A stretch of 40,869 nt of DNA from positions 1 through 40,869 of the IMG/VR virus record IMGVR_UViG_3300008110_000357; one strand, given 5' to 3'. This DNA comes from a virus. This document shows, in pieces, positions 1 to 40,869 of this stretch; the first letter of the stretch is position 1; every line of letters begins with the position of its first letter. The notes below the pieces were generated by a model, which saw nothing but the letters and a program-made list of their open reading frames with translations, ran no database searches and was not told the DNA's origin. A program made the position numbers and the translations under genes.

Positions 1-615
1 TTATCAGCTACTCCATCGGGATATTTACACCCGTATTCATGGATAATGCCATATTATGCTGGTCAAATGGCTACTTACACTTTAGCTAATGGTCAGCTTT
101 CAAAAACTGATGCTAACTTAGCGGCTGGTCGAAACTTAGAAGCAAACACTTCATTAACAATCACTGTAACCAACGCACAACTAGATCAGATCGTTTCGTT
201 TATTGCGTCTGGAAGTTGTAGCATTTCAGTAGTTAATGCAATTCTAGGAAACGTAGCAACACTTCAAGCTAATGGCACAATGCAATTAACTTCTGATGCT
301 TTGTGTGGCGCTATCTTTACTGTTACTGCTAATGGAAATGGTCAAGTGACTGGAAGCCCATTCTTGAGCGCATTAGCGCATTTAGAAGCTGAGTCTGGTG
401 GCCCTACTCCGTTAAGCCCAGAGGGTTTAGCTCAAGCGGTGTGGTCAGAAGATTTAACGCCTTACTCTGGCGTATCTGCTGGACAAGCTCTTAAAGATGC
501 TGGCTCTGCTGGTAATCCTTGGAGCGCAACTTTAGCAAGTAATAACACACCAAATACCTTTGGTTGGTTCGTACAAAAACTTTTAACTGTAGCTAAATTT
601 TTGGGTTTAAAATAA
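1..615 (+). CDS. Virion/tail-associated protein, 3' end only (5' end outside window)
   Basis: The reading frame is open to base 1, and residues before the first ATG (position 46) read like protein (SATPSGYLHPYSW), so I treat this as the C-terminal part of a longer gene and not one starting at 46. The body is rich in Ala, Thr, Asn and Leu, as in beta-rich phage fibre or decoration proteins. The last 60 residues carry a pattern I associate with C-termini of phage virion proteins: AVWSEDLTPYSGVSAG, then PWS, then GTFG-like TFGWFVQKLL and a final FLGLK. A short downstream gene follows after 10 bp. Virion location is an inference from composition and this C-terminal pattern; the specific role is unknown. 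Confidence 0.6.
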   Translation, partial: LSATPSGYLHPYSWIMPYYAGQMATYTLANGQLSKTDANLAAGRNLEANTSLTITVTNAQLDQIVSFIASGSCSISVVNAILGNVATLQANGTMQLTSDALCGAIFTVTANGNGQVTGSPFLSALAHLEAESGGPTPLSPEGLAQAVWSEDLTPYSGVSAGQALKDAGSAGNPWSATLASNNTPNTFGWFVQKLLTVAKFLGLK

Positions 616-625
616 GGAAACAACA

Positions 626-781
626 ATGGCTAGATTTTCTCAAATGGACCCTTCTGTACAAAATCAAAAACTTCGCATGAAAAAAAGTGTCAAGCGAAGA
701 ATTAGATTAATTAGTGTATTGAAGGTAGTTCAATTCTTAATGATAGTTTACATCATTCTTAAGTTAAACCTTATTGTTTAA
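626..781 (+). CDS. Small membrane peptide, 51 aa
   Basis: Short ORF with a clear ribosome binding site (AAGGAAACAACA before ATG), starting 10 bp after the preceding gene. The protein has a basic middle (KKSVKRRIRL) followed by a hydrophobic C-terminal segment (about residues 32-51, SVLKVVQFLMIVYIILKLNL), so a single-pass membrane peptide with the basic part inside is likely. Its last 18 bp overlap the 3' end of the gene on the opposite strand (stop at 764). Similar small basic/hydrophobic peptides occur in phage lysis regions, but I see no family motif, so no function is assigned. Confidence 0.55.
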   Translation: MARFSQMDPSVQNQKLRMKKSVKRRIRLISVLKVVQFLMIVYIILKLNLIV

Positions 782-2143
782 CTTTTCCCAAGCTTTCAAA
801 CACATAACATAGCTGGCATAATAACCTAGTCCAGTTCTGTAATATGCTCCACCATTTTTTGTATTCATAGCTACATCATGTTGTATGTCTGGATAAAATT
901 CATCTTCGGACATTGTATATATTTTAGGTGGAGTTTCATTAGGTTCTAATGTTTTTCTACTGTGTTCCACTGGTTTGTTCAATAGGCTCATAGCATACGG
1001 TTCAGATTCTTGTAAATATAGTAGACATTTTCTTAAGTGATTTTGGTATTCTTCTTTCTTAAGTAATTCAGGACATGCGTCTAACAACAATCCAGTAAAA
1101 TAACCATTATACCAATGTTTAGATAGTCTCCAAACATACATCATTGCTTTTTTATATAGCCATTTCTCAAACTTACTTTCAGCAGTTTTTAATAGTACAT
1201 ATAAAGCTATTATACAGTTGTGGTCATTAAAATAGCCACGTCTACTGTCAATGTATGCTGTTGGGAATAAACTTAATAGTCCATAACCATAGTTATAAAA
1301 TAATCTATTATATTCACGTTTAGCTTCTTGGTCTTTACTTTTAAAATAACTAAGTTTTAAAGCTGACAATATAGTTAACGCTTGTGCTCCAACTGTTTCT
1401 AGCCCGGGCTGCCACATACCACGTTCAGATTTAATTCTCACTTTTTCAAATCTTTGTCCAGACGCTTTATATTCTTTTTTCCATAAATCATGAAGTAAAT
1501 CATCTTTTTCAGGACATTTACCTTCTAACAAAGCGTAGTCATTGTCAATGATGTTTTTAACTAATAATTCATATGCGTCCACAGTGGGTACTTCATTAGA
1601 TGTAAGTACCGCTAAATTTAATCCACATAACATATCACCCGACGTTGTTCCTATGTTATATATAAATTCAGCATTTGGTGTATACATATATCCTCTAGCT
1701 AAATATGGATGCAAAATGTGCATTCTAATGCCCTTTTCTAAACTGTAGTCTCTCAATAGCTTACCTTCTTCGGTTTGAGATAGAATGAATGCATATGTAC
1801 CATTTCTAGAACATTGGTGATCATAATTATGATGTTTACCATCTATTTCCTTATCACTAGGTTGGCGACATACATATGTTGAAAAGTTATTAGTTTTCCA
1901 GACAGGCAACTGTTTAGCAAAATTTGTTAAATTAATTGAAGTATTTAAAGCACTTTCACTAATGGTAGGCGGTCTTCCTACAAAGTTTCTTTTTTTAAAT
2001 ATTTGATAGTAGCCTAATCCACCAATGAGCGTTAGCTTAATTGGTAAAGTAATCCAATGTAAAATGCCTCGAACTATTTTCCATGTATTAGATGGAAAAG
2101 GATTGGCAATTAGTTCTGCATATTTTTTAAGTATCATAAACAT
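764..2143 (-). CDS. Unknown 459-aa protein, possible helical-toroid fold
   Basis: Not recognised with confidence. An N-terminal hydrophobic stretch (about residues 28-48, around WITLPIKLTLIGGLGYYQIF) suggests membrane contact or a buried helix. The rest is rich in aromatic residues and predicted helices with spaced conserved-looking motifs: HHNYDHQCSRNGTYAF, TTSGDMLCGLNLA, MWQPGLETVGAQALTILSAL and RRGYFNDHNCIIALYVLLK. This spacing of aromatic/Gly/Asp motifs between helix pairs resembles (alpha/alpha)6 toroid enzymes of glycan metabolism, but no catalytic signature can be named. It overlaps the upstream 73-aa gene by 10 bp, so the two form a unit transcribed away from the late block. Function unknown. 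Confidence 0.75.
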   Translation of the reverse strand: MFMILKKYAELIANPFPSNTWKIVRGILHWITLPIKLTLIGGLGYYQIFKKRNFVGRPPTISESALNTSINLTNFAKQLPVWKTNNFSTYVCRQPSDKEIDGKHHNYDHQCSRNGTYAFILSQTEEGKLLRDYSLEKGIRMHILHPYLARGYMYTPNAEFIYNIGTTSGDMLCGLNLAVLTSNEVPTVDAYELLVKNIIDNDYALLEGKCPEKDDLLHDLWKKEYKASGQRFEKVRIKSERGMWQPGLETVGAQALTILSALKLSYFKSKDQEAKREYNRLFYNYGYGLLSLFPTAYIDSRRGYFNDHNCIIALYVLLKTAESKFEKWLYKKAMMYVWRLSKHWYNGYFTGLLLDACPELLKKEEYQNHLRKCLLYLQESEPYAMSLLNKPVEHSRKTLEPNETPPKIYTMSEDEFYPDIQHDVAMNTKNGGAYYRTGLGYYASYVMCLKAWEKLNNKV

Positions 2144-2355
2144 CCATTCTGTAGTTTTGTATATTGTTTTTCAAAATAATCGGGTTTAACGTAATCGGTT
2201 TGAGTAATTTTTTTATACTCATCATTTAATAGTTTAGTTGTAGCTAGTCCAGTCCTTACGCCTTCTTTATTCATAAGAAACATAGCTTTTCCCGTATCAC
2301 ACATAAGTTGAAACATTCTTTCTTCTAAACTTTTTACTTCTTTGTAAGTACCCAT
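2134..2355 (-). CDS. Small hypothetical protein, 73 aa
   Basis: First gene of a two-gene minus-strand unit. A good ribosome binding site (AAGGGA, about 10 bases before ATG) supports the start at 2355. The protein is charged and helical (KSLEERMFQLMCDTGKAMFLM, then KLLNDEYKKITQTDY), with no signal peptide, membrane segment or known motif. Its 3' end overlaps the 459-aa gene by 10 bp, which suggests translational coupling and a shared role. Confidence 0.6.
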   Translation of the reverse strand: MGTYKEVKSLEERMFQLMCDTGKAMFLMNKEGVRTGLATTKLLNDEYKKITQTDYVKPDYFEKQYTKLQNGCL

Positions 2356-2496
2356 TCTTGTTTTATCCCTTCGTTTTAATCAATATATAATCGGCATTAT
2401 CGAGTATTTAAAATTTAGTTTTTTTATTTAAAATCTTAATAAATTCAAGTAGTTAGTATATTTAAGCTAAACTAGCGTTTTAACTAATCGACTTTA

Positions 2497-2513
2497 TTAA
2501 CAAGTAATAATAG
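2497..2513 (+). promoter_or_regulatory. Late promoter element copy 1 (TTAACAAGTAATAATAG)
   Basis: One of five identical 17-bp elements (first base A or T) found upstream of late genes on the plus strand. It is followed by GGGATACA, giving a G-rich likely transcript start. It stands about 134 bp upstream of the first gene of the packaging block. The uninterrupted conserved block ending in AATAG+GG resembles promoters of single-subunit phage RNA polymerases (T7: CACTATAGGGAGA). Confidence 0.7.
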
Positions 2514-2534
2514 GGGATACAATAGTAAGCAATG

Positions 2535-2549
2535 GTATGTGTTACCAAT
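2535..2549 (+). other. Leader hairpin TGGTA-tgtgt-TACCA
   Basis: A 5-bp inverted repeat with a 5-base loop in the leader after late promoter copy 1. There is no T-run after it, so it is not a terminator. It may be an RNA stability or translation element like the hairpins after copies 3-5, but this copy is further from the transcript start and weaker. Confidence 0.3.
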
Positions 2550-2646
2550 ATTTAATAGGCTTCAATACTTTATCCAATATTTTACGTTTCTATATTTAAT
2601 TAGTTTACAATAGGACATTTCAAATGTCAAGGGGATTATTTCGCTT

Positions 2647-2937
2647 ATGCTCAAATTAATGTTAAGTAAGGTTCAACTATTCGAGACAGCATTTTTAGTT
2701 ATATTAGCTAGAGGTCTAGTTTTAGGACTTAGTTTGTCAGATGCGGCAATTCTTTTAGGGCTAATTGGTGTTATTGGTTATCAATCACATTTAGCTTCCA
2801 AAAAGGTAGAATCAACCGAAAGTTTAGATAAAACTATAGCTGACTTAAATAATAAAGTCAATACCTTAATGGTTGCTCAAGGAATGCGCAGAATGAGTCC
2901 ATCTACTGGAGCCGATTTTGGACAGCTCAAGCGTTAA
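2647..2937 (+). CDS. Small membrane protein with coiled-coil tail, 96 aa
   Basis: First gene of the packaging block. Residues about 11-47 are strongly hydrophobic and can form one long or two short membrane helices (FETAFLVILARGLVLGLSLS and DAAILLGLIGVIGYQSHLA). Residues 50-80 are charged and heptad-like (KKVESTESLDKTIADLNNKV). This plan resembles small phage holins or membrane-anchored virion/lysis peptides, but no family motif is seen. An AAGGGGAT stretch lies 11-12 bases before the ATG, rather far; ATG at 2659 is an alternative start. The 3' end overlaps the next gene by 20 bp. Confidence 0.6.
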   Translation: MLKLMLSKVQLFETAFLVILARGLVLGLSLSDAAILLGLIGVIGYQSHLASKKVESTESLDKTIADLNNKVNTLMVAQGMRRMSPSTGADFGQLKR

Positions 2938-3376
2938 AGATAAAAAACGGGTTAGACAATCCGCAGTAGTTACAAAAAATACCGAGTTACCCGAAGCTCC
3001 TACCATTAACGAATGGGAAATGCGGGCGTTTCATTTAAGCAAAACAAACGTTGAACTATTAGCCAAAATTTCTGAAAAAGAAGAAGAAATAATGCATCTT
3101 AAAAAAATGCTTGAATCTTTTGTAGAAAATAAAGGTGGGGTAATGAAACTTGTCATCAGTGATGAAGAAATCATTGCCGAATTGCAAATTAAACGTCTTC
3201 TTGCGCAAGCTCAAATACGAGCACTCACCATAGAAGAAACTAAACAATTTGATTTATTTGTAAAAAATAAAAGACTCATTAAGGGTGACTCTACTGATGT
3301 CATTGACCACAAGCCTATGTCTAGCAATAAAGATGACTTAATGAAAATTGCAAAAATTAATAAGGATAAAGAATAG
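2918..3376 (+). CDS. Possible small terminase subunit or packaging accessory protein, 152 aa
   Basis: Starts with TTG inside the end of the previous gene; a GGAG ribosome binding site 6 bases upstream supports it. Residues about 30-65 are a coiled coil (ELLAKISEKEEEIMHLKKML) and residues about 75-118 form a helical segment (EEIIAELQIKRLLAQAQIRA, then KQFDLFVKNKRLIKG). The C-terminus is charged and low in complexity. Its place one gene before TerL, small size and coiled coil fit a small terminase, but the usual helix-turn-helix is not obvious, so this is by position only. Stop and next start overlap (TAGTG). Confidence 0.5.
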   Translation: MDSSSVKDKKRVRQSAVVTKNTELPEAPTINEWEMRAFHLSKTNVELLAKISEKEEEIMHLKKMLESFVENKGGVMKLVISDEEIIAELQIKRLLAQAQIRALTIEETKQFDLFVKNKRLIKGDSTDVIDHKPMSSNKDDLMKIAKINKDKE

Positions 3377-3702
3377 TGGCAGTTAATAGTAAAATGCAAC
3401 TTAACATTAAGCGCATTAAATTTGAAGACCACAGCACCGAAGGTTCTCCAATGCTCATTTCAGCTAAAGTATTTAGTGATGGCGTTAGAGTTGTACGTTT
3501 AGCTATTAATCCCGAAGACATGGTATTTCATATCATAGACGCTGCTACTGGTTTTGTTTTTGAATCAGGTGGAGATAACATCAATAATATGGAAGTGCTA
3601 CAAAGAGCTGGGAAGAAAGCATTGTCTAAATTTTTAGATGCCAATTTTGTAAAAGAAAAACGTAACACTGATTACTTAAAGGCTAAAAAGAGTGACCGAT
3701 AG
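3376..3702 (+). CDS. Small hypothetical protein upstream of TerL, 108 aa
   Basis: GTG start overlapping the previous stop (TAGTG), with AAGGA about 9 bases upstream. The protein looks beta-rich and soluble (MLISAKVFSDGVRVVRLAIN, then MVFHIIDAATGFVFESGG) with a basic helical C-terminus (KKALSKFLDANFVKEKRN). No motif is recognised. Its stop lies 11 bp inside the next frame, the N-terminal piece of TerL, so it belongs to the packaging operon. Function unknown. Confidence 0.6.
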   Translation: MAVNSKMQLNIKRIKFEDHSTEGSPMLISAKVFSDGVRVVRLAINPEDMVFHIIDAATGFVFESGGDNINNMEVLQRAGKKALSKFLDANFVKEKRNTDYLKAKKSDR

Positions 3703-3841
3703 TAGTAGCTTAACATTTGATGCTCTCTATTATACAGACTCCGATGTTAGGGAAGCTAGACATCGTTTATGGAAAATGGCATGTTTAGAGTGGAAATTTA
3801 GTGAAGTTTTTACAACCAGAAGCAAAAATGATACGCATTAA
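3692..3841 (+). pseudogene. N-terminal remnant of terminase large subunit, 49 codons
   Basis: A GTG-start frame with an AAAGG ribosome binding site overlaps the preceding gene by 11 bp and reads TDSSSLTFDALYYTDSDVRE then ARHRLWKMACLEWKFSEVF before running out of frame to a stop at 3839. It looks like the N-terminus of a large terminase (the helical segment that normally precedes the adenine-binding and Walker A motifs). The TerL body continues in the +1-related frame from 3801. Frame change alone does not restore a normal TerL, because the Walker A region is absent from both pieces. The identity as TerL N-terminus is inferred from position, start signals and sequence style. Confidence 0.5.
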
Positions 3842-5108
3842 TATTTTATCTATATTTGATGAATTGTTAGCCGATTGTCCAAAAGACCTATTGCCAACAT
3901 ATAATTCCATTGATGCCACTTATGTATTTCCAAATGGTTCTAAAATTCAATTTGCGGGTACTGATAATAAAAATTATGAAAAACTTCGAGGTGGTCAATG
4001 TCACCTTGCCATCATAGATGAGGCTGGATTTTGTACTGATTTAAAACACATCATTGAATACATTTTAAAACCAACCACATTAAGAACTAAAGGGCGCATT
4101 GTCCTATCATCAACAACTCCTCCACATCCTGACCATGAATTTATTCAATATATGGCAGCAGCCGAAGAAAGTGGTAGATTAGTTCGTAAAACCATTTACG
4201 ACGCCAGAGACGATGATAAAATTGCAGACTATGAACATAAAATAACTGATGAAATGATTGAAGACATTTTAAAAGATTTACCACTTAGAGAAGAAGACGA
4301 ATCATTTAAAACAGAATATTTATGTGAACTCATTTACAACAGTTCAGACGCAGTTATTCCAGAATTTAATAAATTTGTTCAAATAGACACTGTAGTTGAA
4401 TGGCGTAGACCCGTTTTTTGTGACAAATATGTTTCTATGGACATTGGTTTTGCCGATTTAACATTTATTCTATTTGGCTATTATGATTTTGAGTATGCGG
4501 TGGTAGTTGTTGAAGATGAAATTGCTATAAAGGGTCAAGAGGTTTCTGCTAAAAATATAGCAAAACTTGTCACAGAAAAACAAGAGCAGTTGTGGACTGA
4601 GCCTCTTACTGGTGAAGTATCTGAACCGTTTTCTCGCATTGCCGATAATAACCTCATTTTATTAAATGACTTACGTAATCATGGTATGCATTTTAAGCCA
4701 ACAGAAAAACACAATAAAGAAGCTTACATCAATAAACTTAAAACATTTGTTGCTGACAGACGCATCATCATCAACCCTCGTTGTATTCAACTCATTAGTC
4801 ATTTAAAGCATGCAACATGGGATAAAAACCGTAAAGAATTTAAACGAGCACCTAGAGAACAAGGCGCACATCACTATGATGGTGTAGACGCTTTAGCTTA
4901 CTGGGTTCGTAATCTCATTGAAGGTAGAAATCCATATCCAGCAGGGTATTCATATAAACGTTTAGGTAAAGGTTCTGAGGTTTTTTTCAGTCCTCACCAC
5001 AATCCTAAAATGTCTACTGATTCAAACTTTGAGAGACTTAATGAAATGTTTAAGCCTAAATCGTCTTTTAAACGTACAAATAAATCGTTACACAAGAATA
5101 ACAAGTAA
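3801..5108 (+). CDS. terL: Terminase large subunit (TerL), lacking the Walker A region
   Basis: DNA-packaging motor ATPase/nuclease. Visible from the GTG at 3801: FLQPEAKMIRINI (the strand and helix normally just after Walker A), Walker B with catalytic Glu (LAIIDEAGF, residues 69-77), the coupling motif (VLSSTTP, about 101-107), and the RNase H-like nuclease with its acidic residues D214 (SMDIGFADL), D282 (IADNN) and D360/D363 (HHYDGVDALAYW). The nucleotide-binding P-loop and everything before it are missing; TerL proteins usually carry Walker A 80-90 residues before Walker B. The GTG has no good ribosome binding site. I read this as a TerL gene broken by an internal deletion, real or from assembly. 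It ends inside late promoter copy 2. Confidence 0.85.
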   Translation: MKFLQPEAKMIRINILSIFDELLADCPKDLLPTYNSIDATYVFPNGSKIQFAGTDNKNYEKLRGGQCHLAIIDEAGFCTDLKHIIEYILKPTTLRTKGRIVLSSTTPPHPDHEFIQYMAAAEESGRLVRKTIYDARDDDKIADYEHKITDEMIEDILKDLPLREEDESFKTEYLCELIYNSSDAVIPEFNKFVQIDTVVEWRRPVFCDKYVSMDIGFADLTFILFGYYDFEYAVVVVEDEIAIKGQEVSAKNIAKLVTEKQEQLWTEPLTGEVSEPFSRIADNNLILLNDLRNHGMHFKPTEKHNKEAYINKLKTFVADRRIIINPRCIQLISHLKHATWDKNRKEFKRAPREQGAHHYDGVDALAYWVRNLIEGRNPYPAGYSYKRLGKGSEVFFSPHHNPKMSTDSNFERLNEMFKPKSSFKRTNKSLHKNNK

Positions 5109-5114
5109 TAATAG
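5098..5114 (+). promoter_or_regulatory. Late promoter element copy 2 (ATAACAAGTAATAATAG)
   Basis: Second exact copy of the 17-bp element. It overlaps the last codons and stop of TerL, so the element is conserved at DNA level even inside a coding end. It is followed by AAATAGGGACC, where AGGG also serves as ribosome binding site for the portal gene at 5129. No leader hairpin fits in this short 14-base leader. Confidence 0.65.
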
Positions 5115-5128
5115 AAATAGGGACCAAA

Positions 5129-7180
5129 ATGAAAACTACTACAAATGATGTATACTTTGCCAACAAACCATCAGAAGAAAGAGCCCAAATTCTTTTAACT
5201 AAAAGTAGTGAGTGGTTTGATGACATGAGTACATCAGGCTATTTAGAAAAAATTAGAATGATGTGGGCTGCCTATCATGGTTGTTATTATGATGAATCAC
5301 ACACTATTAATTTTGGTGGTGAGCAAGGTGAATTAGTTCAATTTGGTGTAAATCACTTAAGAAACATTGCTCAACACATGTTGAACATGATTACGTCCAC
5401 TAGACCCACTATGCAAGCTAGATCGGTTAACACTGACTATAAATCATTAGTCCAAACTAAATTGGCAAATGGTTTACTTGATTATTACATGCGTGACCAT
5501 AGATTGGAAAACTATCTTAAAAATGCCGTTGAACAAGCCATTGTTATGGGTTCAGGATATGTTAAAATTGAATGGAATGCTACATCAGGTGAAGTTTACG
5601 ACTTTAATGAAGACTTAGGTGTAGACATTAAAGAGGGTGATTTAGAGTTTTCCAATTTGTCAGTGTTTGATGTCTATTTTGATACATCAGCAGAAAATCA
5701 AAAAAAAGATTGGGTCATTTGTCGTTCTTTTAAAAATAGATATGACATGGCGGCTAAGTTTCCTGAAAAGGCTACTGAAATATTAGGACTACCTACTAAA
5801 GATAAATTGGACTTAAATGGTCGAGTTGAAATTGGTCGTGACCAAACTGACCTCATTCCTGTTTATGAATTTTATCATAAACGTAGTGATTCGGTTCCAG
5901 AAGGTAAATATCAGCTCTATTTAGATAAGGGCATTTCTCTTATAGAATCAGCTATGCCTTATAGAAATTTACCAGTCTACTGTATAGCACCTTCGTACTA
6001 TTTAGGTACCCCATTTGCCTACACTCCAATGTTTGATCTATTGGGCATTCAAGATGCTATCAATTCCCTATATTCTACAGTGTTAACAAATCAAACTGCA
6101 TTTGGTGTACAAAGCATTGCTGTACCAATGGGTTCAAATGTAAACATTTCTCAATTAGACTCAGGCTTACAAGTCATTGAATATAACATGCAACAAGGTG
6201 GAGAAATTAAGCCCATTCAACTTACTCAAACACCTAAAGAAATTTTTGATTTCATCCAAATGTTAGAACGTGCGGCTGAAACCATTTCAGGTGTAAATGC
6301 TGTAGCTCGTGGTAATCCAGACCCAAATTTACGTTCTGGTACATCATTAGCTTTAGTCCAATCTATGACTTTACAATACATTTCAGGACTACAACAGTCT
6401 TATGTATCACTCATTGAAGACATGGGTACAGGCATCATTAATATTCTAAAAGATCATGCTAACGTTCCTCGCATTGCTGCCATTGTTGGTAAAAACAACA
6501 AAACTGAATTAAAAGAATTCAAAGGTGATGACCTATCTTCTATTAATAGAGTGGTAGTTGACATTGGTAATCCATTAGCCCGCACCACTGCTGGTCGAGT
6601 TGAAATGGCCGAACAACTGTTACAAATGGGTGCCATTAAAACTCCTGAACAATACTTTATGGTAATTGATACAGGACAGTTGGATGTATTGACAGAAGAC
6701 ACCATGTCTCAACTATATCTCATTAAAGCTGAGAATGAACGCATGGTACAGGGTACACAAGTAATTGCATTAATGACTGACGAACATTCTTTACACATTA
6801 AAGAGCATGCTTCGGTGTTATCTGACCCAGAATTGCGTTTTGATATGGACCTATTTAAACGTGTTTCAGATCACATGCAAGAACACATTGAATTACTTAA
6901 AAACACCGACCCTAATCTATTAATGATATTAGGTCAACAACCTCTATCACCAACTCCTCCACCAATGCCTCCACCTCCTATGAATGCTCCTCAAGGTGGC
7001 AGTGAACCAGCTGTATCCGAACAATTAGGTGGTCCTCCAATAGCTCCTACAGCATTGGCTCAAATGGGAGTACAACCAGTAGGTTTACCACCATTGCCAA
7101 AAGTTGACCCAGCCCTCTTGCCAAACCCTGCATTACAAGAAGCAAGTTTAGGAAATGTAAAGGGGTCAACAGTTGGATAA
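5129..7180 (+). CDS. Portal protein, 683 aa
   Basis: Dodecameric head-vertex channel for DNA packaging and tail attachment. The length and arrangement match podoviral portals: an N-terminal alpha/beta region (MMWAAYHGCYYDESHTINFG), a wing with aromatic strands (VFDVYFDTSAENQKKDWVI, VYEFYHKRSD), stem helices about residues 375-440 (IFDFIQMLERAAETISGVNA, then RSGTSLALVQS), and a crown-like C-terminal helical part. The motif GVNAVARGNPDPNLRSGTSL is of the kind found in portals just before the stem. The last 80 residues are Pro-rich (PTPPPMPPPPMNAPQGG) and probably disordered. It sits directly after TerL with its own late promoter and a good AGGG site; the stop overlaps the next TTG start. Confidence 0.85.
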   Translation: MKTTTNDVYFANKPSEERAQILLTKSSEWFDDMSTSGYLEKIRMMWAAYHGCYYDESHTINFGGEQGELVQFGVNHLRNIAQHMLNMITSTRPTMQARSVNTDYKSLVQTKLANGLLDYYMRDHRLENYLKNAVEQAIVMGSGYVKIEWNATSGEVYDFNEDLGVDIKEGDLEFSNLSVFDVYFDTSAENQKKDWVICRSFKNRYDMAAKFPEKATEILGLPTKDKLDLNGRVEIGRDQTDLIPVYEFYHKRSDSVPEGKYQLYLDKGISLIESAMPYRNLPVYCIAPSYYLGTPFAYTPMFDLLGIQDAINSLYSTVLTNQTAFGVQSIAVPMGSNVNISQLDSGLQVIEYNMQQGGEIKPIQLTQTPKEIFDFIQMLERAAETISGVNAVARGNPDPNLRSGTSLALVQSMTLQYISGLQQSYVSLIEDMGTGIINILKDHANVPRIAAIVGKNNKTELKEFKGDDLSSINRVVVDIGNPLARTTAGRVEMAEQLLQMGAIKTPEQYFMVIDTGQLDVLTEDTMSQLYLIKAENERMVQGTQVIALMTDEHSLHIKEHASVLSDPELRFDMDLFKRVSDHMQEHIELLKNTDPNLLMILGQQPLSPTPPPMPPPPMNAPQGGSEPAVSEQLGGPPIAPTALAQMGVQPVGLPPLPKVDPALLPNPALQEASLGNVKGSTVG

Positions 7181-7829
7181 GGAATTAGAACTGCTAGAAC
7201 CTTTTTTAGACGAATTTGAAGGTTATTCAGAAGAAGTTTATCCAGATCAAAAAAATAATCCAACGGTTGGTTACGGATTTAATTTGAATGCTGGTGACAC
7301 AGCGGGATTATTAAAGCTTCATGGCTATGACCCCGAAGCTCTTAAAAGTAAAAAGCTTAAGATGAAACAAGAAGATGCTAAAACCATTAGACGTAACATC
7401 ATTAATAAAAAAGCTGATAATTTAAAGCAAACCATTGGTGAAGACCTATATAACACTTTAGATAGTAATAAAAAAGCAGGACTGTTGTCGTTAATGTATA
7501 ACGCTCCAGCCCTCATTGGTCCAAAACTCATTCAAGGTCTTAGCACTGATGATGGTGACCTATCACTATTAAGCGAAGTGGTTAGTAATTCAAATAAAAA
7601 TAAAGATGCTGGTGTGTTGTATAGACGTCTTAGAGAAGCTGAACTAATGTCACCAAAGTCTTTTCCAAATGTTTTTCAAGCTATGACTAAAGATCAACTT
7701 TATTCTTTGAAAAAAATGGGTGAGAAGCATCCTCAAATTGTAGAAAAATATGGCATCCAATTGGGCATTAAACCAAGTCCACTAGGATTAGACAACCTAT
7801 TTAAGTTGTTTAAAAAAAATAAATTATAA
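7173..7829 (+). CDS. T4-type lysozyme (GH24 muramidase), 218 aa
   Basis: Peptidoglycan muramidase. The catalytic Glu-8x-Asp-5x-Thr triad of GH24/T4 lysozyme is present near the N-terminus: E16, D25 and T31 in EGYSEEVYPDQKNNPTVGYG, followed by the typical GYGFNL turn. No signal peptide or membrane segment is visible. The C-terminal extension (residues about 165-218) is helical and basic and is not part of a minimal lysozyme. It starts with TTG overlapping the portal stop and precedes the scaffold gene, so it is embedded in the head-assembly operon, away from the holin-like gene. It may be the main endolysin or a virion-associated wall enzyme. Confidence 0.85.
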   Translation: MDKELELLEPFLDEFEGYSEEVYPDQKNNPTVGYGFNLNAGDTAGLLKLHGYDPEALKSKKLKMKQEDAKTIRRNIINKKADNLKQTIGEDLYNTLDSNKKAGLLSLMYNAPALIGPKLIQGLSTDDGDLSLLSEVVSNSNKNKDAGVLYRRLREAELMSPKSFPNVFQAMTKDQLYSLKKMGEKHPQIVEKYGIQLGIKPSPLGLDNLFKLFKKNKL

Positions 7830-7870
7830 CATCCATCCCAATAATGGGACGATGAACACAAAGGAAACAC

Positions 7871-8878
7871 ATGTCAGAAGTAAACATAACACAACAAGTA
7901 GCTAGTGGTAATGCTCCACAACCAGCAGCGGAGTCGGCTCAAAATAGTGACTATAAAGCACTAGAAGAACAAACTGTAGCCAATTTTGAAGGCGAATCAA
8001 GTGAGGAAATAGATAGTCCAGAAGCCATTGCAGCACTTGAAAAAGAAGGCGAAATAAGCAAAGAACAGGCTACGTTTCTTAAAAAGAAGCTTAAACTTAA
8101 AGTTGATGGTCAGGAAATTGAAGAAGAAGTTGACTTAGGTGACGACGAGTATTTAAAACGAGAACTACAAAAGTCTAAAGCTTTTGATAAGCGAGTTAAA
8201 GAACATGCCGCTTATAAATCTCAAGTAGATCAACTATTACAAATGTTACAAAATGACCCTGAATCCCTATTGGAAAAAATGGGACTAAATGTTGATGAGT
8301 TTGCTGAAAAGCGTTTAACTAAGAAATTAGAACAAATGAAAAAAACTCCAGAACAACTTGAACGCGAAAGAATGCAAGCTGAACTCGAAGACCTTCGTCA
8401 AGAAAAAAAGCGCATTCAAGAAGAAAAAGACGCTGCCGAAATGATGCGTTTACGTAATGAACAAAGCACTCAAATTACTAATGAAATTATAGAAGCATTA
8501 GATGGGACTAAGTCGGTTCTTCCTAAAAAGAATCCTCTAGTGCTACAGCGCATTGCTCAAACTATGGTGTTAGCTATGAAAAATGGTTACCCAAATGTTA
8601 CAGCTAAGGATGTCATTCCTTTAGTTGAAAAGCAATGGAAGCAAGAAATGAACTCATATTTTAATGAGGGTTCAGAAGAACTACTAGAAATTATGGCTGG
8701 TAAAGAAAAGCTAAATGCTTGGCGTAAAGCTCAATATGTCAAAAATAAAGGTAAATTACCAACTCCTCAAAAGGTGTCACCTCAAGATACTGGTAAAATC
8801 AATAAAGACCCAGTTGAAACTGAACTTGAGGTTAAAAAGGGTCGAGAAGCATTCAGAAAGCTATTTAGACCCGTATAA
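7871..8878 (+). CDS. Scaffolding protein, 335 aa
   Basis: Internal scaffold for procapsid assembly, assigned by position (between portal/lysozyme and coat) and by composition: highly charged, Gln/Glu/Lys-rich, with long predicted coiled coil about residues 140-200 (KRLTKKLEQMKKTPEQLERE, then LEDLRQEKKRIQEEKDAAEM). The N-terminus is acidic and low in complexity; the C-terminus is basic (KVSPQDTGKINKDPVE to FRKLFRPV), as scaffolds often use a basic C-terminal part to bind coat protein. The start has AAGGAAACAC before ATG. Confidence 0.75.
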   Translation: MSEVNITQQVASGNAPQPAAESAQNSDYKALEEQTVANFEGESSEEIDSPEAIAALEKEGEISKEQATFLKKKLKLKVDGQEIEEEVDLGDDEYLKRELQKSKAFDKRVKEHAAYKSQVDQLLQMLQNDPESLLEKMGLNVDEFAEKRLTKKLEQMKKTPEQLERERMQAELEDLRQEKKRIQEEKDAAEMMRLRNEQSTQITNEIIEALDGTKSVLPKKNPLVLQRIAQTMVLAMKNGYPNVTAKDVIPLVEKQWKQEMNSYFNEGSEELLEIMAGKEKLNAWRKAQYVKNKGKLPTPQKVSPQDTGKINKDPVETELEVKKGREAFRKLFRPV

Positions 8879-8930
8879 TTAGCCCAAATATCATATTTCT
8901 CTATTATTGTCAAGAATAATTTATTAGAAT

Positions 8931-8947
8931 TTAACAAGTAATAATAG
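8931..8947 (+). promoter_or_regulatory. Late promoter element copy 3 (TTAACAAGTAATAATAG)
   Basis: Third exact copy of the 17-bp element, 155 bp before the major coat gene and in the 223-bp gap after the scaffold gene. It is followed by AGGGATATGAATG. The gap would give the coat gene its own late transcript, as expected for the most abundant virion protein. Confidence 0.7.
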
Positions 8948-8949
8948 AG

Positions 8950-8965
8950 GGATATGAATGTATCC
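8950..8965 (+). other. 5' leader hairpin GGATA-tgaatg-TATCC
   Basis: Perfect 5-bp inverted repeat with a 6-base loop starting within about 4 bases of the predicted transcript start of promoter copy 3. There is no T-run, so it is not a terminator. It is comparable in position to the 5' hairpin in the T7 gene 10 leader. Confidence 0.45.
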
Positions 8966-8970
8966 AAGTA

Positions 8971-9081
8971 ATGACTAGACCCTTATCTACCCGTTTGGAT
9001 GATTTGGCATCGAAAAATGAAAAAATACAACTCGTAAACATCAAAACAAAAAACACAACACAAACAAAATTTTTATATTAA
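8971..9081 (+). CDS. Possible 36-aa leader ORF before coat gene
   Basis: ATG-to-TAA frame in the coat leader, just after the hairpin, encoding a polar basic peptide (MTRPLSTRLDDLASKNEKIQ at its start). There is no ribosome binding site at normal spacing. It ends 20 bases before the coat ATG, leaving AAAGG free for coat initiation. It may be a chance ORF; comparison with relatives would show whether the frame is kept. Confidence 0.25.
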   Translation: MTRPLSTRLDDLASKNEKIQLVNIKTKNTTQTKFLY

Positions 9082-9101
9082 AAGGTAAATAGGTAAATAT
9101 T

Positions 9102-10337
9102 ATGGCAGCAAATAATACGTATGGTAATCCAGCGGGTACCATTGGTACATTAAACGGTCTCTTTAAAGAAGTATACGCAAAAGAATTAGTTAATTTAATT
9201 CCAGATGGCGTTAAGTTACTAAACAGAATTCCATTCGCTAAAAAAGATGCGACTTTAGGTAACTTGTATCACCAACCAGTTATTCTTGGTCATGAACACG
9301 GTGTCACCTTTGCTGGTGCTACTGACGATGCGTTCACATTGAATGCGGCAGTTGCGGGTTCAATCAAGGATGCACAAGTTCAAGGTACACAATTAGTGTT
9401 ACGTTCTGTTCTTGGTATTGCGGCAGCTTCTCGTGCTTCTAATGGTGATGCAAAATCATTCATGCAAGCAACTAAGTTCCTCGTAGGAAACATGTTACGT
9501 TCTGTAACTAAAAAATTAGAAATTGAAATGTTATATGGTCAAGTTGGTTACGCTACCCTAGCGGTTTCTGCTGCGGTAACTGTTATTCCAATTCCTAATG
9601 CGGAATGGGCACCGGGCATTTGGGCTGGTTCTGAGGACATGCCAATTGAACAGCGTAATGCTGCTGGTACTTTAATAAAATCAATGAACGTAGTTTCAGT
9701 TGACTTTACTGCTCGTACTGTTACTGTTGACGGTGCTGCTACGGCAATTACCGCAGGTGACGTATTATGGCACAAAGGTGCATACGGTAATGAATTTGCT
9801 GGTATCCACAGAATCATCACTAACACTGGTACACTATTTAACATCAATGCAACTACTTACTCTTTATTCAGAGGTAACTCTTACGCATCAGGTGGTGTTT
9901 TAACTTTCGCAAAAGTTCAAGACGCTATCGGTAAGGCAGTTGAAAAAGGTTTAGATAATGATGTTCTCATTGTTGTAAACCCAGACGTATGGTCTGACCT
10001 TATGGTTGAACAATCTGCATTAAGAAAGTATGACGCTTCTTACTCTGCTGATGCCGCTAAAAATGGTATGGCTAAATTGGAGTTCTTCGGTCAGAACGGT
10101 ATGATCGAAATAGTACCTTCAATTTACTGCAAAACTGGTTTCGGATATGTTATTTCTCCTGACGAAATGATGCGCATTGGTTCTACTGATGTGACGTTCA
10201 ACCGACCGGGCAAAGATGGCGAATTCTTCCGCGACTTAGAAAATGCTGCGGGTTATGAATTAAGATGTTATACTGACCAGGCTTTATTTTGCTCGGCACC
10301 GGCCAAGAATGTTCTAATTACTGGTATAACTACATAG
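9102..10337 (+). CDS. Major capsid (coat) protein, 411 aa
   Basis: Main shell protein, HK97-type fold assumed. It is identified by place after the scaffold, its own promoter, size, and coat-like segments: an N-terminal arm with VYAKELVNLIPDGVKLLNRI, PFAKKDATLGNLYHQPVILG, a spine-helix region (AKSFMQATKFLVGNML), an inserted beta-rich domain (about residues 190-260) and a C-terminal P-domain pattern (VLIVVNPDVWSDLMVEQSAL, then NGMIEIVPSIYCKTGFGYVI). Its codons use more C-ending forms (AAC, TTC, ATC, TAC) than neighbours, consistent with high expression. It is followed closely by a strong terminator. The general plan resembles P22-like coat proteins. Confidence 0.8.
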   Translation: MAANNTYGNPAGTIGTLNGLFKEVYAKELVNLIPDGVKLLNRIPFAKKDATLGNLYHQPVILGHEHGVTFAGATDDAFTLNAAVAGSIKDAQVQGTQLVLRSVLGIAAASRASNGDAKSFMQATKFLVGNMLRSVTKKLEIEMLYGQVGYATLAVSAAVTVIPIPNAEWAPGIWAGSEDMPIEQRNAAGTLIKSMNVVSVDFTARTVTVDGAATAITAGDVLWHKGAYGNEFAGIHRIITNTGTLFNINATTYSLFRGNSYASGGVLTFAKVQDAIGKAVEKGLDNDVLIVVNPDVWSDLMVEQSALRKYDASYSADAAKNGMAKLEFFGQNGMIEIVPSIYCKTGFGYVISPDEMMRIGSTDVTFNRPGKDGEFFRDLENAAGYELRCYTDQALFCSAPAKNVLITGITT

Positions 10338-10357
10338 TAATATATTAAAATAATATG

Positions 10358-10395
10358 ATGCCAAGCGTAAAGAACTTGGCATTATTTTTGTTCTT
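10358..10395 (+). terminator. Intrinsic terminator after coat gene
   Basis: Perfect 8-bp stem ATGCCAAG / CTTGGCAT (10358-10365 and 10375-10382) with a 9-base loop, followed by a T-rich tract TATTTTTGTTCTT. It lies 21 bp after the coat stop on the plus strand and separates the head operon from the accessory island. Confidence 0.85.
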
Positions 10396-10422
10396 GACAG
10401 GGGCATAACAAAATAGTAAACT
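10394..10422 (+). promoter_or_regulatory. Sigma70-type promoter for HNH gene
   Basis: Perfect -35 TTGACA (10394-10399), 17-bp spacer, and -10 TAAACT (10417-10422). The expected transcript start, about 7 bases after the -10, falls at or next to the A of the ATG at 10429, so the mRNA would be leaderless or nearly so. The same TTGACA-17-TAAACT combination recurs at 33654-33682 on the minus strand. Confidence 0.65.
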
Positions 10423-10428
10423 GAAAAT

Positions 10429-11100
10429 ATGAAAATTTGTACTAAATGTAAAATTGAAAAACCGTCCACTTGTTTTGAACATCATAAGGGCCAATGTAAG
10501 GATTGTCGAAATATTGATCGTAACAAAAGATTAAGAGCTAGAAATAATCCCGTTTCTGTTGAATCAAAAACTTGCGGAGAGTGTAAAATAGTTAAACCTA
10601 GTTCAGAATTTCATATTTCAATCAGTAAACCAGATGGTCTAATGTGGTCTTGTAAAGCTTGTCGTAATAATAGTTTAAAACAAAGATATAAAAATAAAAA
10701 AGAACAGATTAAAGCTAGGACTAATGCCTATTATTACGCAAATAAGGAAATAGTTTTAGAAAAACAATTGAAGCGTCAAAAAGAACGTCTTAAAACTGAC
10801 GCTGAGTTTCACATAAGAAGAAAATTAAGAAATCGTCTCTATTGTGCTTTAAAACGTAAGGCATGGAAAAAAGATACAAAGTTTGCCGACTACATTGGTT
10901 GTACTTTAGAGCATTTAAAAACCCATCTTGAAAGTAAGTTTACTGACGGTATGTCTTGGGAAAATAAAGGCAAATGGCACATTGACCACATCATACCATT
11001 AGACTCGGCTCAAACAGTTGAAGAATTATATAAGCTTTGTCATTATACAAACCTTCAACCATTATGGGCCATTGACAACATTAAAAAAGGTGTTAATTAG
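10429..11100 (+). CDS. HNH endonuclease with zinc-ribbon N-terminus, 223 aa
   Basis: Probable free-standing homing or nicking endonuclease. The N-terminal half has two CxxC-type zinc-binding repeats (CTKCKIEKPS...CKDC at about 4-26 and CGECKIVKPSSEF...CKAC at about 49-78), a basic coiled linker (residues 80-150), and a C-terminal HNH core: WHIDHIIPLD (H184, H187), HYTNLQPLW (N208) and IDNIKKG (N217). It is set off from the late operon by an upstream terminator and has its own sigma70 promoter but no ribosome binding site, fitting leaderless expression. The 3' end abuts a converging minus-strand gene with a 4-bp overlap. It is likely a mobile accessory gene. Confidence 0.85.
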   Translation: MKICTKCKIEKPSTCFEHHKGQCKDCRNIDRNKRLRARNNPVSVESKTCGECKIVKPSSEFHISISKPDGLMWSCKACRNNSLKQRYKNKKEQIKARTNAYYYANKEIVLEKQLKRQKERLKTDAEFHIRRKLRNRLYCALKRKAWKKDTKFADYIGCTLEHLKTHLESKFTDGMSWENKGKWHIDHIIPLDSAQTVEELYKLCHYTNLQPLWAIDNIKKGVN

Positions 11101-11495
11101 TCAAGCTTACAACAAGCTGATATGGTATAGGTTATCATTTTGTGCTGTTTGGGAATAGCCGTATAGTTTGACCAAAGGGTGATGCCTAAAAATTTATATG
11201 GCACATATTCATGACTAACTACAGTTTCAGTGCTTTCTAGAATTTCAACCTTATACCCAAGTTCTTTAAGTTTGGCAAATATGGATTCTCTTGTAACACC
11301 ATAGGTAACATTTTCAACGTCTGGATATTGTCTATATGTTGAACTTAAATCGTGTTTAATGGTGTATTTACCATCATAACAAATTACGGAAGCAATTATG
11401 CTACTTACAATGTTGTCAAATGTTTGTACCTTTAGTCTAGCTTTATTGTCCTCTATTGTATGGCAAGCATCTTCGGCTATCATAAATGAACTCAT
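11097..11495 (-). CDS. Hypothetical protein, 132 aa (accessory island)
   Basis: Unrecognised. I choose the ATG at 11495 over a TTG at 11525 because GGGG lies at good spacing and the ATG overlaps the stop of a small upstream frame (ATGA). The protein is alpha/beta: an N-terminal helical part (NKARLKVQTFDNIVSSIIAS), an aromatic middle (ICYDGKYTIKHDLSSTYRQY) and a C-terminal region with VTRESIFAKLKELGYKVEIL, a helix-strand pair seen in many small phage proteins. It lies last in a minus-strand trio facing against the late operon. No membrane segment; function unknown. Confidence 0.6.
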   Translation of the reverse strand: MSSFMIAEDACHTIEDNKARLKVQTFDNIVSSIIASVICYDGKYTIKHDLSSTYRQYPDVENVTYGVTRESIFAKLKELGYKVEILESTETVVSHEYVPYKFLGITLWSNYTAIPKQHKMITYTISACCKLD

Positions 11496-11569
11496 TCGTA
11501 CCCCATTTTCTTTGCTAAATCGCAAACTTCTTCTTCGGTTAATATGTTTATGTTTATACTAGTGTTCAA
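11492..11569 (-). CDS. Possible 25-aa coupled mini-ORF
   Basis: TTG-start frame between two minus-strand genes, ending in ATGA overlap with the next start. Its C-terminal half reads as a well-formed helix (LTEEEVCDLAKKMGYE), which looks coding, and the overlap would couple translation. There is no clear ribosome binding site for the TTG. It could be a real micro-protein, a decayed C-terminus of a longer gene, or chance. Confidence 0.3.
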   Translation of the reverse strand: MNTSININILTEEEVCDLAKKMGYE

Positions 11570-11900
11570 GTTCCATGTCAAGACCAGCTTCTTCATTTTC
11601 TTTAATAGAGTCTTTATGTGTTTCATATTCTAGTCCTTCGTTAATGATGGGTTTATTTTCTTCTTTTTCGATGATGAATAGTTCTCTTACGCGAATGCCC
11701 TTATCCTTGATTGTTTCAAGTGCTACTGTTCCATCTTCTAAAAGGTAAACGGTACGCTCAATGTCCCAAGAATTAATTTTATCTATGGGTATGGTGTATG
11801 TTTTAAGTTCAGGGCTCATAATGGTTTTAGTTTGAGCATAGTACATTTGTTTTGATATGTAGCCGATGGTTTTTAGTTTTTTGGCTTCTGGTGTCTTCAT
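11559..11900 (-). CDS. Hypothetical protein, 113 aa (accessory island)
   Basis: Unrecognised soluble protein with a good AAAGGAACAA ribosome binding site before ATG. The N-terminal half is basic and beta-rich (KLKTIGYISKQMYYAQTKTI, then TYTIPIDKINSWDIERTVYL) and the C-terminus is strongly acidic (IKENEEAGLDMELEH). It is the second of three minus-strand genes between the coat and peptidase genes. No membrane segment or catalytic motif is visible. Confidence 0.6.
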   Translation of the reverse strand: MKTPEAKKLKTIGYISKQMYYAQTKTIMSPELKTYTIPIDKINSWDIERTVYLLEDGTVALETIKDKGIRVRELFIIEKEENKPIINEGLEYETHKDSIKENEEAGLDMELEH

Positions 11901-11915
11901 TTGTTCCTTTGTTCT

Positions 11916-12209
11916 TTAGTTGTGTAGTTCGTACACTATGTTGTCATCTTTATTTTCCCATTCTCCAAAGGTGACAATTTTATAACCATAGTTGGTCTTC
12001 TCAATGAGAATGATAGGACCAGTGGCTCTAACTTCGTAACCTAGGTTGGGGGATTTATAACTAAGACAATTCTTACCGTTGTGTAAAACAACCTCAATGG
12101 TAACATCTTCTATCGACATGTCCCATTTGCGAATTATCCTATTTTGTTCATTACTAGAATAGCGTTTAAGACGTTTGCAGTGCCTAAATGATAGTTTCAT
12201 AATGTTCAT
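11916..12209 (-). CDS. Hypothetical protein, 97 aa (accessory island)
   Basis: Unrecognised. The frame is open from a GTG at 12230, but a sigma70-like -10 (12218-12223) lies inside that extension, so translation more likely starts at ATG 12209 (or 12200), almost at the predicted transcript start. The protein has a basic N-terminus (MKLSFRHCKRLKRYSS) and a beta-rich body (VTIEVVLHNGKNCLSYKSPN, then GPIILIEKTNYGYKIVTFGE). It is the first gene of the minus-strand trio. Function unknown. Confidence 0.5.
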   Translation of the reverse strand: MNIMKLSFRHCKRLKRYSSNEQNRIIRKWDMSIEDVTIEVVLHNGKNCLSYKSPNLGYEVRATGPIILIEKTNYGYKIVTFGEWENKDDNIVYELHN

Positions 12210-12217
12210 ATTAAACC

Positions 12218-12246
12218 AGTATATACACACTAAAACACAAAAGCAA
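12218..12246 (-). promoter_or_regulatory. Sigma70-like promoter for island minus-strand genes
   Basis: On the minus strand: -35 TTGCTT (12241-12246), 17-bp spacer, -10 TATACT (12218-12223). The -10 matches the consensus at 5 of 6 and the -35 at 3 of 6. The predicted start at about 12211 is 2 bases before an ATG, so the transcript would be close to leaderless, as for the HNH gene at 10429. Confidence 0.45.
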
Positions 12247-12263
12247 GGAAAATAAATAAAAAT

Positions 12264-12638
12264 ATGAAAAAAATTACCCTAAACGAATACATTACTGCTT
12301 CTGGACGTTATCCAGACCGTTTAAACAGTTCTGAGTTGACAAAATCTGTTAAAACTAATGCTACTACATTGCTAGAAAAAGTCAACGCTCTATTGCTTGA
12401 TTTAGGAGTTTCAGGTCCATTCAGTGTGTCCAGTGGCTTTAGACCTTCTGCGGTGAATGGTGCCACTCCTAATGCGGCTAAAGGCTCATTACACCAGTCT
12501 GGTCAAGCCATAGATATGCATGGTTTATGGCTTGAACATCCAAATAACACCATTGGTAAGAATACAAATTGGTGCCATTTAGACATGGATAGCACAATTC
12601 GTAAAGATAGACCAGTAAGAGTGTTCATACCAGCTTAA
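12264..12638 (+). CDS. M15-type zinc peptidase, shortened (124 aa)
   Basis: Related to phage D-Ala-D-Ala carboxypeptidase/endopeptidase (peptidase M15) proteins that cut cell-wall peptides. Metal-binding residues are present: H77 and D84 in SLHQSGQAID and H105 in WCHLDM, with the typical SSGFRPSAVN segment before them and a VFIP end. As I recall the family, an acidic helix segment of about 20-25 residues normally lies between the Asp motif and GLW-EHP; here the sequence jumps directly (QAIDMHGLWLEHP). The zinc ligands survive but the fold around them may be damaged. The start has AAGGAAA. It may act as a virion-associated or lysis wall peptidase. Confidence 0.7.
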   Translation: MKKITLNEYITASGRYPDRLNSSELTKSVKTNATTLLEKVNALLLDLGVSGPFSVSSGFRPSAVNGATPNAAKGSLHQSGQAIDMHGLWLEHPNNTIGKNTNWCHLDMDSTIRKDRPVRVFIPA

Positions 12639-12641
12639 AAA

Positions 12642-12658
12642 ATAACAAGTAATAATAG
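12642..12658 (+). promoter_or_regulatory. Late promoter element copy 4 (ATAACAAGTAATAATAG)
   Basis: Fourth exact copy of the 17-bp element, 3 bp after the peptidase stop and 44 bp before the next ATG. It is followed by GGGGATGTATTC. It restarts late transcription downstream of the accessory island, which carries opposing genes. Confidence 0.7.
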
Positions 12659-12674
12659 GGGGATGTATTCTCCC
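12658..12674 (+). other. 5'-terminal leader hairpin after promoter copy 4
   Basis: GGGGGA pairs with TCTCCC (6 bp with one G-T pair) around a 5-base loop, beginning at the G that would be the first transcribed base. It is followed directly by the AAAGGA ribosome binding site. The layout parallels the T7 gene 10 leader, where a 5' hairpin protects the mRNA. Confidence 0.5.
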
Positions 12675-12685
12675 AAAGGATGCAC

Positions 12686-13174
12686 ATGGCTGTTCCATTG
12701 ACTATTGCTGGTAATACATTTTTATTTCCTGAAAGAGGAGAAGACCCAGATTGGTCAGGCGACACTACCGATTGGGCCACTGCGGTCACTGGTGCATTAA
12801 ACACCCTATTGGGTTCAGGTGACATTCTAAATGTTACTGCGTCCATTTCAAATAACATTGCTGTGGCAACAAATGTGAATGGATTAATCTTTAACCCGGG
12901 CACTATTAGAGCAGCAAACATCACTTATGCCATTTATCGAACATCAACTGCTAACCCTAGTGGATTTTCTGAAACTGGCACCATTTACTTAACTTACGAC
13001 AATAATGCTTCGGCAGCAAACAAATGGCTTCTTAGTCAAAATTCTGTAGGCAACTCAGGTGTAGCACTTAGCGTCCTAGATTCTGGACAAGTGCAGTATG
13101 TATCTACAGATATAAATTCAACTGGTTATACAGGTGTAATTAAATTCTCCGCCAAGGCCCTTACCCAAATTTAA
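12686..13174 (+). CDS. Virion structural protein (tail or fibre-associated), 162 aa
   Basis: I start at the second ATG (12686) because AAAGGA is well spaced for it; the ATG at 12680 is too close. The N-terminus reads VPLTIAGNTFLFPERGEDPD then WSGDTTDWATAVTGALNTLL, a pattern I know from small structural proteins of tailed phages that precede fibre genes. The rest is beta-rich, Asn/Thr/Ser-heavy and without membrane segments, typical of fibre or adaptor proteins. It is the first gene after late promoter copy 4 and is followed 16 bp later by the large fibre gene, so it probably joins or caps that fibre. The exact role is inferred. Confidence 0.65.
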   Translation: MAVPLTIAGNTFLFPERGEDPDWSGDTTDWATAVTGALNTLLGSGDILNVTASISNNIAVATNVNGLIFNPGTIRAANITYAIYRTSTANPSGFSETGTIYLTYDNNASAANKWLLSQNSVGNSGVALSVLDSGQVQYVSTDINSTGYTGVIKFSAKALTQI

Positions 13175-13190
13175 CATTTAGGATACATAC

Positions 13191-15941
13191 ATGGCTTTTA
13201 GCTTACAAAAAATTCTTAGCGGCTTACGAATTGTTAAAGAAAACACTTTAACTCCAACCGCTATTGAAATAGTACCTTCTGGAACTGTAAATACTAAAAC
13301 TGTAGTTCAATCTTCCCAAACAGTTGATAGAACAATTACTTTACCAGATAAAACTGATACATTAGCTGGTATGACAGACATTGCTACAGGTTCGGCTGCA
13401 TTAGCTGCTCACGTTGCAAACACTGCGGCTCATGGCGCTACTGGTGCCGTTGTTGGAACAACTAATACACAAACATTAACTAATAAAACCATTGATGGTG
13501 ATGATAACACTATTCAAGATTTACCAATTACCGCATTAAAAACTAACATTACCGATGCTAGTAAATTTATGGTAAGAGATGCTTCGGGCATTCCTACTTC
13601 TGCAACTAAAGTAGTTCCTGCTGGTGTTGTAGTTGGCACCACTGATACACAAACCCTTACAAATAAAACTTTAACTTCACCTAGTATAACAACACCGACT
13701 GGCATTGTTAAAGGTGATGTTGGTTTAGGCAACGTAGACAACACTTCTGATGCAACTAAAAACAGTGCTGCTGTAACTCTTACAAATAAAACACTTACCA
13801 CTCCTATAATTTCTCAAATATCAAATACTGGAACTTTAACGCTACCCACTGCTACCGATACACTAGTTGGTAGAGCCACTACAGATGTACTCACAAACAA
13901 AGACATTGATGGTGGCGTGGCTTCAAATACTAGACGTTTAACTGTACCAAGTGCAGCTAAAGCTACTCTAGATACATTAACTCGTAAAGAAGCAACCATT
14001 GTTTACGCAACTGATTTAGATAAATTATACGTTGATGATGGAACCAATTTAAATGTTGTAGGTTCTGGTGCTGGGACAATTAATTTTGTTACAAATCCTG
14101 ACGCTGAAATTGGAACTACTGGTTGGACTGTTGATTCATTTGCTGCGGCATCTCGTCCTGCTGGTGCTTTTACTGGTGTCACTACTGGTATTACATTTGC
14201 TGCATCTTCTTCATCTCCTCTTGCTGGTACAAACTCATTCACTTTTGCTAAAGATGCTGTAAACAGACAAGGCCGCGTGGTTTACACTGGTCTTACATTT
14301 ACTCCTGCTTACTTTGCTAGAGTGATGAATATATCAGTAGACATGATCGTTGCCTCTGGCACGTTCGTAGCTGGTACTTCTACGACTGATTCTGACTTCA
14401 TTTGGTACATACAAAACGTAACTGATGGCACTTTCATTGAGCCAAGTAATTTTAAAATATTATCTAATAGTTCAACTAATTCATTCCAATTTACTGGTAC
14501 ATTCCAAACTGCGGCCAGTGCTACTTCATATCGTTTACTTGGTTATGTGGCTTCGACTTCGGCAGCGGCTTATACATTAAGATTTGATAATGTCACCGTT
14601 ACGCCTAGCACTTATGCTTATGGAACGCCGATAACGGACTGGCAAGCCTTTACTCCTACTGGTGCATTTACTACCAATACGACTTACACTGGAAGATATA
14701 GACGTGTCGGTGACTCAATAGAAGTTGCTGCGTATTTAACTTTTTCAGGCGCGCCCAACGCTGTAAATGCTAGTATAAATTTGCCTAGTGGTTTTTCGAT
14801 AGATACCGATAGATTATCAAGCGGCTCTAGTACGCTGTTAAATTCCAATATAGACGGACGAGTTGACTACCTAATTTCGTCGGCATGGGCTGGTTTAGTT
14901 AAATATAACACTACCACAAGTGTGCAGCTTTACTATTTAGATGCGAATGGAAATGCAAGTCTAACTACAAATACAGTTCCACAGGCTTTTGCTTCTGGTT
15001 CTAGAGTAAACGTAACTTTTACTGTGCCAATAGTCGGTCTTTCTTCATCGGTTTTAACCAGCGATCAAACTGATACTAGGATTGTAACTGCAAGAATAAA
15101 TAGAACAGGTACTCAGTCGTTAGCAAATGTAACGGCAACAAAGATACAATTTAATTCTGTAATTGATGACTCTCATGCGGCTTTTGATTCTGCAACTAAC
15201 TATAGATATAATGTTGTTGTTTCTGGTTTTTATCAAATTTCTGGTTCTATTTCTTATGGAGCAAATACAACTGGTACAAGAATTGTACTCTATAGAATAA
15301 ATGGTGGTGCTGACATTTATATGTCAAGCATTGGAACTGCTGATATAACAAACGAAACTGCGGTTGCTTTTTTTGCTAGAACAGCTTTCTTAAAAAGCGG
15401 CGATTATATAGAAATTTTTGGACAACAAAATTCTGGTGGTGCTTTAAACATTACGGGAAATAGTACAGTACAATTTTCTCGCATCTCAGGCCCGAATCAA
15501 ATCGCGGCAAGTGAGTCTGTTTATGCAAGATATACATCTTCAAATGCGCAAATTGTGAATAACAGCACGACTCAAGTTATAGAGTTTTCGACAAGAGACA
15601 GAGACACTCATAATGCCGTTTCTGGTACTGGTACTGGTTGGAGATTTACTGCGCCTATATCTGGATTTTATGAAGTAGATGCTACTACGATTACTGGTGG
15701 GGCAGGAACGTCTGGATATATTAATCTTTCAATTTTAAAAAATGGAACTTTATTTTTAGAAGGTTTAAATAGCGTAGCATTCAATGCTTCTGGACAAGGT
15801 TCTAGTGTTTCGGGTGCTCTTTATTTGTTGGCTGGTGAATATATTTCAGTAGCTTTAGCTAATAACGCAACTGGCGCACAAAGAACAACAAGTGCTGTAG
15901 CAGCTCAAAATCATGTTACGATAAAAAGAGTAGGCAACTAA
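13191..15941 (+). CDS. Tail fibre / receptor-binding protein with C1q-like tip, 916 aa
   Basis: Host-recognition fibre. The N-terminal 280 residues hold a repeated TLTNKT motif (four degenerate copies near residues 93, 153, 195 and 234) typical of phage fibre shafts, ending in an ATDLDKLYVDDGTNLNVVG segment. Residues about 300-480 look like a carbohydrate-binding beta-sandwich (FVTNPDAEIGTTGWTVDSF, TLRFDNVTV). The C-terminal 300 residues are two tandem C1q/TNF-like jelly rolls: one from about residue 630 (SGFYQISGSISYG) and one from about 780 (ISGFYEVDATTI), joined by an ISGPNQIAASESVYARYTSS linker. Codon use in the distal part (from about 14,600) has more CG-containing codons than the shaft, suggesting tip exchange. 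Confidence 0.8.
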   Translation: MAFSLQKILSGLRIVKENTLTPTAIEIVPSGTVNTKTVVQSSQTVDRTITLPDKTDTLAGMTDIATGSAALAAHVANTAAHGATGAVVGTTNTQTLTNKTIDGDDNTIQDLPITALKTNITDASKFMVRDASGIPTSATKVVPAGVVVGTTDTQTLTNKTLTSPSITTPTGIVKGDVGLGNVDNTSDATKNSAAVTLTNKTLTTPIISQISNTGTLTLPTATDTLVGRATTDVLTNKDIDGGVASNTRRLTVPSAAKATLDTLTRKEATIVYATDLDKLYVDDGTNLNVVGSGAGTINFVTNPDAEIGTTGWTVDSFAAASRPAGAFTGVTTGITFAASSSSPLAGTNSFTFAKDAVNRQGRVVYTGLTFTPAYFARVMNISVDMIVASGTFVAGTSTTDSDFIWYIQNVTDGTFIEPSNFKILSNSSTNSFQFTGTFQTAASATSYRLLGYVASTSAAAYTLRFDNVTVTPSTYAYGTPITDWQAFTPTGAFTTNTTYTGRYRRVGDSIEVAAYLTFSGAPNAVNASINLPSGFSIDTDRLSSGSSTLLNSNIDGRVDYLISSAWAGLVKYNTTTSVQLYYLDANGNASLTTNTVPQAFASGSRVNVTFTVPIVGLSSSVLTSDQTDTRIVTARINRTGTQSLANVTATKIQFNSVIDDSHAAFDSATNYRYNVVVSGFYQISGSISYGANTTGTRIVLYRINGGADIYMSSIGTADITNETAVAFFARTAFLKSGDYIEIFGQQNSGGALNITGNSTVQFSRISGPNQIAASESVYARYTSSNAQIVNNSTTQVIEFSTRDRDTHNAVSGTGTGWRFTAPISGFYEVDATTITGGAGTSGYINLSILKNGTLFLEGLNSVAFNASGQGSSVSGALYLLAGEYISVALANNATGAQRTTSAVAAQNHVTIKRVGN

Positions 15942-15986
15942 TATAAAACAAAATTAAAAATAATAAAAATAAGAAAAAGGAAACAA

Positions 15987-16406
15987 ATGAAACACCTAGA
16001 AAAAATGTTAACAAAAGCTCCAAAAGGAGACATGTCAAAAGATGAAATTCAAGCTAAACTTGACGTGTTAGTAGAAATGATGGATATGCTTGAAGACGAA
16101 ACTGGTAGCAGTGTTAAGTCTGGTATGGACGAAATGATGAAGCCTAAAGAGTCAAAAGAAAGCTCTAGCGTTGAAGAAAAAGATTCAATGCCTATTAAGG
16201 GTGGCAACAATGTTGGTCCTCTTGTAAAAGCTAATGCGGCTGAACCAGAAGTTGCAGACAGCGACAATGGCGGCGAAGGTATGAAAGAAGCTGTTTCAGA
16301 AAATGAAGCTGATGAATACTGTGGTCTTGACGATCAAGCTGACCATGACAGCATTTTCTCACAGAAAAAAACAAAAAAGAAAAAGTTTAGCTTCTTAGAA
16401 GACTAA
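15987..16406 (+). CDS. Small acidic protein, 139 aa, in tail region
   Basis: Unrecognised. A good AAAGGAAACAA ribosome binding site precedes the ATG. The N-terminal 50 residues are helical (MSKDEIQAKLDVLVEMMDML), the middle is low-complexity and Ser/Glu/Lys-rich, and the last part is acidic with a basic cluster near the end (KKTKKKKFSFLED). It lies between the fibre and the head-to-tail adaptor. Small acidic disordered proteins in this place may be assembly chaperones or minor virion parts, but nothing here proves it. Confidence 0.6.
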   Translation: MKHLEKMLTKAPKGDMSKDEIQAKLDVLVEMMDMLEDETGSSVKSGMDEMMKPKESKESSSVEEKDSMPIKGGNNVGPLVKANAAEPEVADSDNGGEGMKEAVSENEADEYCGLDDQADHDSIFSQKKTKKKKFSFLED

Positions 16407-16428
16407 GGCTCTTTCTAGAAAGAACCCT

Positions 16429-17379
16429 ATGTCTAACTATTACTTTACGTCAACGCAATTATTGGCGTCTATTAAACGTAGATGCCTCATTCCTGCTTCA
16501 CAATCTACATTTAGTGACCAAGATTTTCTAGACTTTGCAACAGAAGAAATGAACATGGGCGTTGTCCCAACCGTAATTCAACTACATGAAGACTACTATC
16601 TTTATGAAACGCTTATTCCACTAGTAAATGGTCAAATTAAATATCAAATACCCTATCGTGCCATTGGTAATAAAACTAGAGACATTGCTTTAGTTGATAG
16701 TAATGGTGGTTATAGCGTAATGACTCGCATTGGTATTGGTGAAATTGCTACATGGAATTTCTCAAATAGCATTTATGCCTATTACATAGCTAGTAATGAA
16801 ATATGTCTAGTGCCGTCTGATACAAATACCACATTTAATGGCGGGTTTCTATCAGTGTCTTATTACCTTCGTCCAAATTCTCTAGTGCCAGATACAGAAG
16901 TTGCATCTATTACATCTATTGATAGAATAACTGGCATTATATCAGTTTCTTCATTGCCTGATACTTTTTCAACTAATACACTATTAGACTTTATTCAATT
17001 TAAGTCTCCACATAAAATTTTAAGTTTTGACGTTGCTCCTTTGTCAACCGACGCCATTGGTTCTACTATTACTTTTGATTTATCTAACATTCCAAGTTCT
17101 TTGTCAGTTGGTGATAAAATTTCATTAGCTACTCAAACGTGCATTCCTCAAATACCTTCGGATATGCATGTCATGCTTGCTGCCAGAGTTGCTTCAAGAC
17201 TACTTGAGGCTATTGGTGATACAGAAGGTTTACAAAATGCTAACCAAAAATTAGCAGAATTAGAAAACAAAACTGCAACTCTCATTAATAACCGTGTTGA
17301 AGATTCTCCTCGTCGCATTGTCAGTGCATACGGAACCCTTCGTAGTGGACTAAATCGTAGAGGTAGAGGTCGATGGTAA
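16429..17379 (+). CDS. Head-to-tail adaptor/connector protein, 316 aa
   Basis: Probable tail accessory protein that binds under the portal (role like P22 gp4 or T7 gp11). N-terminal helices (STQLLASIKRRCLIPASQST, then FSDQDFLDFATEEMNMGVVP) are typical of adaptor proteins, followed by a beta-rich middle (GQIKYQIPYRAIGNKTRDIA) and a C-terminal helix (LQNANQKLAELENKTATLIN) ending in a basic tail (RSGLNRRGRGRW). The gene directly precedes the large tail-hub gene with 9 bp between, the usual adaptor-then-hub order of podoviruses. Assignment is by architecture and order. Confidence 0.7.
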   Translation: MSNYYFTSTQLLASIKRRCLIPASQSTFSDQDFLDFATEEMNMGVVPTVIQLHEDYYLYETLIPLVNGQIKYQIPYRAIGNKTRDIALVDSNGGYSVMTRIGIGEIATWNFSNSIYAYYIASNEICLVPSDTNTTFNGGFLSVSYYLRPNSLVPDTEVASITSIDRITGIISVSSLPDTFSTNTLLDFIQFKSPHKILSFDVAPLSTDAIGSTITFDLSNIPSSLSVGDKISLATQTCIPQIPSDMHVMLAARVASRLLEAIGDTEGLQNANQKLAELENKTATLINNRVEDSPRRIVSAYGTLRSGLNRRGRGRW

Positions 17380-17388
17380 GGACGTAAC

Positions 17389-20300
17389 TTGGCTCAAAAT
17401 GTTGTGCTCAAAGCATCGGGCATTCACAGTAATAATAACTACTTTAGTGCTTCTCCAAATGGTTCATTTGAAGAAGCTGTAAATGTTGTCATTGATAGAA
17501 GTGAAATAGTAGAGCCACGTCGTGGATTTGCTGTTTATGGCAATACAGATACGGCTAACACTAAGCAAATTATATCCTATAAAGATGCAGTCATTAAGCA
17601 CTATTCTAATAAATTAAAATATGATTCAAACAATGCTGGTGATTTTATAGATTTTACTGGTGACTTAGTAAACGAAACCGATACTGGTTTACGAATTAAA
17701 TCTGTTGAAATGAATGGTAACCTATATTTAACTAGTTCAACTGGCATTAAAAAAATATCAGCAACTTCTTCTGCTGATTTTGCCACTACATCTATACAAC
17801 CATCGGGAGCAGCAAAAGCGGTAGACCTTAATGCTGTAACAAATTTTGCTTCATTTGGATTTCTTGAGCCAAATAGTAAAGTGGCCTATCGTTTAGTTTT
17901 TGGTAAAAAAGATGTTAACGAAAACTTACTACTAGGCGTTCCTTCTGCTCGTGTTTTGGTATGGAACATTACTAATTATTTAACAGGACAATCTTGTGTT
18001 GTAAATTTAAACTTTTCTTTACCCAATGCTGTTGACAACACTTATTTTTATCAACTATATAGAACTGGTTTAAGTAAAGAACCTTCGGTTAACGAACCCG
18101 CCGACCCGGGTGATGAAATGTATCTAGTTGTAGAAGATGTGGTCACCGCTGCTGATGTCACTAATGGTTTTATAAATGTTACAGACAGCACTCCAGATGA
18201 CTTTAGAAGTAACGGAGCATTGCTATATACCAATCCTGTTTCTGGTGAAGGCATAGCTCAAGCTAATGATGCTCCTCCATTTGCTAAAGACATAGCCACT
18301 TATAAGAATTTTCTATTTTATGCCAACACTAAAACTGTGCAGCGTTTAAATTTAGCATTTTTAACGGCTACAGGCATTACTAGTGGGGCCTCTAATTTTA
18401 AAATTTTAGATGGCACCACTACAGAAACATATACTTTTCAAGGAACATTTGAAACTCAAACTATAAACTATAATGCTGTTGCTAGTCATAACGATTTTCA
18501 TAATAGTGTGTCAGGCACCGCTAAATATTTTACATTAGTTTCCGCATCAGACACTAGAAAATATTGTGTATGGTTTTACAAAACAGCATTCGATCTTGAG
18601 CCATCTTTATCAGGATACATTAATATTAAAGTAACCGCCACTGGTTCAACTGTTGATAGTAACATGGTAGACGCCCTAGCTGCCATTACTGCCGCTACTG
18701 ATGACTTTAATTTAACATTAAATACTACAACTAACATACTTACAGCCGAAGCTTCAAATAATGGTGATGTTAGCATTACCCTATTAAATACCATTACAAA
18801 TATGGTTTCGTCAAGAGACAATTTAGGTACTGGTCAAGACATTGCTACTAAAAAAATCTTTTTACCTCGTACTACTGGACTAAATGCTCCAAGTGTGTCA
18901 GTTGCTTTAGAGCAAATTGCCAAATCTTTAGTAGATGTAGTAAATGGTAACAGTGTCATTGTAAATGGTTACTATTCGTCAGACTTTGACAGTATACCGG
19001 GTCAAATGTACTTTGAACAACAATCTGTAACTGGTGTTGCATTTTATTTAAATAGTAATGTTGGCACAGTATTTAATCCTACGGTTCCTGCTACAGGAAA
19101 CACTATCATTTCAAGTAATGAAGTGAGGCCAAACCGTCTTTACTTTTCTAAAAATCAACAACCTGAATCAGTACCATTAGTTAATTATGTAGACATTGGT
19201 CCTAAAGATAGGGAAATTAAACGCATACTAGGTTTACAAGATAGCTTGTTCATTCTTAAAGAGGATGGCATCTATCGCTTATCAGGTGATGATGCTTCTA
19301 ACTTTCTAGTTACACCATTTGACTTTTCGGCTCAAGTGCTAGCTCCTGACACTGCTGTCATTTTAAATAACCAAATTTATGCATTGTCTACTCAGGGTGT
19401 CATTGTCATAACCGACACTGGGGTTTCAGTCATATCACGTCCTATTGAAAATCAAATTTTAAAAATTATTCGAGAAGGTTCTAATTATAAAACTGCATCG
19501 TTTGGTGTCAGCTATGAATCAGATAGAAGCTATTTACTATTTACCACAACCATATTAACCGACACAGTAGCTACTCAGGTTTTTCGTTATAATACATTTA
19601 CCAATAATTGGACAAAATGGGACATTTCTAAAACTTGCGGTTTAGTTAATTTTAGAGACGACAAGCTTTATTTAGGTGCTTCCGACATTAATGTCATTGA
19701 ACAAGAAAGAAAAACTCTTACTCGCATAGACCATGCCGATAGAGATTTTGAAGTTCAAATTCAATTAAATGGCGTTTCTTCTACTGGAATAAGATTGAAC
19801 AGCTTATCAAATGTTAAAGTGGGCGACACCCTTGTTCAAAGACAATATTTAACCCTTCAACAATTTAATCGGGTTTTAAAAAAATTAGATACAGACCCCA
19901 CTGTTGATGACACTGATTATTTCTCAACTTTAGAACTTAATAAAGGTGAAAATGCTCGAACCAATTTAGAGGCTTTAGCAGTTAAACTAAATGCTGACCT
20001 ATCTACGTCAATATACACTACTTTGACAAATGACTATGTTAGAACTATAACAAACATTTCAGTGGCAGCTCAAACGGTTGTTACCATTGGTGCTCATAAC
20101 ATATCACAAGGTCGTTATATTAACATTTCAGGTTCTAACAGTACGCCATCTATTGATGGTGAGTGGGAAGTGTTAGCTGCCACAGCAACTACCATTACCA
20201 TTAATAAACGAGTAACAGTAGTGGGTACAGCGGGCACTGTACAAACAGACATTAATGATAGTAAAGATCAACAAATATGTTTTAACCTTATTGTAAACCA

Positions 20301-20838
20301 ATTAAACATTGACACTGGTGTATTTTACACTAACTACTTACCTTCTTCTGGCTATCAAGATTTAGAGCAAAGTATATCAAATTTAAATAGCTTAACTACT
20401 AACATCGTAACACCTTACACTCAAAGCTTTCTATTTGGTAAAGCAAACATATATAAAGCCATTGAAAGCTATGTAGTTTACAATCCGCAATTTTTTGGTG
20501 ACCCATCTGTTGAAAAACAAGTAAGTCAAAGCACTTTTATGTTTGAAGATACCAATTTTACATTAATGACAGCTTCGTTTAAAAGCGATAAATCTCCAGC
20601 ATTAGGTTCTGTACCATTTGTTAAAAGTGGTAACGGTGATTTTGGTAGCTTTGCATGGGGTTCGGTAAATTGGGGTGGTGTAGGGGCTCCTGTACCATTA
20701 AGAACCCTTGTCCCGCTGGATAAACAAAGATGTCGATTTTTAAGTGTTAAGCTATTACATAAAGTAGCTTTAGAAAACTATGCCCTATTGGGTATAACCT
20801 TAACATTCCGTCCTTACGGTAGTAGGTCGTATAAATAA
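17389..20838 (+). CDS. Large tail hub/nozzle protein, 1149 aa
   Basis: Forms the short tail tube or nozzle (role like T7 gp12 or P22 gp10). It has TTG start with TAAGGA ribosome binding site. The N-terminus NVVIDRSEIVEPRRGFAVYG is the typical opening of this family, and residues about 600-760 show beta-propeller-like strands (ILGLQDSLFILKEDGIYRLS, then NNQIYALSTQGVIVITDTGV and WTKWDI). A C-terminal segment (FGSFAWGSVNWGG, RFLSVKLLHKVALENYALLG, TLTFRPYGSRSYK) also matches the pattern of tail-hub proteins. At 1149 residues it is longer than T7 gp12 (794 aa), with inserted domains between about 300 and 580 and 790-1000. Confidence 0.8.
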   Translation: MAQNVVLKASGIHSNNNYFSASPNGSFEEAVNVVIDRSEIVEPRRGFAVYGNTDTANTKQIISYKDAVIKHYSNKLKYDSNNAGDFIDFTGDLVNETDTGLRIKSVEMNGNLYLTSSTGIKKISATSSADFATTSIQPSGAAKAVDLNAVTNFASFGFLEPNSKVAYRLVFGKKDVNENLLLGVPSARVLVWNITNYLTGQSCVVNLNFSLPNAVDNTYFYQLYRTGLSKEPSVNEPADPGDEMYLVVEDVVTAADVTNGFINVTDSTPDDFRSNGALLYTNPVSGEGIAQANDAPPFAKDIATYKNFLFYANTKTVQRLNLAFLTATGITSGASNFKILDGTTTETYTFQGTFETQTINYNAVASHNDFHNSVSGTAKYFTLVSASDTRKYCVWFYKTAFDLEPSLSGYINIKVTATGSTVDSNMVDALAAITAATDDFNLTLNTTTNILTAEASNNGDVSITLLNTITNMVSSRDNLGTGQDIATKKIFLPRTTGLNAPSVSVALEQIAKSLVDVVNGNSVIVNGYYSSDFDSIPGQMYFEQQSVTGVAFYLNSNVGTVFNPTVPATGNTIISSNEVRPNRLYFSKNQQPESVPLVNYVDIGPKDREIKRILGLQDSLFILKEDGIYRLSGDDASNFLVTPFDFSAQVLAPDTAVILNNQIYALSTQGVIVITDTGVSVISRPIENQILKIIREGSNYKTASFGVSYESDRSYLLFTTTILTDTVATQVFRYNTFTNNWTKWDISKTCGLVNFRDDKLYLGASDINVIEQERKTLTRIDHADRDFEVQIQLNGVSSTGIRLNSLSNVKVGDTLVQRQYLTLQQFNRVLKKLDTDPTVDDTDYFSTLELNKGENARTNLEALAVKLNADLSTSIYTTLTNDYVRTITNISVAAQTVVTIGAHNISQGRYINISGSNSTPSIDGEWEVLAATATTITINKRVTVVGTAGTVQTDINDSKDQQICFNLIVNQLNIDTGVFYTNYLPSSGYQDLEQSISNLNSLTTNIVTPYTQSFLFGKANIYKAIESYVVYNPQFFGDPSVEKQVSQSTFMFEDTNFTLMTASFKSDKSPALGSVPFVKSGNGDFGSFAWGSVNWGGVGAPVPLRTLVPLDKQRCRFLSVKLLHKVALENYALLGITLTFRPYGSRSYK

Positions 20839-21251
20839 TGGGTAAAATACAACCACCTAAAACATTACGATTTGAAGACTTTAAGCCAGAAGAAAAGGAC
20901 CTAGTCCTTAAGTTGAGTTCAGTAATTAATTCATTCAATGATGATGTTTACCGTCAAATAAATGGTAACATTGACTTTGACAATATGAATAGACAAATAG
21001 CAGTGGGGGTAGTCATTAAGACAAACTCTGCTGGTGTTGTTGTAAACTTGCCTCAAATTAAAATAAAAACAAATACCCTACCTAAAGGTATAAACGTCAT
21101 TAATGCTGAAAATCAAACAAATTCAAGCATTTACCCCATTTCTCACCCTTTTATATCCTTTACCATTAAGAATGGCTTAATAACCATTTTAAACGTAACT
21201 GGACTTCAAGTTAGCAGTGAATACAAATTAAATTTAGAAATAATAGGGTAA
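20838..21251 (+). CDS. Small structural protein after tail hub, 137 aa
   Basis: The ATG overlaps the hub stop (TAATG), so translation is coupled. The N-terminus is helical (LRFEDFKPEEKDLVLKLSSV), followed by a beta-rich half (IAVGVVIKTNSAGVVVNLPQ, then YPISHPFISFTIKNGLITIL). No membrane segment. The coupling to the hub gene and the beta-rich C-terminus suggest a minor tail part such as a needle or fibre adaptor. No family is recognised. Confidence 0.6.
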   Translation: MGKIQPPKTLRFEDFKPEEKDLVLKLSSVINSFNDDVYRQINGNIDFDNMNRQIAVGVVIKTNSAGVVVNLPQIKIKTNTLPKGINVINAENQTNSSIYPISHPFISFTIKNGLITILNVTGLQVSSEYKLNLEIIG

Positions 21252-21269
21252 ACCCGCGATACCCTTAGA

Positions 21270-21286
21270 ATAACAAGTAATAATAG
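21270..21286 (+). promoter_or_regulatory. Late promoter element copy 5 (ATAACAAGTAATAATAG)
   Basis: Fifth exact copy, followed by GGAGATGTATAG so that the likely start reads GGGAGA, identical to the T7 class III initial sequence. It precedes the block of internal virion proteins (21332-28488). Confidence 0.7.
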
Positions 21287-21307
21287 GGAGATGTATAGAC
21301 ATTACCC
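21286..21307 (+). other. 5'-terminal leader hairpin after promoter copy 5
   Basis: GGG at 21286-21288 pairs with CCC at 21305-21307 and GATGT (21290-21294) with ACATT (21299-21303, one G-T pair), with a single A-A mismatch between and an ATAG loop. The hairpin starts at the predicted first transcribed base, as for copy 4. Confidence 0.5.
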
Positions 21308-21331
21308 TACTTCATATTGGGATAAATCAAA

Positions 21332-23179
21332 ATGGTATCAGAAGACTTAAGTTTAAATAAAGACGAAGACAACAACGATGAAAACATGCAACTTTCTACA
21401 ACATCAGCAGTTAGTCCTGTTAGTTCTAGAGTAGCACCAACATCTACTGGGCTTCCTGCTCAACAAGGGTCTGGGCGTTTTACCAATTTACAAAAATACA
21501 TTAATGCTAACGAAGGTGCTGGTCAAAAAATTGCTAGTAAACTATCTAATGCAACAAGTTCAGATTTAAGTACTTTTGATAAGGATTATAATGCTAAAAC
21601 ACAAGAAATTGGTAAAGGCATTGATGAGGCTAAAAACCTATTTAACACTCAAGGACAAGGCTTTAAATCGCAATTAGGTGCCTATCAACAAGGGTTGAAT
21701 TCTTATAAAAACTTTACTGATAGAGGATTGTTTGACCAAACTGGACAAGACGTTCAAAACTTTACAAACTCGCCTCAATTTGGTCAATTTCAATCTTTAC
21801 AAAGTGGCCTAGGTCTAAATGAAGACCAACTTAAGCAATCTCAAGGATTGGCTGAAACTATGGCTAAAAACACTTTAGATAAAATTGATAAAAAGTATAG
21901 TGACATTCAAAGTGAAAAGGGTCGTTATGATTTATTGCAACAATCAACACCTTCTTTTGGACAAAGGTCTACTTCTGGTGGCAATAGATTAAATCAAATG
22001 TTTTTTCAAAAAGACCCTAATGCGGTTAATAATTTGCAGAATTCTTTTAAACAACAAGCTGCTGATGTTGCGGCTAAGAATGCCATATTGGGTACTCAGG
22101 GTGCTTCATTAAATGACATTATAAATCAAGAAAAAACCCTTATGGGTGATTTAAATACAAATTCAAAAGCTTTACAAGAGTCTTTTTATAATAAGTTAAA
22201 TTCAGAAGATGCTTTTAAACAAGTCAATGACGCTAGAAAAGGTTTATACGACGACTATATTCAACAACTTCAATCTGGTAAATATTCACAAGATTTAGCA
22301 AATTTATTAGGTGTAAGCAATTTACAAACTTATAACCCAATGGGTAACACTCAGTCAATAAGCGATGCTGGGCCAGTTGATGCAAAATTTGCCAATGCTG
22401 GTAAAATTTCACAAATGGCAACTAATCCTTTACAAGGACAATTTAGTACGTATAATATTAATAAGGAAAATTTACCAAATTACATATCAAAATCTGGACA
22501 AGAAGCTAAAACTTTTCAAGATGTACTTACTCAGCCTGATTATGACTCTTACTCTGCTTTACAAAAATTGTTTGCAAATCAAGATTTTGCTAACAAAGCA
22601 AGGGGCATATCAACACTAGACCCTGCTGTTACTAAAAGTTCTTTAGCCGATTTAACTACTGATGTTAAAGCTAAGGATGATGCTTTTGTAAGAGACTACG
22701 CTAATAGGAATTATTTAAGTCAAGGTTTAGGTCAAGAAGTATATTCTCAACCAACTACATTTGGTGGAATGATTCCTACTGGCGGTACTGTTTCTATAGG
22801 CCCTAATGCTTTAGAAAATTTAGGTATCACTGAAAACAATAGTCCATTAGCCGCAATTCAAGATTTAAGAAATAGATATTCAACGTGGAGTGGCGCTAAT
22901 AGTCCATACCGAGCAGTGAGTTCAAGTTATGCTAATTTAGATGACTACATTAGAAATAGTGACAATGCCATTAAAAATCAAAACGAGTTAATGTTAAGTA
23001 GTGGTAATAGGGGCGATGAAGCAAAAGCCTTACAAAGAGCATATGAAGCATCTTATAATCCGTTAAGAGACAAATTAGAAAACATCGTAAACACTACTGG
23101 TGTTAAAAATCGTGTTGAAATTGACCCTACTGAAAACACTGTAGAAAACAGATTTAAAAAATTTAAAGGACTATTATAA
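21332..23179 (+). CDS. Internal virion / DNA-ejection protein 1, 615 aa
   Basis: First gene of the ejection block. It is Gln/Asn/Ser-rich, helical and mostly disordered-looking, with repeated coiled segments (FNTQGQGFKSQLGAYQQGLN, LNEDQLKQSQGLAETMAKNT) and no cysteines. Such soluble helical proteins encoded after the tail hub in podoviruses are carried in the head and ejected with the DNA. No enzymatic motif such as a transglycosylase Glu signature is visible. GGGA lies 9 bases before the ATG. The next gene starts 1 bp after the stop. Function is by position and composition. Confidence 0.65.
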   Translation: MVSEDLSLNKDEDNNDENMQLSTTSAVSPVSSRVAPTSTGLPAQQGSGRFTNLQKYINANEGAGQKIASKLSNATSSDLSTFDKDYNAKTQEIGKGIDEAKNLFNTQGQGFKSQLGAYQQGLNSYKNFTDRGLFDQTGQDVQNFTNSPQFGQFQSLQSGLGLNEDQLKQSQGLAETMAKNTLDKIDKKYSDIQSEKGRYDLLQQSTPSFGQRSTSGGNRLNQMFFQKDPNAVNNLQNSFKQQAADVAAKNAILGTQGASLNDIINQEKTLMGDLNTNSKALQESFYNKLNSEDAFKQVNDARKGLYDDYIQQLQSGKYSQDLANLLGVSNLQTYNPMGNTQSISDAGPVDAKFANAGKISQMATNPLQGQFSTYNINKENLPNYISKSGQEAKTFQDVLTQPDYDSYSALQKLFANQDFANKARGISTLDPAVTKSSLADLTTDVKAKDDAFVRDYANRNYLSQGLGQEVYSQPTTFGGMIPTGGTVSIGPNALENLGITENNSPLAAIQDLRNRYSTWSGANSPYRAVSSSYANLDDYIRNSDNAIKNQNELMLSSGNRGDEAKALQRAYEASYNPLRDKLENIVNTTGVKNRVEIDPTENTVENRFKKFKGLL

Positions 23180-23180
23180 T

Positions 23181-24188
23181 ATGGCATTCCCATTTTTAGC
23201 AGCAGCAAGTGTAGCCGCACCAATTGTTGGTGGTCTCATTGGAGCAGACCAAGCAAATAAAGACCGAGACGCAGCAAATGCAGCTAGACAGCAAGCATTA
23301 GCTCAGTTTGCGGGTATAAATGTACCTACTCCAGAGGAACAAAAACTTCTATTAGATCAATATGTGTCTACAGGAGTTATGAGTCCTGAATTAGAATCAC
23401 TAATTAACATGGGACCAACTGCTTATGAGGGCATTAGTTTAGACCCACAAGCTAGACAAGCTCAACTTGATTCTCTTTCTCAAATGGGACAATTGGCTCA
23501 AACGGGAATGACTCAAGGTGACGAAGCGGCTTATGAAATGGCTCGTAGAAATGCTGCTGCTGAATCACAAGCAAAACAAGCACAAATATTACAAAACATG
23601 CAAGCTAGAGGAATGGGCGGTTCTGGTGTAGAACTCATTTCTAGATTGCAAGCTGGACAATCTTCTGCTGATAGATTGCAACAAGCTCAACTAGAAGAAG
23701 CTGCTAAGAAACAACAAGCTAGAATGCAAGCATTACAGTCTCAAGCAAACATGGCTCAAGGACTACGTTCGTCTGATTACAGTGAAGCCGCTAGATTGGC
23801 TGATGCTAAAGACCAAATTGCTAGATTTAACGCAGCAAATGCACAATCTTTGGCAAATAGAAATACTGATAGAGGCAATCAAGCTCAACAATATAATATG
23901 TCAAATGCTCAACGCATCGCTGACGCAAATGTTGGTTTAAAAAATCAACAACAACAATATAATAAAGGTTTAACTCAACAAAAATTTGGTAATGAGTTAC
24001 AATTGGCTGGTGCAAAAGCTGGACAATACGGCTCACAAGCTCAAGATGCATCACAAAGAGCTGGACAAACTGCTTCTATGTGGGGTGGCATTGGTCAAGG
24101 CGTGGGTACTATGTTGCAAGGATTAAATACTCCAGCTAAAGCTAAAAAACCATTTGTTGGCCCAACCGAAGATTATAGTGGAGAATAA
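23181..24188 (+). CDS. Internal virion / DNA-ejection protein 2, 335 aa
   Basis: The N-terminal hydrophobic Ala/Gly segment (FPFLAAASVAAPIVGGLIGA) could insert into membrane; it is followed by long Gln/Ala-rich helices (NAARQQALAQFAGI, AESQAKQAQILQNMQARGMG, QLEEAAKKQQARMQALQSQA) and a Gly-rich C-terminus (MWGGIGQGVGTMLQGL). A hydrophobic N-terminus plus Gln/Ala-rich coiled coil is characteristic of P22 gp7/gp20-like ejection proteins that form a channel across the envelope. The gene is 1 bp after the preceding one and 3 bp before the next. Confidence 0.7.
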   Translation: MAFPFLAAASVAAPIVGGLIGADQANKDRDAANAARQQALAQFAGINVPTPEEQKLLLDQYVSTGVMSPELESLINMGPTAYEGISLDPQARQAQLDSLSQMGQLAQTGMTQGDEAAYEMARRNAAAESQAKQAQILQNMQARGMGGSGVELISRLQAGQSSADRLQQAQLEEAAKKQQARMQALQSQANMAQGLRSSDYSEAARLADAKDQIARFNAANAQSLANRNTDRGNQAQQYNMSNAQRIADANVGLKNQQQQYNKGLTQQKFGNELQLAGAKAGQYGSQAQDASQRAGQTASMWGGIGQGVGTMLQGLNTPAKAKKPFVGPTEDYSGE

Positions 24189-24191
24189 ATA

Positions 24192-25592
24192 ATGGATAAA
24201 CGTTTTTCACTAGTACCAGAAGACCAAGAAGAACTAGATTTATACGAAGCCGATAACGCTCCTGCTTTAGAAGACAAAGAATATTTACGTCAACAACAAG
24301 TTGCTTATACTGACACAGGAGTACCAGTTGGTCCAGAGGGTGGTTTTAGAGCTGGTCAAGCAAAACAACCAGTAGTTGGTAAAGCTGCGGCTGATAAGTA
24401 TTTTGCATCAAATGATGCCAACACTCCAACATTGGAACCCGTAGATACTAAAGTAGCTGACACCAATGATAAAGAAACTAATGCTCAACGTTATCAAAGA
24501 ATGTTAAGTGAATTAGAAGATTTAAGAAGTCAACCTAAACCCGATTTAACAATGTTACGTGGTGGCAATCAAATTGCCCAAGCCATTGCTTCTGGTTATG
24601 GTGGTAAACTAGGTGACAACAATGATGTTGTGACCATTATGGAAAATAAAGATGATGATAGAGTTAAAAATTTATTATCAGAATTAAAGCTAATGAAGGA
24701 TACAACTGGAGCAATAAGACCTAGTCAACAAAGTAATATTTTTGGTAAATTACCAGATGGTAAAATGGTTCCTCTTATTTTTGACCCAAATATTCAGAAA
24801 TATGTAAATCCTTTAAATGGTGAACCCGCTGGTCCTAATATGGAAATTATGCGTAATTCATTGTATACTGATGCTTTTGGAAATAAGGTATCTTTTGGTA
24901 CTGATGGTGTTCAAACTCAAAAATCATCAGCTCGTCCAGAAGCTTCACAAACTGTTGATAATATCTACGCACAAACTCAAACATTTAATCCTGATAAAGA
25001 ACAAGTTAAAGCTTTAGATCAAGAGACAAAACGTTTAGATTCGGCTACTAAAGATATTAACGCTAAAATTGATGCGACAAACAGACTAAGATCAACATTA
25101 GCTAGTAATAGCAAACTTACAGGCGCTATGGTTAAGACTCAATTTCCACGTTTAGCTGGTGAGGTTGGTAACTTAAATCAAGCCGAACAAGATGTATGGA
25201 ATGGTTCATCTGCTTGGTTAGATAGAATTGACCAATTTTTAACTACTGCTTCTGATTCTCAGCTTACTCCTGAAAATAAGGTTGAATTGAATAAACTCAT
25301 TGATATTTTCAATGATACATCAGGTAAAGCTTTAAATCAAATTATGGATTCTTCTGCAAATCGTTTAAATATGGTCCATAAAATTCCAAAAGATTTTGTT
25401 AAGCAATCATATGGTTCAATGCGTAAAATTCCACAACAAACCGCTGGTGGAACAAATGCGGAAGTTCAAAAAGCAAATGCTGCTACATTAATTAAAAAAT
25501 TCGATGATGCATTAAAACAAAATCTTACACCAGAAGTACGTGCTGCTTATGAGAAAAAGAAACAAGAATTAAAAGATAAGTTTGGATTATAA
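24192..25592 (+). CDS. Internal virion / DNA-ejection protein 3, 466 aa
   Basis: Acidic N-terminus (PEDQEELDLYEADNAPALED), Gln-rich middle, and a long C-terminal helical part (about residues 270-400: VKALDQETKRLDSATKDINA, IDQFLTTASDSQLTPENKVE). No catalytic motif or membrane segment. Position within the ejection block and composition point to a virion-internal protein. The stop is followed at once by the next start. Confidence 0.6.
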   Translation: MDKRFSLVPEDQEELDLYEADNAPALEDKEYLRQQQVAYTDTGVPVGPEGGFRAGQAKQPVVGKAAADKYFASNDANTPTLEPVDTKVADTNDKETNAQRYQRMLSELEDLRSQPKPDLTMLRGGNQIAQAIASGYGGKLGDNNDVVTIMENKDDDRVKNLLSELKLMKDTTGAIRPSQQSNIFGKLPDGKMVPLIFDPNIQKYVNPLNGEPAGPNMEIMRNSLYTDAFGNKVSFGTDGVQTQKSSARPEASQTVDNIYAQTQTFNPDKEQVKALDQETKRLDSATKDINAKIDATNRLRSTLASNSKLTGAMVKTQFPRLAGEVGNLNQAEQDVWNGSSAWLDRIDQFLTTASDSQLTPENKVELNKLIDIFNDTSGKALNQIMDSSANRLNMVHKIPKDFVKQSYGSMRKIPQQTAGGTNAEVQKANAATLIKKFDDALKQNLTPEVRAAYEKKKQELKDKFGL

Positions 25593-25593
25593 G

Positions 25594-28488
25594 ATGAACG
25601 ATGATTTACTAAAAGAAGCTGATGGTCTATTAAGTAAAAATGATGACGATTTATTAAATGAAGCTGACAGCTTAATGACTAACCCACAATCACCTAAAGA
25701 ACCTATTTCTCGTAAAGAGTCTTTTATGAAAGGTGCAGAGCAAGGTGCTACATTGGGATTTGCTGATGAAGGCAAAGGTGTCATGTCAGGACTTATGGAC
25801 GATGCTATGCGCATTGCCAATTTATTAGGACTTAGTGATACTAAATCTCCTAGACAAATGGATGAAGACCTTGCTGCCCAAGGATTTAAAATTCAAGGGT
25901 ATAATCCAAATAAAACCGTTTATGAAGAAGCTCGTAATGTAGCTCGTGGTGAATATAAAGATGCTGAAAATGCATATCAATCTAAAATACCTTTTACAGA
26001 CATAAGTGTAAATCCGTATAATTTTGCTGGTAATTTGGCTGGTGGTATGGTAACTATGCCGTTTATGCCAGCGAAAATGGTTGCCCCAATGGGTGCTGTT
26101 GGTGAAATGGCTCCTTTACTTACTACACAGTTTGCAAAGCAAGCTGCCAAATCTGCGATAAATAGCATTCCAACTTCTGCTGTTGCTAGTATGGGTATAT
26201 CCGAAGGTGAAACTCCTGTGGATGTGCTTAAAGACACCGCTGTGGGTACTGGCATGGGTATGGTGCTATCACCTACTTTGGAAAAGGGTTTACCCGCTGT
26301 TGCTAATGTTGCATCTAAAACTGGTGATAAATTTGTTGACTTATTGAACATGTTCCCCGGTGAACCAGCTAACCGATTTAAACTTGGTATGCGAGGAATT
26401 CTTGGTGTTAGTAAAAGCACTGGTGAAAAAATTCAAGGCATCTTAGATAAGCAAATTAGTAAATTTAGAAACAAAGTTGATGAAGCAGATTTAGCTCGTA
26501 TAAATCAAGAAAACGTTACTTTACAAAACATTGAAGCATCTATTAGTGCAAATGAAAATAAAGTAAAAGAATTATCCAATGAATATAATGACCTATTGGC
26601 ACAGCAAAGTGCTTATAAAAGAGACGCTTTATACACTAAAAAAGACGAAAAATCTACATTATTTGAACAAGCTAAAACAAAACTTAAAGAACAAATTGAT
26701 GCATTAGAATCTGAAAAAGATCAACTATTAGCTAATTATGAAAAAGAAACTTTTGATAGCATTAAGAAATATGAAAATGACTTGTCTAAGGTTAAGTCTC
26801 AAGAAGAAATTCTTAAAGGTGAAAAAACTAAACTAAAAGACTTTGAACCAAAGCGTATAGGCGACAAAGCTCAACAAGCTTTTGAAGCAGACAAAGCTCA
26901 AATTAAAGCTAATTACGACATGTTAGATGAGGATTTGGCAACTCGTAATGTTAAATTTAATGTGTCTCAAGATTTAAAAGACTTTGAAACAACCATTAGT
27001 GGATTGGCTCGTGGAGATAAAGAATTAACTGCACTTAATAAAAATATTCTGTCTACTTTAAAAAAGTATAAAGGTCAAATAGATCGTAAAACCCTCATTG
27101 ACTTAGTAAATGGCTTTAAAGATAAATATGGTAAGCAGCAAGGTTCTGCGCTTAAAATGATTCGTTCTAAAATTAAAGACCCTACCATTAATCGTCTATA
27201 TGGTACAGCTTTTGACGGATTAGAAGACAGTGTTAGAAAAACACAAGATTTTCAATTGCGTGAATTTGGTCATGAAGATTTAGCTAATCAATATGCTCAA
27301 AACAATAAAGCATACCGAGCCATTAAAGATTTAGAAAATACTTACGGCGGGGATGAATATTCTGCCAATATAGTTTCACAAATTCAGGACTTGGGTAAGT
27401 TTGGTAATGCATCAGTTAATAAGGGTGCCAAAGGTATAGTTTCTGACATTGAAAAAAATACTCAGAATTTACCGTCTTTTACTCGTATATTACCAGAGGA
27501 AATTAGTCCATACATTAAAAAATCTACAGAAGAACTTCCTAGTCAAATGGTACAAAATGCCAATCAAATGACGAACATTGAAAATATTTTATCTAACCTA
27601 AAAGTAAATCAGAAGAAACCTAATCAATTTTCTCAAAATCCTAAAGATGTTGAATTGTTAAATAAAATTACCGAATTAGAAAACTTAGTAGGCTCTAACA
27701 AAAAGAATTTACAAACTGAACAATTTGGTGAAGATTTTACTAAAAATGTAAATGCTTTAGATAGGCAAATTGATGATTTAAATACTGGCATTGACCCAAC
27801 CTATAATAAGTTTACAGAACAAGCCAAACAAAATCAAAATGCTCGTAATATGTTGTTACAACAAAATGAGAATAGTACCCTATCTAAACGTGAACTGTTA
27901 GCACCAAAACCTAAAACTACTCAGCTAGATAAAATGCTAGCTAAGGACCCAATTGATAGAGACGCTGAATTGCGTAAAATGATTTTAGCGGCAGACAAAG
28001 AACGCACTCTTGGTGGTTTGGGTTCTGCTAGTGAAAAATTAGATAATTTAGCAACAGAATTAGATATACCCATTTCTGAAATGACTCCAGAAATTAAAGA
28101 ACTTCAAGATTTACTTTCTGCTTATAAAGACAATATTAACTTTGCCTTTAATAAGGCGGGCGGTGTTGCAACTGGTGGTGAAACGCTTGGTGCCATTGCT
28201 AATGCTGCGGGTTATGTTGCGGGCATACCTAATAGAATGGTTAATAAAGCTTTAACACCAGTTATGAATGCTACTAACAAAGGTTTAAACTATGTTGGTA
28301 AACAAAATATAATTCCTACTAAAATGGGACTACAGTCTATTGATGATGTTTTAGCTAAAATTAGTAATAAGCCATTACAGGACGTAATGAAAATGGACTC
28401 TACAGGAAAAGCTGCATTAAAAAATACATTGTTACAAATTAGTCCAGAAGTAAGAAAATATTTAGAAGATAAAGAGAATAAGAAATAA
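25594..28488 (+). CDS. Large internal virion / DNA-ejection protein 4, 964 aa
   Basis: I start at ATG 25594 (right after the previous stop) and not the TTG at 25582 inside the preceding gene. The N-terminus carries a tandem short motif (DDLLKEADGLL and DDLLNEADSLM), as seen in large internal proteins of aquatic phages. Residues about 130-230 are Ala/Gly/Met-rich and partly hydrophobic (NLAGGMVTMPFMPAKMVAPM), possibly membrane-interacting. Residues about 290-430 and 620-760 are long coiled coils (ANENKVKELSNEYNDLLAQQ). A second Gly/Ala-rich stretch lies near the C-terminus (FNKAGGVATGGETLGAIANA). No lysozyme or transglycosylase motif is visible. Length and place match the largest ejection protein of podoviruses. 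Confidence 0.65.
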   Translation: MNDDLLKEADGLLSKNDDDLLNEADSLMTNPQSPKEPISRKESFMKGAEQGATLGFADEGKGVMSGLMDDAMRIANLLGLSDTKSPRQMDEDLAAQGFKIQGYNPNKTVYEEARNVARGEYKDAENAYQSKIPFTDISVNPYNFAGNLAGGMVTMPFMPAKMVAPMGAVGEMAPLLTTQFAKQAAKSAINSIPTSAVASMGISEGETPVDVLKDTAVGTGMGMVLSPTLEKGLPAVANVASKTGDKFVDLLNMFPGEPANRFKLGMRGILGVSKSTGEKIQGILDKQISKFRNKVDEADLARINQENVTLQNIEASISANENKVKELSNEYNDLLAQQSAYKRDALYTKKDEKSTLFEQAKTKLKEQIDALESEKDQLLANYEKETFDSIKKYENDLSKVKSQEEILKGEKTKLKDFEPKRIGDKAQQAFEADKAQIKANYDMLDEDLATRNVKFNVSQDLKDFETTISGLARGDKELTALNKNILSTLKKYKGQIDRKTLIDLVNGFKDKYGKQQGSALKMIRSKIKDPTINRLYGTAFDGLEDSVRKTQDFQLREFGHEDLANQYAQNNKAYRAIKDLENTYGGDEYSANIVSQIQDLGKFGNASVNKGAKGIVSDIEKNTQNLPSFTRILPEEISPYIKKSTEELPSQMVQNANQMTNIENILSNLKVNQKKPNQFSQNPKDVELLNKITELENLVGSNKKNLQTEQFGEDFTKNVNALDRQIDDLNTGIDPTYNKFTEQAKQNQNARNMLLQQNENSTLSKRELLAPKPKTTQLDKMLAKDPIDRDAELRKMILAADKERTLGGLGSASEKLDNLATELDIPISEMTPEIKELQDLLSAYKDNINFAFNKAGGVATGGETLGAIANAAGYVAGIPNRMVNKALTPVMNATNKGLNYVGKQNIIPTKMGLQSIDDVLAKISNKPLQDVMKMDSTGKAALKNTLLQISPEVRKYLEDKENKK

Positions 28489-28512
28489 AACTAGTATAGA
28501 GTAGAGGGGCGC

Positions 28513-28803
28513 ATGGTAACAGATAAAATAGACAACATTAGAGAAGACATCACGGACTTAAAAGTCATAGCAGCTCGGCTTGATGAAAATTTAAAACAAA
28601 ATAACGAAATATTGGATAGGTTAACATCGTCTGTAGAAGAACATGTTAAACGTAGTGATAATTTAGAACAAATGGTTTTATTAGATAAACAAGCACTTCA
28701 AAATAAGATTGATTCAGATAAATTAATTTGGACAGTGTTATGTGCCGTTGGTGTTATATTTCTTGCGCTTAAAGAACTTGGGATTTTTGATAAGCTTATC
28801 TAG
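28513..28803 (+). CDS. Coiled-coil tail-anchored membrane protein (XhlA-like), 96 aa
   Basis: Last gene of the late block. Residues 1-70 form a coiled coil (NIREDITDLKVIAARLDENL, EEHVKRSDNLEQMV) and residues about 74-92 a single membrane helix (LIWTVLCAVGVIFLALKELG). This plan matches small phage lysis-associated proteins of the XhlA/holin-accessory kind. The ribosome binding site region is AGAGGGGCGC. The last 66 bp, which encode the membrane helix end, overlap the 3' end of the converging minus-strand gene. Confidence 0.65.
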   Translation: MVTDKIDNIREDITDLKVIAARLDENLKQNNEILDRLTSSVEEHVKRSDNLEQMVLLDKQALQNKIDSDKLIWTVLCAVGVIFLALKELGIFDKLI

Positions 28804-29397
28804 TAAGTCATGGGTTTTATCAGCTAGAACCATAGCAAGTTGATGAGCATTCAATTCAGACTTTTCATAAACCTGATATATAAGATGTGCCATAGGTACA
28901 TCAGAAAATTTCTTGTCATATTCTTGACGAACCGATTTTACCATTTTAGAACGAAGCATAACATATTCTTTAAATGATAGTTTTTTATGATTACGCTTAT
29001 CTTCAATTTGGGCAATGAGTGCATCTTCAACCAATGTAGGATTTAAAATATACCATCCGTCTTGCTTCTCGTCCAGCTTTCCTTCAATAGTATGAACAAA
29101 ATTGTTAGCTTTACCCACTGTAAAAATATCAGAATTACGTTTATTATTAGCATCATAGCAAGCCTTTGCTAGTTCGTTTGTACTGTGTAGGTAACCATTC
29201 ATTACTCTACCATTCTTTTTATGAACAGCGCCACCTACATATTCATCAGTAAATTGGGCTAACCATTTAAGTTCTTCTGCATTCAGTTTATGTAAATAAT
29301 CATAGTCTAGTAGTTCTCGCCTAACCTTAGTATTTTCAGCAGGGTTAAGACTTTCATAGCGAACGTTTTGCTTCAAAGCTTTTTTTCTAGGTTTCAT
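28738..29397 (-). CDS. Hypothetical early-strand protein, 219 aa
   Basis: Last gene of the minus-strand block; its ATG overlaps the preceding stop by 4 bp. Soluble, basic and helical with a conserved-looking centre (LNAEELKWLAQFTDEYVGG, then NGYLHSTNELAKACYDANN) and a C-terminal helix (AHQLAMVLADKTHDLLDKLI). The ELKWLAQF-DEYYGG-like phrase recalls small phage proteins encoded near terminase genes, but no firm family is recognised. The 3' end overlaps the late gene at 28513-28803 by 66 bp. Confidence 0.6.
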   Translation of the reverse strand: MKPRKKALKQNVRYESLNPAENTKVRRELLDYDYLHKLNAEELKWLAQFTDEYVGGAVHKKNGRVMNGYLHSTNELAKACYDANNKRNSDIFTVGKANNFVHTIEGKLDEKQDGWYILNPTLVEDALIAQIEDKRNHKKLSFKEYVMLRSKMVKSVRQEYDKKFSDVPMAHLIYQVYEKSELNAHQLAMVLADKTHDLLDKLIKNPKFFKRKKYNTNGT

Positions 29398-29792
29398 GCT
29401 TGGCCTTTTTTATTACTTGTGTACTTTTTCTTAAATACTTCATAGTCATTTAAAGCAAATCCTTCGGGATGTAATAAATAATGTGATACATTGTTCACTA
29501 AGCGTCTTTTAAATAGTTTATTGAATTCTTTTGAAAATGACATTGCAGTTAATGGGTTCTCACCATTTGCATCACACCATTTAACAAATCTATCATAAAC
29601 AACGATGGTTGGTACACAAACATTAGCATGACTTTTAATGTTTTCACTTACTACAAATTGTTTGATTTTTTCAACAGTGTCTAATTTCTTACTAGATTTT
29701 TTAGGTTTTTTTATAGGTTTTTGTGCAACCTTCATTAACTCGTCCATAGACAATTCGTCAATGCGTTTATTGTTGTTGTTGTTATTTTCCAT
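29394..29792 (-). CDS. Possible winged-helix DNA-binding protein (D5-primase C-terminal type), 132 aa
   Basis: The N-terminal 50 residues are Asn/Lys-rich and disordered. Residues about 62-115 (CVPTIVVYDRFVKWCDANGE, NPLTAMSFSKEFNKLF) match the pattern of the C-terminal winged-helix domain of poxvirus D5/P4-type primase-helicases: a helix with YxxWC, then NGE-P, then SFSKEF. Here the domain stands alone, without the helicase. It may bind DNA as part of replication or regulation; this is inferred from the pattern only. It overlaps the upstream spanin-like gene by 11 bp and the downstream gene by 4 bp. Confidence 0.5.
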   Translation of the reverse strand: MENNNNNNKRIDELSMDELMKVAQKPIKKPKKSSKKLDTVEKIKQFVVSENIKSHANVCVPTIVVYDRFVKWCDANGENPLTAMSFSKEFNKLFKRRLVNNVSHYLLHPEGFALNDYEVFKKKYTSNKKGQA

Positions 29793-30159
29793 TTACGGCC
29801 TGTACTGCCATTCCACCTACTACAACACCGCCAACAAAATATAAAATTTTAGTAAATGTGTCGTCAGCTTTATTTTGAAGAATAGCTATTTGTTCGCTTT
29901 TGTTATTATTGCTTTGATGTAAAACATTAATCATTTCATATTGATCTGCAACAAGGTCTTTATATTCATCATTTTGCACCACTGCCGTTCTAGCTTTAAG
30001 TTCTAAATCAGGAGTAAGTAGCATGCCAGCAAATGGTGCCATGTCGCCCTTTTTTAAATACTTGGCGTCTCCACCATATGTAACATTTGCTAAAAAGAAT
30101 GTAAGAAAAAAGATAAGAAAAATAGTTCCAATATGTAAGTGGTTAGCGGATGTTTTCAT
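29782..30159 (-). CDS. Secreted/membrane lysis-type protein (spanin-like), 125 aa
   Basis: A hydrophobic N-terminal signal or anchor (about residues 10-28, IGTIFLIFFLTFFLANVTYG) is followed by a GDMAPFAGMLLTPDLELK motif, a phrase common in phage proteins of the lysis region, then a coiled coil (residues 60-100) and a second hydrophobic segment (ILYFVGGVVVGGMAVQAV, about 103-120). This suits a periplasmic spanin or holin accessory spanning the envelope. It is the third gene after the holin-like gene, overlapping its neighbour by 4 bp. Confidence 0.6.
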   Translation of the reverse strand: MKTSANHLHIGTIFLIFFLTFFLANVTYGGDAKYLKKGDMAPFAGMLLTPDLELKARTAVVQNDEYKDLVADQYEMINVLHQSNNNKSEQIAILQNKADDTFTKILYFVGGVVVGGMAVQAVNGK

Positions 30160-30413
30160 AATTTCTTCCAGAAGTTTTCAGCTTCATCAGTAGTTTTCTC
30201 TGCTTCTTGCTGGGGTACAGCATCTACAGCTTTTTGAGCTTCTTGAATTTTGTGTTCAGCCACTACAATTTTGTCTTGTAAAGCTTCATCAGACTTCTTT
30301 AATGTGTTTAGCTTACGCCAGTCAAGAAAGTCTTTAAACGATTTACCAGCCCAAGCTAATGCTGCTACAATGACAATCCATGCAATGGGGTTTGATAAAA
30401 TAGTTGATAACAT
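30156..30413 (-). CDS. Small membrane protein with coiled coil, 85 aa (lysis cassette)
   Basis: One N-terminal membrane helix (about residues 7-25, NPIAWIVIVAALAWAGKSF) followed by a charged coiled coil (KKSDEALQDKIVVAEHKIQE, AQKAVDA). The start overlaps the holin-like stop by one base (TAATG), so it is co-translated with it. The plan is that of an inner-membrane spanin or holin partner, inferred from topology and place. Confidence 0.55.
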   Translation of the reverse strand: MLSTILSNPIAWIVIVAALAWAGKSFKDFLDWRKLNTLKKSDEALQDKIVVAEHKIQEAQKAVDAVPQQEAEKTTDEAENFWKKL

Positions 30414-30721
30414 TATTGTCCCTCTTTCTTAGGTTCGTCGTCGCCATCTAGTTCAATGCCTTCGCGACCAAGTTTAACTTTGTCTAAACTTCTTAATAGG
30501 TAAAATGCCAACATCAGTCCAGAATATCCAATGGCGCAATAGACACCAGTTTCAAGGTCTTTAAAATAGAGACTAATGATGCCACCAATGGCTACAGCGT
30601 TAGCAATGTGAGCAAATAATAATGACACTGATGATTTGCCTGATCTGTTGTCGTGAGCTGCTGGTAAATAAAAACCAATAGTAGAACCAAACTTTAGAAT
30701 TTCTTTAATTTTATTTAGCAT
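30413..30721 (-). CDS. Holin-like membrane protein, 102 aa
   Basis: Two membrane helices (about residues 33-53, LLFAHIANAVAIGGIISLYF, and 60-79, VYCAIGYSGLMLAFYLLRSL), a polar N-terminal segment with LPAAHDNRSGKSS before the first helix, and a charged C-terminus (LDGDDEPKKEGQ). Short two-helix proteins with the phrase LPAA-D---GK-S then LLFA are typical of a phage holin-type family. AAGGG lies 6 bases before the ATG. It opens a three-gene membrane cassette on the early strand. It would make the membrane lesion for lysozyme release. Confidence 0.65.
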   Translation of the reverse strand: MLNKIKEILKFGSTIGFYLPAAHDNRSGKSSVSLLFAHIANAVAIGGIISLYFKDLETGVYCAIGYSGLMLAFYLLRSLDKVKLGREGIELDGDDEPKKEGQ

Positions 30722-31184
30722 TATATCCCTTTTTTGTTCTTATACTATTATTATAGCCTTTTTGACTAGCTGTGTCAAGAGATTTGTTTGCATGGCGTTC
30801 GGCAGTTTCAGTGGCGGTTTTTATCTTATGATGTGGTTTACATAAAACCTGTAAGTTGTCGATTTCACAGAACAAATTGGGAACAAAGGTATCCCACCCT
30901 ACAAAGCCATCTTCTGTATCTATAACAGGGGCAATGTGGTCCACTTGAACTTCGTCACGTTTATGATAAAATTTAACGTCACCAGCAGCTAGACAATGGG
31001 CACAAATAAAGTATACACCAAGCTTGTCTTTGCCGTTCTTAAACTGTCCCTCGTCAATTAGTATTTTAGCCTCATTAAGACACTGGTACTTATATTTCCA
31101 ACGAATAGAAGCCCGCCTAAGAGCAATGATGCGCAATTCGTGTAGAGACTTTTCTCTTTTAGGTTTTCTGGTAAATTTAGGCAT
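30711..31184 (-). CDS. HNH endonuclease, 157 aa
   Basis: HNH/McrA-type nuclease: zinc-binding CAHC (C61, C64), catalytic VDHIAPV (H83), N110 in DNLQVLCKPHHK with H118/H119. The N-terminus is basic. The C-terminus has a short repeat (QKGYNNSIR then KKGYN) whose DNA also forms the ribosome binding site of the holin-like gene. It lies between the replication genes and the lysis cassette, overlapping both sides by 1-11 bp. It may serve in DNA packaging, recombination or homing; the operon embedding favours a resident phage function. Confidence 0.8.
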   Translation of the reverse strand: MPKFTRKPKREKSLHELRIIALRRASIRWKYKYQCLNEAKILIDEGQFKNGKDKLGVYFICAHCLAAGDVKFYHKRDEVQVDHIAPVIDTEDGFVGWDTFVPNLFCEIDNLQVLCKPHHKIKTATETAERHANKSLDTASQKGYNNSIRTKKGYNAK

Positions 31185-31480
31185 TATTTTAATCTCTTTC
31201 GATCTTTACAAGCTTCAACGTTGCATGTACCATACAATTTTCCTAATATTTCAAATTCTTCATAATGACCTTTGCCACATGATTCACAAAGTATTAGTTT
31301 TTTAGTTTTAATGGGTTCACCATAAGGTTTTATGTCTTTTGGCTCTGTAGAAACGCTACGTTTTTCATAGTAGCGCAGTTGTCGTTGTAGTTGTTTTATT
31401 TGAGCTTCAAGCTCTCTAATGCGGCCTCTGAGGTGATCGGCTTCACTTTTGTCTCTTTTGCGAGACGTTTCTTTGGACAT
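31184..31480 (-). CDS. Coiled-coil protein with C4 zinc-finger-like motif, 98 aa
   Basis: The N-terminal half is a basic coiled coil (RGRIRELEAQIKQLQRQLRY). The C-terminal part has four cysteines spaced as a small zinc ribbon (LCESCGKGHYEEFEILG then CNVEAC). Such a plan suggests nucleic-acid binding or a transcription-related accessory, but no family is recognised. It overlaps the HNH start by one base. Confidence 0.6.
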   Translation of the reverse strand: MSKETSRKRDKSEADHLRGRIRELEAQIKQLQRQLRYYEKRSVSTEPKDIKPYGEPIKTKKLILCESCGKGHYEEFEILGKLYGTCNVEACKDRKRLK

Positions 31481-31489
31481 GGTTCGTCC

Positions 31490-31705
31490 TTAAGTTTTAA
31501 CTGGTTTTGCTTTCGATGTCACTTCTTTTGTACCTAGAATGCTTTCTAAATACTTAATGTTGGCTTCGGCTGACTCTTTATATTTTTTTAAACTTAAAAT
31601 GTCTCTTTCGGCTTTAGCGATGTTATCATCATATGTTTGAATGTCGTCTTTAGTAGATGTAATGAGGTCTTCAAAGTGTCCTTTAAGGGATTCAGTAATT
31701 TTCAT
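31490..31705 (-). CDS. Small coiled-coil protein, 71 aa
   Basis: Almost entirely heptad-like helix (LITSTKDDIQTYDDNIAKAE, RDILSLKKYKESAEANIKYL) with a basic C-terminus. No other motif. The ATG overlaps the ClpP-like stop by 4 bp, so expression is coupled to the protease gene; it may be an adaptor or structural accessory, which is inference from coupling only. Confidence 0.55.
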   Translation of the reverse strand: MKITESLKGHFEDLITSTKDDIQTYDDNIAKAERDILSLKKYKESAEANIKYLESILGTKEVTSKAKPVKT

Positions 31706-32352
31706 GATTTTCCTTTTTTGTTTTTAGTTTCTTTAATGATGCCATACTTCTTAGCTTGGTTAACTCCAAACCATGAGTCACCAGTAGTTTTGTTTAAGGA
31801 CTTAAGGTTGAGTTTACTTCTTGCTGAAATGATGCCGTACATTTGATCGTTACAAATTTTAGCTTCTGCCACATCGACAAGAGTATCTTTTAGTTTACCT
31901 TCGGTGCCATGTGATAGGCTATGTATCATAAACCTAGTGTTGGGACTAGCAATGCGTTCAGTGCCAGCTAGAAATATAACTATACCCATAGACGCGATTT
32001 TACCACTAGCAATGACGGTGATTGGACTAACAGATGCCCGTAACACATCATAAATCGCAAATCCTTCGTAGACTCCTCCACCATAGGTTTGTAGGTGTAT
32101 AGTGATGGGGTCATGGTTAATGTCATTGAGGGTCGTAATGGCTCTAAGTACAAACTCTGACATGTTTTCATTAACTTCTCCTGTAAGTGAAAATCTTCGA
32201 CGTTTTAGGTCTAAGCCCATTTGTAACCACTGTTGAGTGGAGTCTGAGCCAGTCGGGTCTTCTGTAGAAAACTGGGCCAATACTTCTCCATCAGGGCGAA
32301 CTATACTAAACGTTCCATCATTATTACTGTTATTGGCTCTTTTTTTATTCAT
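31702..32352 (-). CDS. ClpP-like serine protease, 216 aa
   Basis: Peptidase S14 fold. The catalytic triad is intact: S121 in GKIASMGI, H144 in RFMIHS, and D192 in TTGDSWFG, followed by the NQAKKYGII segment equivalent to the ClpP EAxxYGL motif. The QTYGGGVYEGFAIYD segment is the usual oxyanion-side helix. I start at ATG 32352, coupled to the previous stop (TAATG); an ATG at 32367 would overlap the metallophosphoesterase. In many phages such proteases mature the head and sit by the coat gene; here it lies among replication genes on the opposite strand, so a role on host or regulatory proteins is possible. No ClpX-type ATPase is present. Confidence 0.85.
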   Translation of the reverse strand: MNKKRANNSNNDGTFSIVRPDGEVLAQFSTEDPTGSDSTQQWLQMGLDLKRRRFSLTGEVNENMSEFVLRAITTLNDINHDPITIHLQTYGGGVYEGFAIYDVLRASVSPITVIASGKIASMGIVIFLAGTERIASPNTRFMIHSLSHGTEGKLKDTLVDVAEAKICNDQMYGIISARSKLNLKSLNKTTGDSWFGVNQAKKYGIIKETKNKKGKS

Positions 32353-33608
32353 TATAACTTTTCCCATTTCTGGATTAGTTTATCTAAAGAAGCATCTTTG
32401 TCGGTGCGACCATCTACTTTAATGAAACGAATGTCACCTACTGGATAGTCTTCTACTGACTCAAATAAATATTGTCCAGAAGCAGTTTCAGTAAGTCCAA
32501 TGCTAGTCGCAAATTCATCAGTAGGTGGTAATGCACCATTTGTAATGAGTACAGCACCATTTGATAGGTGAGTGCATGACCCGACGTGGACATGTCCTAT
32601 AACAAATACTGAATATTCTTCTTTATCAATGAGAGACGAGTTAATGCTATTAATTTGATCTTCTAATGAGCCTGTCTTAATGGACGAACTAGGGTGACCA
32701 ACTTTTAAAACGCTATCCCCATGTGTTGCGAAGATACGTTTACCAAATACTTCATAAGTTACATATGGAGTTTTGGGAATGATAAATTCAAGGTTTTTTA
32801 AATGAGATAGGCTATATTTTAAAGCGGTATATAACATAGTACCCAAAGAGTCCCATTTTTGATTTACAGCTCTACTCGGATGACGTGATATAGTTCTATC
32901 ATGATTACCAGTATTACAATAGACAGTAACAGAAGGGAACGATGCTGATAAATGTGCAAATGCTTGAGTTAATAAATGTAAGGCTCTAGCAAACTGTTCA
33001 GCTTGAGGGGCAGCATCACGAGGGTCGTGTAATTGATTTTGAATGATGTCACCAATTAATAAAACATTAAGGTGAGTTTCATTTCTATACGCAGACTTAT
33101 ATGTAATAGTTTCTTCAATGATTTTAGCAAGGCGTCTAGCTTCTTCAACACGTTTAAAGTCTAAGTTGCCAGTTTCATCTTTACTAATGTCTGAGCCGAT
33201 ATGTAAATCTGATAGAACCAAATTTAATGCTCGCTTAACTTTAGCTTTAGTTTTAATTTTGTAAGGTTCAATTTTTACTTTTGGTAAACCTAAAATGGCA
33301 TTCTGAATTTCTTCTTCTAGAATGATGCGAGTTCCAACCATGTTTTCAAGTTTATTGATGTAACTGCGGTCATCTTTCAAATTACGAATAGCTGGTAATT
33401 CTTTATTGGTTATAGTAAAGTGTGCCGATTTAACTAAAGCTAAACCTCCAACTTTTCTAAGGTCCCAATCGTTAATGCCATAGTCATTTTGAAGCAAGTC
33501 TAGCTTGGTTACTTCTGACGGCTCTTTACCTAATTCTTTAGCGGCAGCTTTAATAGCCGCTACAATGCGTTTTACCAAAGTGACGTTGGTCTCTTTTTTC
33601 TCAGACAT
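32352..33608 (-). CDS. Calcineurin-like metallophosphoesterase, 418 aa
   Basis: Two-metal phosphoesterase, probably a DNA nuclease. All core motifs are in order: DLHIGSD (D134, H136), GD at 186-187 (LLIGDIIQNQ), GNHDR (234-238), a later THGDS and the closing GHVHVG. The N-terminal 120 residues form a separate helical domain (LVKRIVAAIKAAAKELGKEP, then YGINDWDLRKVGG) that looks like a DNA-binding helix-turn-helix unit. Placed right after the DNA polymerase, it may process DNA ends in replication or recombination, like SbcD/Mre11 relatives, although no SbcC-type ATPase partner is seen. It has its own sigma70 promoter and a GGGAGA ribosome binding site. Confidence 0.8.
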   Translation of the reverse strand: MSEKKETNVTLVKRIVAAIKAAAKELGKEPSEVTKLDLLQNDYGINDWDLRKVGGLALVKSAHFTITNKELPAIRNLKDDRSYINKLENMVGTRIILEEEIQNAILGLPKVKIEPYKIKTKAKVKRALNLVLSDLHIGSDISKDETGNLDFKRVEEARRLAKIIEETITYKSAYRNETHLNVLLIGDIIQNQLHDPRDAAPQAEQFARALHLLTQAFAHLSASFPSVTVYCNTGNHDRTISRHPSRAVNQKWDSLGTMLYTALKYSLSHLKNLEFIIPKTPYVTYEVFGKRIFATHGDSVLKVGHPSSSIKTGSLEDQINSINSSLIDKEEYSVFVIGHVHVGSCTHLSNGAVLITNGALPPTDEFATSIGLTETASGQYLFESVEDYPVGDIRFIKVDGRTDKDASLDKLIQKWEKL

Positions 33609-33653
33609 TAAGGGTCTCCCTATTCATATTTGTTTGTTTTGTCTTATGTTAAT

Positions 33654-33682
33654 AGTTTAGCTAACTTGACACTACTTGTCAA
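33654..33682 (-). promoter_or_regulatory. Sigma70-type promoter for metallophosphoesterase operon
   Basis: On the minus strand: TTGACA (33677-33682), 17-bp spacer, TAAACT (33654-33659), the same pair of hexamers as at 10394-10422. The -35 lies in the last codons of the polymerase C-terminal gene. A 7-bp inverted repeat (CTTGACA / TGTCAAG, 5-base centre) covers the -35 and could be an operator. The predicted leader is about 39 bases. Confidence 0.6.
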
Positions 33683-34538
33683 GCAATTCTTTATAATTTT
33701 TAGATAAAGCATAGTTTTTAAATTGATTTATGTCTAAAACTGTACTAAAAATTCCCATTGTATCGTATAATCGTTTTAAGAGTTGTTGGACATCATGGTT
33801 TGGACTGTTTTTGTTCCATTTTTTACTTTGTTCTAATCCATATGAATATTCAGCTTTAATCTTAATTTTCTGAGTATGTTCTTTTTTAGTTTTCTTTGCC
33901 TTGTTTGGCTTAATTTTAATGATTGACAAGTTTTTTGTTGGATAGAGGTAAATTTTATCACCTTGTTGAATGAGTTCCTCGTTCTTAATAGCATCCCAAA
34001 CTGCAACCTCATTTGTTCTAATATCAACTTCTTTACCCTTTATGTAATAAACTTTCTTAGGCATTAGCATTTCTTTACTATTTGGTCTAAGTTCTGTTTT
34101 AAGAACATATCCTTTACAAGCTAGCACTGGTTCGGTAATTGTTTTTTTAGCACACCATCTAGAAATGTCTTGAATGTTTACAGCTTCTTTTACATATTTT
34201 TCATAAATGTCAACAACAGTATTCTGCTTATCTTCTAATATGGCATCAATGATTTCTTTCATAAGAGAAGCTAAAGCTGGTTCTTTGGTAGATGATTTAA
34301 ACGCTGAACCCTTAATTTTAATTTTATTAGTACCATGCTCTTTTAAAATATAGTTTTTAGCTCGAACAACAATTACTGTATCAAAATATCCATCATGGTC
34401 AAACTGTATTTTTTCAGGAAATTGATTGTTAAGTTCTTCTAAAAAAGCATCCTGTTCTTCTTCTGTCCAAAATTCACCATTTGGTTTTTGAACTAAAATT
34501 GCATCTGTATCAACATTAACTAATTTTAAATTATGCAT
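33672..34538 (-). CDS. DNA polymerase family B, C-terminal piece (motif C and thumb), 288 aa
   Basis: Begins almost directly with polymerase motif C: LVNVDTDAI, with the two Asp residues D10 and D12 of the palm active site. It continues with the strand-helix pattern of the family-B palm (VIVVRAKNYIL, KIKGSAFKSSTKEPALASLM) and a thumb-like C-terminus (LLKRLYDTMGIFSTVLDINQ). It has no motif A or B, exonuclease or N-terminal domain; those are in the gene at 35180-36760. The ATG overlaps the GIY-YIG stop (ATGCATAA) and lacks a good ribosome binding site, so reinitiation after the endonuclease gene is likely. An in-frame stop lies three codons upstream, so it is not fused to the first piece by simple readthrough. 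Confidence 0.85.
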   Translation of the reverse strand: MHNLKLVNVDTDAILVQKPNGEFWTEEEQDAFLEELNNQFPEKIQFDHDGYFDTVIVVRAKNYILKEHGTNKIKIKGSAFKSSTKEPALASLMKEIIDAILEDKQNTVVDIYEKYVKEAVNIQDISRWCAKKTITEPVLACKGYVLKTELRPNSKEMLMPKKVYYIKGKEVDIRTNEVAVWDAIKNEELIQQGDKIYLYPTKNLSIIKIKPNKAKKTKKEHTQKIKIKAEYSYGLEQSKKWNKNSPNHDVQQLLKRLYDTMGIFSTVLDINQFKNYALSKNYKELLDK

Positions 34539-35202
34539 AATAAAAAACTATCCCATTTTTTGTTTTTTTAGTTCTACCTTTTAAAATATCACAAACAGAA
34601 CTAACTGAAATTTTCCAATATTTAGCAGCATCAACTAAACTTTTAAAATTATTATTCATATTGTCTTTCAGTGGTTTTTTACTTTTTTCTATAAATGGTA
34701 GTAAATCTAAATGTCGCTTTAGTCTTTTTGAAATTTTAGACATTTTACTTTTAGTTTCATCAGTATGTTTAAATTTTTTATTTAATTTCAATTGTATCAT
34801 TTTAATTTTAAATTCTTTTGTCCATTTCTTACCATACATATAATGATCAGAACCTTTAATTATTTTTCTTTTTTTAAACTTATCCATTGTTTGTTTACTA
34901 TGCTTTCGGCCATCCATTGGAGCAGACGAGTGTAGACTAATATTATATTTAGGTTGTAAGTTGTTTAAATATAATTGTTCTATTTTTAATTTATTCTTTA
35001 GTAAACATTCTTCTATAACCTCAAATTTAAAATTATCTTTACCATATTTTTTAAAAGCAATATTAAGTTTATAATTAGGATGTATTCCTTGTTCAGCTTT
35101 TCTAAAGTGTTCTTGTTTTCTTTTAGTCCAATTATTTGTTGAACCTATGTAAAAATCTTTAGTTATTATATTAATAATTTTATATATGTAACTCATTTTC
35201 AT
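34531..35202 (-). CDS. GIY-YIG homing endonuclease inserted in DNA polymerase gene, 223 aa
   Basis: The N-terminal GIY-YIG nuclease shows YIY (5-7), YIG (18-20), the basic catalytic segment NNWTKRKQEH and the catalytic Glu (E75 in KIEQLYLNNLQPKYN). DNA-binding modules follow: a NUMOD3-like GRKHSKQTMDKFKK and a C-terminal NUMOD1-like helix-turn-helix (SLVDAAKYWKISVSSVCDIL). This is the plan of free-standing phage homing enzymes such as Seg/I-TevI relatives. It overlaps the upstream polymerase piece by 23 bp and the downstream piece by 8 bp, leaving no room for an intron core. A hairpin at 35191-35206 covers its start codon. Confidence 0.9.
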   Translation of the reverse strand: MKMSYIYKIINIITKDFYIGSTNNWTKRKQEHFRKAEQGIHPNYKLNIAFKKYGKDNFKFEVIEECLLKNKLKIEQLYLNNLQPKYNISLHSSAPMDGRKHSKQTMDKFKKRKIIKGSDHYMYGKKWTKEFKIKMIQLKLNKKFKHTDETKSKMSKISKRLKRHLDLLPFIEKSKKPLKDNMNNNFKSLVDAAKYWKISVSSVCDILKGRTKKTKNGIVFYYA

Positions 35203-36760
35203 GAGTGCTTAGTCCTTTCCAATATTCTACGGTTTTACCAGTTGCAAACATAATTGCATCAGTTAGTACTTTTCTACCCATTCTGGTTACAAAAGCTGCT
35301 CCTTGAACAAAATTAAAGTTTAATCCTGCTGCCCCCATAAATCCATACAAAGAGTTTGCTGCGACTTTTTGAGATTGCTCTAAATCTTTGTAATATTGTT
35401 GTCCTGTTTCTTTTGCTAGTTTCTTATTTTTTAATCTTTCAGTTGCAAAATATTCTGTAATTTTTAAAAAGTTACCGTGAGGGTCTTTTTCTTTAGAATA
35501 GACTTTATAGTGTCTCATTAATGAAGGATATAGAGAAGAAACGTCACACTTTAAAGCATTTTTATAAATGCCAGCAATACCAAAAGAAATTGCCCCCTCG
35601 AATGATTGAACTTCATCTGCTTTTGGAATACTAAACCCTATTTGCAAATAACTTCTAACCATTATATTATTAATTTGACTACCCGTTGCACTAATGCCCA
35701 TTGTTTGGAAAGACTTGCTCACCGACTGGGTAAAATAGAATTTAGAAGGAATCATTATATCAAATAGTTTTAAACCATCGTCAGAGTCATCATTGGCATA
35801 TTCTTTGGCTTTATTCCACATTTCAGGTTTTCCATCTAAATAATCTAAATAATATTGCCACATATGTTTAGCATCAACAAATGTTCTATTTTCTTTTTCT
35901 AATCCTAAATGTCTAATAATTGGTTTTAACCCATAACTAGGAAAACTTCTACCAATGTCATATTGATATGATAGAAACATTGTATCAATAATTTCTCTAC
36001 CAAAAATGTGACAATTAAAATATTCAATGTCTTGAGAGCCGTCTTTTCTAAAAGAGCTTTCCCATCTATCAAACCTAATAGCTGAATCATCACGACCTAA
36101 ATCAAGCTGAATACCTAACTCTCTAGCTCTAAATGCTAAATATGGTATGTCAAATGATAGTATGTTATGTCCAAGCATTATACTTGGGTCAACAATTTTA
36201 ACCCATTTAATCCAAGCCTTTATCATGGCTGCTTCATTGCCTTTGTAAGTGATGAGGTCAAATATTTTCTTAATGATGCGACCATCAGGTCTACGGTAAG
36301 TGTTGGTTATCATTACCACTTTAGAAAGTTCGGTATGCTTTAGTGTAGTTGTTTCTATGTCAAACGATAAGGCAGACACTTCTTTTGGTACCATGCCCTT
36401 AAAGTATGTCATGCCATTATAAACTAATGTTGCTTCTTTCTGGTCAAAAATACGATAGTAGTCTACATTGTTCTTTTTTAATAGACCAACGACTTTGTCT
36501 CGTTCTTCTTGATTATTGAAGGTGCCCAAATATTTATAGTGTTGAACGCCTTCTAGTGTAGTTTGTTTATCTGAGATTTGTTTATTGGTAATGAACCAAA
36601 ATGTAGAAGGCTTTTTAGTTAGTTCTAGCTGACCATTTTTAAGTTGACGATAAATGTATAATTCATTATCTTTGTTTTCAATAGAAACTATACGATCAGT
36701 ATTATCTTTACCAAATACTAATTTTTCAGTTTCTTCTGGTGTTGCAAGTAAAGTATTCAT
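35180..36760 (-). CDS. DNA polymerase family B, N-terminal piece (exonuclease, motifs A and B), 526 aa
   Basis: Carries the 3'-5' exonuclease with Exo I (LSFDIETT, about residue 131), Exo II (LGHNILSFDIPYL) and Exo III (YANDDSDDG), then polymerase motif A (CDVSSLYPS, about 405-413, catalytic D406) and motif B (KVAANSLYG, about 465-473). It stops after EYWKGLSTHENELHI, before motif C, which is on the separate gene at 33672-34538. The last few residues are probably from the insertion. A working polymerase therefore needs both polypeptides, since catalytic Asp residues of motifs A and C come from different chains. Gene order is Mom-like, this gene, endonuclease, C-terminal piece, closely packed. 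Confidence 0.9.
   Translation of the reverse strand: MNTLLATPEETEKLVFGKDNTDRIVSIENKDNELYIYRQLKNGQLELTKKPSTFWFITNKQISDKQTTLEGVQHYKYLGTFNNQEERDKVVGLLKKNNVDYYRIFDQKEATLVYNGMTYFKGMVPKEVSALSFDIETTTLKHTELSKVVMITNTYRRPDGRIIKKIFDLITYKGNEAAMIKAWIKWVKIVDPSIMLGHNILSFDIPYLAFRARELGIQLDLGRDDSAIRFDRWESSFRKDGSQDIEYFNCHIFGREIIDTMFLSYQYDIGRSFPSYGLKPIIRHLGLEKENRTFVDAKHMWQYYLDYLDGKPEMWNKAKEYANDDSDDGLKLFDIMIPSKFYFTQSVSKSFQTMGISATGSQINNIMVRSYLQIGFSIPKADEVQSFEGAISFGIAGIYKNALKCDVSSLYPSLMRHYKVYSKEKDPHGNFLKITEYFATERLKNKKLAKETGQQYYKDLEQSQKVAANSLYGFMGAAGLNFNFVQGAAFVTRMGRKVLTDAIMFATGKTVEYWKGLSTHENELHI
35191..35206 (-). promoter_or_regulatory. Start-codon hairpin of the GIY-YIG gene
   Basis: On the minus strand ACTCAT-GAAA-ATGAGT, a perfect 6-bp stem with a GAAA tetraloop. 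Both candidate ATG codons of the endonuclease (35202 and 35196) lie in the hairpin, so pairing would limit initiation on transcripts that read through from the polymerase. T4 homing endonuclease genes are known to be held down by such hairpins. Stability was judged by eye only. Confidence 0.5.
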
Positions 36761-36761
36761 A

Positions 36762-37529
36762 TTATCTTTTTGGATAGGGTTTTATTAAGTGTTTAATATT
36801 AGTATACAACACATGTTTCCTTTTGCCAACAAAATAAAAGTATCTATGTTTACTTTTCTGTTTAACAAATTTAGCATTAGGGTATCTCTTTAGAATTTCA
36901 TCTTTACGTTGAGAGCCAATTTTAGACCTCATGGCTCTAGACCCGTACAATTTGCCATCTATGATGACACCAAATCGTTCCTTGTTTTTATTTTTAGGAT
37001 TGCTGTCTCTCATTGAACCAACATAATGAAAATTACAGGCTTGGTAAATGGTTCCCACTTCTCCAGCTAAGTGGTCGGTAGTGCAAGTTATCACCTCATA
37101 TTGAGGCGGTAGCAGCTTTATTGCACCCATTATAAGCTTACTGTTAGTGTTCTTAGGTGTCCAATGAAGACATACTCCTCTGGATAATAGCAGCATCTTA
37201 CCAGTGTAACCATACTTATCCCAAACGCCTAAATTCTCAGAATATTCAGGACCAAACACTACAACTCCACCACATAGTTCACCAAAGAAAATACCAAAGG
37301 CATATTTATTAACCGCTGGCATACAACCAAGCCATTCATATTTCTCTATGATGGTTTTGGCTAATGACATGGTAATGGGTTTAACTATGGCATTCTTTAA
37401 AGTTAAGTCAGCATTTGTCCAGTATGGGTTTTCCAATTCTTCTTTAGCGGTACGAACTCTTATGTCATACTGCCAAGCTGTACCGATGCTATCCTTATCT
37501 AAAGATTCTTCATACCTAGTTTTTGACAT
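36762..37529 (-). CDS. Mom-like DNA-modification protein (GNAT fold), 255 aa
   Basis: Resembles the phage Mu Mom family, GNAT-fold proteins that modify adenine in phage DNA to resist restriction. Visible family features: IIEKYEWLGCMPAVNKYAFG (about 60-79), GGVVVFGP, LSRGVCLHWTPKNTNSKLI (about 115-133), DHLAGEVGTIYQACNFHYVG (about 152-171), and the C-terminal KHRYFYFVGKRK with PYPKR end. The start overlaps the helicase stop (TAATG), and the stop is 1 bp from the polymerase gene, so it is made with the replication proteins, which would allow modification during DNA synthesis. No zinc-finger regulator such as Com is seen nearby. Confidence 0.75.
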   Translation of the reverse strand: MSKTRYEESLDKDSIGTAWQYDIRVRTAKEELENPYWTNADLTLKNAIVKPITMSLAKTIIEKYEWLGCMPAVNKYAFGIFFGELCGGVVVFGPEYSENLGVWDKYGYTGKMLLLSRGVCLHWTPKNTNSKLIMGAIKLLPPQYEVITCTTDHLAGEVGTIYQACNFHYVGSMRDSNPKNKNKERFGVIIDGKLYGSRAMRSKIGSQRKDEILKRYPNAKFVKQKSKHRYFYFVGKRKHVLYTNIKHLIKPYPKR

Positions 37530-38740
37530 TAATATAAGTTACCTTTGGGTATAAACTTGCCACCAACAACATTAGGGTTAACATCACCTGATTCTTGATT
37601 TTTTCTACGTTCTTTAACGTCAGCTAATTCAGCTTTTTCTTCTGAGTTTAATGCTCTCACTCGTCCAGTTAAGCCTTCCCAATGTAAATCGGTACTGCTT
37701 AATTTTCCCATACGATTCTTAACCACATTAATGGTGAGAAACTTATCTTCATGGGGATTCTTCGGTGAAAAGCCGGGTCTATACATAGCCATAACAATGG
37801 TGGCGGCTTCACCTAGCACACTAGAACCTTTAATTTGAGTGTAGGACGTAAGTTCCTGACTTGGGTCACCTGATATTTTAGCGGGTTGCACCAATAAGAA
37901 AATACAAATACCTAGCTCATTAGCTATGTCTTTCAACTGGGTTGCTATGAGGGCCTTATTTGCCGTAGGGTCACTAAAAGGACCTTGGATGCACTCTAAG
38001 TAGTCAATGACAACAAGTCTAGGCTTAATGCCCATTTTGTCTATTTCTGAAATGATGGCATTTCTGATATTTTCAGTAGTGACGCCAGTGCGGAAACAAA
38101 GTCTTACATTCTTAAATTCACCATTAAGTATTTCTTGGTATTTTTTAATGGCCTCAACATTTCCTTCTTTGTAATTTTTCATAATGAGGTCTTCATCATC
38201 GCCAGTGTGTCTTTGAATGAGGCGTTGATAAATTTGAGGAATAGCCATGTCCATAGAGAAAAATATAGCTCTTTCATCTATTTTAGATAATTCATTTAAA
38301 ATACCAAATGCAACCGAACTTTTTCCCGCTGATGGAGGAGCTAGTAGGCAAACAAACATGGACGTGGTGATGCGTACTTTTTTGTCAATTTCATCAATGC
38401 CTAAACGAATGGTATTCTTATCAATGTTTTGAGCAAAGTCTTTAAAATGGTCAGCAACATCCCAAATGTTCACTAGTCCAAATTCTTGATCTTGAGTAGT
38501 TTCAAGCGAATAGCGTTCAATGGTTGTAGCTAGAATTCCATCTTTTTCAGAATAGGTTCCACCTTTCCATTCAGGTTTATATACTGAGGTTATTTCTTTC
38601 CAAAGTTCCGATTTTGTATCATAGTCAACATTTTCTTCAATGCCTAGTCTTCTGTTTCTTAAACGTAAAATGCCCTTAAGGGTATTATATGCAACTTCTT
38701 TAGGGTAACCCATTGATCTAAATGTTGCAGCTAGGGTCAT
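37529..38740 (-). CDS. DnaB-type replicative helicase, 403 aa (frame-shifted from primase)
   Basis: RecA-fold replicative helicase: Walker A APPSAGKSS (134-142), Walker B RLVVIDYLE (241-249), a motif H3-like VQPAKISGDP and ASSVLGEA-like KGSSVLGEAA segment, and an arginine-finger region (VVKNRMGK). The N-terminal 35 residues (MTLAATFRSMGYPKEVAYNT, LKGILRLRNR) resemble the helical linker that follows a primase domain, not a helicase start. The open frame extends seven codons upstream of the ATG as GERHNAC, which fits that linker but has no start codon or ribosome binding site. It is probably the second half of a primase-helicase made by +1 frameshift, or a coupled gene. The stop overlaps the Mom-like start. 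Confidence 0.85.
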   Translation of the reverse strand: MTLAATFRSMGYPKEVAYNTLKGILRLRNRRLGIEENVDYDTKSELWKEITSVYKPEWKGGTYSEKDGILATTIERYSLETTQDQEFGLVNIWDVADHFKDFAQNIDKNTIRLGIDEIDKKVRITTSMFVCLLAPPSAGKSSVAFGILNELSKIDERAIFFSMDMAIPQIYQRLIQRHTGDDEDLIMKNYKEGNVEAIKKYQEILNGEFKNVRLCFRTGVTTENIRNAIISEIDKMGIKPRLVVIDYLECIQGPFSDPTANKALIATQLKDIANELGICIFLLVQPAKISGDPSQELTSYTQIKGSSVLGEAATIVMAMYRPGFSPKNPHEDKFLTINVVKNRMGKLSSTDLHWEGLTGRVRALNSEEKAELADVKERRKNQESGDVNPNVVGGKFIPKGNLY

Positions 38741-38756
38741 ACAAGCATTGTGACGT

Positions 38757-39563
38757 TCACCTGATCATCAATGCAAACTTTGCGGGACTAAGGTGTTTTG
38801 GTCTATTACTCATATCGGGCTGGTCTTCATCAGAAACTTTAGGAACTGGGTCTTTACCTAGTTTTTCCTTTTCTCGCATAACCATAAGTGGTTTAAGTGT
38901 TTCTGGAATGTCAATGGTGATATAATCATTATAGGTTTTTAAACAATCTTGTGAAGCTATGCCCATTTCGGCATCTTCTCCGTTTGCATAATCGTCATGA
39001 TCTAAATTCTCATCTAAAAATGAATTCAAATCAATTGGTATTTTATACTTTTGACCATTTTTATTATAGCTAAATGGGTAACGAAAAATGCGAGCACAGT
39101 CATTAATGGACGTGTCGTAACTAGGTAAATGAGCTGCTAAATTGTGTTGTAGGATTTTAAATTCAGGTTGAGTTATATATTCATTAAATTTTACTTCAAC
39201 ATGGTATCCTTTGTTTCCAGAAAAATAAATTCTAATGGCTAAAGGATTTACTTGTTGTTTAATTAAGTCATTAACTAATGATCGAGCATCAGATAATGCA
39301 ATTTGAGGATTTTCTTTTTTATCAAAATCCCATACAATGCGATCTGTAGATAGGTTTTCAATGCCAGCTAATGAACCAGTTTTTTCTAATTGAGTTTTAT
39401 GTTGTTCAGAATAAATAAATAAGCTTTCATAAGCTTCTAATTTAGAATTAGATTCAATTTTTTTAATAGCTACAGCATTAAAGTTTTCTGCATTGCTTGG
39501 TGTTGGGTCATATTCTTGTAGTTTGCGTTTTGAAGTTGTGGTGTTTGTAAATACTTTATACAT
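38757..39563 (-). CDS. Archaeo-eukaryotic-type (AEP) primase, 268 aa
   Basis: DNA primase of the AEP fold, giving primers for the family-B polymerase. Motifs: VWDFDKK (catalytic D79, D81), YFSGNKGYHVEV (residues 113-124, the sG-KGyH motif) and the third acidic/basic motif INDCARIFRYPFS (about 153-165). No zinc-binding domain is evident. It ends in SPAKFALMIR and stops at a TGA preceded by AGG; the helicase linker continues in the +1 frame without a gap. AGGACAAAAATG gives a good start, and an intrinsic terminator lies just upstream. Confidence 0.8.
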   Translation of the reverse strand: MYKVFTNTTTSKRKLQEYDPTPSNAENFNAVAIKKIESNSKLEAYESLFIYSEQHKTQLEKTGSLAGIENLSTDRIVWDFDKKENPQIALSDARSLVNDLIKQQVNPLAIRIYFSGNKGYHVEVKFNEYITQPEFKILQHNLAAHLPSYDTSINDCARIFRYPFSYNKNGQKYKIPIDLNSFLDENLDHDDYANGEDAEMGIASQDCLKTYNDYITIDIPETLKPLMVMREKEKLGKDPVPKVSDEDQPDMSNRPKHLSPAKFALMIR

Positions 39564-39574
39564 TTTTGTCCTGT

Positions 39575-39611
39575 TTTAGTAAAGAAAAGGAGTTATGTTT
39601 TTCATAACTCC
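39575..39611 (-). terminator. Intrinsic terminator upstream of primase (minus strand)
   Basis: A perfect 9-bp stem GGAGTTATG / CATAACTCC (39589-39597 and 39603-39611) with a 5-base loop, followed on the minus strand by TTTTCTTTA. It separates the first early genes (39640-40869) from the primase onward, probably as an attenuating terminator because no promoter is visible between it and the primase. Confidence 0.8.
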
Positions 39612-39639
39612 GTCATTGTTAATATGTATAGAATTACTA

Positions 39640-39951
39640 CTACTGTTTAGGAGGTAGAATTCTGAAAGACCCATTGATTCGAGAACCATGTTCTTCCATA
39701 AAACCAGAGGCTTCGTCTTCGGTTTTATAACCTTTTTCTACTTGCCACTTTAGTTTTTCTTCTAAACTTTGAAAAATTAGCAAAGTACCTTTTTTTAAAG
39801 TTAAGTCTTGGGCTAATTCAATTACTTGCATTTCGCCTTTTTTAGTTGGGATGTTTTTAAAATCACCAACAAAGTCTGGTTTTGGTTGCCAGTCTGAATT
39901 ATTTGTAGCGGGTGGTGCTGCTGCTGTTGTAGTTTTTTTTCCAAATGCCAT
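39640..39951 (-). CDS. Hypothetical early protein, 103 aa
   Basis: I start at ATG 39951, with a strong GAGGAAAAC ribosome binding site; the frame stays open further upstream but without such a site. The N-terminus is Thr/Ala/Pro-rich and flexible (KKTTTAAAPPATNN), the rest is alpha/beta (MQVIELAQDLTLKKGTLLIF, then WQVEKGYKTEDEASGFMEEH). No recognised motif. It lies between the Acb2-like gene and the terminator. Confidence 0.6.
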   Translation of the reverse strand: MAFGKKTTTAAAPPATNNSDWQPKPDFVGDFKNIPTKKGEMQVIELAQDLTLKKGTLLIFQSLEEKLKWQVEKGYKTEDEASGFMEEHGSRINGSFRILPPKQ

Positions 39952-39961
39952 GTTTTCCTCT

Positions 39962-40183
39962 TTATTCTTTGTTATAGGTTTGAATTTCAGTGTAGTTACC
40001 GTCTTTGGCTGCAATAGCTTTTGTACCAAAGAACATCGCTTCTTCAAGCTTAGTCTTAAATACTGCTTTTTCTCTACCTTCTGGCATTAATAATAACACC
40101 TTATTGACGGCATCTGACATCGTCGATTTTAGTTCTTTTACTTCACTAAAACCTTTATCATTTAGTTTATGTGTATCAAACAT
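39962..40183 (-). CDS. Acb2/Tad1-hairpin-like protein, possible anti-CBASS sponge, 73 aa
   Basis: The segment [20 protein letters not shown], then [20 protein letters not shown] and GTKAIAAK, matches the pattern of the helical-hairpin domain of Acb2/Tad1-type proteins as I recall it (LxxLP-SREKxLALTKLEEAxMWANxAIA). Acb2 binds cyclic oligonucleotides made by host CBASS defence and prevents effector activation. Length is in the range of that family, and it lies in the early region with an AAGGG ribosome binding site. The usual MWAN tract is replaced by MFFGTK, so ligand binding may differ. The family match is by recognition, not a search. Confidence 0.6.
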
Positions 40184-40820
40184 TTAACAACCCTTCTTCG
40201 TTGGTTTTGTTTTTGTTGATTTCTTCGTTGGCTTCTTTGTTTTCGACATGTGTGTCTCCTTTTGTTTTTAAGTAAATTTTCTTTTCTTTAGGTGTCATAG
40301 TTTCCAAAGCTTCAATTTGTTCTTCGGTAAGTCCTAATTTGTTTTTAACTTCTTCTACTACTTCTGGTTCAGATGGTTTTACATATGTCCCATCTTCTTT
40401 GTCTTTTTCAACTCTTTCAAAGTTGTAGGCAGTAAGTATCATACCATTTTCCTTACATCTAGCTATGTGTGCCGCAAATGAATTCTCAACTTTAGCAAAC
40501 TTACCTTTTTGGTCTAAATTAACCTTAGCTACATCAACACCATAATCAAGTCCTGCTAAAATGGCTCTTTCAAGAGATTTTGCAACAGCAACACGTTCAG
40601 CACCACTTAATTTAGGACGACACATTTCGCCGATGTAATTGCGAATGCCTAGTTGTACTAATTGGTTTAGAGCAACTTGTTGCATAGTAGCTATTTTAAT
40701 GCTGTTGTCCAATTGTTGGCTTGCTGTAAGAGTTGGTTTATCTTGTTCAACTGGTGCTTCTTTTGGTTCAACTTCGGCAGGTGTTTCTACTGGGTTTACA
40801 TTTTGTTCTACTGTTTCCAT
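40176..40820 (-). CDS. Hypothetical early protein, 214 aa
   Basis: Unrecognised. The N-terminal 30 residues are acidic and Pro/Val-rich. The central part is helical ([40 protein letters not shown]) with an [20 protein letters not shown] segment. The C-terminal 60 residues are highly charged ([33 protein letters not shown]) and probably disordered. It overlaps the Acb2-like gene by 8 bp and the upstream gene by one base (TAATG). No enzymatic motif is visible. Confidence 0.6.
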
Positions 40821-40869
40821 TAGTATAGGTTTCCTTTTTTAATTTCAGATTTAGGTTCTTCAACTACAT
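40820..40869 (-). CDS. 3' end of an early gene (5' part outside window)
   Basis: A minus-strand frame open from the right edge reads VVEEPKSEIKKGNLY and stops in TAATG overlap with the next start. Its last codons also form the AAAGG ribosome binding site of the 214-aa gene. The tail KGNLY is identical to that of the helicase, where the same DNA pattern occurs. Too little is present to identify it. Confidence 0.5.
   Translation of the reverse strand, partial: VVEEPKSEIKKGNLY

Follow-up and report, generated by a model that had tools for sequence, protein, structure and literature searches.

The locus described here raises the question of how a phage uses a family-B DNA polymerase (PolB) that its genome carries in two pieces, and in particular whether the pieces are joined during expression or work as separate chains. 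The phage is uncultured and is represented by IMG/VR virus record IMGVR_UViG_3300008110_000357, of which positions 1-40,869 were analysed, this whole stretch being called the window. Natural split replicative polymerases are few in the literature examined, and each described so far is an isolated case. The reading favoured here, which is drawn from sequence and prediction and is very probable, is that two separately translated chains would associate into one replicative enzyme, with a GIY-YIG homing endonuclease gene sitting in the break and neither an intron nor an intein involved.

Layout of the locus

A single family-B polymerase is spread over two minus-strand open reading frames (ORFs) with a GIY-YIG/NUMOD3 gene in the middle, the three being in different frames. 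The features are as follows.

35180..36760, minus strand: PolB chain 1, 526 aa, with the 3'-5' exonuclease domain and motifs A and B (PF03104, PF00136 and alignment); its C-terminal end is ...ATGKTVEYWKGLSTHENELHI
36353..36361, minus strand: exonuclease motif I, D134-I-E136; D134 and E136 invariant in alignments
35525..35545, minus strand: motif A, D406-V-S-S-L-Y-P412, catalytic Asp 406; D406, S409, L410, Y411 and P412 invariant
35342..35368, minus strand: motif B, K465...N469-S-L-Y-G473; K465, N469, Y472 and G473 invariant
35180..35202, minus strand: overlap of the chain-1 end with the start of the GIY-YIG gene, 23 nt
34531..35202, minus strand: GIY-YIG and NUMOD3 homing-endonuclease-like gene, 223 aa (Pfam, PHROG, pairwise BLASTP and GC)
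34531..34538, minus strand: overlap of the GIY-YIG stop with the chain-2 ATG, 8 nt
33672..34538, minus strand: PolB chain 2, 288 aa, with the pre-motif-C strand, motif C, the remaining palm and the thumb; its N-terminus is M-H-N-L-K-L-V-N-V-DTD
34503..34511, minus strand: motif C, D10-T-D12 of chain 2; invariant in 18/18 C chains and in aligned intact relatives
34350..34358, minus strand: chain-2 motif K61-N-Y63, of the KxY class; invariant in the split proteins and in the intact ones aligned with them

A first-pass annotation of this DNA had described the three ORFs, their frames and overlaps of 23 and 8 bp, and recomputing the coordinates gave exactly this arrangement, with 641 nt separating chain 1 from chain 2. 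It had also placed motifs A and C on separate chains, with motif C at residues 7-13 of the gene at 33672-34538, which agrees with motifs A and B lying in 35180-36760 and DTD at residues 10-12 of 33672-34538. The catalytic aspartates are thus divided, D406 of motif A being on chain 1 and D10 and D12 of motif C on chain 2. At the sequence level the pair has the features of a family-B polymerase, namely DxE with an exonuclease domain, motifs A (DxxSLYPS) and B (KxxxNSxYG), DTD and KxY. Chain 1 matches DNA_pol_B_exo1 (PF03104, 6e-16) and DNA_pol_B (PF00136, 8e-9) in Pfam, and is 42-55% identical to members of its clade, both intact and split.

The middle ORF matches GIY-YIG (PF01541, 1e-8) and NUMOD3 (PF07460, 2.5e-7) in Pfam and a homing endonuclease in PHROG (1e-27). 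At 22%, the GC content of this gene is lower than that of the polymerase pieces (32% and 29%), as would be expected for a guest gene.

Recurrence of the break in related phages

Scans of viral contigs with the single proteins of the window gave no matches, and an alignment that included distant phage PolBs was required to find relatives. Profile scans, two against IMG/VR and one against GTDB genomes, yielded 58 distinct clade members, mostly from IMG/VR, and these are referred to by L numbers. One of them, L029, was excluded as a likely sequence error, leaving 57 usable members; its PolB frame (L029:4986-7126) is broken inside the fingers, unlike the recurrent split, possibly through a sequencing error. 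No isolate of the clade was found in an annotated phage collection, the closest being Salinibacter phages at ~28% identity, and the host is likely to belong to Bacteroidia, going by just two MAG contigs. A one-chain clade PolB with a C-terminal fusion to a uracil-DNA glycosylase (PF03167, 5.8e-16, residues 749-910) is encoded at L129:3983-6748.

The usable members comprise 39 one-chain polymerases and 18, the window included, that are split at the same turn. That 17 further contigs have the identical break site excludes chance as the cause of the window split. As the clade is metagenomic, individual frameshifts could be errors, but it is very unlikely that all 18, with their conserved ends, are.

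What lies between the chains varies. In 10/18 splits the chains are separated by 180-1013 nt, and in the other 8/18 they overlap by 4-14 nt. A GIY-YIG gene is found in four splits, the window and L090, L126 and L164; these genes, which lie at the same site, resemble one another along half or the whole of their length (BLASTP) and are absent from other relatives; in L126 the ORFs abut with a 4-nt overlap on either side and no free base. HNH-type genes occupy three splits (L007, L016, L143) and other small ORFs a further three (L009, L023, L036), whilst the junction is empty in eight (L012, L014, L035, L088, L103, L112, L113, L165). In addition, seven one-chain members have an in-frame insert at the split turn, and that of L108 (WATGKDVDYWFPEYE...THNFVIVNADTDS) resembles the tail of chain 1 followed by the head of chain 2 in L035, its split sister. 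The first-pass annotation had the GIY-YIG gene splitting the polymerase; this is not established, as with eight splits empty and 6/18 holding an HNH gene or other ORFs the split is not attributable to this GIY-YIG gene alone, which is one of the various genes that occupy a recurrently broken site.

Position of the break

The intact relative L008, which is ~50% identical to chain 1 of the window, gave a structural model with a mean pLDDT of 90.1, the nearest folds being KOD/9N PolB. The model has a helix at residues 467-490, a turn at 491-493, a strand at 494-499 and DTD at 499-501. When aligned to L008, chain 1 spans the helix and has an extra tail, and chain 2 starts at ~490 and has the turn and the strand. 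On this model the break would fall in the three-residue turn between the post-motif-B helix and the pre-motif-C strand, with no polymerase residues lost. The earlier suggestion that the break comes immediately before motif C with little sequence lost can therefore be sharpened, the break being ~9 residues upstream of DTD and the loss apparently nil. Chain ends would probably be tolerated in this turn.

The chain-1 tail has a conserved WATGKEYE in split members (e.g. L014, L016, L023), and in several members its codons (AAAGAATATGA) also contain, in another frame, the ATG at which the following ORF begins.

Identity of chain 2

When searched as a single sequence chain 2 has no Pfam polymerase match, and its single-sequence match in the PDB is weak and begins just before motif C. 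A profile of the 18 C pieces matches the archaeal PolB Tgo over residues 533-635, also from just before motif C, with an E of 8e-7. Chain 2 aligns with the C-terminal third of intact PolBs from phages of Salinibacter and cyanobacteria, its DTD and KNY falling in register with theirs. Alignment to intact family-B polymerases, which the first-pass annotation had proposed as a check, is thereby one of four tests that identify chain 2 as the missing C-terminal third, the others being the PDB, profile and model matches. Structure predictions cover single chains, and chain 2 is predicted to fold by itself, its AlphaFold model having a pLDDT of 87.7 and matching archaeal PolBs (KOD/9N) over nearly its full length.

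It could be supposed that the C piece is a pseudogene remnant and that replication relies on another polymerase, a possibility helped by the fact that the record may be incomplete, so that another polymerase could lie elsewhere in the genome. Such a polymerase, named at the outset as something that would refute the split, was searched for, and neither an intact gene nor a second PolB was found in the 40.9-kb record, which may be a fragment. DTD, KNY and a K-G pair are kept in chain 2 of 18/18 splits, and the catalytic and KNY residues have persisted in the 18 C pieces despite end branches of the tree near 0.6 changes per site. In dN the split C pieces are similar to intact ones and lie within the range of their intact sisters, although synonymous change is saturated and dN/dS uncomputable for most pairs. 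Decay of the C piece is thus very unlikely, and chain 2 is probably a working part of the enzyme.

Are the pieces joined?

GIY-YIG and HNH genes are frequent in introns, and the polymerase gene 43B of the T4-like phage 25 does contain a group I intron, at another place (record note), so a self-splicing group I or II intron carrying the GIY-YIG gene, with the pieces joined at the RNA level, has to be considered. Against this, the GIY-YIG ORF fills the entire gap and overlaps both pieces, L126 has no free base at all, eight splits have no insert, and each of the C pieces carries an ATG of its own that the intact genes lack. A sensitive Rfam intron search gave no match in the window up to E 10, nor in two further loci, and at the gathering threshold no intron match was obtained in nine further split loci, though Rfam is limited to known families and an intron of unknown type would escape detection. 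Nor is there excess RNA structure in the window region (z -0.74 against shuffled sequence). Joining by an intron is, on these grounds, highly improbable.

A decayed intein from the classical pol-c site would also produce a polymerase in two pieces, and an origin of this kind has been proposed for the Methanobacteriales PolB3 (PMC4104785). Long in-frame intein-like insertions do occur in two more distant relatives (L043:4752-8720 and L044:792-3728), at pol-c, within the DTD of motif C, and at pol-b, the N|SxYG of motif B. These are at the pol-c and pol-b sites and not at the split turn, the break of the split members is ~9 residues upstream of DTD rather than within it, and the pieces are in different frames without intein ends, the C chains beginning M..NF/L and chain 1 ending in a variable polar tail. 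An intein origin was accordingly rejected as scarcely credible. The original view that there is no space for a group I intron or an intein is borne out by the confirmed overlaps, the lack of an Rfam match and the lack of intein ends.

For the gapless relatives a different kind of joining can be envisaged, in which a programmed +1 frameshift at the chain-1 stop joins the frames, so that genuinely two-chain polymerases would be confined to the forms with an insert, the window among them. The same +1 relative frame is indeed shared by seven of the eight gapless overlaps (L012, L014, L035, L088, L103, L113, L165), where a frameshift product is conceivable next to reinitiation, and +1 reading at the stop yields a plausible junction. 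The stop contexts differ, however, and frameshifting is impossible in the 10 gapped forms. Moreover, in 8/8 gapless splits the chain-2 frame has an ATG at a distance of 4-14 nt ahead of the end of the chain-1 stop, an arrangement that is expected for reinitiation and is not needed for frameshifting, which is consequently an unlikely means of expression.

Separate translation of the two chains is favoured by the start codons. An ATG is found 8-11 codons before DTD in 17/18 C pieces and 21 codons before it in the remaining one, whilst among the 39 intact genes there is no in-frame ATG at a distance of 7-12 codons upstream of DTD. In all eight gapless splits the chain-2 ATG falls within the terminal part of the upstream ORF, a layout that suits termination-reinitiation, and in T4 free-standing endonuclease genes overlap their upstream genes by similar lengths (PMC2988022). 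In the two-chain enzyme, chain 1 would supply the exonuclease, the fingers and the motif-A portion of the palm, and chain 2 the motif-C strand, the remaining palm and the thumb, so that the catalytic aspartates would come from two proteins. The free-standing GIY-YIG gene occupies the break, its translation probably coupled to the upstream stop. Across the clade the same turn repeatedly hosts unrelated endonuclease genes, small ORFs or a bare overlap, so the split exists with or without an occupant. We infer that both chains are translated, that they assemble into an active polymerase and that the endonuclease is mobile.

Evolutionary history of the split

With the junction columns left out, the tree requires 11 changes between the split and one-chain states, at least nine of them on well-supported branches. 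A tree of the N part only needs 12 changes and one of the C part only 14, with the disagreements in weakly supported parts; as both need many changes, the recurrence is independent of any single tree. Split and one-chain polymerases occur as sisters in L014/L030 (~74% identity) and L012/L095, and in a small clade of L112 with L102, L013 and L015, whilst L164 and L007, with which the window clusters, are both split. Models allowing gains only, losses only or changes both ways lie <2 log units apart within the clade, so that the ancestor may have been split or whole and either fission or healing may have happened repeatedly.

The simplest reading is of a site that endonucleases would have entered many times over and from which they would at times have been lost. 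It is conceivable, although rather doubtful, that the two-chain state is itself kept by selection, for instance as an allele resistant to the endonucleases of related phages or as a regulated assembly step, in which case the polymerase would pass in cycles through a fused form, an occupied split and an empty split, a trait of genetic conflict and not a passive scar.

Comparison with known split systems

The nearest analogue of the window locus is that of phage 25. In the T4-like Aeromonas phages 25 and 44RR2.8t gene 43 also encodes a family-B polymerase in two genes, 43A and 43B, which in phage 25 are separated by a GIY-YIG gene as the two pieces are in the window. The 43A and 43B proteins of phage 25 co-purify with polymerase activity, and the endonuclease may have entered a gene that was already split (PMC2988022), a matter on which the series of splits in the window clade bears. 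The two cases differ in where the polymerase is broken. RKILINSLYG is located in 43B, after the end of 43A, which puts the phage 25 break between motifs A and B; in the window clade it is between B and C, in another polymerase branch and in other phages. The first-pass annotation, too, had set this locus apart from the T4-like case by its break point and phage type. A free-standing homing endonuclease in a gene in pieces is also found in nrdA of Aeromonas phage Aeh1 (the mobE insertion), and the split NrdA is functional (PMC2988022), though there the gene is for ribonucleotide reductase and the endonuclease is of the HNH type. The window shares the endonuclease-split layout of the phage 25 and Aeh1 type, with two frames, presumably both translated, around a free-standing endonuclease and no intron.

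Two cellular enzymes offer a further comparison. The PolB of Methanothermobacter thermautotrophicus is also split and carries motif C on its small chain. This PolB is made from two polypeptides (PMC7776575), but it is a cellular archaeal enzyme with a proposed intein origin (PMC4104785) and without an endonuclease series, unlike the window clade. Nanoarchaeum equitans likewise has two genes for one PolB, the halves of which could join by protein trans-splicing via split intein parts (PMC4104785), and such parts are lacking in the window.

Split phage polymerases were therefore already known, and what is new here is a break at the turn between motifs B and C that recurs with varied occupants or none. 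The clade sets 18 two-chain polymerases beside 39 one-chain ones and offers the stages of endonuclease, other genes, bare overlap, and one chain with an extra loop. It makes testable the making of breaks by endonucleases, protection from further invasion and the healing of split genes, as well as the assembly of catalytic aspartates from separate chains into a proofreading enzyme, and it offers natural break points for the design of split polymerases.

Neighbouring genes

Directly upstream of the polymerase is a Mom-like DNA modification gene (36762-37529, minus strand; Pfam Mom, 1.4e-27), and the phage may modify its own DNA. The block of replication genes also contains a ClpP-like protease gene (31702-32367, minus strand; Pfam CLP_protease, 2e-29), which is adjoined by a metallophosphatase gene at 32352-33608.
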